DNA of 64,000 nucleotides from Oceanithermus profundus DSM 14977 (GTDB lineage Bacteria > Deinococcota > Deinococci > Deinococcales > Marinithermaceae): assembly GCF_000183745.1 (NCBI RefSeq), contig NC_014761.1, forward strand, positions 1,550,001 to 1,614,000. Direction: 5' to 3'. This document shows, in pieces, positions 1 to 64,000 of this stretch. Numbering within the stretch: position 1 is the first letter of the stretch; every line of letters begins with the position of its first letter. The notes under the pieces were generated by a model. That model ran no database searches. It had not been told where the DNA came from and worked only from the letters and a program-made list of their open reading frames with translations. The translations under genes and the position numbers were made by a program.

Positions 1-387
1 GTCCTCGGTCAGCTCGACGCGCTCGAGCACCAACTTCGGCTTCTCGGTGTCGAGGGTGAGCGGCAGCTTCAGTTTGCGCACCTGGCCGCCGGTGTCCCGA
101 GCCTCGAGCTCGAGCTCGACCTGACCGCCCTTCTTGGCCTCGACCAGGAAGCGAAACTGCACCAGCTTGCGTCCGCGCTCGGCCTGGGGCAGCACCTCCT
201 GCCCCCCCACGCGCACGCTCTCGACCCCGGAGTCGTCGAAGGCGTAGCCCTCGACGGTCACCTTCTGCCCTTCGCTCACCGCGCCGCTGCGCGGCTGGGT
301 GATGCCCAGAAGCGGAGCCATCGCGTCGCCGCTGCGGGAACATCCGGCGAACAGGAACAAAAGGAGAAGGGGGAGATACCTGCGCAT
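1..387 (-). CDS. Predicted lipoprotein with Ig-like region, truncated by window edge
   Basis: An open frame runs off the left edge; 129 residues are visible and the 3' end is missing. The N terminus has a basic start, a leucine/phenylalanine-rich stretch and a lipobox (L-F-A-G-C, Cys16), so it should be a lipid-anchored envelope protein. The rest alternates short hydrophobic and charged strands (phrases such as G-x-x-V-x-V-E-G-Y-A and G-G-Q-V-E-L-E-L-E-A) like an Ig-like or bacterial surface beta-sandwich domain. I chose the ATG at 387 because GGGGAG lies six bases upstream; an in-frame ATG at 396 is possible. Function is not recognisable; lipidation is inferred from the motif only. Confidence 0.7.
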   Translation of the reverse strand, partial: MRRYLPLLLLFLFAGCSRSGDAMAPLLGITQPRSGAVSEGQKVTVEGYAFDDSGVESVRVGGQEVLPQAERGRKLVQFRFLVEAKKGGQVELELEARDTGGQVRKLKLPLTLDTEKPKLVLERVELTED

Positions 388-411
388 CTCCCCCATCGTA
401 ACAGCCGAAGA

Positions 412-861
412 TTAGCGGAAGTTGACGCCGAAACGACCGCCGAAGAAGGGACCGAAGGCGAAGTACGAGTCGTACTCGGCCCCGATCTGGGCTTCGGAGA
501 ACACCCCGAAGTTGGTGTCGGGGATCATCCACTCGACGCCCAGCAGACCGTGGCCGTTCACGCCGAAGGCGCTCCCGTAGAAGGTGTAGTTCACGAAGAA
601 GGCCGAGACGCCGGCGCCGTAGTAGTAGTTGAGGTCGAAGCCCTCGACCCCCAGCGGGCCGCTGCCCATGATCATGTCCGCCGAACCGGCCACGCCGAAT
701 CCGCCGAAGACCGGCAACCCGATGCTGAACCGCATGCCGCTGTCCATCGTGTACTGCACACCGATGGCTTCGGGGTAACCCGAGAACACACCCATGTAGC
801 TCTTGGCCGAGGCGAAGGACAACACCATCATCAACGCTGCAACTGCTAGAACTTTCCTCAT
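412..861 (-). CDS. Small secreted beta-strand-rich protein, possible outer-membrane barrel
   Basis: 149 residues. A clean signal peptide (M-R-K, then a hydrophobic core, A-S-A cleavage near residue 19) is followed by a Gly- and aromatic-rich sequence whose alternation (G-V-G-V, F-G-G-F-G, Y-Y-Y-G-A-G) resembles short outer-membrane beta strands, ending in G-R-F-G-V-N-F-R. No family is recognised. A strong ribosome site (GGAGGTGAT) precedes the ATG and a TATACT box lies at 893-898 on the minus strand, so it has its own leadered promoter about 30 bases upstream. A small cell-envelope protein is the likely role; the barrel idea rests on composition only. Confidence 0.7.
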   Translation of the reverse strand: MRKVLAVAALMMVLSFASAKSYMGVFSGYPEAIGVQYTMDSGMRFSIGLPVFGGFGVAGSADMIMGSGPLGVEGFDLNYYYGAGVSAFFVNYTFYGSAFGVNGHGLLGVEWMIPDTNFGVFSEAQIGAEYDSYFAFGPFFGGRFGVNFR

Positions 862-954
862 ACCATCACCTCCAAGTTATGTTACGCATTAAAGTATAGC
901 ACAGCACCAGGGCAAAACATCCCATGGGAACGGGTTTTCCACCCCCACGGACGG

Positions 955-2097
955 CTAGGTGGTGTACTCGGCGTTGATCTTGACGTAGCCCTCGGTGAGG
1001 TCGCAGCCCCAAGCCTCGCCCGCGCCCGCGCCCTCGCGGAAGTCGACGTCCACCACGACCTCCTCCGCCTGCATCGCCTGCGACAAGGCGATGCCGCTGT
1101 AGGGCACCGCCCCGCCGTCGTAGATCACGGTCTCCTGAAGGCGGATCTCCAACCGCTCGGGCTCGAAGCGGGCCCCCGAATACCCCAGGGCCACCAGGAT
1201 GCGCCCCCAGTTGGGGTCGTTGCCGTGCACCGCGGCCTTCCAAAGCGCGCTCGCCGCCACCGCGCGCGCCGCGACCCGCGCCTCCGCTTCGCTCACCGCC
1301 CCGCGCACCCGCACCGTGATCAGCTTCTGGGCCCCCTCACCGTCGCGGGCGATCTGCCGCGCCAGGTCCCGGGCCACCGCGTGGACCGCCTCCCAGAAGG
1401 CCCCGTCGGAGACCGGCCCGGCCCGACCGCTCGCGAAGAGCACAGCCATGTCGTTGGTGGAGGTGTCGCCGTCCACGGTGACCTGGTTGAAGGTGGCCCC
1501 CACCACCCGCGGCCAGCGGTCGCGCAACGCCTCCCGGTCCACCGCCGCATCGGTGAACAGGTAGGCGAGCATCGTCGCCATGTTGGGATGGATCATTCCG
1601 CTTCCCTTGGCCACCCCCACCACGCGCGCGCCGCCGGGCAGCGGCCGCTCGCTCAGCTTGACGCGGGTGTCCGTGGTGAGGATCGCCTCGGCGAAGGCCT
1701 CCAGGTCGCGCCCGAGCTCGATCGCATCGATGCGGGCCTCGACCTTGTCGACCGGGAGGGGCACGCCGATCACCCCGGTCGAGGCCGTCAGCACCGCCTC
1801 GGGCGCAAGGCCCAGCCTGCGCGCCGCCAACTCCGCGAGCCTGCGGTCGTCGGCCACGCCCCGTTCCCCGGTGGCGCAGTTGGCGTTTCCGGCGTTGACA
1901 ATCAGGCCCGCGATCGGCGCTCCGCCGGCGTAAAGCCGCCGGCCGCGCCCCACGCAGGGCGCGGCGGCGCGGTTGGTGGTCGCCACGTAGGCCCAGTCGG
2001 CCTGGGGTTCGATCCGCACCAGCGCGAGGTCGGGGCGACCGCTGGGCTTGATGCCGCTGGCCACCGCACCGGCCGTGAATCCTTCGGGTAACCGCAT
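955..2097 (-). CDS. argJ: Bifunctional glutamate N-acetyltransferase / ornithine acetyltransferase
   Basis: 380 residues, usual ArgJ length. ArgJ moves the acetyl group from N-acetylornithine to glutamate (the arginine cycle) and, if bifunctional, also uses acetyl-CoA. The enzyme cuts itself at a conserved Ala-Thr bond; the motif [14 protein letters not shown] is present, putting the new nucleophile at Thr175. Other family marks are T-T-N-R-A-A-A-P-C near residue 40 and N-A-G-N-A-N near 70. It is the last gene of argF-argC-argJ on the minus strand, 10 bases after argC, with GGAGGTG as ribosome site. The pathway is cytoplasmic. Whether it also does the acetyl-CoA reaction cannot be read from sequence. 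Confidence 0.96.
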
Positions 2098-2107
2098 GCC
2101 GCACCTC

Positions 2108-3154
2108 CTAGGGCCAGAGCCCGTGGGTCTCCAGGCCCAACCCCTCGTCGTACCCGAGCACGACGTTCATGTTCTGTACCGCCTGGCCCGAGGCCCCTTT
2201 GACCAGGTTGTCGATGGCGGCGAAGACGACGATCTGCCCCGTGCGCTCGTCGAGCTTGGGGCTGATCCAGACGGTGTTGGCGCCGTAGACGCCCTTGGTC
2301 TGGGGCAGGTCTTCGGTCAGGCGGACAAAGCGTTCGCCGGCGTAGAACTCCCCGAACAGCTCCGCCAGCTCCCCCGGCGCGACCCCGCGGGGCGGGTCGA
2401 CGTAGGCGGTCACCAGGATGCCCCGGGTCATTGGCACCAGGTGGGGCGTGAACGAGAGCGGCCGCGCCTCGGCGGGGCCGTGGGTCCGAACCTTCCGCCC
2501 CTGGGCGCGCAACCGCGCCAGGTTGAACTCGATCTCGGCGGTGTGGCGGTGCCGGCCCGCGGGCTTGTAGGGGCGCAGGTTCTCGTTCACCTCGGCGAAC
2601 GCCGTGCCCCCGGCGTCGCGCCCCGCCCCCGAGACGCCGCTCATGGCGGCGACGGCCACGCGCCCGTCGAGCCCCGCGGTCACGAGCGGCGCCAGCGCCA
2701 GGCTGGCCGCGGTCACGTAGCAGCCGGGGTTGGCCACCAGCTCGGCGCCGGGGAGGTCGTCCCGAAACAGCTCGGTGAGCCCGTAACGGGCGCGGGGGTA
2801 CCAGTCGGGGCTCGCGTGGCGGATGCCGTACCAGGCCTCGTAGACGTCGGGCGGCAGCCGGAAATCGCCGGAAAGGTCGACGACCCGGCGCCCCTCCTCC
2901 ACGAGCCGCGGCGCGAGCTCCATGGCGATGCCGTTCGGCAGGGCCATGAAGACCAGCTCGGCCTCGGCCACCGCCTCCTCCACCTGGGCGAAGGGGGTGT
3001 TCAGGTCGATCTGGGGCCAGGCGGCGCTGAGCGGACGACCGGCGTAGGCGCGGCTGCTGAAACCCACGAGCCGCACCTCGGGGTGGCGGCCGAGGATGCG
3101 GATCAGCTCCGAACCCCCGTAGCCGCTGGCCCCCAGGATGGCTACCCGGACCAA
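2108..3154 (-). CDS. argC: N-acetyl-gamma-glutamyl-phosphate reductase
   Basis: 348 residues. NADPH-dependent reduction of N-acetylglutamyl phosphate to the semialdehyde in arginine synthesis. The N terminus carries the Rossmann fingerprint G-A-S-G-Y-G-G-S-E; the catalytic cysteine is Cys145 in N-P-G-C-Y; the later [10 protein letters not shown] block matches the family's conserved histidine region. Its start overlaps the end of argF by 13 bases, so the two are translationally coupled. GTG or ATG choice is not an issue: the M-V-R-V-A-I-L-G start puts the Rossmann loop where the family has it. Confidence 0.96.
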
Positions 3155-4044
3155 GGACGGCCTCCCAGGTAGTGGGCGAGCACCGCCTTGACCGTATGAA
3201 GGCGGTTCTCGGCCTGATCGAAGATGCGGCTGCGGGGGCCGTGGGCCACCTCCTCGACCACCTCCTCGCCGTAGTGGGCCGGCAGGCAGTGCAGGAAGAT
3301 GGCCTCGCCCCCGGCGGCCTCCATCAGCTCGGGGGTGACCGTGTAGCCCGCGAAGTCGCGCAGGCGGCGCTCGGCCTCGGCCTCCTGCCCCATCGAGGTC
3401 CAGACGTCGGTGTAGACCGCGTCGGCCCCCTGCACGGCCTCGAAGGGATCGCGCACGAACCGGGCGCGCGCCCGCTCGAGCAGCCCGGCGTCGGGCTCGT
3501 AACCCTCGGGGGTGCTCACCACGACCTCGAGCCCCGCAAGCGCCGCGGCCTCGAGCAGCGAGGTCAGCACGTTGTTGCCGTCGCCCACGTAGGCGAGGCG
3601 AACCCCGGCGAGCCGGCCGAAGTTCTCCTTCAGGGTCATCAGGTCGGCGAGCGCCTGCAACGGGTGGTGCGCATCGGACAGCGCGTTGATCACGGGCACG
3701 CCCGCGAACTCCGCGAGTCCGGCCACCGTTTCATGTTTATTCACACGCGCCGAAACCCCCTCGACCCAGCGGCCCAGGTTCTCGGCCACGTCGCGCACCG
3801 GCTCGCGCACGCCCAGACCCACCTGCCGGGCGTCGAGGTAGACCGCGTGCCCGCCCAGGTGCACGGCCGCGACCTCGAGGGTGGTGCGCGTCCGCAGCGA
3901 GGGCTTTTCGAAGATCATGGCCAGCGTCTTGCCGCGAAGTTCACTGCCCCGGTAACGCGCGTTCTTGAACTGCTCCGCGGTTCTGAGCAGGGCGTGCAAC
4001 CGGTCGGTATCGAGATCGGAGATCGACAAGAGGTGGTTGGACAT
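3142..4044 (-). CDS. argF: Ornithine carbamoyltransferase
   Basis: 300 residues from the chosen ATG at 4044, which has GGGAGG about ten bases upstream; a longer reading from 4095 would run through the promoter and is rejected. It joins carbamoyl phosphate to ornithine to make citrulline. Carbamoyl-phosphate motif S-L-R-T-R-T (residues 49-54), H-P-L-Q, and the ornithine motif H-C-L-P-A-H near the C terminus are all present. First gene of the argF-argC-argJ operon. Codons near 3732-3743 are unusually AT-rich (Asn, Lys, His as AAT, AAA, CAT) in a GC-rich gene because they contain a 12-mer also found at the promoter, probably an intragenic operator. Confidence 0.96.
   Translation of the reverse strand: MSNHLLSISDLDTDRLHALLRTAEQFKNARYRGSELRGKTLAMIFEKPSLRTRTTLEVAAVHLGGHAVYLDARQVGLGVREPVRDVAENLGRWVEGVSARVNKHETVAGLAEFAGVPVINALSDAHHPLQALADLMTLKENFGRLAGVRLAYVGDGNNVLTSLLEAAALAGLEVVVSTPEGYEPDAGLLERARARFVRDPFEAVQGADAVYTDVWTSMGQEAEAERRLRDFAGYTVTPELMEAAGGEAIFLHCLPAHYGEEVVEEVAHGPRSRIFDQAENRLHTVKAVLAHYLGGRPWSG
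3732..3743. promoter_or_regulatory. Candidate intragenic ARG box in argF
   Basis: The 12-mer CATGTTTATTCA (minus-strand reading TGAATAAACATG) occurs here inside argF and again at 4093-4104 at the argF promoter. The minus-strand reading resembles the Bacillus-type arginine-repressor box (TGAATAAAAATKCA). An operator inside the first gene has a precedent in the B. subtilis argC operon. Function is inferred; no argR gene is in the window. Confidence 0.5.
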
Positions 4045-4075
4045 ACAGGATGCGCCTCCCAAGACAACGTGCTTC

Positions 4076-4105
4076 AGTATAGGCGGGGTTCGCATGTTTA
4101 TTCAA
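4076..4105 (-). promoter_or_regulatory. argFCJ promoter overlapping a candidate ARG box
   Basis: Read on the minus strand: -35 TTGAAT (4105-4100), 18-base spacer, -10 TATACT (4081-4076), leaving roughly 25 bases to the argF ATG at 4044 with a GGGAGG ribosome site. The box TGAATAAACATG (4104-4093) overlaps the -35 and spacer, so a bound repressor would block RNA polymerase. Promoter hexamers are directly visible; repressor identity is inferred. Confidence 0.65.
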
Positions 4106-4114
4106 CCCAATCCT

Positions 4115-4169
4115 ACGCTTTCAAAGCGTTATAGTTTCACTTGAAACATTTCAACCGTCGTGCTATCCT
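4115..4169 (+). promoter_or_regulatory. marR-emrB promoter with dyad operators
   Basis: -35 TTGAAA (4141-4146), exactly 17 bases, -10 TATCCT (4164-4169), then 7 bases to the GTG start, giving a leaderless transcript. The -35 is one arm of the dyad TTGAAA-CA-TTTCAA (4141-4154). Two more dyads lie just upstream: ACGCTTT-C-AAAGCGT (4115-4129) and GTTTC-ACTT-GAAAC (4134-4147). Such symmetric TTTCAA/TTGAAA sites are typical of MarR-family operators, so autoregulation is likely. Confidence 0.65.
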
Positions 4170-4176
4170 CTTCCCC

Positions 4177-4587
4177 GTGGAAGCCTGGCCCCTGCTCACC
4201 CGCATCTGGAGGCTGCAACGCGCCCTGGCGCAGGAGGCGGCGCCCTGCATCGGCGAGTACGGCCTCAACCCCAAGGAGCTGATGCTGCTCGCCTTCGTGG
4301 AGAAGCGCCCCCACGCGGGGCAGCTGGCCCGCGAGCTGCACCTGCCCGCACCCAGCGTCACCCACGCCCTCAAACGCCTGGAACGCTCGGGTCTGATCGT
4401 TCGCGAGCACGACCCCCAGGACCTGAGGCGCTTCCTCTTCACCCTCACCCCCAAGGGGCGGGAGGCGCTGGAGGCCGGGCGCGTCTGCCTGGTCGAACGC
4501 CTGCGCGACCGGCTGAGCCGCCTGGCCCCCGAGGAACGGGCGACGTTGATCGCCCTTCTGGACCGCATGCTGGAGGAACACGCATGA
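4177..4587 (+). CDS. MarR-family transcriptional regulator
   Basis: 136 residues from GTG 4177. An upstream in-frame TTG at 4141 would sit inside the -35 box, so the GTG seven bases after the -10 is preferred. The middle carries the winged-helix pattern of MarR proteins: L-A-R-E-L-H-L-P-A-P-S-V-T-H-A-L-K-R-L-E (recognition helix) followed by the wing with D-P-Q-D-L-R-R-F-L-F-T-L-T-P-K-G. MarR proteins usually repress their own operon and a drug exporter until a small aromatic ligand binds. It overlaps the exporter gene by four bases (ATGA), so they are one operon. Ligand unknown. Confidence 0.9.
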   Translation: MEAWPLLTRIWRLQRALAQEAAPCIGEYGLNPKELMLLAFVEKRPHAGQLARELHLPAPSVTHALKRLERSGLIVREHDPQDLRRFLFTLTPKGREALEAGRVCLVERLRDRLSRLAPEERATLIALLDRMLEEHA

Positions 4588-6290
4588 ACCGCACCCAACG
4601 GCTAACCCTGATCGGCATCTTTCTCGGCATCTTCCTGGCGGCGCTCGACCAGACGATCGTGGCCACCGCGCTGCCGCGCATCGTGCAGGACCTAGGCGGG
4701 ATGGACAAGTACGCCTGGGTGGGAACCAGCTACCTGCTCGCCTCCACAATCGCGGTGCCCATCTTCGGCCGTCTGGCCGACCTGGTCTCGAGCCGCATGC
4801 TGCTCCTCTGGGCCATCGTCATCTTCTTGGTGGGCTCCATGCTCTCCGGCCTCTCGGGAACGATGGAGCAGCTCATCGCCTTCCGCGGACTGCAGGGCAT
4901 CGGCGGCGGGGCCCTCTTCGCGGTGGCCACCACGACGATCGGCCTGCTCTTCTCGCCGCGGGAGCGCGGGAAGTTCCAGGGGCTGTTCGGGGCCGTCTTC
5001 GCCATCGCCAGCGTGGTGGGCCCCTGGCTGGGCGGACTCCTCACCGACCACCTCTCCTGGCACTGGGTCTTCTACATCAACGTGCCGGTAGGCGCCGTGG
5101 CCGTGTACTTCATCGCCGTGCACATGCCCGTGCTGCGCCCGGCCTCGACGCACCGCTTCGACCTGGGCGGCGCCCTCACCCTGGCCCTCTGGACGATCCC
5201 GCTGCTGCTCGCCACCTCCTGGGGCGGCCACGAGTACGCCTGGACGAGCCCCGTCATCCTCGGCCTCTTCGCCTGGGCGGCGGCGGGTCTGGCGCTCTTC
5301 GTCTACGTGGAGACGCACACGCCGGAGCCGCTCTTCGACCTCACCCTCTTCCAGAACCCCGTCTTCCGCTGGGCCAGCGTGGCCCTCTTCTTCTTCGGGG
5401 CGGCCTTCCTGAGCGCGATGTTCTTCCTGCCCCTCTACCTGATCCAGGTCAAGGGGATCTCGGCGACGATGAGCGGCCTCACGATCACCCCGCTCACCCT
5501 GGGCGCCATCGTCGGCGCGATCGGCTCCGGCCAGATCGCCAGCCGCTGGGGGCGCTACAAGCCCCTGATGATCGGGGGGATGAGCTGGCTGCTCGTCAAC
5601 TTCTTCGCCATGCACTTCCTGATCCAGGTGGACACCCCGCTGTGGCAGGTGCTGGCGCTGATGGTCAGCATGGGGCTGGGACTGGGCCCGGGGATGCCGC
5701 TCTTCACGCTCGCGGTGCAGAACGCGGTGCCGCCTGAACGCATGGGAACGGCCTCGAGCGCCACCCAGTTCTTCCGCCAGATCGGCTCGACGATGGGCAT
5801 CGCCCTGATGGGCGCGGTGCTGGCGGCGAGCCTGCAAACCCAGCTGAGCGCCAACCTGCCGAGCAACCTCACGAACGGCAAGGTCGACCTCGGGGCGATG
5901 CGCGACCCCGGCGCGCTGGAACGCAGTTTCGACACCGAGCTGCAGGCGACCCTCGACGAACTGGAGCGCGCCCTCTCCGGCGACGAGGCGGCCAAGGCCG
6001 CCCTTCTGAAGAACCCGCTGCTGCCGGCCGAGCTGAAGCAGATGCTCGAAGGGCCGCCCCCGCCGGCGGCCTACCGCGAGATGGTGCTCGCCAAGGTCAA
6101 GGAAGAGCTCGCCGCACAGGCGGAGCAGCTCAAGCGGCAGGTCACCGAAGCGCTCAACCTCGCCATCACCGAGGCGATGAAGCAGGTCTACCTCTACGCC
6201 GCCTGGCTGGTGGTTCTGGGGTTGGCGGCCACCTTCCTCATTCCCGACGCGCGGCTGGAAGGGCGCGCCCACTTCAGCCCCGGGGACTAA
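4584..6290 (+). CDS. EmrB/QacA-type MFS drug exporter (DHA2, 14 membrane spans)
   Basis: 568 residues. The N-terminal motif L-D-Q-T-I-V-A-T-A-L-P-R-I-V-Q-D-L-G-G and the R-G-L-Q-G-I-G-G-G block are the signature of 14-span proton-drug antiporters. It should expel hydrophobic or cationic compounds across the inner membrane. Unusually, the loop before the last span (residues about 415-535) is long, charged and strongly helical (repeated E-L-K-Q, A-E-Q-L-K-R-Q-V), ahead of a final span A-A-W-L-V-V-L-G-L-A-A-T-F. No EmrA partner is adjacent. Co-transcribed with marR through an ATGA overlap; its stop overlaps that of the convergent bshB gene by four bases. Confidence 0.93.
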   Translation: MNRTQRLTLIGIFLGIFLAALDQTIVATALPRIVQDLGGMDKYAWVGTSYLLASTIAVPIFGRLADLVSSRMLLLWAIVIFLVGSMLSGLSGTMEQLIAFRGLQGIGGGALFAVATTTIGLLFSPRERGKFQGLFGAVFAIASVVGPWLGGLLTDHLSWHWVFYINVPVGAVAVYFIAVHMPVLRPASTHRFDLGGALTLALWTIPLLLATSWGGHEYAWTSPVILGLFAWAAAGLALFVYVETHTPEPLFDLTLFQNPVFRWASVALFFFGAAFLSAMFFLPLYLIQVKGISATMSGLTITPLTLGAIVGAIGSGQIASRWGRYKPLMIGGMSWLLVNFFAMHFLIQVDTPLWQVLALMVSMGLGLGPGMPLFTLAVQNAVPPERMGTASSATQFFRQIGSTMGIALMGAVLAASLQTQLSANLPSNLTNGKVDLGAMRDPGALERSFDTELQATLDELERALSGDEAAKAALLKNPLLPAELKQMLEGPPPPAAYREMVLAKVKEELAAQAEQLKRQVTEALNLAITEAMKQVYLYAAWLVVLGLAATFLIPDARLEGRAHFSPGD

Positions 6291-6964
6291 GGAAGGTCGA
6301 GCAACCAGGGGCGGGGGCTCGCCAGCGGTTCGGCGTAGGCCACCCCCGCGAGGTTGCCCCAGTAGCGGCGCAGCGCCCGGCGGGCCTCCAGCCCCGCCGG
6401 GCCCACGGTTTCGCTGACGTCCTCTCCCTCGAACTGGCTGGCGAAGGCGCGCACGGCCGCTTCCCAGACCTCGATCACGTCGCTGACGTCGACGAGCAGG
6501 TCCGGGCGGACGGGCGCGTTGCCGGGGTAGTGCAGGAACCGCTCGGGTTTGTGAGGCCGGCCCTCGACGTCCGCGCGCGCAAGGCCGGCCAGGTGGACCG
6601 CCCGGCGCGCCAGCGCCGCCGCGGCCACGTGGTCGGGGTGGCGGTCCTCCGGGTGGGGCGCCAGGACGACCCGCGGGCGGGTGCGGCGCAGCAGCGCCGC
6701 CAGCGCCCGGGCGGGCTCGGGGGCGTCGGCCACGCCGCCGTCGGGCAGACCCAGGTTGGCGCGCCACGCCAGCCCCAGCACCCGCGCCGCCGCCTCGGCC
6801 TCGCGGGCGCGGGTCTCGGGGTCGCCCTTGCTCCCGAGCTCGCCCTGGGTGAGGTCGATCACGCCCACCGCACGCCCGGCCCGCGCCGCCTTGGCCAGCG
6901 TGCCGCCGGCACCGAGCTCGGCGTCGTCGGGGTGCGGGGCCACCACGAGCAGGTCGAGCGTCAC
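6287..6964 (-). CDS. bshB1: LmbE-family deacetylase, probable BshB of bacillithiol synthesis
   Basis: 225 residues from GTG 6964, which overlaps the plsY stop (GTGA). The zinc-binding motif A-P-H-P-D-D-A-E near residue 10 and the later H-P-E-D-R-H-P-D-H block define LmbE deacetylases. The spacing and the phrases G-A-G-G-T-L-A-K, G-V-I-D-L-T-Q-G-E-L-G-S-K-G and N-L-G-L-P-D-G match the BshB1 subgroup, which removes the acetyl group from GlcNAc-malate in the bacillithiol pathway; bacillithiol is known in this phylum. A general GlcNAc deacetylase is the alternative. Co-transcribed downstream of plsY. Confidence 0.85.
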   Translation of the reverse strand: MTLDLLVVAPHPDDAELGAGGTLAKAARAGRAVGVIDLTQGELGSKGDPETRAREAEAAARVLGLAWRANLGLPDGGVADAPEPARALAALLRRTRPRVVLAPHPEDRHPDHVAAAALARRAVHLAGLARADVEGRPHKPERFLHYPGNAPVRPDLLVDVSDVIEVWEAAVRAFASQFEGEDVSETVGPAGLEARRALRRYWGNLAGVAYAEPLASPRPWLLDLP

Positions 6965-7575
6965 GGGTACCTCGGCTTCCTGTCGGCCTTCTCCCCCAAC
7001 CGGCGCTCCTTGCCCTGCTGCAGCCGCACCACGTTCTCGCGGTGGGTCCAGAAGACGAGGGCGACCAGCAGCGCCAGCGCCGTCAGCTCCCAGGCGGGGC
7101 GGCCCACGAAGGCGGCGTAGACGAGGCCCGCGGAGGTGCCCGTCAGGCTGCCCGCGGAAACGTACCGCGTCAGGGCGATGACGACGAGGGCCACGACCAA
7201 ACCGAAGAGGGCGACCTCGGGATCGAGGAAGAGGACGGTGCCGAAGCTGGTGGCCACGCCCTTGCCGCCCTTGAACCCCAGGAAGACGGAGAAGTTGTGC
7301 CCCAGCACCGCCGCCAGCGCCACGCCGCCCAGCAGCCAGCCGTCGACGCCCAGCGCCCGCGCGATCAGCACCGCCAGACCGCCCTTGAACATGTCGAAGG
7401 CGAAGACGACGAGCGCCGGACCCCACCCCAGCGCCCGCAGCACGTTGGTGGCGCCGATGTTGCCCGAGCCGACCTCGCGGATGTTCACCCCGTAGAGGCG
7501 TGCGATCAGCACGCCGGCGGGCACGGATCCGAACAGGTAGGCGAGCAGCAGGGTGACGAGGGCGTAGAGGCTCAC
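6961..7575 (-). CDS. plsY: Acyl-phosphate glycerol-3-phosphate acyltransferase
   Basis: 204 residues, multi-span inner-membrane protein. Adds the first acyl chain to glycerol-3-phosphate using acyl phosphate. Family motifs G-S-V-P-A-G (residues about 16-21), G-S-G-N-I-G-A-T-N-V-L-R (about 37-48) and G-F-K-G-G-K-G-V-A-T (about 100-110) are intact. The C-terminal tail after the last span is basic. GTG start; a TAGAAT box (plus strand 7582-7587) ends six bases upstream, suggesting a leaderless message, with bshB following through a four-base overlap. Confidence 0.95.
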   Translation of the reverse strand: MSLYALVTLLLAYLFGSVPAGVLIARLYGVNIREVGSGNIGATNVLRALGWGPALVVFAFDMFKGGLAVLIARALGVDGWLLGGVALAAVLGHNFSVFLGFKGGKGVATSFGTVLFLDPEVALFGLVVALVVIALTRYVSAGSLTGTSAGLVYAAFVGRPAWELTALALLVALVFWTHRENVVRLQQGKERRLGEKADRKPRYP

Positions 7576-7592
7576 GCCCGCATTCTAAGACC

Positions 7593-8372
7593 TCAACTCG
7601 AGGCCGAGGTGTAGAAACGCAGGGCGAAGCGCCAGAAGGCCCGGGAAAACGCGAAGAGCCCCAGGGCCACGAGGAACATCGCCCAGGGCGCGCCGCCCCC
7701 CACCCGGCCCAGCGCCAGCTCCGCCGGCGCCGTGGTCATGAAGTAGACGGGCAGCACGAAGGTGAGGAAGAGCCGGAAGGGGCGCGCGTACGCCTGCACC
7801 GGATACTGGGCGCTCCAGATCATCGAGCTGAGGAAGTGCACGACGTTGAAGATCTTGACGAACCAGATCGAGGTGGTGGCCAGCAGGAAGGCCAGGGCGT
7901 AGACCAGGAAGACCGCGCCGGCGCCGGCGAAGGCGAGCCACGCCCAGCCGCCCGCCGCCAGACCCGAAGCCCACCCGGCGTAGCCGAGCACCGCCGCGCC
8001 CAGCAGCAGGTAAGGCAGGCCGATGGGATCGAGCTTCTGCGCGCTCACCCAGAACTGGCTGTCCACCGGCTTGAGCAGCACGAAGTCGAGGGTGCCGTCC
8101 TGCACCATCTCCGAGATCCGCCGCAGGTTGGGGACGAAGAAGAGCAGGAAGAAGGCGTCCACCAGTTGCGCGAAGCCGAGGACGAGGAGGGCCTCCTGCC
8201 AGGGCCAGCCGCCCAGCTCGAAGCCGCTCGAATAGAAGAGGTAGACCCCGAACAGTTTGCCCGCCGTCTCGATGACGGAGGCGAACATCGCCACCACGAA
8301 GGCCGCCCGGTACTCCATCCGCGCCGCCGCCGAAGCGGCCCAGAAGATGCCGAGAAGACGCAGGTAGCGCAC
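7593..8372 (-). CDS. ABC-2 type permease subunit (DUF990-like), second of pair
   Basis: 259 residues, about six membrane spans. The short polar block N-L-R-R-I-S-E-M-V-Q-D-G-T-L-D-F-V-L-L-K-P-V-D-S-Q-F between spans 2 and 3 is typical of ABC2_membrane_6 (PF06182) permeases. It starts with GTG directly after the stop of the neighbouring permease and forms an ATPase-permease-permease export set. Related three-gene sets include the cyanobacterial VepABC viologen exporter; the substrate here is unknown. Confidence 0.85.
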   Translation of the reverse strand: MRYLRLLGIFWAASAAARMEYRAAFVVAMFASVIETAGKLFGVYLFYSSGFELGGWPWQEALLVLGFAQLVDAFFLLFFVPNLRRISEMVQDGTLDFVLLKPVDSQFWVSAQKLDPIGLPYLLLGAAVLGYAGWASGLAAGGWAWLAFAGAGAVFLVYALAFLLATTSIWFVKIFNVVHFLSSMIWSAQYPVQAYARPFRLFLTFVLPVYFMTTAPAELALGRVGGGAPWAMFLVALGLFAFSRAFWRFALRFYTSASS

Positions 8373-9155
8373 CTAGGCCCCCATCGCGCTGTAGCGGCGG
8401 CGCCCCAGCCGCCAGAGCAGCCGCGAGGCCGCGAAGAAGACGAGCGTCCAGACGAGCAGCACCGCGAAGCCGCGCGCGTCCGCGGGCTCGAGCCCCGACC
8501 AGAGCGCCGCCGGCAGGTAGACGAGGTGGGGAAACGGCGTCCACAGGAGCACCCGCTGCACGGCCTCCGGGTAGAGCGAAAGCGGCGCGAGCATCCCCGA
8601 GAAGAAGAGCACCAGCACGTACCAGAGCTCGAAGATCTCGGTCGCGTCTTCGAGCCAGAACGACAGCAGGCCCACCGAGTAGGCCACGAAGAAGCTGAGG
8701 AGGAAGGCCAGCGTGCTGGCGGCGAGCCCCAGCGCCAGCGCCCCCCAGCCGGGCCAGACGAGCGCCCCCGGGAAGAGGGCGGCGAAGACGGCCCCGATGA
8801 CCGCTAGGACGGGAAAGCGCACCCCCCGCTCCCCTACGTGGTCGGCGAGCAGCCGCCACATCGGGTCGAGGGGCTGGAGCAGGTAAAAGGAGAGCTTGCC
8901 GGTGCGCACCCAGTCGCTGAAGGTCCAGTTGGCCCAGACGATGGCGAGCTGGCGCGCGACGAAGACGGCGAAGAAGTAGCGGGCGTACTCCAGGGGGCTG
9001 TACGGCGTGTACCCCTGCCGCGCCGCCTCGCTCCAGGCGGCCATGAAGAAGAAGGGGACGAGGCCGCCCAGGATCCAGAAGAAGATCTCGGCGCGGTACT
9101 CCATCATGTACGCGAAATGGACCGCCAGCAGCGTGCGCACCTTGGCCAGGAGCAC
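8373..9155 (-). CDS. ABC-2 type permease subunit (DUF990-like), first of pair
   Basis: 260 residues with about six spans. The block W-T-F-S-D-W-V-R-T-G-K-L-S-F-Y-L-L-Q-P-L-D-P aligns with the equivalent G-T-L-D-F-V-L-L-K-P-V-D segment of its neighbour, so the two are distant paralogues forming a heterodimeric channel. GTG start follows the ATPase stop codon with no gap, indicating tight translational coupling. Confidence 0.85.
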   Translation of the reverse strand: MLLAKVRTLLAVHFAYMMEYRAEIFFWILGGLVPFFFMAAWSEAARQGYTPYSPLEYARYFFAVFVARQLAIVWANWTFSDWVRTGKLSFYLLQPLDPMWRLLADHVGERGVRFPVLAVIGAVFAALFPGALVWPGWGALALGLAASTLAFLLSFFVAYSVGLLSFWLEDATEIFELWYVLVLFFSGMLAPLSLYPEAVQRVLLWTPFPHLVYLPAALWSGLEPADARGFAVLLVWTLVFFAASRLLWRLGRRRYSAMGA

Positions 9156-10142
9156 CTAGACCGCCCCCTTCGCGAAGACCCGCCCGATCACCTCTTCCAG
9201 CGGCGGTTCGTCCACCGAGAGGTCGCGCAGTTCGAAGTTCGCCAGCAGCTCCGCCACCACGGCGGTGAGCCGCTCCTTCTCGACGAGCAGGCGCACCCGC
9301 AGGCCGCCGGCCTCCTCCACCTCGCCGTAGCGGGCGAAGGCGGCGGCCGCCGCCGGCCGCGCCAGCACCAGCCGCACCTCCTTGAAGGGCGCGAACCGCT
9401 CGACCAGCCCCCCGAGCGGCCCGTCGTAGAGCAGCCGCCCCTCGTGGATCACGATCACCCGCTCCGCCAGCGCCTCGATGTCGGCCATGTAGTGGCTGGT
9501 GAGCAGCAGCGTCGCCCCGTAACGCTCGCGGTAGGCCTTCAGGAAACGGCGCACCGCCAGCTGCGCGTTCACGTCGAGGCCCAGCGTGGGTTCGTCGAGG
9601 AAGAGCACCCGCGGCCGGTGCAAAAGCGAAGCCAGCAGCTCGGCCTTCATCCGTTCGCCCAGACTGAGCTTGCGCACCGGTTGGCGCAGCACGTCCGCGA
9701 CCCCGAGCATCTCCGCCAGCTCCGCGGTGCGGCGCTCGGCCTCGGCCCAGGGGATCTCGTAGACCGCGGCGTTGACGCGCAGCGAGTCGAGGACCGGGAG
9801 GTCCCAGATGAGCTGCTGCTTGTTGCCCATGACCAGCGTCAGGCTCCGCAGCAACGCCGCCTCGCGCCGGTAGGGGTCGCGCCCCAGCACCCGCGCGCGG
9901 CCGCTCGTGGGCTGGACCAGCCCGGTCAGCATCTTGAGCGTCGTCGTCTTGCCCGCGCCGTTGGGGCCCAGAAAGCCCACCACCTCGCCGGGCGCGATCT
10001 CGAAGTTCACCCCGCGCACCGCCTCGATGCGCCGGTAGCGGCGGCGCACGAAGTGGCGCAGCGTCCCCGCGAAGCCAGGGTCCTTCTCCGCGACCAGGAA
10101 GGTCTTGCTCAGCTGTTCGGCGAGGACGGCCGGGGCTGCCAA
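9156..10142 (-). CDS. ABC transporter ATP-binding protein
   Basis: 328 residues. Walker A G-P-N-G-A-G-K-T, signature L-S-L-G-E-R, Walker B V-L-F-L-D-E-P-T and the switch histidine (L-T-S-H-Y) are all present, with a roughly 80-residue C-terminal extension typical of exporter ATPases (residues about 245-328). It powers the two DUF990-like permeases downstream. Start codon is TTG at 10142, 34 bases inside the end of the adenosyltransferase gene; no better start is visible before the ATPase fold begins. Confidence 0.92.
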   Translation of the reverse strand: MAAPAVLAEQLSKTFLVAEKDPGFAGTLRHFVRRRYRRIEAVRGVNFEIAPGEVVGFLGPNGAGKTTTLKMLTGLVQPTSGRARVLGRDPYRREAALLRSLTLVMGNKQQLIWDLPVLDSLRVNAAVYEIPWAEAERRTAELAEMLGVADVLRQPVRKLSLGERMKAELLASLLHRPRVLFLDEPTLGLDVNAQLAVRRFLKAYRERYGATLLLTSHYMADIEALAERVIVIHEGRLLYDGPLGGLVERFAPFKEVRLVLARPAAAAAFARYGEVEEAGGLRVRLLVEKERLTAVVAELLANFELRDLSVDEPPLEEVIGRVFAKGAV

Positions 10143-10681
10143 AGCGGCTCGCTCACCCCCTCGCGCGCGTTGAGCCAGCGCGCCATCGCGAAGAGCAGGT
10201 CGGAGAGCCGGTTGAGGTAGCGCAGCGCCTCGGGGTTCACGTCCTCGACGCGGGCGAGGGCGACGACCGCGCGCTCGGCGCGGCGCACCACCGCGCGCGC
10301 CACCTGCAGCGCCGCGGCCGCGGGGTGCCCCCCGGGCAGCACGAAACCGGTGAAGGGCGGCCCCTCTTCGGTGTAGCGGTCGGTCCAGGCCTCGAGGAGG
10401 GCGGTGTCGTCCTCCCCCATCCGCCGCACCTTGGCTTCGTGGGGGCCGCCAAAACGGGTGGCCAGGTCGGCCCCCAGATCGAAGAGCGCGTTCTGAATCG
10501 CCGCCAGGTGGGCGTCCAGGTCCTCAAGGGCTTCCGGCAGCAGGCTGCGGACGAAGCCAATCTGGCTGTTCGCCTCGTCCACCTCGCCGTAGGCCCGGAC
10601 CCGTGGGTGGTCCTTGCCCAGGCGCTCGCCGCCGTAGAGCCCGGTTTCGCCGGCGTCGCCGGTGCGCGTGTAGAGCTTCAT
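10109..10681 (-). CDS. PduO-type cob(I)alamin adenosyltransferase
   Basis: 190 residues. Transfers adenosyl from ATP to the cobalt of reduced cobalamin. The N terminus Y-T-R-T-G-D-A-G-E-T-G-L-Y-G-G-E-R is the family ATP-binding motif; the second half has V-R-R-A-E-R near residue 132 and R-Y-L-N-R-L-S-D-L-L-F near 158, also conserved. It overlaps the ABC ATPase gene by 34 bases, so the exporter may be co-expressed with it; a corrinoid link to the exporter is speculative. Confidence 0.93.
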   Translation of the reverse strand: MKLYTRTGDAGETGLYGGERLGKDHPRVRAYGEVDEANSQIGFVRSLLPEALEDLDAHLAAIQNALFDLGADLATRFGGPHEAKVRRMGEDDTALLEAWTDRYTEEGPPFTGFVLPGGHPAAAALQVARAVVRRAERAVVALARVEDVNPEALRYLNRLSDLLFAMARWLNAREGVSEPLWQPRPSSPNS

Positions 10682-10720
10682 ACCCTAAAGCCTACCGCCT
10701 CTGCACGCCTGCGAAGGGGT

Positions 10721-10744
10721 GCAGGCCCGCTTTCGCGGGCCTGC
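10721..10744. repeat. Perfect 10-bp stem inverted repeat
   Basis: GCAGGCCCGC - TTTC - GCGGGCCTGC. There is no T run on either side, so it is a poor intrinsic terminator. It lies in the 180-base gap between two divergent genes and resembles the CCGCGAAAGCGG palindromes at 46-50 kb. Likely a dispersed palindromic repeat. Confidence 0.6.
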
Positions 10745-10862
10745 GGAGGGAGGGATCAATCAGTGGATCTTGGACGCAGCAAGGTGAGTGTATCGCGACG
10801 CGTAAGGACAGGTGTCCCTGATGCGCGTTGCGGCGGCGCGGAGGGGCCGGTAGGCTTGGGGC

Positions 10863-11935
<1,073 letters not shown>

Positions 11936-11939
<4 letters not shown>

Positions 11940-12313
11940 AGCTCATGCTGCTCGCGGAGCCCTACGCGGTCTGTACCGCGCCCCACCCGCTCGAACCCGG
12001 GCCCGGCGCGCTGGCCGCGGTGCTGCGCGACGCGGACGGCTACACCTGGGTGGGGCCCGAAGCGGAAGCCCCGCAGGGCGCGACCTGCCGCGGCGGCTGG
12101 CGCGCGCTGGCGGTGGAGGGGCCGCTCGACTTCGGGCTGACCGGCGTGCTGGCCGCGCTCACCGCCCCGCTCGCGGAAGCGGGGGTGCCGGTCTTCGTGC
12201 TCTCTACCTGGGCGACCGACTTCCTGCTCGTGCCCGGCGCGCGGCTGGCGGCGGCCCGCACCGCCCTGACCGCCGCGGGCCACGAACTAGCCGGCGCCGA
12301 GGATCCGGGGTAG
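11936..12313 (+). CDS. ACT-domain protein (ACT_7 / CASTOR-like)
   Basis: 125 residues, starting at the ATG that overlaps the alr stop. The C-terminal half, with G-P-L-D-F-G-L-T-G-V-L-A-A-L and E-A-G-V-P-V-F-V-L-S-T-W-x-T-D, is the pattern of the small stand-alone ACT proteins of PF13840. ACT domains bind amino acids, and coupling to alr suggests amino-acid sensing, but no target is known. It overlaps the convergent epimerase gene by 27 bases. Confidence 0.8.
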
Positions 12314-13153
12314 TTCGACCTCGAGGGGGCGGTGTTCCAGCTCGAAGTCGGCAAGCAGGGGGCCGGGGTCCGCGGTGTTCCCCTCGAGCAGCATGAGCAG
12401 CTGGTCGCGGGTGAGGGGCGCGCCGGGGAGGCGCGCCAGCAACGCGAAAAAGGCCACGGGCAGCGGCCACAGCGGCTTGCGCACGCCCAGGGTGCGCGCC
12501 ACCAGGCGGACGAGCTCGCGGTAGGTGTATTCGTGCGGCCCCACCAGGTCGTAGCGCCGGCCCACGGTTCGCGGCCGCTGGAGCGCCTGCAGCGTGGCCG
12601 CGGCCACGTCCCCCGCCCAGACGGGGCGGAAGGGGTAGCCGCCCGCGCCCACCAGCGGGACGAAGGGCAGCGGCAGGCGCACCAGGTCCCTGAGCACCCC
12701 GCCGAAGAAGGCGTCGCCTTCGCCGAAGATCAGGCCGGGGCGGAAGATCGTCCATTCGAGCCCGCTCGCCTGCACCAGCGCCTCGCCCCGCGCCTTGCTC
12801 GCGTGGTAGCGGCTGGGCGCGTCCGGCCGGGCCCCCAGGGCCGAGACGTGTACGATCCGCCGCACGCCCGCCGCGGCCATGGCCTCCAGCACCCGGCGAA
12901 CCCCGCGGACGTGCACCGCCTCGTAGGTCTGCTCGCCCTCGCGGATGATCCCGGCGAGGTAGACCACGGCGTCGGCCGCGCGGACGGCCTCGAGCCCCTG
13001 CCCGCGGTCGGCGTTCCCCGCCAGGTAGCGCACCCCCGCGAGCGGGCCCGCGCCCCGGCGCGAAAGCGCGGCGACCTCGTGCCCGGCAGCCAGAAGCGCC
13101 CGGGCCAGGTGGGTGCCCAGGAAGCCGCTGCCGCCGACGAGGAGCACCCGCAT
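12287..13153 (-). CDS. NAD(P)-dependent epimerase / NDUFA9-like atypical SDR
   Basis: 288 residues from ATG 13153. N-terminal Rossmann motif G-G-S-G-F-L-G-T-H. The R-Y-H-A-S-K-A-R-G-E segment keeps Y-x-x-x-K, followed by F-R-P-G-L-I-F-G-E-G-D, the pattern of the complex-I-associated (NDUFA9/YwnB-like) SDR group rather than sugar epimerases. Bacterial members often use quinone or flavin-linked substrates; the exact reaction is unknown. It begins right after the molybdopterin protein gene and is probably co-transcribed with it. Confidence 0.85.
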   Translation of the reverse strand: MRVLLVGGSGFLGTHLARALLAAGHEVAALSRRGAGPLAGVRYLAGNADRGQGLEAVRAADAVVYLAGIIREGEQTYEAVHVRGVRRVLEAMAAAGVRRIVHVSALGARPDAPSRYHASKARGEALVQASGLEWTIFRPGLIFGEGDAFFGGVLRDLVRLPLPFVPLVGAGGYPFRPVWAGDVAAATLQALQRPRTVGRRYDLVGPHEYTYRELVRLVARTLGVRKPLWPLPVAFFALLARLPGAPLTRDQLLMLLEGNTADPGPLLADFELEHRPLEVELPRILGAG

Positions 13154-13155
13154 GG

Positions 13156-13713
13156 TCAGCCGAACCGTTCCTCGCGCCAGGGATCGCCGCGGCGGTGGTA
13201 GCCGCGCATCTCCCAGTAGCCTTCGACCTCGCGCTCGAAGAGCTGGATCTTGGCGAGCCACTTCACGCTCTTCCAACCGTAGAGGTGGGGCACCACCAGC
13301 CGCAGTGGTCCGCCGTGCTCGTGGGGAATGGGCGCGCCGTCCAGCGACCAGGCGAGCAGCACCCCGGGGGCGGTGAGGTCTTCGAGCGGCAGGCTGGCGC
13401 TGTAGCCGCCGCGGGACCAGGCGAGCGCGTGGGTCGCGCCCGGCTTCGGTACCGCCTGCGTGAGCACCCGCGCGAGCGGCACCCCCTGCCAGCGCGTGGC
13501 GGTGCGGCTCCAGCCGGTGACGCAGTGGAAGTCGTGCTCGAGCGCCTCCTCCCCCAGCGCCGCCAGCTCCTCCCAACCCAGCTCGAGGCGATGCTCCACG
13601 GCACCCAGGACGCGCAGCCGCAGCGCCGCGGCCTCGAGGGGCGGGGCCGGGTCCACGGTGAAGAGCGGGAAGTTGCGCGTCGGCGTCTGGCCGGGAGGCA
13701 GGTCGTCCCTCAT
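13156..13713 (-). CDS. Molybdopterin-dependent oxidoreductase domain protein (MsrP/YuiH-like)
   Basis: 185 residues, a single sulfite-oxidase-type molybdopterin domain (PF00174). The molybdenum-binding cysteine lies in F-H-C-V-T-G-W-S-R near residue 64; the cofactor-binding blocks G-G-Y-S-A-S-L-P-L, E-H-G-G-P-L-R-L-V-V-P and Y-G-W-K-S-V-K-W-L follow in order. No Tat or Sec signal is present, so unlike MsrP it should be cytoplasmic. A TAGATT box (plus-strand 13720-13725) ends six bases before the ATG, just after the terminator of the upstream gene. Substrate unknown. Confidence 0.88.
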   Translation of the reverse strand: MRDDLPPGQTPTRNFPLFTVDPAPPLEAAALRLRVLGAVEHRLELGWEELAALGEEALEHDFHCVTGWSRTATRWQGVPLARVLTQAVPKPGATHALAWSRGGYSASLPLEDLTAPGVLLAWSLDGAPIPHEHGGPLRLVVPHLYGWKSVKWLAKIQLFEREVEGYWEMRGYHRRGDPWREERFG

Positions 13714-13727
13714 GCCCGCAATCTAAA

Positions 13728-13754
13728 CGAAAACGGGCGGGCCCAGCCCGCCCG
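13728..13754 (-). terminator. Intrinsic terminator of the hydratase-like gene
   Basis: On the minus strand the 9-bp stem CGGGCGGGC - TGG - GCCCGCCCG is followed by GTTTTC. It lies 18 bases after the stop of the 13772-14602 gene and separates it from the next gene's promoter. Confidence 0.75.
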
Positions 13755-13771
13755 AAAACACATTCGCGCGC

Positions 13772-14602
13772 CTATTCGAAGCGGACCTTCACCTCGCCGC
13801 CCCAGCGGCCGAAGCTGTAGCCCACCCACAGGGTCTGCCCCGCCTGCGGGCGCAAGGGCTTGCCCAGGCTGCCCAGGCTGACGAGGTCGCCGGCCTTCAG
13901 GGCCTGGCCGCGGCGCGCCAGGTCCTCGGCGAGCCAGATCACCGCGTTGAGGGGGTGCCCCAGGATCGCCTTGCCCGGCACCTTCATCACCAACGCGTCG
14001 TCCACGCTCACGTAGACCTGCATCTCCGAAAGCGCCCGGGCGAACTCCGGGGTGGCCTCGACCGGGATGGGGCGGCCCAGCACCCCCAGCCGCGCGCCCA
14101 CGTTGATCGCGGTGATCGTCGCGCCGTTCAGGGGCTCGCCCTTCTTCAGCATCAGGTCGGGCAGCTCGATGAAGGGAATGACCGCGTCGAGGTGGGCGAG
14201 CACCTCTTCGGGCGTCCTCGCCCGGTTGACCCCGGCGTCCTTCACCCGCACCATCAGGTCGGCCTCGGCGACGGGCACCGCGCCGAAGCGCGCGGGCACC
14301 AGCGCGCCGCTTTCGAGCAGCATGCGCTCGAGCAGCACCCCGCGCAGCGGATGGTCCACGCCGAACCGCTCCTGCACCGCCTTGCTGGTGAGCCCCACCT
14401 TGTACCCCACCGGTCCGCCCGCTATGGGAACCAGCCCGCGCACGAAGGCGGCCTGGAAGTCCAGCCCCTCGTCCACCGTCGCGACCGACGGCGCAGGAGC
14501 CGGCGTCTTTCCCAACCAGTACAGCACCAACCCGTCGGGCGAAACGGCCCCCGCCGAAGCGCCCACCAACACGGCCACGAACGCCAGCAGCTTGATACGC
14601 AC
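13772..14602 (-). CDS. Exported 2-keto-4-pentenoate hydratase / fumarylacetoacetase-family protein
   Basis: 276 residues, GTG start with GGGAGG eight bases upstream. Residues 1 to about 19 form a signal peptide (I-K-L-L-A-F-V-A-V-L-V-G-A-S-A-G-A). The mature part follows the MhpD hydratase layout: G-Y-K-V-G-L-T-S near residue 66, E-x-D (A-E-A-D-L-M) near 113, and G-H-P-L-N-A-V-I-W-L near 213. Cytoplasmic relatives hydrate 2-hydroxypentadienoate in aromatic catabolism; no such genes are nearby, and export is odd for this family. AT-rich DNA with TATAAA lies just upstream. Confidence 0.8.
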   Translation of the reverse strand: MRIKLLAFVAVLVGASAGAVSPDGLVLYWLGKTPAPAPSVATVDEGLDFQAAFVRGLVPIAGGPVGYKVGLTSKAVQERFGVDHPLRGVLLERMLLESGALVPARFGAVPVAEADLMVRVKDAGVNRARTPEEVLAHLDAVIPFIELPDLMLKKGEPLNGATITAINVGARLGVLGRPIPVEATPEFARALSEMQVYVSVDDALVMKVPGKAILGHPLNAVIWLAEDLARRGQALKAGDLVSLGSLGKPLRPQAGQTLWVGYSFGRWGGEVKVRFE

Positions 14603-14652
14603 CTGCCTGCCTCCCTTCGGTTTTGTATTTTTATACCACCGGCGTCCGGGGC

Positions 14653-14994
14653 CTATGCCCCGCCCTTTGCGGCGTAGCGCACGACCTCGACCTTCTCGAG
14701 GGTGACGAGCCCGCCGCCCAGCATCTCTCCCAGCCAGGGCAGGAAGCCGCGGATGCGCGCCTCCTCGTCGACGAGCTCCACGACAATCGGCAGGTCCTCG
14801 GAAAGCCGCAGGATCGCCGCCGAATGGATGCGGCTGCCCGCGCCGAAGCCCATGATGCCGCGCAGGACGGTGGCGCCTCGAATTCCCCGGCGGCGCGCCT
14901 CCTCGACGATCACGGCGTACGCCGGACGGCCGTGCATCTTGTCGCTCTCCCCCAGGAAAATCCGCGCCAGTACCGCCGTACCGTTCAGCTGCAT
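14653..14994 (-). CDS. DUF190 family protein
   Basis: 113 residues, the usual size for PF02641. The G-R-P-A-Y-A-V-I-V-E-E-A-R-R-R-G-I-R-G-A-T segment, the G-F-G loop and the P-I-V-V-E-L-V-D-E strand give the PII-like alpha/beta fold of the family. DUF190 genes often sit beside crcB as here, ten bases downstream with a GGAGG site, so a role in fluoride export regulation or as an accessory is plausible but unproven. Confidence 0.88.
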   Translation of the reverse strand: MQLNGTAVLARIFLGESDKMHGRPAYAVIVEEARRRGIRGATVLRGIMGFGAGSRIHSAAILRLSEDLPIVVELVDEEARIRGFLPWLGEMLGGGLVTLEKVEVVRYAAKGGA

Positions 14995-15004
14995 ACCCGC
15001 CTCC

Positions 15005-15385
15005 TCACGCGCCGCGCAGCGCGGCCACCGCGGCCATGCCCAGGGCCACGAGCAGCACCCCCAGCACCAGGTTCAGGCCCACGTAGGCCAGCGCCTCCGC
15101 CCCCTGGCCGGCCCGCAACAGCTCCAGGGCCTCGAACGCAAAGGTCGAAAATGTGGTGAACGCCCCCAGGAAGCCCACGGCGACGAGGAGGCGCAACTCG
15201 CCGGTCCAGCCGCCGATCAGGCTCGCCTGGATCACGAACCCCAACAAGAAACTGCCGATCAGGTTGACCCCGACCGTACCCCAGGGAAAGCTCGAGCCGG
15301 CCCACTGCTGCACCCAGCCCGAGACCCAGTAGCGGCCGAGCGCCCCCAGGGCGCCGCCCGCCATGATCCATAGCCAGCGCTCCAC
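15005..15385 (-). CDS. crcB: Fluoride ion transporter CrcB/Fluc
   Basis: 126 residues, four spans. Exports fluoride as a dimeric channel. Conserved G-G-A-L-G-A-L-G-R-Y at the N terminus, G-T-V-G-V-N-L-I-G-S-F-L-L-G (channel asparagine) and the phenylalanine/threonine motif G-A-F-T-T-F-S-T-F are all visible. GTG 15385 is chosen because a TATACT box (plus-strand AGTATA, 15393-15398) ends seven bases upstream, so the transcript should be leaderless. That leaves no room for a fluoride riboswitch. Confidence 0.95.
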   Translation of the reverse strand: MERWLWIMAGGALGALGRYWVSGWVQQWAGSSFPWGTVGVNLIGSFLLGFVIQASLIGGWTGELRLLVAVGFLGAFTTFSTFAFEALELLRAGQGAEALAYVGLNLVLGVLLVALGMAAVAALRGA

Positions 15386-15536
15386 CCTCAAGAGTATAGT
15401 CCGCCGGCCCGCGGCGCGTGACCCAAGCCGCGGGGGCCGTCACGGTACACTGAAGGTCATTGAGGTGCAGTTAGGTTGGACGAGTACCGGATCCAGCCGT
15501 GTTTGGATTAGAATTGAATACATCGGAGGCGGCAGC

Positions 15537-17939
15537 ATGAAAAAACCCCTCGGCATTGCCCTGGTCGTGACCCTCCTTTTCGCCCTATTGCTCTTCATCG
15601 CCATCGTTACCGTCAGCAGCAGCCTTTCCCTGTCCGGCAAACGCGTGACCGCCAACCAAAAGGCGGCGCTCGAAGCCCAGTACGCCGCCGAGTCCGGGCT
15701 CGCCCTGGCGACGACGCGGCTGAGCCTCGTCGGGAGCGAGGTGGCGGACTTCATCGCGAACGTCAGCGACTTCGAAATGCCCTCCGGAACGGACTGGGCC
15801 TCCCTGCGGACCTACCTCCAGAAGTTCTGCGGGGTCACGAGCGAGCCCGGCGACCCGGCCTTCGTGCCCACCGACAAGCCGGCCGTCGGAAGCGTGATCT
15901 GCACCGCCGACCCCGACCTGGTCGATTGGTCCGACCCGCGCGCGGCCCCCTACAGCATCTTTCTCGACGGCCACATTGACGCCTCCCGCTACCCCGGGGG
16001 CGCGGCGCCCGAGGACTACTGGCGCACGCGGCTGGGGCCGCAAACCCTCGAACGCACCCTGAAGAGCCGCGGCCGCCTCGTCACCGCCTACACCGTGACC
16101 TACGGCTTCGAATCCTGGCGCGCCGAGGTCCTGCCCAACGCGGCGGTGCGCCTGACCTTCCGCGCCCGGCCGACCGTGTCCAGCGGCTTCCTCGCCAAGG
16201 AGGGCACCGACGTCGCCCGGCACAAGATCGAACAGGCGTTCACCGGCGAGCTGCGCATCGACCTGCGCCCGCCCAGCTTCTCCCACTTCATGCTCTTCAC
16301 CAACTACCAGCGCGCCGGCGCCGGCGCCGGCGCGGAACGCGTCTACTTCTACGACGGAACCCTCTTCGACGGACCGGTGCACACCAACGACAAGTTCAAC
16401 TTCACCGGGCGGCCCTGGTTCGGCGACAGCGTGACCAGCGTCGGCTGCGAAGCCGAGAACGCCGACAAGGACGCCTGCCTGGACCGGCGCCCGGGGTACT
16501 ACTACTGGGACGCGGGCGCCAAGCGCCACGTCAAGGTCACGCCCCCCATCGACCCCATCCCGCCGGCCTGGGCCGAGCCCGCCTTCGAGGGCGGACACGC
16601 CTGGGACAAGGACTACATCGCGCTCCCGAAGACGAGCGGCGACCAGTACCGCGCCGCCAAGCGCGGGGGCCTCTTCATCGAAGACGACGATTCCACCTCG
16701 TCCACCGGGGCGGTCAACGTCGAGGCCGTCACCCTGAGCACCGACGTGGTCGCCGGCGTGAAGTACCAGTTCGTCCAGGTTCACGGACGCCGCAACGTGG
16801 GCACCCGAACCGTGCCCGGGCGCTGCGTCGCCGATCCACCGCCGCCGCCCCCGCCCGGACCGCCCGGACCGCCACCTCCCCCGCCCCCACCGCCGCCGCC
16901 CCCGCCACCCGCGGGACCCAGCGTCGAACGTTGGGCGCCGCCCCTGCTCCAGGGCGCGCTGCACCTCGCGGCCCGGCTGGGCGCCCCCGGCCCCGGACGC
17001 GCGGCCGCCGCCTGGATCGCGGAGGGCCTCGCCGCGACGGTCCGCGCCCAGGCCGGGACCTGCCCGCCGGGGCAGCACTGGGTCGGCCCCACGACCGCGC
17101 CCGACATCCGGCGTTTCACCTACGCCTTCCGCATCGACGCGGCCGGCAACGTCGAGCGCAACGACGGCTCGGGCTGGTACAGCGTGGGAACCGGATTCAA
17201 CGGGGTGATCTACGTGGGGCGGGACGTCCCCGGGGGCCGCACCTCCTCGTTCACCCTCCAGGGGGGCGGGGTGGCGCCGCCCACCAGCGACGTCCGCCCC
17301 TGGGAGACCCACCGGCCGCGATACAGCGTCGCCCGTCCCGGGCTCTGCCCGTACACCGTCACCGCCAACGACGGCGGCTACGACTGCATTCAACCCTCGA
17401 TCGCCGACTTCATGCAGCTGACCGTCGTGGGCCGCAACATCGGCCTCAACCGCGACCTCGTCTACGAGGACCGCCCCTGCACCTCGGCCCCCGAGCGGCG
17501 GGCCGACGGGTCGGTGGCCCCGGCCGACTGCCCGAACACCGGGGCGCGGAACGTGCTGGGCGTCTACTCCGACCGGGGCGCGATCGTCATCAAGGGCAAC
17601 GCCCCCTACAACCTGCACATCGACGGGGTGCTCATGTCCGCGAGTCGCAGCGTCTACTACCAGCGCTGGAACAGCGGGCCCCCCAAGGGCTACCTGCACC
17701 TGACCGGCGGGTTGATCCAGAACTGGTACGGGCGCTTCGGGAAACTCAAACCCGACCTGACGATCCGCAACGGCTACGGACGCAAGTTCACCTACGACCC
17801 GCGGATGCGCAACAACGGGCTCGTACCGCCCTTCTTCCCCACCTTCGACGGCGAGCTTCCCTGGGGCAGCACGGCCGAGTTCGCGGGCCCCGCCGGCGGG
17901 TCGGGTTCGGGCTTCTGGAAGCCGGTCGAAGGGCCATGA
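15537..17939 (+). CDS. ComZ/PilX-like pilus tip protein with large C-terminal domain
   Basis: 800 residues from ATG 15537 (GGAGGCGGCAGC site); an earlier in-frame start at 15363 is rejected because it reads back across the crcB promoter. The N-terminal hydrophobic helix followed by K-A-A-L-E-A-Q-Y-A-A-E-S-G-L-A-L-A is the PilX N-terminal pattern. The rest is extracytoplasmic, Gly/Asn/Asp-rich, with cysteine pairs and a proline-rich linker near residues 433-460. Thermus ComZ, a DNA-binding competence pilin with an inserted beta-solenoid, is encoded beside three prepilins in the same way. The gene heads an operon of four genes joined by four-base overlaps. Assignment as ComZ is by context and N terminus, not by alignment. 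Confidence 0.78.
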   Translation: MKKPLGIALVVTLLFALLLFIAIVTVSSSLSLSGKRVTANQKAALEAQYAAESGLALATTRLSLVGSEVADFIANVSDFEMPSGTDWASLRTYLQKFCGVTSEPGDPAFVPTDKPAVGSVICTADPDLVDWSDPRAAPYSIFLDGHIDASRYPGGAAPEDYWRTRLGPQTLERTLKSRGRLVTAYTVTYGFESWRAEVLPNAAVRLTFRARPTVSSGFLAKEGTDVARHKIEQAFTGELRIDLRPPSFSHFMLFTNYQRAGAGAGAERVYFYDGTLFDGPVHTNDKFNFTGRPWFGDSVTSVGCEAENADKDACLDRRPGYYYWDAGAKRHVKVTPPIDPIPPAWAEPAFEGGHAWDKDYIALPKTSGDQYRAAKRGGLFIEDDDSTSSTGAVNVEAVTLSTDVVAGVKYQFVQVHGRRNVGTRTVPGRCVADPPPPPPPGPPGPPPPPPPPPPPPPPAGPSVERWAPPLLQGALHLAARLGAPGPGRAAAAWIAEGLAATVRAQAGTCPPGQHWVGPTTAPDIRRFTYAFRIDAAGNVERNDGSGWYSVGTGFNGVIYVGRDVPGGRTSSFTLQGGGVAPPTSDVRPWETHRPRYSVARPGLCPYTVTANDGGYDCIQPSIADFMQLTVVGRNIGLNRDLVYEDRPCTSAPERRADGSVAPADCPNTGARNVLGVYSDRGAIVIKGNAPYNLHIDGVLMSASRSVYYQRWNSGPPKGYLHLTGGLIQNWYGRFGKLKPDLTIRNGYGRKFTYDPRMRNNGLVPPFFPTFDGELPWGSTAEFAGPAGGSGSGFWKPVEGP

Positions 17940-18379
17940 TGCGCAGAAGGGGATTTTCGCTCGTCGAGCTCCTCATCGTGCTGGCCGTCCTCGGCGCGGT
18001 GCTGGCGGTGGGCTACGCCTCGCTGCGCCCCCTGACGCAACGCAGCCGGGTGGGCGAGGCGACGGCGGCGGTGGCCGCCTCGCTGCAGCGTGCCCGCAGC
18101 TTTGCCCAGCGCGCCAACCTGCCGGCGCGCTGGGAGCGCACCGGCGCGGCCAGCTACCGGCTGACCCTGGGCGCGAACGCGGTGGACGCCCGCCTGCCCG
18201 CAGGCCTGACCTTCGCCAACCCCCCGGTCGGCGGCCGGATCACCTACACCGCCCCCTACGGCGAGATCGACGCCGTCCCCCACCGCATCACGATCCGGGG
18301 GTACGGGTTCGAGGCCGACGTGCGCGTGGTCGGCGTCACCGGAAAGGTGATTCGCTCGAACGTGAGGAGGGCGCCATGA
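17936..18379 (+). CDS. Type IV prepilin, GspH/FimT-like minor pilin
   Basis: 147 residues. Class III signal: M-M-R-R-R-G cut before F-S-L-V-E-L-L-I-V-L-A-V, with Glu5 of the mature helix intact. The GspH-like body has a single globular domain with alternating strands (I-T-Y-T-A-P-Y-G-E-I-D, R-I-T-I-R-G-Y-G). ATG overlaps the preceding stop (ATGA); a second ATG three bases on is also possible. Likely a minor pilin of the DNA-uptake or type IV pilus. Confidence 0.88.
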   Translation: MMRRRGFSLVELLIVLAVLGAVLAVGYASLRPLTQRSRVGEATAAVAASLQRARSFAQRANLPARWERTGAASYRLTLGANAVDARLPAGLTFANPPVGGRITYTAPYGEIDAVPHRITIRGYGFEADVRVVGVTGKVIRSNVRRAP

Positions 18380-18809
18380 ACAGGAACGGATTCTCGCTCG
18401 CCGAAGCCCTGGTGGCCACGGTCATCCTGGGGGTGCTGCTGGCGGCGGTGCTGGGGCCGATCGGCGGGCTCTTCAAGATGAGCAAGAGCAACCAGCAGAC
18501 CCTGAACAACACCACGCTGGCCCAGCAGGTGGCCGAACGCGTCGTGAGCGCCTGGACGGACCCCGCGCGGTTCTCCGGCGGCTGCCTCGACCTCGCCGCC
18601 GAACCGCTCCCCGCGGGCGTGAGCGTAACCGTACAGGACCTGGACGCCCTGGCCGCGCCCACCTCCGCCCCCCGGGCCCTCGCCGCCTGCCCGGGGGGTG
18701 CGGCCTCGAGCGCGCCGCTGCGGCGCGTGCACATCGTGGCCGCCAGCGGCGGGCCCAAGGCCGAGGTGGTGCTCGACGTCGCCCGGCCGGCGTCCGGCGG
18801 AGGCGGACC

Positions 18810-18813
<4 letters not shown>
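18376..18813 (+). CDS. Type IV prepilin, PilV-like minor pilin
   Basis: 145 residues. Short leader M-N-R-N-G then F-S-L-A-E-A-L-V-A-T-V-I-L-G-V-L-L-A-A, a PilV-type N terminus with Glu5 present. The body is small, with two cysteines near residues 73 and 107 that may form a disulfide. Overlaps both neighbours by four bases, so it belongs to the same operon. Confidence 0.88.
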
Positions 18814-20814
<2,001 letters not shown>

Positions 20815-20820
20815 ACTGGA

Positions 20821-20912
20821 CTCCCGGTATGGGATCGCCCCAGGGCCGGACGCACGCACAGCCACGCGCCCTTTGGGGCGTGTTTTTTTGATCCCTGCCG
20901 GGAGGAACGGGT
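20821..20912 (+). promoter_or_regulatory. Structured uraA leader with nested terminator
   Basis: Outer arms CTCCCGG (20821-20827) plus GGGATC (20831-20836) are complementary to GATCCC (20890-20895) plus CCGGGAG (20898-20904). The 3' arm contains most of the uraA ribosome site GGGAGGA. Between the arms lies a terminator: stem CACGC-g-CCC / GGGGCGTG (20863-20882) followed by seven Ts (20883-20889). A 20-codon frame starting at ATG 20829 ends at the T run. The structure is direct; regulation of termination or translation is inferred. No PyrR loop or known purine riboswitch consensus was recognised. Confidence 0.6.
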
Positions 20913-22133
20913 ATGGAACGACACGCACCGAACAAGTGGATCCTGGGTCTGCAGCACACCGTCGCGATGTTCGGGGCCACCGTGCTGGTGCCCCTGCTCA
21001 CCGGCCTCGACCCCTCGGTGGCGCTGGTGAGCGCAGGCGCGGGAACGCTCCTCTTCCACCTCATCACCGGCGGCCGGGTGCCGGTCTTCCTGGGGTCGAG
21101 CTTCGCCTTCATCGCCCCCATGGTGGCGGCCAGTAAGGCGGGGTTTTCGATCGCCGCCATCGGCGGGGGCATCGCCGCCGCCGGCCTGGTCTACGCGCTG
21201 ATGGCGCTCGTCGTCACGGCCATCGGCTCCGAGCGCGTGCGCCGGGTCTTCCCCCCGGTCGTCACCGGACCGGTCATCGTCGTCATCGGTCTTACGCTGG
21301 CGCCCGTGGCCATCGACATGGCCACCAAGGGCTGGCTGCTCGCCATCGTCACCCTCGCGGCCGCCATCGTCGCCGCGGTCTTCTTCCACGGGCTGTTCAA
21401 GATGCTGCCCATCCTGGTGGGCGTGGGCGTGGGCTACGTCGTCGCCCTCTTCACCGGCGCGGTCGACCTCACTCCGGTGCGCGAGGCCGCCTGGGTGGGC
21501 CTGCCCGCCTTCACCTGGGCGCGCTTCGAGCTGGGCGCGGTCTTCCTCATCGCTCCGGTGGCCTTCGTGACCGTGATGGAGCACATCGGCGACATCCTCA
21601 CCAACGGCCGGGTTGTGGGCCAGGACTTCTTCAAGAAACCGGGGCTGCACCGCACCCTTCTGGGCGACGGCGCGGCCACGGCGCTCGCCGGCCTGATCGG
21701 CGGCCCCGCCAACACCACCTACTCCGAGAACACGGGCGTCCTCGCGGTCACCAAGGTCTACGACCCGGCGATCCTGCGCATCGCCGCGGTCTTCGCCATC
21801 CTGCTCGGCTTCAGCCCCAAGCTGGCGGCGCTCCTGCAGACGCTGCCCGTTGGGGTGCTGGGCGGGATCTCGATCCTCCTCTTCGGAATGATCGCGAGCG
21901 TGGGCATCCGCACCCTTTCGGAGGCGCAGATCGACTTCACCCACTCGCGCAACATGATCGTGGTGGCGCTCATCCTGGTTCTGGGCCTGGGCGGAGCGGT
22001 GGCCGACCTGGGCACGATCACCGTCGCCGGGGCCGAGGTGCCGCTGCAGGCCAGCGGCATGGCGCTGGCGGCGCTGGTGGGCGTGATCGTGAACCTGCTG
22101 CTTCCCGTCGAAATCGACGAACCCGAAGCCTGA
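20913..22133 (+). CDS. uraA: Uracil permease, NCS2 family
   Basis: 406 residues, about 14 spans. Imports uracil with protons. The uracil-type signature [16 protein letters not shown] (residues about 268-283) and V-M-E-H-I-G-D around 220 carry the substrate-binding glutamates. The N-S-type xanthine/guanine permease features are absent. Controlled by the structured leader upstream, with ribosome site GGGAGGAACGGGT. Confidence 0.9.
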
Positions 22134-22209
22134 TCGGGCCTTTACGCCGCTTTAAAACCCCGCGGTTAGAATGGGCTGCTTCGGCTTCCGACGTGCAGAA
22201 AGGAGCGGC

Positions 22210-22986
22210 ATGGGGGGATTCAGCGACGTACTGGGCGCCCTGCTCGAAAGCCAGCTTTCGGGCGGGGCCGCGGAAAAATTGAAACGCGGGTTGCAGGGCG
22301 GCGGGCTCGAGCAGATGCTGGGCGAGGCCCTGGGCGGCGGTGGCGCAAGCGGCGCTCTGGGCCAGCTGCTGGGCGGTTCCGGGGGCGGGGGCGCGGCGGG
22401 GGTGCTGGGCCAGCTCTTGGGCGGTTCCGGCGGCCGCGCGAACACCGGCGGGCTCGAGGCCCTGGCCGGCCAGCTGCTCGGGGGCGGACGTCCGGCCCGG
22501 GCGCGCGACCTCGGCGGCGGCCTGATGGCCCTCCTGGGCGGCCTGGCGATGGCCGCCATGGCCCCGGACGGCCGGCGGCCGGCGCGTGCCCCCGTGGGGC
22601 TGCGCGCCCCCGAGACCTCCGAAGAGGAAGAGGAGCTCGAAAACGCGGCGCAGGTCGTGCTGATGGCGATGATCAACGCCGCCAAAGCCGACGGCCGCAT
22701 CGACCCCGACGAGGCCCGGCGGATCGTGGGCCGGCTCGACGCGATGAACGCGGACCGCGAGGTGCGCGACTGGGTCTTCGAGCAGATGTCGGGCCCGCCC
22801 GATGCGGGCCCGGTGGTCGAGGCCGCGCGCGGCGACCCCGAGCTGGCCGCGCAGGTCTACGCGGCCACGCTGCTCGCGGTCGAGGTGGACACGGCCGCCG
22901 AGAACCGCTACCTGGAAGAACTGCAGCGGGCCCTGGACCTGCCCGCGGCGGTGGCCGCGCGCATCGAACGGGCGGTGCGCGCCTAG
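22210..22986 (+). CDS. DUF533 / TerB-like protein with Gly-rich N-terminal half
   Basis: 258 residues from ATG 22210 (AAAGGAG site). Residues about 20-110 are low-complexity, with repeated L-G-Q-L-L-G-G-S-G-G units predicted flexible or membrane-inserting. The second half is helical: M-A-M-I-N-A-A-K-A-D-G-R-I-D-P-D-E-A-R-R-I near residue 152 is the TerB/DUF533 metal-binding-like helix motif, followed by a helical bundle to the end. Function unknown; family members are inner-membrane associated. TAGAAT near 22163 is a plausible -10. Confidence 0.8.
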   Translation: MGGFSDVLGALLESQLSGGAAEKLKRGLQGGGLEQMLGEALGGGGASGALGQLLGGSGGGGAAGVLGQLLGGSGGRANTGGLEALAGQLLGGGRPARARDLGGGLMALLGGLAMAAMAPDGRRPARAPVGLRAPETSEEEEELENAAQVVLMAMINAAKADGRIDPDEARRIVGRLDAMNADREVRDWVFEQMSGPPDAGPVVEAARGDPELAAQVYAATLLAVEVDTAAENRYLEELQRALDLPAAVAARIERAVRA

Positions 22987-23003
22987 CTTCCTCCCGCGCA
23001 TAA

Positions 23004-23025
23004 AGGGCGCGCCGCGGCGCGCCCT
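23004..23025. terminator. Bidirectional terminator-like palindrome
   Basis: Perfect 22-base palindrome AGGGCGCGCC-GC-GGCGCGCCCT between convergent genes, followed by CTTC on the plus strand and preceded by AAA (TTT on minus). Confidence 0.55.
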
Positions 23026-23044
23026 CTTCGTCGCCTTCCCGCGC

Positions 23045-24133
23045 TCACTCGCCCGCGGCCTGGCGCGCCAGCCGCAGGAAGTAGCGGGCCGAGGTGTCTT
23101 CGGGGTCGAGCTCCACGGCCCGCTCGTAGGCCCGCGCGGCCTCGGCGTAGCGCCCCTGCTCGTAGCGCACGCGGCCCAACCAGCGCCAGGCCTTGGCGTA
23201 CTCGGGGTCGGCCTCCACCGCCCGGGCGAACCAGTGCTCGGCCTCCTCGAGCCGTCCCGCCTCGTAGGCGGCCACCCCCTTGAAGAAGGCGTCGGCGGCC
23301 GAGAGCCCTACCCCCGCGGCCTCCCGCGCGAGCTTGAGGAAGTGGCGGGCGTCCGCGGGGTTGCCCTCGAGGGCAATCACCTTCTCCCAGTGGGGGATCG
23401 CCCTCGCGGGCATGCCCGCGTCCATGTAGCTGCGGGCGAGCCAGCGGTGGGCCTCGGACCAGTCGGGGGCGAGCCCCGCGGCGGTCTCGAACTGCTGGAT
23501 GGCCGTCGGGTAGTCGCCGGCCTCCCAGGCGGCGTAGCCCTGGTAGAAGGCCTTGACCGCCTCGGAGCCGTACTGGGCCATCTTCTCGGCCTGCTCGGCG
23601 AAGTAGGTGTTGCGGGGACTGGGGTTCACCTTCGCCGCCAGCCGCCAGTACTCGGCGGCGCGGATGCCGTCGCCCAGCTCCAGGTAGATCCGGCCCAGCC
23701 AGGCCAGGGCCTCCTCGCTCTCGGGCTCGAGGACCAACGCCTGCTCGAAGTAGTCCAGGGCCGCCTTCACGTCGCCCCGCTGGTAGGCCAGAAAGCCCAG
23801 CGCCCGCAGCGCCTCGGCGAGCGGAGCGGGGTTGGACTCCCCGGCGAGCACCAGGTAGCGTTTCCAGGCCTTCTCCGCCCGGATCCACCAGCCCGTGGTG
23901 GTGTAGATCTGCGCCAAGACCCGCCAGACCTCGGGCTCGTCGGGCTCCAGCTTCGCCGCCGCCTCGGCCTTGGCGATGGCCTGGGCCCAGAGCGGCTTGT
24001 CGGGAAACTGGGCCTCGTAGGTTTCCTGCGCCTGTTCGGCCAGGGCGCGGGCCTCGTTCAGCAACTGCACCGCTTCGGGGCTGAGGGCCAGCACCGGCAA
24101 GAACAAGAGCACCAGCCAGATCCCTGCGCGCAT
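23045..24133 (-). CDS. Secreted TPR-repeat protein
   Basis: 362 residues from ATG 24133 (GGAGGCGAGGCG site); a longer reading into the pheST leader is rejected. A signal peptide (M-R-A-G-I-W-L-V-L-L-F-L-P-V-L-A-L-S) precedes at least seven tetratricopeptide-like units, seen as recurring A-x-x-W-x-x-L-G-R/Q-x-x-x-x-x-G and A-x-x-x-Y-E-x-A-V-x-L-D-P. It is therefore a periplasmic or surface scaffold for protein contacts. No enzyme domain. Partners unknown; divergent from pheST. Confidence 0.85.
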   Translation of the reverse strand: MRAGIWLVLLFLPVLALSPEAVQLLNEARALAEQAQETYEAQFPDKPLWAQAIAKAEAAAKLEPDEPEVWRVLAQIYTTTGWWIRAEKAWKRYLVLAGESNPAPLAEALRALGFLAYQRGDVKAALDYFEQALVLEPESEEALAWLGRIYLELGDGIRAAEYWRLAAKVNPSPRNTYFAEQAEKMAQYGSEAVKAFYQGYAAWEAGDYPTAIQQFETAAGLAPDWSEAHRWLARSYMDAGMPARAIPHWEKVIALEGNPADARHFLKLAREAAGVGLSAADAFFKGVAAYEAGRLEEAEHWFARAVEADPEYAKAWRWLGRVRYEQGRYAEAARAYERAVELDPEDTSARYFLRLARQAAGE

Positions 24134-24202
24134 TCGCCTCGCCTCCTCTCCCCAGCCTAACCGCGGCGCATGAGACCCTGGCGAAAAGCGGGGCCGCGGC
24201 GG

Positions 24203-24208
24203 TATACT
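24203..24208 (+). promoter_or_regulatory. -10 box of pheL-pheS-pheT
   Basis: TATACT ends nine bases before the ATG of the leader peptide. A -35 is not convincing (TGGCGA at 24179-24184). The same TATACT hexamer is the -10 of several other genes here. Confidence 0.55.
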
Positions 24209-24217
24209 ACGCCCAGT

Positions 24218-25329
<1,112 letters not shown>

Positions 25330-25339
25330 GAGGCCCTTG

Positions 25340-27679
25340 ATGAACGTACCCTATTCCTGGTTGCGCGAGTTCCTGCCCGACCTTCCCGGGCCCGAGGCGG
25401 TGCGCGAGGTGCTCGACGCCCTGGGGCTGGCGGTGGAGGAGGTGCACCGCCTGCCCCCGCCGCCCGAAGGCGTCGTCTTCGGGCGGGTACTGAAGGCCGA
25501 GGAAGTCCCGGGCACCGAACTCAAGAAGCTCGAGGTCGACGTCGGTCGCGAGGTCGTCACCCTGGTCAGCGGCGCGCCGAACGCCCGCGCCGGCATCGGC
25601 CTGGCGGTGGCCCGCCCGGGGGCGGTGCTGCCCGACGGAACGGAGATTACCGCCCGCGAGATCCGCGGCGTGGCGAGCGAGGGCATGGCGCTCAGCCCGG
25701 CGGAGCTGGGCGTGGGCGAGTACGCCGGGGGGCTCTTGGAACTGCCGGCGGACGCGCTCGAGCCCGGCCGCGAACTGGCCGAGGTCTGGCCCGCGGAGGT
25801 CGTCTTCGAGCTGGAGCTGACCCCCAACCGCGCCGACGCCTTCAGCGTGCTGGGGGTGGCCCGCGACCTGGCGGCCAAGCTGGAGCTGGAGCTGGTCGAA
25901 CCTTCCACCGAGATCGAGGAAAGCCCCGTCGCCCGCTTCGTCACCGTCGAGGTGGCCGACCCCGAGGGCTGCGACCGCTACCTGGCCCGCTACGCCGGCG
26001 GCCTGGAGATCGGCCCCAGCCCGCTCGAGGCCCAGCGCAAGCTGCTGGCCGTCGGCCTCCGGCCCATCAACAACGTCGTCGACGCCACCAACTACACCAT
26101 GTGGGAGCTGGGAAGCCCGCTGCACGCCTTCGACCTGGAAGAGGTCAAGGAAGGCATCGTCGTCCGCCGCGCGAAGGCCGGCGAGAAGATCGTCACCCTC
26201 GACGGCGAGGAGCGCCGGCTCACACCGGAAGACCTGGTCATCGCCCGCAAGACCGGCAGCGGCACGGAGCCGGTGGCCGTCGCTGGCGTGATGGGCGCGG
26301 CCAACTCCGAGGTCACCGAGAAGACGCGCGAGGTGGTGCTGGAAGCGGCCCACTTCGACCCGGTGCGGGTGCGCCTGACCGCCCGCCGCCTGGGGCTTTC
26401 CACCGACTCCAGCTACCGCTTCGAGCGCGGCGTCGACCCCAACCTGCCCCCGCGGGCCGCGGCGCGCTTCTTGCACCTGTTGCAGCGCTGGACCGGCTGC
26501 GCCGTGGGCGACGTGGTGGTCGACGTCGGCGGCGACAAGCCGCGGCGCGGGGTGCCCTTCCGCCCCAGCTACGCCAACCGGCTGCTCGGCACCGCGTTCG
26601 ATACGGAAAGCCAGCTGGCGGCGCTCGCGCGCCTGGGCTGCGAGGTCGCGGGCGGGGAGGAGCCCTATACGGTGCGGCCGCCCACCTGGCGGGTGGACCT
26701 GAACATCGAGGAGGACCTGGTGGAGGAGGTGGGCCGCATCCTCGGCTACGAGCACGTGCCCACCGAGCCGCTGGCGCTGATCCCCGCCCCCGACAACCTG
26801 AACGCCGAGGAGCCCTACCGGCGCGAGGAGGCCTTGCGGCGGGCGATGCGCGGCCTGGGCGGCTGGGAGGTCATCAACTACACCTGGCAGAGCCCCGCCT
26901 ACCTGAGCCTCACCCGCGCCCCCGAGCCGCGCCGCTTCCTCAAGAACCCGATGGACCAAAGCAAGAACGCCCTGCGCACCGCGCTCTACCCGGGCTTGCT
27001 CGAGAACCTGGCGGCGAACCGCGAGGAGCGCCACCGCTTCTTCTTCGAGCTGGGCCACGTCTTCCTCGACGTCGAGGAGACCCGATTGGCGGCGGTGCTG
27101 GGCGGGCCGCTCGTCGAGGCCACCTGGCAGCCCGCCTACGGCGAAGGCTACCCGGCCGTCAAGGGGCTGCTCGAGGCGCTGGCCGCCCGCGCCGGGGCGC
27201 GGGTCGAGGTGCGGCCGCAGCCGCACCAGCCGCTGCACCCGGGGGTGAGCGGCACCGTTTTCTGGAACGACGAGCCGCGCGGCTTCATCGGCCGGCTCCA
27301 CCCCGAGGTGGAGGAGGCGCTGGAGCTGGGCCCGGTTTACCTCTTCGAGCTGGTGCTCCCGCTCCCCGAGGCGGCGCGCGAGTTCCGCGACCTGCCCAAG
27401 TTCCCGCCCGCGCGGCGCGACCTGGCGGTGGTGGTGCCCGAGGACGTGCCCCACGTCGAGGTCCTCGACCTCGTCCGCCGCTTTGGCGGCCCCTACCTGG
27501 AGGCGGCCGAGCTCTTCGACGTCTACCGCGGCCGGCCGCTCGCCGAAGGGCAGAAGAGCCTGGCCTACCACCTGACCTTCCGCCACCCCGAGCGCACGCT
27601 CACCGACGCCGAGGTGGACGAGGAGATGGGCCGCATCGTCACGGCGGTCCTCGAAGCGGGGTACAAGATCCGCGAATAG
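25340..27679 (+). CDS. pheT: Phenylalanyl-tRNA synthetase beta subunit
   Basis: 779 residues from ATG 25340 (AGGAGG upstream; an adjacent TTG three bases earlier is unlikely). Domain order is the bacterial one: N-terminal B1, EMAP-II-like OB fold (residues about 40-150), B3/B4 editing region (about 210-380), B5 DNA-binding-like fold, catalytic-like B6/B7, and the C-terminal ferredoxin-like anticodon-binding domain ending with F-R-H-P-E-R-T-L-T-D-A-E-V. Full length, no truncation. Confidence 0.97.
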   Translation: MNVPYSWLREFLPDLPGPEAVREVLDALGLAVEEVHRLPPPPEGVVFGRVLKAEEVPGTELKKLEVDVGREVVTLVSGAPNARAGIGLAVARPGAVLPDGTEITAREIRGVASEGMALSPAELGVGEYAGGLLELPADALEPGRELAEVWPAEVVFELELTPNRADAFSVLGVARDLAAKLELELVEPSTEIEESPVARFVTVEVADPEGCDRYLARYAGGLEIGPSPLEAQRKLLAVGLRPINNVVDATNYTMWELGSPLHAFDLEEVKEGIVVRRAKAGEKIVTLDGEERRLTPEDLVIARKTGSGTEPVAVAGVMGAANSEVTEKTREVVLEAAHFDPVRVRLTARRLGLSTDSSYRFERGVDPNLPPRAAARFLHLLQRWTGCAVGDVVVDVGGDKPRRGVPFRPSYANRLLGTAFDTESQLAALARLGCEVAGGEEPYTVRPPTWRVDLNIEEDLVEEVGRILGYEHVPTEPLALIPAPDNLNAEEPYRREEALRRAMRGLGGWEVINYTWQSPAYLSLTRAPEPRRFLKNPMDQSKNALRTALYPGLLENLAANREERHRFFFELGHVFLDVEETRLAAVLGGPLVEATWQPAYGEGYPAVKGLLEALAARAGARVEVRPQPHQPLHPGVSGTVFWNDEPRGFIGRLHPEVEEALELGPVYLFELVLPLPEAAREFRDLPKFPPARRDLAVVVPEDVPHVEVLDLVRRFGGPYLEAAELFDVYRGRPLAEGQKSLAYHLTFRHPERTLTDAEVDEEMGRIVTAVLEAGYKIRE

Positions 27680-27739
27680 CGCGACGGTTCCGGCCGCTGC
27701 GGCGGGGGCGGGCCCGGTGGCCCGCCCCCGCCTTCACCC

Positions 27740-28260
27740 GGAACCGCGCAAGCCCCGCTTCCACCGGTCATCGCCCACGCTATGCGCGCTGCGAGGTTCC
27801 GGACCTGTCCCGGGCTTGACCCGGGATCACGGGAACCTTGCGGTTCCCTGTCCGGAACGACGGGGAGTACTACTGCGCCTCACCTCTCCTTCCACGTCAC
27901 CCCGGACAAGCCCGCGCAGCGGGCGAGATCCGGGGTCTGCACCGGACGTGCTTCGGAGCCTCGCGGGGCAGGCGACCTGCTCGTCCGGAACGACGGGGTG
28001 TGTTTTGCGTCCTCTACATTCCTCGTCACCCCGGACGAGCAGAGCGAGATCCGGGGTCTCGACGGTGCTGTTTACAAAACGTGCTCGGCTGCCCCGTGCG
28101 CGTATCGAAGTTCCAGGCCTGTCCCGGACTTGATCCGGGGCTTTTCCTGAACTCGATTCAGGGCCTGTCCCGAACTTGATTCGGGATCTCGGAGGCGCCG
28201 CGAACCGCACGAATACCGAGTCGTAGGAGCGTGGGGGGTTGAAACCGCCCTACCACCGAC
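27740..28260. repeat. Non-coding gap packed with palindromic repeats
   Basis: This 728-base gap between pheT and ispG has no convincing gene. It contains repeated palindromes with a CCCCGGA ... TCCGGGG or CCCGGG core: 27803-27827, 27897-27940, 28025-28060, 28118-28145, and a CTGAA ... TTCAG variant near 28147-28170. The phrase GTCCGGAACGACGGGG also recurs (27849 and 27984). The same units reappear near 49.5 and 50.2-50.3 kb, so they form a dispersed intergenic family. Short frames through them are low-complexity shadows. Confidence 0.75.
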
Positions 28261-28407
28261 GCCGGCATCCGGTCGGGGTCGCCGCAGCTTCGCGCCCGCC
28301 CTTCGCCACGACGTTACCGGCGAACCCATGGGTCCGCCCTGCCGCAGCGCACCGGCACCCGCCCCCTTCCCACCCCCTTCATCCCCTCCCCTGTTACCCT
28401 TGAAGAC

Positions 28408-29622
<1,215 letters not shown>

Positions 29623-29625
29623 GCC

Positions 29626-31869
29626 TTGGGCTTTGAACAGCCGGGCTTCCTGTTCGCGCTGGCGCTGCTCTTTGGGGTGCGCGAGCCGCTCCTGCGCCTG
29701 GTGGTGCTGCTGCTGGTGCTGGGAGCCGCCGGCCCCACGCTGCCGCTCGAGCACGAGCGCACCGTGGTGCTGATCGACCAAAGCCCTTCGGCCCCCGCCG
29801 AAGCCAGCCGCATCGCGGCCGAGCTCGCAGCCCCCGGCACCCGCTTCTGGGCCTTCGCCGAGCGCGCCGAGCCGCTGCCCGGGCCCGACGCCCGGCGCAA
29901 CGACCTGGGCCGGCGCACACTGGTGCAGCCCGCCCTGGACGCGGTTCTCGCGCACGCGCCCGACCGCATCGTGCTGATCTCGGACGGCCTCTGGAGCGGC
30001 CGGGTCTACAGCCCCGTACCCGTCTACGCCCTGCACGTCGCCCCGCGGCCGAACGCCCGGATCGCGCGGCTGATCGCCCCGGCGGCACCCAGACTCGGGG
30101 AGACGGTGGAGGTGCGCGCCGTGATCGAGAGCACCGAGCCCACCACGGCGCGGCTGAGCTTTCAGGGCGGAGGAACGACGACCCGTTACGAACGCCGGCT
30201 GCCGGCGGGAACCAGCTCGGTGCCCTACCGCTTCGAACTGGAACGGCGCACCACCGTGCGCGTGCGGCTGGAGACGCCCATCGGCCGCGACCGCGCCGAG
30301 GTGACGCTCGACCCACTGGGCCCGGGGCGGGTGCTGGTGGTGGACGACCCGGCGGCGGCCGCCTACCTGGGGGCGGCGGGCTGGACGGTGACCGAGGGAA
30401 CCCCCGCCGACCTGGCCGAGGTGCCCGAACTGCTGGTGATCGGCGGCCCCGCGGAGGCCTGGAACGTTGCGGACCGGGCGCGGCTCGAGCGCTACCTCCG
30501 CCAGGGCGGCGCGGCGTTGTGGACCGCGACCCCCAAGGGCCTCTTCTTCGGCGGCTGGCAGCGCACCCTGCTGGCCGAAAAGATCCCCCTGGAGCCCGAG
30601 CCCCAGGAGGGCGCGGCGCTCGTGCTGGTCCTGGACGTCTCGGGGTCGATGGGCCTTGGCGCGCCCAGCAAGCTGGCGCGCGCGGTCGAGGGGGCGCGCA
30701 AACTCGTGGACGCGGCCGGACCCGAAGACACCCTGGGCATCGTCACCTTCGCCTCGCGCAGCCGCTGGCTGCTCGCGCCCAAGGCCATGACCTACCGCGC
30801 GAAGCGCGAAGCGGAGACCCGCCTGGACGCGCTCGAGGCCCGCGGCGGCACCCAGCTCGCCACGGCCTACGCCGCCGCCGCCGAGGCGCTGGAGCCCCTC
30901 GACGCGCGCACCCGCTGGATCCTGGTCCTTTCGGACGGCCAGCTCGAGGACGATCCCCAGCGCACGCTGGCGCGGGCCCGCCAGGCGGCCGCCCGGGGGG
31001 TCAAGACCCTCACCCTGGCGCTGGGCGCCGACGCCGACCGTCCCTTCCTGGCGCGGCTGGCCCGCGAGGGCGGGGGGCGCTTCCTGGACCTGGCCGACCC
31101 CGCGGCGCTGCCGCAGGTGCTGGCGCTCCTGGGCGAGGAGGCCTTCAAGCCCCCCGTGGTCGAAGGCCGTTTCCGCCTCCAGCTGCGCGAACACCCCGTC
31201 ACCCAGGGGCTGCGGGAGCTCGCCCCGGTCCCGGTGCTGCTGCCGGCGCGTGCGCCGGGATGGGCCCAGGTCGTCGTGCAGACGGCCGCAGGGCGGCCCC
31301 TGCTCACCCTGGGCGAGGTCGAGGGCGGCCGCGTCGCGGCGCTGGCCACCGACCTCGGGCGCAGCTGGAAGGACGACCCCGGGGCCGCGCGGCTGCTCGC
31401 GCAGCTGGCGCGCTGGCTCACCGCGACCCCCGCCCGTCCGCGCTACGACTGGTCCACCACGGACGCGGGGCCCGTCCTTTGGGTCTACGGACGTTTCGAC
31501 CCGCTGCCGCTGGCCCAGTGGGCGGGGCGGGTGGAGCCGCTCGAGCCCACCGCCCCCTTCACCTTCCGCCTCCGGCTGCCCCGCGGCTTCTCGGGCAGCG
31601 TGCGCGTCACCAGCGGCGACCGCACCGTCTTCACCGTTTCCGCCCCCAAGCCCAGCGAGTGGCCCGCGGTCGACGGCGCCGAGCGCCTGCGCGAACTCGC
31701 CCGCGACTCGGGCGGCGCCTGGCTCACGGAGCCCGCCGAGCTGCCGGCGCCCGGGCGCAAACCGACGCCCGTCGGTTCCTACCTCTGGGCGCTGGCGCTG
31801 GCGCTCTTCCTGCTGCAGCGCTGGCGCGAACGCGCGGCCCACCCCAAGGGCGTGCCGGAGGTAGGCTAG
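29626..31869 (+). CDS. Membrane VWA-domain protein with GATase-like region
   Basis: 747 residues, TTG start three bases after ispG. Two N-terminal spans (residues about 5-40) and one C-terminal span (V-G-S-Y-L-W-A-L-A-L-A-L-F-L-L) flank a large periplasmic or cytoplasmic body. A short VWA-like segment (T-V-V-L-I-D-Q-S-P-S) lies near residue 47. The main VWA domain begins near residue 335 with a complete metal-binding site D-V-S-G-S-M-G. The layout resembles the BatA/YfbK-type or GATase1-like VWA membrane proteins often linked to MoxR ATPases, though no MoxR is in view. A role in envelope protein assembly is inferred only. Confidence 0.75.
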   Translation: MGFEQPGFLFALALLFGVREPLLRLVVLLLVLGAAGPTLPLEHERTVVLIDQSPSAPAEASRIAAELAAPGTRFWAFAERAEPLPGPDARRNDLGRRTLVQPALDAVLAHAPDRIVLISDGLWSGRVYSPVPVYALHVAPRPNARIARLIAPAAPRLGETVEVRAVIESTEPTTARLSFQGGGTTTRYERRLPAGTSSVPYRFELERRTTVRVRLETPIGRDRAEVTLDPLGPGRVLVVDDPAAAAYLGAAGWTVTEGTPADLAEVPELLVIGGPAEAWNVADRARLERYLRQGGAALWTATPKGLFFGGWQRTLLAEKIPLEPEPQEGAALVLVLDVSGSMGLGAPSKLARAVEGARKLVDAAGPEDTLGIVTFASRSRWLLAPKAMTYRAKREAETRLDALEARGGTQLATAYAAAAEALEPLDARTRWILVLSDGQLEDDPQRTLARARQAAARGVKTLTLALGADADRPFLARLAREGGGRFLDLADPAALPQVLALLGEEAFKPPVVEGRFRLQLREHPVTQGLRELAPVPVLLPARAPGWAQVVVQTAAGRPLLTLGEVEGGRVAALATDLGRSWKDDPGAARLLAQLARWLTATPARPRYDWSTTDAGPVLWVYGRFDPLPLAQWAGRVEPLEPTAPFTFRLRLPRGFSGSVRVTSGDRTVFTVSAPKPSEWPAVDGAERLRELARDSGGAWLTEPAELPAPGRKPTPVGSYLWALALALFLLQRWRERAAHPKGVPEVG

Positions 31870-31873
31870 GGGC

Positions 31874-33730
31874 ATGCGCCGCCTTGCCGCCGTGCTGCTG
31901 CCCGCGCTGCTGGCCGCCTGCTCGAGCGGCCTGCCGGAAGCGCCCCGGGACCTGACGCTCAACTTCGACGGGCGCGGGACCCTGAACCTGCCGGTCCCCG
32001 ACGGAACGATCTGGCGGATCCAGGGTCCGGAGGGGCTGCGCGTGGAGCCCGCCCAGGGCATCGGCCCCGCCGTGCTGGCCCTGGAGGCCCCGCTCGAGCG
32101 CGCCCCCAACCTCCCCGCCGAGCGTTTCACGCTCGAGTGGCGGGGGGACCTGCAGGGAACGCTCACCGTCCGCTGGCCGCTGGTGCGCGTGGAGGGCCGC
32201 GTCGTCGAACCCCCCGCGGCGCGCGCGGGTCTGGACCTGCCCGCCCGCCCGCTTCCGGAGCCCGCCCCCGCCCCCGCCCCCACCCGCGTGCTCGTGCGCT
32301 ACCGCGACGCCGGAGCCGCCCCTCTGGGGGCGAAGTCCGCGGGAACGCCGACGCTGCGGGTCCTGGAGACGGCCGACGCGGCGGCGCTGCTCGCGCGGCT
32401 GCAAAGCGACCCCAACGTGGTCTGGGCCGAGCCCGACGGCACGGTCCGGGCCCTGGGCGAGCCGAGCGACGAGTACTACCCGCTCGAGTGGCACCTGCGC
32501 CGCACCGGGGCGCGCTGGGCCTATCTGGACGGCTACCCCCGCAGCGTCACCGTCGCCGTCATCGACACCGGCGTGCGCTACGACCACCCCGACCTCACCG
32601 ACCGCCTCTGGGGCCCGGCGGACGGGGCCTACGACTTCGTCGAAGGCGACCCCGACCCCACCGATCCCGGCGACAACCGCAACCCCCAAGCCGGCAGCCA
32701 CGGAACCCACGTGACCGGGATCATCGCCGCCCGCACGGGCGTGAACCCGCTGCCTCCCGCGTGCTACGACCCGAACGGCGACCCCATCTGTTCGGAAACC
32801 GGGCTCGCGGGCCTGGCCTGGCCGGCGGACGTCAAGGTTCTGCCCTTGCGCGTGCTCGACGAAACGGGCAACGGCAGCTTCAGCGCCGTGGCCGCCGCCA
32901 TCCGCTACGCCGCCGGGCTGCCCGTGGAATGGGAGGGGCAGACGCTCAGCAATCCCCACCCGGCCCAGGTCATCAACCTGTCGCTGGGGGCCACGCTGTT
33001 CTCCAACGCCATGTGCGAGGCCGTCGCCGACGCCCGCGCCGCGGGGGCGCTCGTCGTGGCCGCCGCGGGGAACAGCGGCGGAACGGCCTACTTCTACCCG
33101 GCGAGCTGCCCGGGCGCCCTCTCCGTGGCCGCGGTGGACAACGCCGCGGGCGAACCCAGACCCACCTGGTACAGCCAGCACAACGACCGCGTCGCCCTCA
33201 GCGCCCCGGGCGGCGACGTCCAGCAGGACGCCGACGGGGACGGTTACCCCGACGGCGTGCTCTCGACGACCTGGAACTTCCAGACGCAGCGGCCGAACTA
33301 CGCCTTCTACATGGGCACCTCGCAGGCGAGCCCCCAGGTGGCGGCGGCGCTGGCGCTGCTGCTCGCGCAGGACCCCGGCCGCAGCACCGAGGCGGCCCTC
33401 GAACGGCTCACCGCCACGGCCACCGACCTGGGCCCGCCCGGCCGCGACGCGTACTACGGCTACGGCTTCCTCAACCTTCCGCAGGCCCTGGCGCTGGAGC
33501 TGCCCCCGGGCCCTTACCGCGTGCGCTTCCGGGGCCCCTTCGAGCGCTGGGTCACCCCCGACGCCGACGGCAACTTCGCCGTCTACCTGCCCAGCGCCCC
33601 CTACGCGGTCGTCGCCTGCCGCGACGACACCGCCAACGGCTTTTGCGACCGGGGCGAGCCGCGAACCGAGGCCTCCGTCCAGGTCGCCCCCGAGCCCCTT
33701 TTCCGCATGCCCGCCTTAACCCTGCCTTAA
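31874..33730 (+). CDS. Subtilisin-like (S8) serine protease, lipoprotein
   Basis: 618 residues. Lipobox L-L-A-A-C at residues 12-16, so it should be lipid-anchored outside the cell membrane. Residues about 20-110 are an uncharacterised beta-rich part, then a Pro/Ala linker (P-E-P-A-P-A-P-A-P), an I9-like propeptide (V-L-V-R-Y-R-D ... N-V-V-W-A-E-P-D) and the catalytic domain: Asp in V-I-D-T-G-V, His in S-H-G-T-H-V, Ser in G-T-S-Q-A-S-P. A C-terminal carboxypeptidase-regulatory-like strand region follows. TAGGCT (31862-31867) ends six bases before the ATG. Confidence 0.92.
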   Translation: MRRLAAVLLPALLAACSSGLPEAPRDLTLNFDGRGTLNLPVPDGTIWRIQGPEGLRVEPAQGIGPAVLALEAPLERAPNLPAERFTLEWRGDLQGTLTVRWPLVRVEGRVVEPPAARAGLDLPARPLPEPAPAPAPTRVLVRYRDAGAAPLGAKSAGTPTLRVLETADAAALLARLQSDPNVVWAEPDGTVRALGEPSDEYYPLEWHLRRTGARWAYLDGYPRSVTVAVIDTGVRYDHPDLTDRLWGPADGAYDFVEGDPDPTDPGDNRNPQAGSHGTHVTGIIAARTGVNPLPPACYDPNGDPICSETGLAGLAWPADVKVLPLRVLDETGNGSFSAVAAAIRYAAGLPVEWEGQTLSNPHPAQVINLSLGATLFSNAMCEAVADARAAGALVVAAAGNSGGTAYFYPASCPGALSVAAVDNAAGEPRPTWYSQHNDRVALSAPGGDVQQDADGDGYPDGVLSTTWNFQTQRPNYAFYMGTSQASPQVAAALALLLAQDPGRSTEAALERLTATATDLGPPGRDAYYGYGFLNLPQALALELPPGPYRVRFRGPFERWVTPDADGNFAVYLPSAPYAVVACRDDTANGFCDRGEPRTEASVQVAPEPLFRMPALTLP

Positions 33731-33775
33731 CGCACGTTAACCTGCGCGTTACCCCCCAAAGGGTAAAGTAAAGCC

Positions 33776-35425
33776 ATGTACAGGAAAGTCGGTACCGCCC
33801 TGCTCTTTCTGCTGTTCGTCCTGGCGGGATGTCGCATCAACACCCCGCCCGAGATCGTTTCGTTCACCGCCGCGCCGACGACGGGGTACGCCCCGCTGTC
33901 GGTGCAGTTCACCGTCTCGGCCCTCGACCCGGACGGGGACACGCTCAGCTGCACCCTGAACTTCGGGGACGGGACGACCCCGGCCCAGTTCGCCTGCGGC
34001 AGCCTGTTGACGGTGCTGCACAGCTACGACGTGGGCAGCTTCACCGCGACGCTCACGGTCAGCGACGGGCGCGGCGGCACCGCCAGCGCCGGCACCCAGA
34101 TCACGGCCAGCGCCCCCACGCCCCCTGCGGACGCCTGCCCCGCCCCGGGGAGCCTGAGCCTGGCGCTCCAGGCTCCGGCCGGGGACGCGGCGCCCTCGGG
34201 CATGGGGCGGTTCGACGGGGTGGCCTACGTCCCCGGCGAGCTGCTGGTGCTGCGCCCCGACGGCGTGACGCTGCAAAGCGCGGAGGTGGCGGCGCTGGAG
34301 GCCGAGCTGGGGCTCGAGCGCCTGTCCGCCCCCGGCCTGGACGGCTGGATCCGCTACCGCACCGAAGCCGGCGGCGAGGCCGAAGCGGCCCGGCGCATCC
34401 TCGCGAGCGGTCTGGGTGTCTACGTTCAGCCCAACTACCGCTACGGCCCCCTCTACACCCCGAACGACACCCTCTTCGCGACCTACCAGCAAGACCAGTT
34501 CGGCCTCATGCAGATCACCCAGGGCTGGGACCTGCTCCTCTCCGGCGGCTGCCGCCCGGTGGTGGGCGTGATCGACTCGGGCGTGGCCAACGACCACCCC
34601 GACCTCGCCGCCCACGTGATCTTCGGCTACGACTTCTCGGACGGCGACGACGACCCCTACCCGGCGGCGGGCGACGACCACGGCACTTTCGTGGCCAGCA
34701 TCGTGGCCGCCGAGACCAACAACGCCCAGGGCATGGCGGGCAGCACGAACAACCTGGCCTACGTCATGCCGCTCAAGGTCTTCCCCAACGGCACGAGCGC
34801 CACGATCGCCGACGCCGTCGATTGGGCGCGCCAGCGGGGCGCGCACGTGCTCAACCTCAGCCTCTGCCTGCTCGACAGCAGCGGCACCGCCTGCGCCGAC
34901 ATGACCGCGAGCCCCGACGCCACCATCGAAGCCGCCCTGCAAGCGGCCTACAACCAGGGCGTCGTCAGCCTGGCGGCCTCGGGCAACTTCAACGACAGCT
35001 TCGTGGGCTATCCGGCGAGCTCGCAGTACACGATCGCGGTGGGGGCGACGGACAACGGCGACCCCAACACCAGCACGCCGCCCGCGCGCGCCAGCTTCTC
35101 GAACTACGGCAGCGACCTGGACGTGGTCGCGCCCGGGGTGAACGTCATCGGCGCGGGCATCCCCACGATCAACGACGCCGAACCCTACCTGCAAGGCGAC
35201 GGCACCTCGTTCGCCACGCCCTACGCCGCGGGCGTCGCCGCGCTCTACATCAGCCAGTACTACGCCAAGAACGCCGGTCTGCCCACGCCCGGCCAGGTGA
35301 CCACCTGCCTGCGCTCGGCCGCGCAGGACCTCGACCCTGCGGGCGTCGACGTCGAAACGGGAGCCGGGCTGGTGCGGGCCGACCGGGTGCTGGACACGGT
35401 CACGAACGCCTACGGCTGCTACTAG
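33776..35425 (+). CDS. Subtilisin-like (S8) serine protease with PKD domain, lipoprotein
   Basis: 549 residues. Lipobox V-L-A-G-C, Cys19. A PKD-type domain follows (residues about 23-112, F-G-D-G-T-T ... L-H-S-Y-D-V-G-S-F-T-A-T-L-T-V-S-D). Catalytic triad: Asp in V-I-D-S-G-V, His in D-D-H-G-T-F-V, Ser in G-T-S-F-A-T-P. TAAAGT (33764-33769) ends six bases before the ATG, so it has its own leaderless promoter. Second S8 lipoprotein in tandem but with a different accessory domain, so not a recent duplication. Likely surface protein turnover or nutrition. Confidence 0.92.
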   Translation: MYRKVGTALLFLLFVLAGCRINTPPEIVSFTAAPTTGYAPLSVQFTVSALDPDGDTLSCTLNFGDGTTPAQFACGSLLTVLHSYDVGSFTATLTVSDGRGGTASAGTQITASAPTPPADACPAPGSLSLALQAPAGDAAPSGMGRFDGVAYVPGELLVLRPDGVTLQSAEVAALEAELGLERLSAPGLDGWIRYRTEAGGEAEAARRILASGLGVYVQPNYRYGPLYTPNDTLFATYQQDQFGLMQITQGWDLLLSGGCRPVVGVIDSGVANDHPDLAAHVIFGYDFSDGDDDPYPAAGDDHGTFVASIVAAETNNAQGMAGSTNNLAYVMPLKVFPNGTSATIADAVDWARQRGAHVLNLSLCLLDSSGTACADMTASPDATIEAALQAAYNQGVVSLAASGNFNDSFVGYPASSQYTIAVGATDNGDPNTSTPPARASFSNYGSDLDVVAPGVNVIGAGIPTINDAEPYLQGDGTSFATPYAAGVAALYISQYYAKNAGLPTPGQVTTCLRSAAQDLDPAGVDVETGAGLVRADRVLDTVTNAYGCY

Positions 35426-35430
35426 CGCGG

Positions 35431-35459
35431 TTGGCAAACGCCCCCGGCCCGGCTAGGAT
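35431..35459 (+). promoter_or_regulatory. Promoter of tRNA-Leu
   Basis: -35 TTGGCA (35431-35436), exactly 17 bases, -10 TAGGAT (35454-35459), placing the start about 12 bases before the mature tRNA. One of the best sigma-70-like promoters in the window. Confidence 0.7.
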
Positions 35460-35477
35460 GAGCGTAGCGCCCGCCGG

Positions 35478-35565
35478 GCCGGGATGGCGGAATCGGTAGA
35501 CGCAACGGACTTAAAATCCGTTGGGGGTTTCCCCCGTGCGGGTTCGAGTCCCGCTCCCGGCACCA
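35478..35565 (+). tRNA. tRNA-Leu (anticodon UAA)
   Basis: 88 bases including an encoded CCA. Acceptor arm GCCGGGA pairs with TCCCGGC; anticodon arm ACGGA-cttaaaa-TCCGT gives anticodon TAA; a long variable arm (GGGGGTTTCCCCC) marks a class II leucine tRNA; the T arm contains GGTTCGAGTCC. Lies between the second S8 protease and lepA. Confidence 0.96.
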
Positions 35566-35649
35566 GACCCCCGCCACGCGCGGGGGTCGTTCCTTGCGGC
35601 GGAGGAGGCCGCCTGTTCAGACCTCCGCAGGGCCTGTAGACTAGAGCTT

Positions 35650-37451
<1,802 letters not shown>

Positions 37452-37455
<4 letters not shown>

Positions 37456-38660
37456 CGCCCCGCGCCGTAGACGCGCGTGTCCCGGAAGAAGGCCGCCCAG
37501 GCGAACCAGAGGGTGTTGTCGTGGGTCAGGGGCGTGAGCCTGCGGCCCGCCAGGGGCCCGGCGTGCGCCCGCCCCAGCAGGTCCCAGCGGCTCCTCGTTT
37601 GCAGGTCCACGAAACCCCCGCCGTCCCAGACGAAGGCGAGCTCGCGGCCCGCGATCCGCCGGTCGAAGACGCCCGCCGCCCCCACGTCGCGGCCGCGGGC
37701 GACGCGCGCGCGGTCGAGCGCGCTGGCGGCGCCGGGGCTCCAGAAGACGACCAGCGGAACCCCGCCAACGGCGTCGTTGACCACCCGCGCCGCGCGCAGC
37801 AGGCCGTAGGGATAGGCCACGGCCTCGTTCCCGAGCCGCACGGCCACCACCCGCTCCATCGCGGGGAGGCGCGCGTCGGGCTCGCCGCGAAAGAGGAAGG
37901 GCCGCCCCTCGGGGGCGTCGTAGGCGAAGTAGGGGTTCTCGCCGTAGTTTCGCTCGTAGCCGGTCGCGCGCGAAAGCACCCGGCCCTCTGGATGGGCGCG
38001 CGCGAAGGCCTCGAAGGCCAGCAGCTGCACCGGCAGGGGCTCGAGCCGCACCCCCGCCAGCGTCCCCACCACCCCCCGGCCCAGGATCTGGGACCAGAGG
38101 GTGGCCGTGGCGTCGTCGAACATCAGCAGGTTCGACTTGTAGAGCAGGCCGCTGGTGCCCAGGGTGACCTCGAGCGTCCAGCCCGCGCCCGACCGCACGA
38201 GCGCGGCTTCGGGGTTGCGCGCCCGCACCCGCTCCGCCTGCGCGTCCGAAAGGCGCAGGCGCCGGTCGAAGCCCAGGCCGCTGTTGCACAGCGGACAGTA
38301 GGTCACGGCCACCGGCCGGCCCGCCACCACGTCGTTGACGATCTCGTGCCAGATCATGATCTGCAGCGGGTAGGCGCGGGCCTCGCCCGCGAGCTCGAGC
38401 ACCAGCACCGGCTCCCGCGCGTCCAGCCAGCCGCGGGCCGCTTCGACGCTTTCGAAGCGCGGCGGCGGACTCGGCTCCACCGCGCCGTTGTGGCTGCCGC
38501 CGAACCCCAGCGCGGGAATGCCCTGGGGCGGCGGGCCGCCCGCCTCGATCGCCCGCAACGAGACGAGCGGTCCCTCCCGGGGGATCTCGAGCAGCTGCCA
38601 GGCGCCCTGCGCCAGCGCCGATCCCAGCAGCGCCCACGCCAACCACCCCATTCGTTTCAT
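37452..38660 (-). CDS. DUF3179 secreted protein
   Basis: 402 residues with a signal peptide ([17 protein letters not shown]). The family's hallmarks are present: [17 protein letters not shown] near residue 112, T-Y-C-P-L-C-N-S-G near 140 (cysteine pair likely metal- or redox-active), L-L-M-F-D-D ... L-W-S-Q near 190, and a second, similar Y-P-Y-G-L ... V-N-D-A-V half, suggesting an internal duplication. Function of the family is unknown. Overlaps the lepA stop by four bases. Confidence 0.88.
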
Positions 38661-38669
38661 GCCCCTACG

Positions 38670-38703
38670 CTAGACGCCGGCGCGGGGGTCGGGCGTCGTC
38701 TAG
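38670..38703. promoter_or_regulatory. Interrupted dyad upstream of tnaA
   Basis: CTAGAC-GCC (38670-38678) and GGC-gtc-GTCTAG (38692-38703) form an inverted repeat in the divergent gap between DUF3179 and tnaA. Possible operator; no leader peptide resembling tnaC is seen. Confidence 0.3.
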
Positions 38704-40170
<1,467 letters not shown>

Positions 40171-40185
40171 CGGCCGCCCGGAACC

Positions 40186-40220
40186 CAAACGTCCCGCCCC
40201 CCAAGGAGGCGGGACGTTTG
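40186..40220 (+). terminator. tnaA terminator
   Basis: 13-bp perfect stem CAAACGTCCCGCC / GGCGGGACGTTTG with a nine-base loop, 16 bases after the tnaA stop. The T tract is short (TTTGTC). Confidence 0.7.
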
Positions 40221-40267
40221 TCACCTCGCTTCCCTTCGCCTGCTCCAGGCCGTGATACCCTTGCGCC

Positions 40268-40615
40268 ATGGAAACGCAGACCGCAGTGGGACTCACCGTG
40301 ACCGAAGCGGCCGCGGCCAAGCTGGCCGAGGTGCTCCAGCAGCTCGAGAAACCCCGGGCCGCGGTCCGGGTCTACGCCCAGGGCCACGGCCACCACGTGC
40401 AGTACGGCATGAGCGTCGACGAACACGCGCTGGACGGCGACGTCGTGCTCCAGGCCGGCACGGTGACGATCCGCGTCGACCCCGTCAGCTGGACCCAGCT
40501 GGAGGGCGCGACGATCGACTGGACCGCAGGCGAACAGGGCGAAGGCTTCGTCATCCAGCCGGCCCGCGCCCACGAGGGCTGCGGCTGCGGCGGGGGCTGC
40601 GGTTGCGGCCACTGA
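40268..40615 (+). CDS. HesB/IscA-like protein with altered metal ligands
   Basis: 115 residues. The N-terminal two-thirds follow the A-type iron-sulfur carrier fold (L-T-V-T-E-A-A-A-A-K-L-A-E ... V-R-V-Y-A-Q-G ... V-D-P-V-S), but the first conserved cysteine region, normally G-G-G-C-S-G, reads G-H-G-H-H-V. The C terminus carries G-C-G-C-G-G-G-C-G-C-G-H, where the family has C-G-C. So one ligand is replaced by histidines and the tail is expanded to four cysteines. TACCCT (40256-40261) ends six bases before ATG. Confidence 0.75.
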   Translation: METQTAVGLTVTEAAAAKLAEVLQQLEKPRAAVRVYAQGHGHHVQYGMSVDEHALDGDVVLQAGTVTIRVDPVSWTQLEGATIDWTAGEQGEGFVIQPARAHEGCGCGGGCGCGH

Positions 40616-40631
40616 ATCCGCAAGCGCCGGC

Positions 40632-40657
40632 GAAGGGCGGCCTCCGGGCCGCCCTTC
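40632..40657 (+). terminator. Terminator hairpin of the HesB-like gene
   Basis: 11-bp perfect stem GAAGGGCGGCC - TCCG - GGCCGCCCTTC, immediately before the argS -10 box. No T run. Confidence 0.6.
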
Positions 40658-40673
40658 CGGTTAGAATGGCCCC

Positions 40674-42497
40674 TTGATGACCGGCGTCAAGGCCCCCCTC
40701 CAACGAGCCGTCGCCCAGGCCCTCGAGCGCATGGGCGTGAGCGAACCCCCCGAGATCGACGTACAGGAAACCCCCGCGGACAAACCCGGCGACTACGGCA
40801 CCCCGGTCGCCTTCCAGCTGGCGCGGGTCCTGCGCAAGGCGCCGCCGCGGATCGCCGCCGAGCTGGCCGAGCGGATCGAACCGCCCGAGGGCGTCGCGCG
40901 TGTGGAGGTCGTGGGCGGCTACGTCAACTTCTTCCTCGACCCCGCCTGGCTCGCCCGCGCCGCCGCCCGGCCGGTGGAGCCCGCGCCCAAGCAGGGCGGC
41001 AAGGTGCTGGTGGAGCACACCTCGGTCAACCCCAACAAGGAGCTGCACGTGGGGCACCTGCGCAACGTCGCCCTGGGCGACGCCATCGCCCGCATCCTCG
41101 ACTTCGCCGGGCGCCGGGTCGAAGTGCTCAACTACATCGACGACACCGGACGCCAGTCGGCCGAGAGCCTGTTCGCGCTCGAGCACTACGGCCTCACCTA
41201 CGACGGGGCCAAGAAGTACGACCACTGGGTCGGCGAGGCCTACGTGCGCCTGCACCGTGAAATGGAGGACGAAGAAGCCAAAGCGCGGCTGGAGCCGGCC
41301 ATTCGCGCGGTGCTGCACCGGCTCGAGGCCGGCGAGCTGCGCGGCGAGATCGAGAAGCTGCTCACCGCCCAGCTCGAGACGATGTGGGACCTGAACGCCG
41401 AGTACGACGTCCTCGTCTGGGAGTCCGACCTCGTGCGCGAGGGGCTGTTGCAGCGGGCGCTGGCGCTCTTGGAGCAAACCCCCTACGTGAGCCGCCCGAC
41501 CGAGGGCAAGTACGCCGGCGCGCTGGTGATGGACACCTCGGCCTTCATCGAGGGGATGGAAGACCCCTATTTGGTGCTGCTCCGCTCGGACGGCACCGCG
41601 ACCTACACGGCCAAGGACATCGCCTTTCAGTTCTGGAAGATGGGCCTTCTCGAGGGGCTGCGCTTCCGGCCCTTCACCCGCCAGCCCTCGGGGCGCGAGC
41701 TTTACACCAGCCACCCCGAAGGCGAGCCCATGCCCTTCGGCAACGCCCAGGAGACGATCAACGTCATCGACGTGCGCCAGAGCTACCCGCAGCAGGTGCT
41801 CAAGGCGGCGCTCGAGGCCGCCGGCCGCCACGACCTAGCCGAGGGGGCCTACCACCTGGCCTACGAGACCGTGCTGCTCGAGGGCCGGCCGCTCTCGGGC
41901 CGCAAAGGGCACACCGTCAGCGTGGACGAGGTGCTCGAAGAGGCGGTCCGCCGCGCCCGCGCGGTGATCGCCGAGAAGAACCCCGGCCTGGAGAACGCGG
42001 ACGCGGTGGCGCGGATGGTGGGCATCGGCGCGGTCCGTTTCGCGATGGTCAAGACCGAGCCGAAGAAGCAGATCGACTTCCGCTGGGACCAGGCGCTCAG
42101 CTTCGAGGGCGACGCCGCCCCCTACCTGCAGTACGCCCACGCCCGCGCCGCCTCGATTTTGCGTAAGGCCGAGGCCGAAGGCCTGGCCGACGCACCCGAC
42201 TTCGACCGGGCCACGCCCTACGAGGTGGAGCTGGCCAAGGTGCTGCTGCGCTTCGAGGAGTCGGTGCAGAAATCGGCCCAGCTCAAGACGCCGCACGTGC
42301 TGGCCCAGTACCTGCTCGACCTGGCCGCCGCCTGGAACGCCTACTACAACGCCAAGGAAGACGGCCGGCCGGCCACCCCGGTGCTCACCGCTCCCGAGGG
42401 GCTGCGCGGCCTCAGGCTGGCGCTGGTGCGCCGGTTGAAGCAGACGGTGGCCACCGGCCTCGGTCTGCTCGGCATCGGCGCCCCCGAAGCCATGTAA
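40674..42497 (+). CDS. argS: Arginyl-tRNA synthetase
   Basis: About 607 residues. Class I synthetase: HIGH motif in S-V-N-P-N-K-E-L-H-V-G-H-L-R-N (residues about 117-131); the KMSKS position reads S-G-R-K-G-H-T-V-S-V, the usual replacement in ArgRS enzymes lacking the canonical loop. N-terminal Add-1 domain and C-terminal anticodon-binding helices (H-A-R-A-A-S-I-L-R ... W-N-A-Y-Y-N) complete the family layout. TAGAAT (40662-40667) ends six bases before TTG 40674 and nine before ATG 40677; either could be the start. Confidence 0.96.
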   Translation: MMTGVKAPLQRAVAQALERMGVSEPPEIDVQETPADKPGDYGTPVAFQLARVLRKAPPRIAAELAERIEPPEGVARVEVVGGYVNFFLDPAWLARAAARPVEPAPKQGGKVLVEHTSVNPNKELHVGHLRNVALGDAIARILDFAGRRVEVLNYIDDTGRQSAESLFALEHYGLTYDGAKKYDHWVGEAYVRLHREMEDEEAKARLEPAIRAVLHRLEAGELRGEIEKLLTAQLETMWDLNAEYDVLVWESDLVREGLLQRALALLEQTPYVSRPTEGKYAGALVMDTSAFIEGMEDPYLVLLRSDGTATYTAKDIAFQFWKMGLLEGLRFRPFTRQPSGRELYTSHPEGEPMPFGNAQETINVIDVRQSYPQQVLKAALEAAGRHDLAEGAYHLAYETVLLEGRPLSGRKGHTVSVDEVLEEAVRRARAVIAEKNPGLENADAVARMVGIGAVRFAMVKTEPKKQIDFRWDQALSFEGDAAPYLQYAHARAASILRKAEAEGLADAPDFDRATPYEVELAKVLLRFEESVQKSAQLKTPHVLAQYLLDLAAAWNAYYNAKEDGRPATPVLTAPEGLRGLRLALVRRLKQTVATGLGLLGIGAPEAM

Positions 42498-42539
42498 TCT
42501 TACGCGAGTTTAAGACCCGGGCCGTATACTTTAAGGCGA

Positions 42540-43610
42540 ATGCGACCCCGCGACCTGCGCCCCTCCCTCGCCACGGCCCTCTGGCTGATCGCCGTGCTCG
42601 CCCTGCCCGCCTGGGCCGAGGTCTCGGGCGCGGCCGAGGCCGCCCGCGTCCGGGTGATCCAGGAGGCCATGCCCGCCGTGGTCAAGATCCAGGGCACCCC
42701 CACCTACGCCGGCGGCGAGGACGCCGTCTGGGGCTCGGGGTTCTTTTACTCGAGCGGCCGGGTCGTCACCAACTTTCACGTCGTGGACGGCCTCAAGAAC
42801 CTGACGGTCACCCTTTACGACGGCCGCAGCTACCCCGCCGACGTCTTCGCCGTGGACCGCGGCATCGACCTGGCCATCCTCGAGGTGCACGGAGCCACGG
42901 CCCCGGCCACCCTCACCTTCGCCCGCGAAACCAAGGTGCTCGCCGGGCAGACCGCGATCGTGCTCGGCTCCCCCTTCGGCAAGCGCAACCTCGTCTCCGT
43001 CGGCGTCATCTCCGGCAGCGGCCCCTTCGACTACGTGGGGCAGTTAGGCGAGGGGGACGTGGGCATCGAGATTCCCGAGATCTTCTACACCGACGCCCGC
43101 GTCGAACCCGGCAACTCGGGCGGCCCCCTGCTCGACGGTCAGGGCCGGGTCATCGGGGTGATCGACGCGGTGCTGGGCGGCGCCAGCGGCATTGGCGGGC
43201 TGGGCATCGCCGTGCCCGCCTACCTGGTGGTGCAGAGCATCTACGACCTCGAGCAGTTCGGGGTGCCCCAGCGCGGCTGGCTGGGCGCGGCGCTCGTCGA
43301 CCTGACCGAGCTGGATCCGCTCACCCTGCGCCTGGCGGGCCTGGAAAGCACCCAGGGGGCGATGGTCGACCGGGTGCAACCGGGCTCGCCCGCCGAGGCC
43401 GCGGGGCTGCAAGGTGCGCGGCGCGACCGCTACGGCAAACTCGTCGAGCTGGGCGACGTCATCGTCGCCGTGGGCGGCAAGGCCGTCAAGAACCGCTTCG
43501 ACGTGATCCGCGAGATCGCCCGCCGCCGCCCGGGCGAGAAGGTGGAGCTCACCCTTTGGAGAAACGGCCAGAAGATCACCGTGACCGTGCAACTCACCGC
43601 ACGACGCTGA
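42540..43610 (+). CDS. HtrA/DegP-like trypsin-fold serine protease with PDZ domain
   Basis: 356 residues. Signal peptide (A-L-W-L-I-A-V-L-A-L-P-A-W-A) then a trypsin-like domain: His in T-N-F-H-V-V-D-G, Asp in R-G-I-D-L-A-I-L, Ser in P-G-N-S-G-G-P-L. A PDZ domain follows (about residues 250-350, W-L-G-A-A-L ... G-A-M-V-D-R-V-Q-P-G-S-P-A). Periplasmic quality-control protease. TATACT (42525-42530) ends nine bases before the ATG. Heads a run with the two kinases and murE. Confidence 0.93.
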   Translation: MRPRDLRPSLATALWLIAVLALPAWAEVSGAAEAARVRVIQEAMPAVVKIQGTPTYAGGEDAVWGSGFFYSSGRVVTNFHVVDGLKNLTVTLYDGRSYPADVFAVDRGIDLAILEVHGATAPATLTFARETKVLAGQTAIVLGSPFGKRNLVSVGVISGSGPFDYVGQLGEGDVGIEIPEIFYTDARVEPGNSGGPLLDGQGRVIGVIDAVLGGASGIGGLGIAVPAYLVVQSIYDLEQFGVPQRGWLGAALVDLTELDPLTLRLAGLESTQGAMVDRVQPGSPAEAAGLQGARRDRYGKLVELGDVIVAVGGKAVKNRFDVIREIARRRPGEKVELTLWRNGQKITVTVQLTARR

Positions 43611-43625
43611 CACCCGGGAGACGAC

Positions 43626-44225
43626 GTGTACATCGCCATCGAAGGACCCATTGGGGTCGGTAAGACCACGCTCACCCGCCACCTCGCCCAGGCCCTGGAG
43701 GGCGAGGCGCTTTTCGAGGTCGTCGAGGAAAACCCCTTTTTGCCGCTCTTCTACGAGGACCCGGAGCACTACGCCTTCAAGGTCCAGGTCTTCTTTCTGC
43801 TCTCGCGCTACAAGCAGCTCGAACACCTGGCGCAGCCGCGCCTCTTCGAGCGCGCGGTGGTCGCCGACTACCTCTTCGACAAGGACTTCATCTTCGCCTC
43901 CCTCAACCTCGAGGGGCACGAATGGGAGCTCTACCAGGAGCTCTACCAGAGCCTTTCGCCGCGCATCCCCACCCCCGACCTGACGATCTACCTGCGGGCG
44001 CCGCTGGAGGTGCTGCTGGAGCGCATCCGCCGCCGCGGCCGCAGCTTCGAGCGCGGCATCGACCCGGGCTACCTCGAGCGCCTCACCGAGGCCTACGACC
44101 GCCACTTCGCCCGCTACCGGGGCCGCCTCTGGGTCTTCGACAACACCGACGTCAACTACGCCGACGATCCCGCCGCCGCCCACTGGGTCACCCGCCAGGT
44201 GCTGGCCCGGGCCAGCGTAGACTGA
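43626..44225 (+). CDS. Deoxynucleoside kinase (first of pair)
   Basis: 199 residues, GTG start 15 bases after the protease gene. P-loop G-P-I-G-V-G-K-T-T; substrate motif E-E-N-P-F near residue 37; the D-R-S-equivalent region reads F-E-R-A-V-V-A-D-Y-L-F; the lid is R-I-R-R-R-G-R-S-F-E-R. Salvages deoxyribonucleosides to monophosphates. The lack of a canonical D-R-S suggests the dGK/dAK-type subunits found as pairs in some bacteria. Exact base preference unknown. Confidence 0.88.
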   Translation: MYIAIEGPIGVGKTTLTRHLAQALEGEALFEVVEENPFLPLFYEDPEHYAFKVQVFFLLSRYKQLEHLAQPRLFERAVVADYLFDKDFIFASLNLEGHEWELYQELYQSLSPRIPTPDLTIYLRAPLEVLLERIRRRGRSFERGIDPGYLERLTEAYDRHFARYRGRLWVFDNTDVNYADDPAAAHWVTRQVLARASVD

Positions 44226-44233
44226 GGGCGGGC

Positions 44234-44860
44234 ATGTACATCGCCATCGCCGGAAACATCGGATCGGGCAAGTCCACGCTCACCAGGCTGCTGGCGGCGC
44301 GCTACCGGCTGCACCCGGTCTACGAGGCCGTGGAGGAGAACCCCTACCTCGCCGACTTCTACCTCGACATGGGGCGTTGGGCCTTCCACTCGCAGGTCTT
44401 CTTCCTGGCCAAGCGGCTCGACCAGCACCTGAGCGAGATCAACCCCCGCCGGCGGGTGGTGCAGGACCGCACCGTCTTCGAGGACGCCCACGTCTTCGCG
44501 CGCAACCTGCGGCAGCAGGGGCACTTCTCGGACCGCGACTGGGCCACCTACACCGCGCTCTTCCAGGGGGTGGCGCGGGCGCTCCGGCAGCCCGACCTGC
44601 TCATCTACATCCACGCCGGCGTAACGACGCTCAAGGCGCGCATCGCCAAGCGGGGACGCGACTACGAGCGCGCGATTCCCGAAGAATACCTGGCGGCGCT
44701 GAACCAGCTCTACGAGGAGTGGGTGGGCGGCCTCAAGGACGTGCCGGTCCTCACGCTGCCCGGCGACGAGCTGGACTTCGTGGAGAACCCCGAGGACCGC
44801 CGCTGGATCTACCAGCAGCTCGAGGTGCGCGGCCTCCAGCCCTTCGAGCTCTTCGAGTGA
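44234..44860 (+). CDS. Deoxynucleoside kinase (second of pair)
   Basis: 208 residues from ATG 44234, eight bases after its paralogue. P-loop G-N-I-G-S-G-K-S-T, E-E-N-P-Y, catalytic V-Q-D-R-T-V-F-E-D (D-R-x type) and lid R-I-A-K-R-G-R-D-Y-E-R. The pair shares the same opening (M-Y-I-A-I-x-G-x-I-G) and overall frame, so they are an old tandem duplication; by analogy with lactobacilli they may form heterodimers of dAK with dGK or dCK. Confidence 0.88.
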   Translation: MYIAIAGNIGSGKSTLTRLLAARYRLHPVYEAVEENPYLADFYLDMGRWAFHSQVFFLAKRLDQHLSEINPRRRVVQDRTVFEDAHVFARNLRQQGHFSDRDWATYTALFQGVARALRQPDLLIYIHAGVTTLKARIAKRGRDYERAIPEEYLAALNQLYEEWVGGLKDVPVLTLPGDELDFVENPEDRRWIYQQLEVRGLQPFELFE

Positions 44861-44864
44861 ACCC

Positions 44865-46298
44865 ATGACCCTTCGCGAACTCTTCGCCCCCTTCGGCCTC
44901 GCGGCTCCCGACGTGGAGGTGCGGGGGGTGACCCACGACTCGCGGCGGGTAGAGCCCGGCTTCGTCTACGTGGCCTTGCCGGGCCGGCGCTTCGACGGGC
45001 ACGCCTTCGTCGCGGACGCCGTGGCCCGGGGCGCCGTGGCCGTGGCGGGCGCGCGGGCGCTGAGCCCCGGGGTGCCCTACCTGCGCCTGCCCGAGACCGA
45101 GCTGCGGCCGGCGTTGGCGCGGCTGGCGGCGGAGTTCCACGGCCGCCCCTCCGAAAAGCTCTGGGTCGCGGGGGTCACGGGCACCGACGGCAAGACGACG
45201 ACCACCTTCCTGCTGCACCACCTGCTGGCCTCTAGCGGCCGGCGAACCGGGATGATCGGCACCGTCGGCTACGACGCCGGCGCGGGGCTCGCCTTCCCCG
45301 AAGGCCACTTCACCACCCCCGAGGCGCCGGAGGTGCAGGGGCTCTTGGCGCGGATGGTCGAAGGCGGCCTGACCCACGCGGTGCTCGAGGCCAGCTCCCA
45401 CGCCCTGGCCCAGCACCGGCTCGACGCCGTGGACTTCGACCTGGCCGTCTGGACCCACCTCAGCCCCGAACACCTCGACTTCCACGGCGACATGGAGGGC
45501 TACTTCCGCGCCAAGGCCCTGCTGGTCGAGCGGGCGCGGCTCGCGGTGCTCAACACCGCCTGCCCCTACGCCATGCGGCTGGTGCACCGGCCGCACCTGA
45601 GCTACGGCCCGGGGGGCGAATTCGAGCTGCTCGAGGTGCACGAGGAGGCCGCCGGGCTCGCCTTCGCCTTTGCGAGTCCCGAGGGCCGCTTCGAAACCCG
45701 GCTGCCAATGCTGGGGCGCTACAACGCCGAAAACGCCCTCGCGGCCCTGGCCGCCGCCTACACCGCGGGCGTGAGCCCGGAGCGCGCCGCGGCGGAGCTG
45801 CCGCGGTTCGCGGGGGTGCCGGGGCGGATGCAGATCGTGCGGACCGAACCCTTCCGGGTCGTGGTGGACTTCGCCCACACCCCGAAGGGCCTGGCCGCCA
45901 CGCTCTCCGCGCTCCGGCCGACCACCGAGGGGCGGCTCGTCGTCGTCGTCGGCTCCGCCGGCGAGCGCGACCCCGGCAAACGCGCGCCGCTGGGCCGCAC
46001 CGCGGTGGAGTTGGCTGACCTGGCCGTCTTCACCGAGGAGGACAGCCGCAGCGAACCGGTGGAGGAAATCCTGGCCGAGCTGGCCCGGGGGGCGGAGGAA
46101 GCCAGCGGGCGCGAAGGAAAAGACTACCTGCTCGAGCCCGACCGCGGCCGCGCCATCGCCCTGGCCTTCGAGCTCGCCCGCCCGGACGACACCGTCGTCC
46201 TGGCCGGCAAGGGGCACGAACGCACGCTGGAGCGCGAGAACGAGACCCTCCCCTGGAACGAGGCCGCCCTGGCGCGGAAATTACTTGGGCTGGAATAG
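44865..46298 (+). CDS. murE: UDP-MurNAc-tripeptide ligase (MurE)
   Basis: 477 residues, four bases after the second kinase. Adds the third stem-peptide residue of peptidoglycan. ATP loop G-V-T-G-T-D-G-K-T-T-T-T near residue 104; carbamylated-lysine region F-R-A-K-A-L-L near 222; C-terminal domain complete. The meso-diaminopimelate motif D-N-P-R is replaced by E-D-S-R-S-E-P, which fits the L-ornithine wall known in Thermaceae. The last 177 bases plus 107 bases of flank recur at 49199-49482. Confidence 0.94.
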   Translation: MTLRELFAPFGLAAPDVEVRGVTHDSRRVEPGFVYVALPGRRFDGHAFVADAVARGAVAVAGARALSPGVPYLRLPETELRPALARLAAEFHGRPSEKLWVAGVTGTDGKTTTTFLLHHLLASSGRRTGMIGTVGYDAGAGLAFPEGHFTTPEAPEVQGLLARMVEGGLTHAVLEASSHALAQHRLDAVDFDLAVWTHLSPEHLDFHGDMEGYFRAKALLVERARLAVLNTACPYAMRLVHRPHLSYGPGGEFELLEVHEEAAGLAFAFASPEGRFETRLPMLGRYNAENALAALAAAYTAGVSPERAAAELPRFAGVPGRMQIVRTEPFRVVVDFAHTPKGLAATLSALRPTTEGRLVVVVGSAGERDPGKRAPLGRTAVELADLAVFTEEDSRSEPVEEILAELARGAEEASGREGKDYLLEPDRGRAIALAFELARPDDTVVLAGKGHERTLERENETLPWNEAALARKLLGLE

Positions 46299-46405
46299 AG
46301 GGGTGTGGGGTGTAGTTGGTAGGAAGTAGGCCGGCCATGCACCGGCGACCGACTTTTGACCGTTGTATCACCAACAACCCCCGCCCCGGCCCTTCCCGAG
46401 GGGAG
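46122..46405 (+). repeat. Direct repeat, left copy (murE 3' end plus flank)
   Basis: 284 bases that align without gaps to 49199-49482. By my count 17 of 177 coding positions differ, mostly at third codon positions, while the 107 bases after the stop differ at only about five positions. The two copies bracket the low-GC cassette region. Confidence 0.85.
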
Positions 46406-46462
46406 AAAGCAAATATCATCCATCGTTGACGCTTTTGAAAAACTGGTCACGGCTTGGTGACA

Positions 46463-46645
46463 CGGTCTGGATCCCAGGTCGCGCGGCTTCGCCGCTTGCC
46501 TGGGATGACGAGGTGGCAGTTAAGCTGCAAGTGGATTTTGTTCAGCCATTTTTCGTCATTCCAGCCAAGCAGGCCAGAGGCCTGCGCGAGCTGGACCTGC
46601 CCCCGCGAAAGCGGGGGATCCAGAGCCTAAAGCATGGTGAGCGCT
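46463..46645. repeat. Second flanking repeat, left copy
   Basis: About 183 bases closely matching 49769-49953. Internal palindromes include GGATCCCAGG ... CCTGGGATGA and CCCCCGCGAAAGCGGGGG. Non-coding. The stretch 46406-46462 between the two left repeats shows nothing recognisable. Confidence 0.75.
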
Positions 46646-46849
46646 TTGACACTCTGGCCGACCGGTGCTGCAAGCACCATACTATTGGCAAGGGTAAGCG
46701 TCCAAACGGAGAGGATGCAGTTCCGAACGGTCAACAAGCGAACAGGCCAAAGGCAGACTTAGCTTAGAAGCATAAGCGGCACGCGAAAAGTGCTTTTGAG
46801 TTGTAAAGTGTAAGCTGACTTTTTATGCGTAACTTGCTCGCCAGCACTC

Positions 46850-46897
46850 GCTTCGCTCGCTTGGCTCGCAAGCCGCTGACGCCGTTGTTGGGTTGCC
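46850..46897 (+). other. Candidate attC right half preceding cassette 1
   Basis: Core GTTGGGT (46887-46893) fits the integron consensus GTTRRRY, preceded by AAGCCGCTGAC. The matching left half is not clear upstream; GTAAGCTGAC occurs at 46810-46819. From 46646 to 46850 there is no gene. Confidence 0.4.
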
Positions 46898-46945
46898 GAT
46901 TAGCTTTGGCGGAGTGAAGCGTACATTTTTGAAAAAAGACCAGCG

Positions 46946-47406
46946 ATGGGTCCAGCTGAGATTAACCTTTCGGATGAGCAAATAACAAATGGTCTCCAAC
47001 TTGCGTTAGAACAAGCAAGAAAGGCGAAGCGTCTAAAACGTATTCGGTAGATGCTGTTATCATGGATGTAATCCGGATTGGCATTGCGCAGGCCTACAAC
47101 CTGGTGATACCAAGAAATGATCCAACTGCACATGCTGAAATCGAGGTAATACGCAAAGCAGGAAAGTATTCGCGAAAACACGAACACCAAAGCGTGCTTT
47201 ATGTAACTGTAGAGCCGTGCCTCATGTGCATGGGGACAATAATAGCGGCGGATATTACAGCGATCGTATGGGGAGTGAATGACAGGTATGGTGGTGCAGC
47301 AAGATTTGTGCTGGAAAGATATGAAAAGGAAAACATGAAAAAAGTGCTGGCAATTCCCGAACCGCGAGTGGAGAATACAAAGGAAATAGGAGAGATGATG
47401 AAATAG
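46946..47406 (+). pseudogene. Frameshifted nucleoside/CMP-dCMP deaminase, cassette 1
   Basis: A low-GC gene split by one frameshift. Frame one (46946-47050) reads M-G-P-A-E-I-N-L-S-D-E-Q ... L-E-Q-A-R-K then stops. A -1 shift near 47020 restores S-K-T-Y-S-V-D-A-V-I-M-D and continues to 47406. The second part holds both zinc motifs of the cytidine/deoxycytidylate deaminase superfamily, H-A-E and P-C-L-M-C, like guanine or tRNA-adenosine deaminases. The shift falls at AAGAAAGG, so a programmed slip cannot be excluded but decay is simpler. About 155 codons if repaired. 47407-47517 is an untranslated tail of the cassette. Confidence 0.75.
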
Positions 47407-47517
47407 TGGGAACGCAGACGAAGATATACGGAAGAGAACTGGGTTTGACGAATTGGCATTTACGGCAGACATACGGGAACGAAATCATATAAATACTGCT
47501 TGAATTGGAAGATGGCA

Positions 47518-47647
47518 ACCCAACCCTGTGTGCAGCGGACAGCGGCTTACGCCGCTCCCAGAATCGGCGCAATTTTGCCAACGCTGGTGCTACAATGTCA
47601 GTGTGGGTTGTGCAAACCCGCCACTGCCGCCTACGCTCACGTTAGCC
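47518..47647 (+). other. Candidate attC site, end of cassette 1
   Basis: 130 bases from ACCCAAC (47518-47524) to GTTAGCC (47641-47647). The left end GGCAACCCAAC (47514-47524) is the exact complement of cassette 1's own start GTTGGGTTGCC (46887-46897), as expected for an excisable cassette. Inner arms CGG-a-CAG / CTGCCG pair with one extra base. Longest and weakest-paired of the clear sites. Confidence 0.65.
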
Positions 47648-47724
47648 CGCTTGTTCATCCCGTACAGCTGTGTGGTAAGAAAGACAAACAAATACAGCCT
47701 TTTGGAAGGGAAGGAATCGTCAAC

Positions 47725-48183
47725 TTGATACAGTATGACCCCGACTGCTTCATTTGCCGCAAACATCGAAAAGAAATACATATTCCCGGCGGGGCAATCT
47801 ACGAAGATGACCTGGTTTACATAGGACATGCTCAAATCCGCGAAGGGCAAGCCACAGCTTATCTGGGTTATCTTATGGTTGAACCAAAGCGGCATGTTCC
47901 AGGAGTGGCAGAATTAACAGATGTAGAAGCCCAGGCGATAGGTTTGATGGTGGCACGCCTAAGCAAAGTGCTCAAAGCCAGCGAAAAAGCAGAGCATGTT
48001 TATGTATTTGTGCTGGGAGATTTTGTACACCATCTTCACGTTCATGTAGTACCGCGTTATCCTGGTGCGCCACGTGAATATTGGGGTATCCACGTGGACG
48101 AGTGGCCAGGCGCACCTCGTGGTGGCGCAGAAGAGATAGACGCATTATGTATGCGTCTGCGCGAGAAACTGAAAAATGAGTAA
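47725..48183 (+). CDS. HIT-family hydrolase, cassette 2
   Basis: 152 residues from TTG 47725, with GGAAGGGAAGG upstream; a reading from 47500 would pass through the attC and is rejected. The active site H-H-L-H-V-H-V-V-P-R is the histidine-triad motif, and the N-terminal C-F-I-C with a later H supplies a zinc pair as in many HIT nucleotide hydrolases. Substrate likely a nucleotide adduct such as Ap4A or AMP-lysine, unproven. Codon usage is far more AT-rich than the chromosome, and it is the only intact gene of cassette 2 (47642-48346). Confidence 0.85.
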   Translation: MIQYDPDCFICRKHRKEIHIPGGAIYEDDLVYIGHAQIREGQATAYLGYLMVEPKRHVPGVAELTDVEAQAIGLMVARLSKVLKASEKAEHVYVFVLGDFVHHLHVHVVPRYPGAPREYWGIHVDEWPGAPRGGAEEIDALCMRLREKLKNE

Positions 48184-48225
48184 TCTCTTTGAGATGGCAG
48201 TATGATGAACCTTAAAGGCAGAGCG

Positions 48226-48352
48226 GGCTAACCCCGCGTAAAGCTGACACGCCTTCGGCTCAGGGTATGCGGCGCGTTTTTCGTGTACATTTTTTCGTGT
48301 AAAATCGGGTTGCGTTTGCAAACACGGCGGTCAGCTTACGCCCTCGTTAGCC
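48226..48352 (+). other. attC site, end of cassette 2
   Basis: 127 bases with full attC anatomy: R'' GGCTAAC (48226-48232), 5-base spacer, L'' GTAAAGCTGAC (48238-48248), loop, L' GTCAGCTTAC (48330-48339), 6-base spacer, R' GTTAGCC (48346-48352). L'' equals the complement of L' plus one extra A, the extrahelical base typical of attC. The left end AGCGGGCTAAC also complements cassette 2's start GTTAGCCCGCT. Confidence 0.82.
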
Positions 48353-48393
48353 TGCCAGATAAGAGGTATGTAGATTGAGCCAAAGGAGAAAAC

Positions 48394-48795
48394 ATGCAAT
48401 TTAGGTACGATTTTACGCGTTTGCTGGTGACGAATTTTCGGGAGTGCTTCCTCTTCTATCGAGATGTGATGGGGTTCACGCCGACATTTGGGACAGAGAA
48501 TGACACTTACGCCGATTTTTCTACGGGAACAGTCAATATTGCTTTGTTTGACAAAAGGGAAATGGCGGCAACAGTCGGAGCGGAAAAACTGCCGGAGAGA
48601 GTGGAAAGTAAGGATAGTGTGTGTCTGATATTTGGTGTAGCGAGCGTGGACGAAACCAGTGAGTATTTGCGTTTGAAGGGCGTGAGAATGGTTGTAGAAC
48701 CAACAGATCATCCGGACTGGGGTATTCGCACAGCGCATTTCCGCGATCCGGACGGGAATTTGATAGAAATCAATCAACCGATAGAGCAAGTGTGA
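48394..48795 (+). CDS. VOC-superfamily (glyoxalase/bleomycin-resistance-like) protein, cassette 3
   Basis: 133 residues with an AAAGGAG ribosome site. Two beta-alpha-beta-beta-beta modules are visible: F-Y-R-D-V-M-G-F-T-P-T-F near residue 21 and the C-terminal H-F-R-D-P-D-G-N-L-I-E-I-N-Q. The terminal E and an H are possible metal ligands. Could be a dioxygenase-like, glyoxalase-like or antibiotic-binding protein; such genes are frequent integron cargo. Low GC, 41 bases after the attC core, so it is the first gene of cassette 3. Confidence 0.85.
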   Translation: MQFRYDFTRLLVTNFRECFLFYRDVMGFTPTFGTENDTYADFSTGTVNIALFDKREMAATVGAEKLPERVESKDSVCLIFGVASVDETSEYLRLKGVRMVVEPTDHPDWGIRTAHFRDPDGNLIEINQPIEQV

Positions 48796-48796
48796 G

Positions 48797-49050
48797 ATGG
48801 GTGGCCCTGGCACTCGTCTGAAGCGACCGCGCTATGAAATGCCGGATATATTCGTGATGCGCTGGTTGAGCGCAGGCTGATGGAAGCTTATCGTAGCCGC
48901 CCGCCGTACCAGCAGAATGATTATATTGGATGGATAACCAGAGCGAAGCGGACGGAGACGAGAGAAAAGCGATTTGCGCAGATGCTGGAAGAGTTAGAGC
49001 AGGGTGATAAGTATATGAAGATGGCTTGTCGCCCTAAGCGATATGGTTGA
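48797..49050 (+). pseudogene. Frameshifted YdeI/OmdA-family gene, cassette 3
   Basis: Starts two bases after the VOC stop. Reads M-G-G-P-G-T-R-L-K-R-P-R-Y-E-M-P-D, then a one-base deletion near 48856 shifts the frame; the other frame continues I-R-D-A-L-V-E-R-R-L-M-E-A-Y-R-S-R-P-P-Y-Q-Q-N-D-Y, then K-R-F-A-Q-M-L-E-E-L-E-Q-G-D-K-Y-M-K-M to the stop at 49050. This matches the C-terminal module of YdeI/OmpD-associated proteins (PF13376-like). Length 254 bases, one short of 85 codons. Confidence 0.7.
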
Positions 49051-49074
49051 AGGGGTATGTGTTTTGTGTGAGCA

Positions 49075-49145
49075 GTTGACAGACAAACCCTGCATTCACC
49101 CGACCCGCTTACGGCGGTGGTAAGCGGCGCGATTTGGGCCAATTT
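49075..49145 (+). other. Possible degenerate attC remnant
   Basis: ACAAACCCTGC, the hairpin CCGCTTAC-ggcggtg-GTAAGCGG and GGCGCGATTTGGGCCAA recall the left half of the 47518 site (ACCCAACCCTG, CGGCTTACGCCG, GGCGCAATTTTGCCAA). It lacks the GGCAGGCTAAC end expected for cassette 3. Confidence 0.35.
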
Positions 49146-49175
49146 GGGGGCTTTTCAAAGTCTGTCGGGCTGGGG

Positions 49176-49375
49176 AATCCGGCGGGCGTGAGGGGTAAGA
49201 CTATCTGCTCGAGCCCGATCGCGCGCGCGCCATCGCCCTGGCCTTCGAGCTCGCCCGCCCGGGCGACACCGTCGTCCTGGCCGGCAAGGGGCACGAACGC
49301 ACATTGGAACGAGCCAGCGAAACCCTACCCTGGGACGAAGTCGCCCTGGCGCGGAAATTACTTGGGCTGGAATAG
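49176..49375 (+). pseudogene. murE: Duplicated murE 3'-end fragment
   Basis: Encodes D-Y-L-L-E-P-D-R-A-R-A-I-A-L-A-F ... A-L-A-R-K-L-L-G-L-E then TAG, matching the end of the intact murE with a handful of conservative changes. An in-frame TAA just upstream (where intact murE has AAA) closes it. No start, no promoter. Right copy of the direct repeat that brackets the cassette region. Confidence 0.85.
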
Positions 49376-49482
49376 AGGGGTGTGGGGTGTAGTTGGTAGG
49401 AAGTAGGCCGGCCATGCACCGGCGACCGACTTTTGGCCGTTGTATCACCAACAACCCCCACCCCGGCCCTCCCCAAGGGGAG
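49199..49482 (+). repeat. Direct repeat, right copy
   Basis: Collinear with 46122-46405. A partial third copy of its non-coding part (GGCCGGCCATGCACC ... ACCAACAACCCCCACCCC) occurs at 50045-50136. Confidence 0.85.
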
Positions 49483-50580
49483 GGAGGTTCGTTTTCGCGG
49501 CGACTAAATCGTGGAGTTCGGGCGCGGCACGGGCCCCGGATCAGGTCCGGGGCAGGCCCGGCTCGCGCGGCCGCAATGGACGCTTGGCCGGGGACGCGAA
49601 CCACTTTTTCTTTTCCGCAACCAAAGCCGTATCCCCGGACGACCGAGGCTTGAAGCCGAGGGAGATCCGGGGTCAATGCTGAGCGGTAAGCCGAAATTAG
49701 GTTGATACCAACGAGTCGCCATCTATTCGCCAGAATGCTGACGCAACCTCAATCGCGGGTCGGTGACCCGGTCTGGATCCCAGGTCGCGCGGCTTCGCCG
49801 CTTGCCTGGGATGACGAGTTGGCAGTTGGGCTACAAGTGGATTTTATTCAGCCATTTTTTCGTCATTCCAGCCAAGCAGGTCGTAGACCTGCGCGAGCTG
49901 GACCTGCCCCCGCGAAAGCGGGGGGATCCAAAGCTTAAAGCATGGTGAACGCTACGGTTTGTTTGATGGCCGACTTTAAAGCCTCCCCCTTGGGGGAGAT
50001 GGCGGCGTAGCCGCCAGAGGGGGGTTGTTTGCTGGAATGCCGGATGTGGGGTGTGGGCCGGCCATGCACCAGCGACCAGCTTTTGGCCCAAGCATCACCA
50101 ACAACCCCCACCCCAACCCTCCCCCAGGGGAGGGAGCATTGCTTTTCGGTGACCGAATCGTGGGGTTCAGGCGCGGCATGGACCCCCGGATCAGGTCCGG
50201 GGCAGGCCCGGCTCGAGCGGGTCAACGGCCCGCTTGTCCGGAACGACGGGGGCGTCTTTTCTGCCCTCTCTTTTTCTTCGTCACCCCGGACGAGCGGAGC
50301 GAGATCCGGGGCTTGTCCTGAACTTGATTCAGGGTCTCGCGGGTGCTAGACAAACTCCGTCACCCTGGACGTGCAAGGCGGGACCGGGCCTGCCCCTGCG
50401 AAAGCAGGGGTCCATGCCGGACGCAAAGCCGAACTTCGGACGCCGTTGGTTGGCCCGCCACAAGCCGGGCAGGAACCCGGGTCCGCCCCCTACGGCGCTT
50501 GCGCACCGCGTGCTGCGCACCAGCCTCCGCCGGGGCCGCCAGACCGGCCCGGTACCGGGGATCACGTTCCCGGTGCGAAC
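49483..50580. repeat. Non-coding repeat field downstream of the cassette island
   Basis: No credible gene in about 1.1 kb. Contents: CCGGATCAGGTCCGG palindromes at about 49535 and 50185, second flanking repeat right copy 49769-49953, the AGCCGCCAGAGGGGGG block near 50010, partial repeat 50045-50136, and GTCACCCCGGAC ... ATCCGGGG near 50280-50310, matching 28025-28060. Short frames here are chance or shadow readings. Confidence 0.7.
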
Positions 50581-50600
50581 CTCCCGGGCTAAACTAAGGC

Positions 50601-51032
50601 ATGGAGCGTTTCCCGACCAGCCTGCTCGAACGCATCGAGGCGTCGATCTACCTGGCCGCGGGCTACATCCTCTCGCTCGCCGCCGCGGCGCTCCTGGGCT
50701 TCGCGGTCTGGGAGGCGATCGGGCTGTTCTCCAGTCAAAACCTGGCCGGGGCCATCGTGCGGCTCTTGGACCGGGTGCTGCTGGCGTTGATGATCGCCGA
50801 GATCATCTACACCGTCGCCCGTTTCTCACGCGAAGGCCACCTCGAGGCCGAGCCCTTCCTGGTCGTGGGCGTGATCGCCGCGGTGCGGCGGATGCTGGTG
50901 ATCACCGCCGAGAGCACCGTGGAAATGAGCCTCGACAGCGCCCACTTCCTCGCGGTTCTGGCCGAGCTGGGGCTGCTGTCGCTGGCCATCGTCTGCTTCG
51001 CCTTCGCCATCTTCCTAATTCGGCGGCGGTAG
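50601..51032 (+). CDS. PsiE-domain membrane protein (first of pair)
   Basis: 143 residues, four predicted spans. The block V-G-V-I-A-A-V-R-R-M-L-V-I-T-A-E between spans 3 and 4 is the PsiE (PF06146) signature. Family members are named for phosphate starvation in E. coli, but their biochemistry is unknown. TAAACT (50590-50595) ends five bases before the ATG. First clean gene after the repeat field. Confidence 0.85.
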   Translation: MERFPTSLLERIEASIYLAAGYILSLAAAALLGFAVWEAIGLFSSQNLAGAIVRLLDRVLLALMIAEIIYTVARFSREGHLEAEPFLVVGVIAAVRRMLVITAESTVEMSLDSAHFLAVLAELGLLSLAIVCFAFAIFLIRRR

Positions 51033-51041
51033 ACTGGGGTC

Positions 51042-53366
<2,325 letters not shown>

Positions 53367-53371
53367 AGCGC

Positions 53372-53392
53372 GGGGGCGGCCGTGCCGCCCCC
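53372..53392. terminator. Terminator between convergent DUF192 and FmdB-like genes
   Basis: 9-bp stem GGGGGCGGC - CGT - GCCGCCCCC, six bases after the DUF192 stop. Symmetric, so it can serve both directions; T tract weak. Confidence 0.6.
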
Positions 53393-53412
53393 GTTGACCC
53401 TCCGCCGTCCGC

Positions 53413-53664
53413 TCAGTCCGCGGCGGCGCTTTTCGCAGCCTTCTCGGAACCGCCTTCGGACTTCTTCTTCCCGGCCTGCGAGCCGGAGCTGCGGGAATCC
53501 TTCACGTACCAGCCGGAACCCTTGAAGATCACGCCCACCGGCTGGATCACACGCTTTACCGGCTCGCCCGTCTCCGGGTGATGGGTCAGCGGGTCGTCGT
53601 GGATGCTCTGCTCCACTTCGAAGTACTCGCCGCTTTCCAGTCCTTTGTACACGTAAGTCGGCAT
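53413..53664 (-). CDS. FmdB-family small protein lacking zinc cysteines
   Basis: 83 residues from ATG 53664 with GGAGGAACG upstream; the M-P-T-Y-V-Y start is the FmdB start. The fold pattern (M-P-T-Y-x-Y ... F-E-V-E-Q-S ... G-E-P-V-K-R-V-I ... F-K-G-S-G-W-Y-V-K-D) is intact, but there is not one cysteine, where typical members have two C-x-x-C pairs. The basic, Ser/Lys-rich tail is disordered. Likely a zinc-free offshoot; function unknown. Confidence 0.8.
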   Translation of the reverse strand: MPTYVYKGLESGEYFEVEQSIHDDPLTHHPETGEPVKRVIQPVGVIFKGSGWYVKDSRSSGSQAGKKKSEGGSEKAAKSAAAD

Positions 53665-53683
53665 CGTTCCTCCGCTGGGCATT

Positions 53684-53710
53684 TTGACACTCATGGCGCT
53701 CAAGTGTCAA
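53684..53710. promoter_or_regulatory. Inverted repeat in the fmdB / cyclo-ligase divergent gap
   Basis: TTGACACT (53684-53691) and AGTGTCAA (53703-53710), 11 bases apart. It may supply -35-like TTGACA sequences in both directions or act as an operator for both divergent genes. Confidence 0.35.
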
Positions 53711-53738
53711 GACCGCGGCGGGCGTTAGACTAATCCGC

Positions 53739-54301
53739 ATGAAGCCGGAGCTGCGCAAGCAACTGCTGCAGCGGCGCGCCCGCCTGGACACGGAGCGGAT
53801 CGGCGAGGCCGCGGTCGCGGCGCTGGCGGGCTTCCTGCGCCGGCGGGGGGCCGGCCGGGTGATGCTCTACCTGCCGTTTCGAGGGGAGCTCTCGCCCCTG
53901 GGCCTGCTGCGGCTCCACCCCGAGGCCCGCTACTTCCTGCCGCGCACGACCGCCGAGGGCCTGAGCGTGCACCCCTTCGACGCCCCGCGCGAACGTCACC
54001 GCTACGGTTTCGCGCAGCCCGCCGCGGGTGCGCCCGAGGTCGATCCGGCGACGCTCGACGCCGTCGTCGTCCCCGGCCTCGCCTTCGACCGCGCCGGCGG
54101 ACGGCTCGGTTACGGGGCCGGCTACTACGACCGCTTCCTGGCCACGCTGCCGCCGCGGGTGTTGCGCATCGGCCTGGTGCCCGAAGCCCTGGTGCTCGAG
54201 GCCCTGCCCCGCGACCCCTGGGACGTCCCCGTGGACTTCCTGGCCACCGAACGGGGCGTGCGCCCCGCGCTCCGGGACCACGATCCCGATAAAATGGCTC
54301 C

Positions 54302-54305
<4 letters not shown>
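53739..54305 (+). CDS. 5-formyltetrahydrofolate cyclo-ligase
   Basis: 188 residues. Converts 5-formyl-THF with ATP to 5,10-methenyl-THF. The C-terminal hallmark G-L-A-F-D-R-A-G-G-R-L-G-Y-G-A-G-Y-Y-D-R-F-L is complete, and the N-terminal helix M-K-P-E-L-R-K-Q has the basic ATP-contacting pattern. TAGACT (53726-53731) ends seven bases before the ATG. Overlaps the HAD gene by ATGA. Confidence 0.95.
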
Positions 54306-56720
<2,415 letters not shown>

Positions 56721-56732
56721 AATGACGCTGAG

Positions 56733-57206
56733 ATGATGCCCACACGAGCGGTCGAGCTGCAGCCCGTAGGCGCGGGGGACGCGCCCCGCATCCACTCCGT
56801 CTACCGGGCGAGCCCGCGCCACTTCGAACGGATCGGCATCGAGGTACCGGGCCTCCCCGACGTCGAGCGCGAGGTCGAGGCGATCCTGGCGGATCCGGCG
56901 CGGCGCGCCTACCTGGTGCAGCACGCCGGTGCGACCGTCGGCTACCTCGACTTCAAACGCCGCTACCCGGGCGAGGACGAGGCCACGGTGACGCTGATCC
57001 TGATCGCCGAGCCCCACCAGGGCCGCGGTTTCGGGCGCGCCGCCATCGAGGACCTGGAGTCGCTGCTCGCGCACGAGTCGCGGCGCCTCTACGCGGCGGT
57101 CTACGGCCACAACCCCGGCGCCGTCGCCTTCTGGAAGAAGCTCGGCTACCGCTACCTCAAGGACGGCGGCCCCACCCTGAGCTGGTACTACAAACGGCTC
57201 AGCTAG
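56733..57206 (+). CDS. GNAT-family acetyltransferase
   Basis: 157 residues. The acetyl-CoA loop Q-G-R-G-F-G-R-A-A-I (residues about 95-104) and the later Y-G-H-N-P-G-A-V-A-F-W-K-K-L-G-Y motif B are typical. Substrate unknown. Its 3' end overlaps the convergent cupin gene by eight bases. Confidence 0.88.
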   Translation: MMPTRAVELQPVGAGDAPRIHSVYRASPRHFERIGIEVPGLPDVEREVEAILADPARRAYLVQHAGATVGYLDFKRRYPGEDEATVTLILIAEPHQGRGFGRAAIEDLESLLAHESRRLYAAVYGHNPGAVAFWKKLGYRYLKDGGPTLSWYYKRLS

Positions 57207-57519
57207 GCCGCGGCGCCATCACCACCAGGAGCACCGCCGGCTGCTCGCCGGCGTTCCAGACCCCGTGCACCTCTCCCGCCGGGGCCCGGGTGGCCTGCCC
57301 CGTGGTCAGGGTGGCCTGCGCCTCGCCCACCTGCACCCGCACCTCGCCGGCGAGCACCAGGTAGACCTTGTCGGAGCCCTCGTGGGCGTGCACCTTCTGC
57401 ATCTGCCCCGGCAGCAGGGCGTAGAGGTCGTAGAACATGTGGGGCGAGTCGAAGACGGGGATCTTCTTCATCTTTTCTTGGCCGAACTCGACCAGCTCTT
57501 CCAGGACGCGGATCTCCAT
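57199..57519 (-). CDS. Single-domain cupin protein
   Basis: 106 residues. Cupin motif 1 H-A-H-E-G-S-D-K-V-Y-L-V-L-A-G-E and motif 2 P-A-G-E-V-H-G-V-W-N-A near residue 82 give a small metal-binding barrel with probable His and Glu ligands. Could be a mannose-6-phosphate isomerase-like or quercetinase-like domain; no function claimed. Divergent from the SDR gene. Confidence 0.85.
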   Translation of the reverse strand: MEIRVLEELVEFGQEKMKKIPVFDSPHMFYDLYALLPGQMQKVHAHEGSDKVYLVLAGEVRVQVGEAQATLTTGQATRAPAGEVHGVWNAGEQPAVLLVVMAPRPS

Positions 57520-57559
57520 GAACGCAGCCTACACCGCGCGGGCCTGCGATAATGGGGGC

Positions 57560-58348
57560 ATGGACCTGGGACTCAAGGGCAAGACCGCCATCGTCACCGG
57601 CGCCTCCCAGGGCATCGGCCGCGCCATCGCCGACGCCCTGGCCGCCGAAGGAGCGCGGGTGGTGCTCTCCGCCCGCAACGAAGAGAAGCTGGCGCGCGCC
57701 GCGTCCGAGATCTGCGCGGCCGCGGGCGACGCCGCCTACTACGCCGGCGACCTGAACGACCCCGAGACCGCGGAGCAGCTGGTCGCCTTCGCCGAGCGCG
57801 AGTTCGGACCCGTCGACCTGCTGGTGGGCAACACCGGCGGCCCCCCCAGCGGCGAGGCCCACGCCCTCGACGAGGCGGCCTGGCGCGCCGCCGCGGAGCT
57901 GCTCTTCTACCCCCAGATCCGCCTGACGCGGCGGGTGCTGCCCGGCATGCGCGAACGCGGCTGGGGCCGGATCCTCTTCGTCACCTCCATCTCGGTCAAG
58001 GAACCGATCGAGAACCTGGCGCTCTCCAACGCCCTGCGCGCGGCCGTGACCGGGTTCGCCAAGACGCTGTCGCGCGAGGTCGCCGCGGACGGCGTCACCG
58101 TAAACACCTTGGGCCCCGGCTACACCGCGACCGAGCGGGTGAAGCACCTCTTCGAGGACAACGCCGCGCGTCAGAACACCACGCCCGAGGCGCTGGAGCA
58201 GCGGCTTTTGGCCCAGATCCCCGCCCGGCGCATGGCGCGCCCCGAGGAGATCGCCGCGGTGGCGGCCTTCCTGGTGAGCGAACCGGCGTCGTACCTGACC
58301 GGGCAGGCGGTCATGGTGGACGGCGGTTACACCCACGGCCTGCTCTAG
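57560..58348 (+). CDS. SDR-family protein with altered catalytic residues
   Basis: 262 residues from ATG 57560; GATAAT (57548-57553) ends six bases upstream. Rossmann motif T-G-A-S-Q-G-I-G-R near residue 13 and the catalytic serine at about 143 (V-T-S-I-S) are normal, but the Y-x-x-x-K pair is replaced by Ser156 ... Arg160 in L-S-N-A-L-R. N-T-G-G-P replaces N-N-A-G. A known divergent SDR clade shares this; enzyme activity is uncertain. Annotated relatives are often called FabG-like. Confidence 0.85.
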   Translation: MDLGLKGKTAIVTGASQGIGRAIADALAAEGARVVLSARNEEKLARAASEICAAAGDAAYYAGDLNDPETAEQLVAFAEREFGPVDLLVGNTGGPPSGEAHALDEAAWRAAAELLFYPQIRLTRRVLPGMRERGWGRILFVTSISVKEPIENLALSNALRAAVTGFAKTLSREVAADGVTVNTLGPGYTATERVKHLFEDNAARQNTTPEALEQRLLAQIPARRMARPEEIAAVAAFLVSEPASYLTGQAVMVDGGYTHGLL

Positions 58349-58370
58349 TAGAGTGGGGGCCGGAGGGAAG

Positions 58371-58796
58371 ATGGGCGAGAAGAGAACCGTGGTGGTACGG
58401 CAACTTTGCGAGAAGCGTTTTTCGGCCAGCAACGAGAGCGGCGAAACCGTGATCGTGGACGGGGGAAGCCCCGCAGTGAGCCTGCGCCCGATGGAGCTGC
58501 TGCTGGCGGCGCTCGGGGGCTGCACCGCCTACGACGTGGTCGACATCATGAAGAAGAAACGCACCCCGCTCGCCCACTACCGGGTCGAGGTCACGGGCAA
58601 GCGCGCCGAGCAGCACCCCCGGCGCTACACCCACATCCACGTGGTCCACGTGGGCGGCGGCGAGGGCGTCACCGAGAAACAGTTCGCCCAGGCCGTGCGC
58701 CTGAGCCACGAGAAGTTCTGCAGCGCCTCGGCCAACCTCAACGCCGAGATCACCTGGGAGGTCCGCCTCGAAGACGCCCCTGACGCCGGAGCTTAG
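58371..58796 (+). CDS. OsmC-family peroxiredoxin-like protein
   Basis: 141 residues from ATG 58371 (GGAGGGAAG site). The two redox cysteines of the family are Cys51 in G-G-C-T-A-Y-D and Cys117 in K-F-C-S-A-S-A-N. Reduces organic hydroperoxides in OsmC/Ohr proteins. YhfA-like size. Its tail overlaps a possible small frame that continues toward addA. Confidence 0.9.
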   Translation: MGEKRTVVVRQLCEKRFSASNESGETVIVDGGSPAVSLRPMELLLAALGGCTAYDVVDIMKKKRTPLAHYRVEVTGKRAEQHPRRYTHIHVVHVGGGEGVTEKQFAQAVRLSHEKFCSASANLNAEITWEVRLEDAPDAGA

Positions 58797-59067
58797 GGCG
58801 CGGCTGCGGGCCGCGCTCGCCGCGGGTCGGGAGCGGGAGGCCGCCCTGCTGCTGCGCGCCGCGGCGCAGGCCGCGCCGCGCGCGGAAGGCGCGGTGCTCG
58901 AGCGCTGGTCGGGGCTGCTGCTGATCCGGAGCGGCCGCGAAGTCGAAGGGACGCTCGCGATCGAGCGCGCCGACGCGGCGCTAGACCTCCTCGGCCTCGC
59001 GCGTCCCACGCTCGAAGGCCTCCTCCAGGAGCTGGGCCTCGAGGGGGACGACCTCGCCGAAGCGTAG
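58780..59067 (+). CDS. Possible small ORF, weakly supported
   Basis: A 95-codon open frame with very high GC at third positions begins inside the osmC tail (only a CTG is available as start) and ends inside the addA coding region, overlapping it by 87 bases on the opposite strand. It reads like an Ala/Arg/Leu-rich helical protein (T-P-E-L-R-A-R-L-R-A-A-L). It fills the only gap here, but lacks a standard start or ribosome site, so it may be chance. Confidence 0.25.
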   Translation: MTPELRARLRAALAAGREREAALLLRAAAQAAPRAEGAVLERWSGLLLIRSGREVEGTLAIERADAALDLLGLARPTLEGLLQELGLEGDDLAEA

Positions 59068-61734
59068 GTAGACCAGCCGCGCCTCGGGCTCGATGCCCCA
59101 GGCCGCGGCCACGGCCCGCCGGTAGAGGGCGAGCTGGAAGTGGTAGCGCTCGGGGTGCAGCTCGCGGTCGGTCTTGTAGTCCTCAAGCACCCAGACGTCG
59201 CCCACGCGGTAGAGGCGGTCGATCACGCCCTCCCAGACCGTGTCCAGCCGCGCCGTGCGGGTGGGCAGGAGCAGCGGGAACTCGGCGTAGTCCTCGTCCC
59301 GCTCGTCGAGGGCCGGAAGTTCCGTTCCCAGCAGCCTCCAGTAGGTTTCCAGCCGCTGGGCCACCTCGGTTTTCACCCGCGTGCGTTCGGGTTCGGTGAG
59401 GCGCTGCACCGCCTCCTGGTTCCAAAGGTCCTGCAGGCGCTCGGGGCCCCAGTCCTGACCGATGGCGTAGTGGACGAGGATGCCCACGGTGCGCGCCACC
59501 AGCCCCGGATCCACCCCCGGCTCTTCGAGCTCGACGGCGACGTCGCCCTCGTCGTCCAGCTCGGGCGGGGCGGGGCGCTCGGCCTTGAGGGCGCTGGGCG
59601 AGTAGACCGGCGGCCGCGCCAGCGGCTCCACCGGGGCGCGCAGGCGCTCGTCGACGTCGGCGGCGCGGCGGGGCGCGGCCGCGGCGGCCTTCGGCGCGGG
59701 CAGCCGGGCGGCGTCGAGCCGCTCCACCTCGAGCGCGTCCCACGCCGCCAGGTTCATCTCCTCGATCAGGGTGCGCCCCAGGGTGCGCCGCCAGAACTTG
59801 GGGCGGAGCCCCTCGCCGTCGGGCTTGAGCTGCACGCTCAGGCTGAGCAGCAGCCGCGACCGGGGGCGGCTGAGGGCGACGTAGAGCAGGCGGTAGGCCT
59901 CCTGCCGCTCGCGCTCCTTCCACTCGGCGGCGAAGCGCGGGTAGTCGGGGTCGCCCTCAGCGGCGAACTCGCCCGAGCCGGGACGCACGTAGAAGGGCTC
60001 GGCGCCGTCGGGTTGGCCGCGGTTGAGGTCGAAGACGGCGACGACCGGCCACTCCAGCCCCTTGCTGCCGTGCATCGTGTAGATCCGCACCGCGTCGAAG
60101 CCGCCCTCGGGGACGCCGGCCTCGTCGCTGCCGCGCAGGTCCTCGAGGTCGCGCAGCAAGAACTCGAGCCGTCCGTAGCGCCGGCTCGCGAGCTTGAAGA
60201 GCAGCTGGTCGACGTTGGCGCGGGCGGGGGGCTCGAGCCGCTCGAGGTAGCTCGCCCCCTCGAGGAAGGGGGTGCGCACCATCCGCTCGAAGAAGTCGAG
60301 GGGGCGGAGGGTCTGCACCCAGCGGACGAGGCGGTCGACGCGCTCGGCCACCTCGGGCGCGGCGCGCTCGAGCTCGGCGAGCGGGTCCTCCGCCGCCAGC
60401 ACCCGCTCGACGCGGCCCAGGTCCAGCCCCGCGAAGGGCCCGCGCAGGAAGGCGGCCAGGCTGAACCGTCCGCGCGGGTCGAGGGCCACCCGCGCCGCAT
60501 GCACCAGGTCGCGCACCTCGATCAGGTCGTAGAACCCGCGCCCGCCGACGACGACGTGCGGCAGACCGTGGGCGGCAAGGGCGCGAACGAGGAGGGGCAC
60601 CGAGCTGTGGCTGCGCACGAGCACGGCCATATCGCGCCAGGCGTGCTCCGCGTGCCGCTCCTGCAGCCAGCGGGCGAGCTGGTCGGCCTCGTAGGGCCGC
60701 AGCGCGTCCTGCCGGGCCTCGCCCTGCACGAGCTGGAGCCGCACCCGCCCCGGCCCGGCGTCGGGCCGGGCCTCGACCGGCGGCGCCTCCGCGCGCGCGA
60801 ACGCCTCGGGGCGTTCCTCCGCCACCCAGTCGACGTAGCGGTTGAGGAACCGCACCAGCGCCCGGTCGTGGCGCCAGCTGGTCACCAGCGGCGGCAGCGG
60901 CTCCCCGCGGCGCATGGCCTCCCGGAAGACCTCCACGTCGGCGTTGCGGAAGGCGTAGATCGACTGCTTGGGGTCGCCCACGACCTCGACCTCCACCCCC
61001 AACGCCTCCAGCGCCGCGAAGACCCGGCCCTGCAGCGGGCTGGTGTCCTGGTACTCGTCCACGAAGACCCGGGCGAGGCGCGAGCGGATGCGCGCCGCCA
61101 GCGCCTCCTCGCGGCCCGCGCGCTCGAGCAGCCGCCAGGCGTGCAGCTCGATGTCGGCCGGCCCCAGCGCCTCGCCCCCGAGCCGGCGGGCGTAGCGTTC
61201 CAGCACCGCCCGGAAATGGGCCCACAACGCCTCCGCCGCCTCCCCCTGCGGCCGCAGCTCGGCCGCCAGCGAGCGCTTGGCGAAGAGTCGGCCGAGGACC
61301 TCGGCGAGCGCGTCGTCCTCCTCGTTCAGGTAGACGTAGGCGCGCGCCTCCTCGGCGAAGATCTGCTGCGACTCCGAGGCGTCGATGCGCAGGAAGTCGG
61401 GCTCGAGCCCCAGGGCCAGGGCGTTTTGGCGCAGCAGTTCGGCGAAGAAGCCGTGGATCGTGGTCACGGTCGCGCCCAGCACCTCGGTGGCCAACGCCCC
61501 GGCGCGCCGCACCACCGCCTCGGGCGGGACGTCCTCCGCCCCAGAGGGCTGGAAGCGGCCCGCGGCGATGGCCAGCAACCGCTCGCGCAGGCGCGCCTTC
61601 AGCTCGGCGGCCGCCGAGCGGGTGAAGGTGACCGCCGCCAGGCGGTAGGGCGGATGTTCGGCGAGCGCGGCGGTGAAGCGGCTCGTCAGCGCGTAGGTCT
61701 TGCCGGTGCCGGCGGAAGCGATGCGAACCTTCAC
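58981..61734 (-). CDS. addA: AddA-like helicase-nuclease (UvrD superfamily)
   Basis: 917 residues from GTG 61734, overlapping the upstream gene's stop (GTGA). Helicase motifs: A-S-A-G-T-G-K-T (residues 6-13), A-V-T-F-T-R-S-A-A-A-E-L, V-F-V-D-E-Y-Q-D-T (DEYQD 226-230), G-D-P-K-Q-S-I-Y-A-F-R, M-H-G-S-K-G-L-E-W-P, L-L-Y-V-A-L-S-R-P-R-S. C-terminal PD-(D/E)XK nuclease: G-V-I-D-R-L ... L-E-D-Y-K-T. Processes double-strand DNA ends for recombination together with the adjacent AddB-like protein. Confidence 0.92.
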   Translation of the reverse strand: MKVRIASAGTGKTYALTSRFTAALAEHPPYRLAAVTFTRSAAAELKARLRERLLAIAAGRFQPSGAEDVPPEAVVRRAGALATEVLGATVTTIHGFFAELLRQNALALGLEPDFLRIDASESQQIFAEEARAYVYLNEEDDALAEVLGRLFAKRSLAAELRPQGEAAEALWAHFRAVLERYARRLGGEALGPADIELHAWRLLERAGREEALAARIRSRLARVFVDEYQDTSPLQGRVFAALEALGVEVEVVGDPKQSIYAFRNADVEVFREAMRRGEPLPPLVTSWRHDRALVRFLNRYVDWVAEERPEAFARAEAPPVEARPDAGPGRVRLQLVQGEARQDALRPYEADQLARWLQERHAEHAWRDMAVLVRSHSSVPLLVRALAAHGLPHVVVGGRGFYDLIEVRDLVHAARVALDPRGRFSLAAFLRGPFAGLDLGRVERVLAAEDPLAELERAAPEVAERVDRLVRWVQTLRPLDFFERMVRTPFLEGASYLERLEPPARANVDQLLFKLASRRYGRLEFLLRDLEDLRGSDEAGVPEGGFDAVRIYTMHGSKGLEWPVVAVFDLNRGQPDGAEPFYVRPGSGEFAAEGDPDYPRFAAEWKERERQEAYRLLYVALSRPRSRLLLSLSVQLKPDGEGLRPKFWRRTLGRTLIEEMNLAAWDALEVERLDAARLPAPKAAAAAPRRAADVDERLRAPVEPLARPPVYSPSALKAERPAPPELDDEGDVAVELEEPGVDPGLVARTVGILVHYAIGQDWGPERLQDLWNQEAVQRLTEPERTRVKTEVAQRLETYWRLLGTELPALDERDEDYAEFPLLLPTRTARLDTVWEGVIDRLYRVGDVWVLEDYKTDRELHPERYHFQLALYRRAVAAAWGIEPEARLVYLRFGEVVPLEAQLLEEAFERGTREAEEV

Positions 61735-64000
61735 GTCTCCACCTCGTCCTTGCGGCAGACGTCGGCGAAGGGGCAGCTGCGGCAGTGCCAGCCCGGCACC
61801 GCCTCGGCGCGGGCGGCGCGCCAGCGTTCCAGCGCCCGCTCCGCCCAACGGCGGCGCTGGTCGGCCATCTCCTGGAACTTGCGCACCCAGGCCTCGCGGT
61901 CGCGCCGCGGGTCGGCGCCGTACCCGCGCACCGGCGGCCCGCCCAGCGGCCAGTACCACAGCTCCACCGCGTAGCCGCGGCGCAGGTAGGTTCCGGCGAC
62001 GATGAACTCGGCCCAGCGGTCGCGCAGCCGCTCGCGCGCCTCGGCCTCCGTAAGCCGCTCCTCGCCGAAGCGGAAGACGCGCGCGGTGCGCCCCTCGCGC
62101 TCACCGGCGTGGACGTGCACGGTCAGCTCCCCGAAACTCACCCCCGGGAAGAAGGTCAGGCGCTCGAAGCGGTCGGGCGTCATCCCCCAGCGGGCGAGCG
62201 CGTCCGGGTCGGGGGCGCGCCCCTCGCGCTTCGCCTCGGCGAGCCGCTCGAGCGCCCGGTACCATTCGGGACGCTCGTCCTCGTCGGGGCGCAGGCCCTC
62301 GCGGGCCTCGAGCCAGGAGCGGAAGCCGCAGCCGCCGTAGCTGCGCTCGAAACGGTAGACCTGGCTCAGGCCGCTGGGCGGGGGCAGCGGAACGCCCTCG
62401 CGGGGGGCGCGGTACCCCGCGCCTTCGCGGGAGAGCGCCCGGCTCACCAGCGGCACCGGCCCCATGGGCCGGGGCTCGGCCGCGCCCACCAGGTCGCGCT
62501 CGGGCTCGAGGGGCCGCCCCCCGTCGGCCTCCGGGTAGCTGATCACGACCTCGTCGGCCAGGGCCCGAAGGCTGCGCCACAGGTGCACGTCCCGCCCCCG
62601 CAGGCGGCGCGGCAGCACCCCGCGTTCGGCATAGACCCGCGCGAAGACCTCGGACCAGGGGAGGCGCGCCTCCTCGGGGATGAAGTAGTCCTCACGCTCG
62701 CCCAGGGTGTAGACCCCTTCGCTCGCGCCCAGGACGTAGGCCTTGCGGTAACGGCGGCCGCTGACCTCGCGGGGGCTGAGCAGGGCCACGCCCCCGGGCC
62801 GGCGGGCGCGCAGGCGCACCCGCTCCAAGAGCCCCGCCCACCAGGCCCGGAAGCCCTCGGGGCCCCCGGCCTCGAGCGCCTCGCGGGCGCGCAGCAGGAA
62901 GACCTCGCGCCAGCGGCTCTGTGCCAGCAGCGGACGCCCGTCCACGAGCCGCTCCGCCCAGGCGAGCAGGTGGGCGCGCCGCGCCGCCTCGTCGACGGGG
63001 GCGCCGGCGAGCGGGTCGAGGGAGGCGAGCACCTCCTCCAGCGCCGGCGCCAGGCGGCCGCCCTCGGCCTCGTCGAGCTGCCGGGCCAGCTTGCGGATCG
63101 CGTCCAGGCCGGCCAACCCCCGGGCCAGCGCCGCCCGCCCCAGCGGGGCCAGCTCCTCGAAGAGGAAGAGCCCCTCGGCCGTGGGGTGGTCGGGGAAGCG
63201 CAGCAGGTCGACCAGCAACTTGCCCGGCTCCTCCTCGCTGGGGGCGTGGTAGGTCTCGTCCATCAGGTAGAGGTCGTACTCCCGGGCCAGCATCTTGGTC
63301 GCCTCCAGGCGCTCGGGGGGGACGACGAGCGCGAGGTCGAGGGGCTCGAGCCCCTCGACCAGAAGGTCGCGCTTGAGGCCCGCCAGCACCCAACGCAGCT
63401 CGTGCACCGGGTTCTCGGCGCGCCAAACCTCGACGGCCGAAGGCAGCCGCGGCGGGTCCTCCGCGGGCCCCGGGGGCTCGGGGAGCGACGCCCAGACCTC
63501 GACGCCGGCCCGCTCCATCGCGGTCAGCAGCGAGAGCGCGAGCGGCGAGAGCTCCCAGAAACCGGCGGCGAAGAGCGCGTCGGTCTCGGGGCGCCAGGCG
63601 CCCTCCCCCACCAGGTCGGCGGCGAGCCGGGCCACGTCGTCGGGGTCCAGCGCCGCGCCCTTGGCCCGCTCGTAGGCGGCGTAGACGCGCTGCAGCCTAC
63701 GGGACTCCTCGTCGCCGACCGGCACCTCCGCGGGCGCGACCTCGAAGCGCTTGAGCTCCGCGATGGCCCGGGCGAAGAGGCGCGCTTCGCCGGGCGCGGG
63801 CATGCGCCCGCCCGCCAGCTCGCGCAGCGCCTCCCCCACCCGCGCCACCCGCAGGCCGGTCGAGAGAAAGGTTCCGGTGCGGCCGGCCTGGGCCAGCACC
63901 CGCTGGTGCACCTGCTGGAAGTGCACCGCCTCGGCCCCCAGGGTCGCGCCCCGGGCCGCGAGCCGCCGCAGTGCGAAGTTGCGGTTCGAGGGCAGCGTCA
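61731..64000 (-). CDS. addB: AddB-like nuclease subunit, truncated by window edge
   Basis: Open to the right edge, so the N terminus is missing; at least 755 residues are visible. The first visible part reads L-P-S-N-R-N, typical shortly after the N-terminal ATP-binding region of AddB. The C terminus ends W-H-C-R-S-C-P-F-A-D-V-C-R, three cysteines of the iron-sulfur cluster that staples the nuclease domain (the fourth is upstream, near S-Y-G-G-C-G-F). Nuclease residues are not obvious by eye. Partner of the overlapping addA. Confidence 0.88.
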   Translation of the reverse strand, partial: TLPSNRNFALRRLAARGATLGAEAVHFQQVHQRVLAQAGRTGTFLSTGLRVARVGEALRELAGGRMPAPGEARLFARAIAELKRFEVAPAEVPVGDEESRRLQRVYAAYERAKGAALDPDDVARLAADLVGEGAWRPETDALFAAGFWELSPLALSLLTAMERAGVEVWASLPEPPGPAEDPPRLPSAVEVWRAENPVHELRWVLAGLKRDLLVEGLEPLDLALVVPPERLEATKMLAREYDLYLMDETYHAPSEEEPGKLLVDLLRFPDHPTAEGLFLFEELAPLGRAALARGLAGLDAIRKLARQLDEAEGGRLAPALEEVLASLDPLAGAPVDEAARRAHLLAWAERLVDGRPLLAQSRWREVFLLRAREALEAGGPEGFRAWWAGLLERVRLRARRPGGVALLSPREVSGRRYRKAYVLGASEGVYTLGEREDYFIPEEARLPWSEVFARVYAERGVLPRRLRGRDVHLWRSLRALADEVVISYPEADGGRPLEPERDLVGAAEPRPMGPVPLVSRALSREGAGYRAPREGVPLPPPSGLSQVYRFERSYGGCGFRSWLEAREGLRPDEDERPEWYRALERLAEAKREGRAPDPDALARWGMTPDRFERLTFFPGVSFGELTVHVHAGEREGRTARVFRFGEERLTEAEARERLRDRWAEFIVAGTYLRRGYAVELWYWPLGGPPVRGYGADPRRDREAWVRKFQEMADQRRRWAERALERWRAARAEAVPGWHCRSCPFADVCRKDEVET

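Follow-up and report, generated by a model that had tools for sequence, protein, structure and literature searches.

Oceanithermus profundus is a heat-loving bacterium of deep-sea vents. The genome of strain 506T consists of two contigs, one of 2,303,940 and one of 135,351 bases (2,439,291 in total; PMC3111992). Within the 64,000-nucleotide stretch of its DNA analysed here (the window), the GC content falls from 71-73% in the host flanks to about 50% at 46.6-49.2 kb. This low-GC segment lies in an insertion between murE and the next gene, bracketed by two murE 3' ends and by the repeats that come after them, and it contains three gene cassettes in tandem:

44865..46298, plus strand: murE, complete host gene (open reading frame); left border of the insertion
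46299-46405 and 46447-46645: host dispersed intergenic repeats, left copy, by similarity to the right copy
46646..46887: left remnant, 242 bp between the left repeats and cassette 1, 53% GC
46888..47641, plus strand: cassette 1, with G|TT borders; start complements its own R'' over 11 nt
46946..47406, plus strand: TadA-like/dCMP deaminase gene of cassette 1 (PF14437/PF00383), broken by a frameshift
47642..48346, plus strand: cassette 2, with G|TT borders; start complements its own R'' over 11 nt
47725..48183, plus strand: HIT-family hydrolase gene of cassette 2, intact (PF01230, E 6e-9)
48347..~49193, plus strand: cassette 3, right end lost; left border G|TT at 48346; resembles an Anaerolineae attC as far as ~49193
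48394..48795, plus strand: VOC/glyoxalase-family gene of cassette 3, intact (PF00903, E 3.5e-15)
48880..49050, plus strand: YdeI/OmdA-domain gene fragment of cassette 3 (PF13376, E 3.8e-12, profile positions 20-60 only)
49194..49375, plus strand: second, divergent murE 3' end, 90.5% identical to the left copy
49376..50466: host dispersed intergenic repeats, right copy, by similarity to the left copy; many chromosomal copies

A preliminary description of this DNA had proposed three low-GC cassettes, and their borders indeed coincide with exact G|TT cut points (46887/46888, 47641/47642 and 48346/48347), at a GC content of 47%, 49% and 50% for cassettes 1, 2 and 3, respectively. Comparison of the deaminase gene with a homologue by tblastn places 46946-47050 in one frame (the N-terminal match being weak) and 47062-47406 in another. 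The HIT protein of cassette 2 has its best relatives in Chloroflexota, with 69-71% identity to Thermoflexales proteins. In cassette 3, positions 48702-48783 of the VOC gene are 85% identical in DNA to one Anaerolineae-class genome, and the YdeI/OmdA fragment is 71-74% identical to several. With two genes out of four damaged, the array is decaying. The Thermoflexales loci with the closest HIT relatives (L014 and L015) were considered as a donor array and rejected, since they are ordinary chromosomal settings without attC. A role of the HIT and deaminase proteins in defence was likewise discarded, the matches to defence-system models being far too weak. Relatives of the cassette proteins found in plasmid searches all have less than 60% identity, and single-protein scans of viral contigs revealed no cassette relatives apart from one deaminase.

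The attC sites were sought with two home-built covariance models, neither of which includes any window sequence; their calibration was short and their E-values are rough. Model R1 was made from six Thermaceae attCs and three from plasmid R46 (class 1), and model R2 from ten Anaerolineae (Chloroflexota) attCs. Covariation backs the structure of R2: 88.6% of cells are paired, there are 24 double changes, and none of 500 shuffles scored as high. Within the window R2 gives exactly three matches, all on the same strand and at cassette spacing; the last of these runs into the right junction:

47518..47647, plus strand: attC1, 130 nt (R2 23.6 bits, E 2.6e-4 in 64 kb)
48226..48352, plus strand: attC2, 127 nt (R2 98.9 bits, E 2.5e-24; R1 E 7.4e-6)
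49082..49193, plus strand: attC3, truncated (R2 match 49082-49205, 59.4 bits, E 8e-14)
49183..49193: right junction, where attC3 and murE share ~10 bp (microhomology, GCGGGCG.GA), from alignments of the window, the attC of Anaerolineae array L133 and the left murE

Thus, the attC-like anatomy noted earlier in two intervening sequences is recovered by R2 in attC1 and attC2 and by R1 in attC2, the next best R1 match in the window having 14.4 bits. The wider covariance search proposed in the preliminary description yields three sites only. R2, for which the known sites served as an internal control, reports these and no others across the genome (150 of 1213 candidates were scored in a first look), with attC1 in its array form weak (E 0.0098 genome-wide); R1 reports no matches genome-wide, the known attC2 also going unreported, and is uninformative at that scale. 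Rfam at a permissive threshold gives nothing relevant. An attC-like dyad in the left remnant ("attC0", 46827-46893) is supported by neither model and was set aside.

The boxes of attC2 are R'' GGCTAAC, L'' GCGTAAAGCTGAC with an extrahelical A, L' GTCAGCTTACGC and R' GTTAGCC, and the L boxes pair over 12 bp with the extra A. In attC1 the R boxes are ACCCAAC/GTTAGCC and L pairing is imperfect, while attC3 is a half site that retains R'', L'' and the loop region and has lost the outer L' and R'. Both attC1 and attC2 conform to RYYYAAC ... GTTRRRY with one mismatch allowed. By a descriptor that scores the R box, spacer and L box with one extrahelical base, attC2 reaches 19, the maximum, and none of 400 dinucleotide shuffles reached 16. 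As had been described for both complete cassettes, cassettes 1 and 2 each begin with 11 nt that exactly reverse-complement the left end of the attC they carry (GGCAACCCAAC, AGCGGGCTAAC); complementarity of this length was reached in 18 of 20,000 draws of random 15-mers against 200-nt tracts from the same region. The start of cassette 3 has no exact complement to its own R''. When the free circle is rebuilt, with each attC followed by the start of the cassette it belongs to, folding of the bottom strand relative to shuffled controls changes from z -0.8 in the array (not significant) to -4.06 for attC1 and from -1.4 to -3.61 for attC2. That a low-GC genomic island should carry palindromes mimicking attC by chance is thus barely credible: attC1 alone is weak in array form, but the matches in the window and the genome number exactly three with common strand and spacing, complementarity and folding jointly form a circle signature, two sites match attCs of Chloroflexota arrays (86% and 85-94%), and the held-out models refute the idea. 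attC1 and attC2 could still be substrates of an integrase supplied in trans; attC3 probably could not.

Relatives of attC2 and attC3 occur at 71-94% DNA identity in Anaerolineae-class genomes (the class of a Thermoflexales MAG). For attC2 the identity to an Anaerolineae site is up to 86%; for attC3 it is 85-94% over 48-101 bp, including 85% over 101 bp to the L133 attC. The window attCs have no match in the other genomes of a set of 111 Deinococcota. With R2, held-out Anaerolineae sites mostly score 70-104 bits, Thermaceae sites 23-51 and class 1 sites 38-43; attC2 (98.9 bits) falls inside the Anaerolineae range and above the other two. The Anaerolineae integron arrays (L130-L139) resemble the window array in attC length (~127 nt), loop sequence and L-box motifs, and attC2 and attC3 align with their sites over most of their length. 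Several are multi-cassette arrays, but none has the three cassettes of the window. No donor with the same cassettes turned up in the search, which gave the attC family and, separately, relatives of the genes. The preliminary description had taken a lack of attC hits, with the same genes in order outside an integron, as the contrary outcome; instead, the attCs match and the three-cassette gene set occurs together in 0 of 110 other Deinococcota and 0 of 396 Anaerolineae-class genomes. The Anaerolineae-class donor genomes are probably mostly MAGs, in which contamination is possible, and about eight of them agree. One contig of the class (L139, G202:C97) carries a partial divergent intI adjoining an attC2-like site, the arrangement of a canonical integron head, in what is probably the donor class.

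The preliminary description had seen no integrase gene nearby, and this extends to the whole genome: tyrosine-recombinase matches to TIGR02249 do not exceed 43 bits vs a cut-off of 265, and the recombinases matched lack the IntI-specific W-W-YVFP-S-DPR-RHH segment that is present in Thermaceae and Anaerolineae IntIs. No attI was recognised to the left of cassette 1. Lacking IntI, the cassettes are unable to mobilise themselves. In IntegronFinder usage, a cluster of attC sites lacking an integron integrase is a "CALIN", and CALINs occur in many phyla (PMC9024848). With sites at 47518, 48226 and 49082 (one truncated) and no intI, the array is a CALIN; of the parts of a complete integron, it lacks an intI gene and shows no recognisable attI site. 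It has at least two attCs within 4 kb, on one strand, with short genes between and no intI nearby, as CALINs do, but differs in that only two sites are intact, the attC type is foreign and the whole lies inside a host duplication. By default, IntegronFinder 2 requires two detected attCs for reporting (PMC9024848), so elements with a single strong site can escape notice.

IntI above the TIGR02249 cut-off is found in 7 of the 111 Deinococcota genomes, all outside the host family, and the other 13 genomes of that family have neither an IntI nor a cassette match. Complete integrons are present in four relatives, L092 (G040), L097 (G032), L098 (G025) and L099 (G026), whose "Thermaceae" label derives from kinship; intI is also found in L082-L086. 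These Thermaceae-type integrons have a conserved attI-like sequence ending ACTAGTT[GA]-, and their attCs, canonical in form, lie on the side expected. They belong to the same phylum as the window array and have IntI, attI and attC; their attCs are 57-94 nt long with another loop sequence, and they hold no cassette in common with it. Such relatives make it conceivable that a complete integron of an Oceanithermus ancestor captured the cassettes and then lost intI and attI, and the 242-bp left remnant could contain a relic of the platform. We regard this as unlikely given the empty record of the host family, the ceiling of 51 bits for Thermaceae attCs with R2 vs 98.9 for attC2, a left remnant without significant match to Thermaceae or Anaerolineae integron loci, and a right end that is a microhomology junction within attC3. 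The left remnant is possibly the end of a lost upstream cassette or of an integron platform.

Integron cassettes had been called little described in this lineage. This holds for the open-access literature, where we found no account of integrons or attCs in Deinococcota; it needs refining in that complete integrons, apparently undescribed, exist in the related Thermaceae. The Oceanithermus genome paper does not mention integrons (PMC3111992), an IntegronFinder survey of vent organisms has Oceanithermus only in its reference list (PMC10295459), and the single report of an "integron", from Thermus parvatiensis, concerns a prophage region with attL/attR (PMC5529391).

The truncated attC of cassette 3 (49082 to ~49193) and the enclosing duplicated murE tail go beyond the preliminary description. 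The left murE is 88% identical in DNA to congeners G002 and G003. In G002, about 11 bp separate murE from the next gene, and the insertion and the right repeat stretch are absent; in G003, the matches flanking the insertion site are ~480 bp apart. Thus, among the genomes examined, the insertion is specific to O. profundus. The left repeats are 91-97% identical to 49376-49482 and 49753-49953. As a query, the repeat stretch 49376-50600 returns 120 blast pieces across the chromosome and represents a dispersed intergenic repeat family. Differences between the right murE 3' end and that of the functional left copy are distributed 2/5/10 by codon position, mainly at the third, and the right end retains congener residues that are missing from the left copy; consequently, it looks like a second allele rather than a decayed copy of the left. 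The two 3' alleles (46090-46405 and 49167-49482) are 9% apart, with ~90 bp across the stop codon fully identical, a tract that suggests a later gene conversion or the crossover itself. In the surrounding host DNA, 43626-44860 holds two tandem deoxynucleoside-kinase-like genes (MYIAIEGPIGVGKTTL and MYIAIAGNIGSGKSTL). Beyond the repeats, 50601-51032 and 51042-51521 are adjacent small membrane-protein genes, apparently tandem paralogues, and 50777-50908 cross-matches at ~73% the congener homologue of 51227-51358.

On the right, attC3 tracks its Anaerolineae relative up to ~49193 and then enters murE through the common motif. A junction at 49166/49167, the border of the murE blast match, was dropped because the L133 alignment puts it at ~49183-49193. 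IntI is known to integrate sporadically at secondary sites, and host DNA lies on both flanks, so stepwise insertion of single cassettes into a secondary, non-attI site by a trans-acting integrase comes into question. This is very improbable, however: the right border is a break inside attC3 and not a G|TT cut, three related tandem attCs and the left remnant favour transfer as a block, and the genome has no integrase.

The reading that we favour, with a probability of roughly 0.8, is that a truncated Chloroflexota cassette array came in as passive DNA, through illegitimate recombination aided by homology, and is now a stranded, decaying CALIN. An integron integrase would have put the array together outside this genome, most likely in a chromosomal integron of the Anaerolineae type (Chloroflexota), and a fragment of it would have entered O. 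profundus as plain DNA; in this group, natural transformation is the most probable way in. Joining on one side by homologous recombination, within the murE tail and the dispersed repeats, and on the other by microhomology inside attC3 would have resulted in an insertion-duplication. The duplication, the difference between the alleles and the truncated attC3 are there in the DNA; from them we infer the route of import and the order of events, the two-step insertion being read from one end state. The preliminary description of a CALIN in this chromosome thus stands as regards the array and its attCs, with the refinement that the cassettes did not arise in this lineage and bear attCs of the Chloroflexota type.

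Integrons are best known from Gammaproteobacteria. The array is an ordinary type of element in a lineage without an earlier description, and its interest lies in the host and in the inter-phylum origin: Chloroflexota attCs in a vent thermophile point to movement of cassettes between phyla in hot environments, and the array is a readable record of entry into a genome without an integrase. It may be, at slightly less than even odds, that a Chloroflexota block crossed into Deinococcota with no recipient integrase, through murE homology and microhomology, and is stored for pick-up by an IntI acting in trans. If so, passive DNA can carry cassettes from one phylum to another, where a trans-acting IntI, such as that of Thermaceae, may later pick them up. 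Along with the integrons of Thermaceae, the array opens integron activity in Deinococcota to testing.
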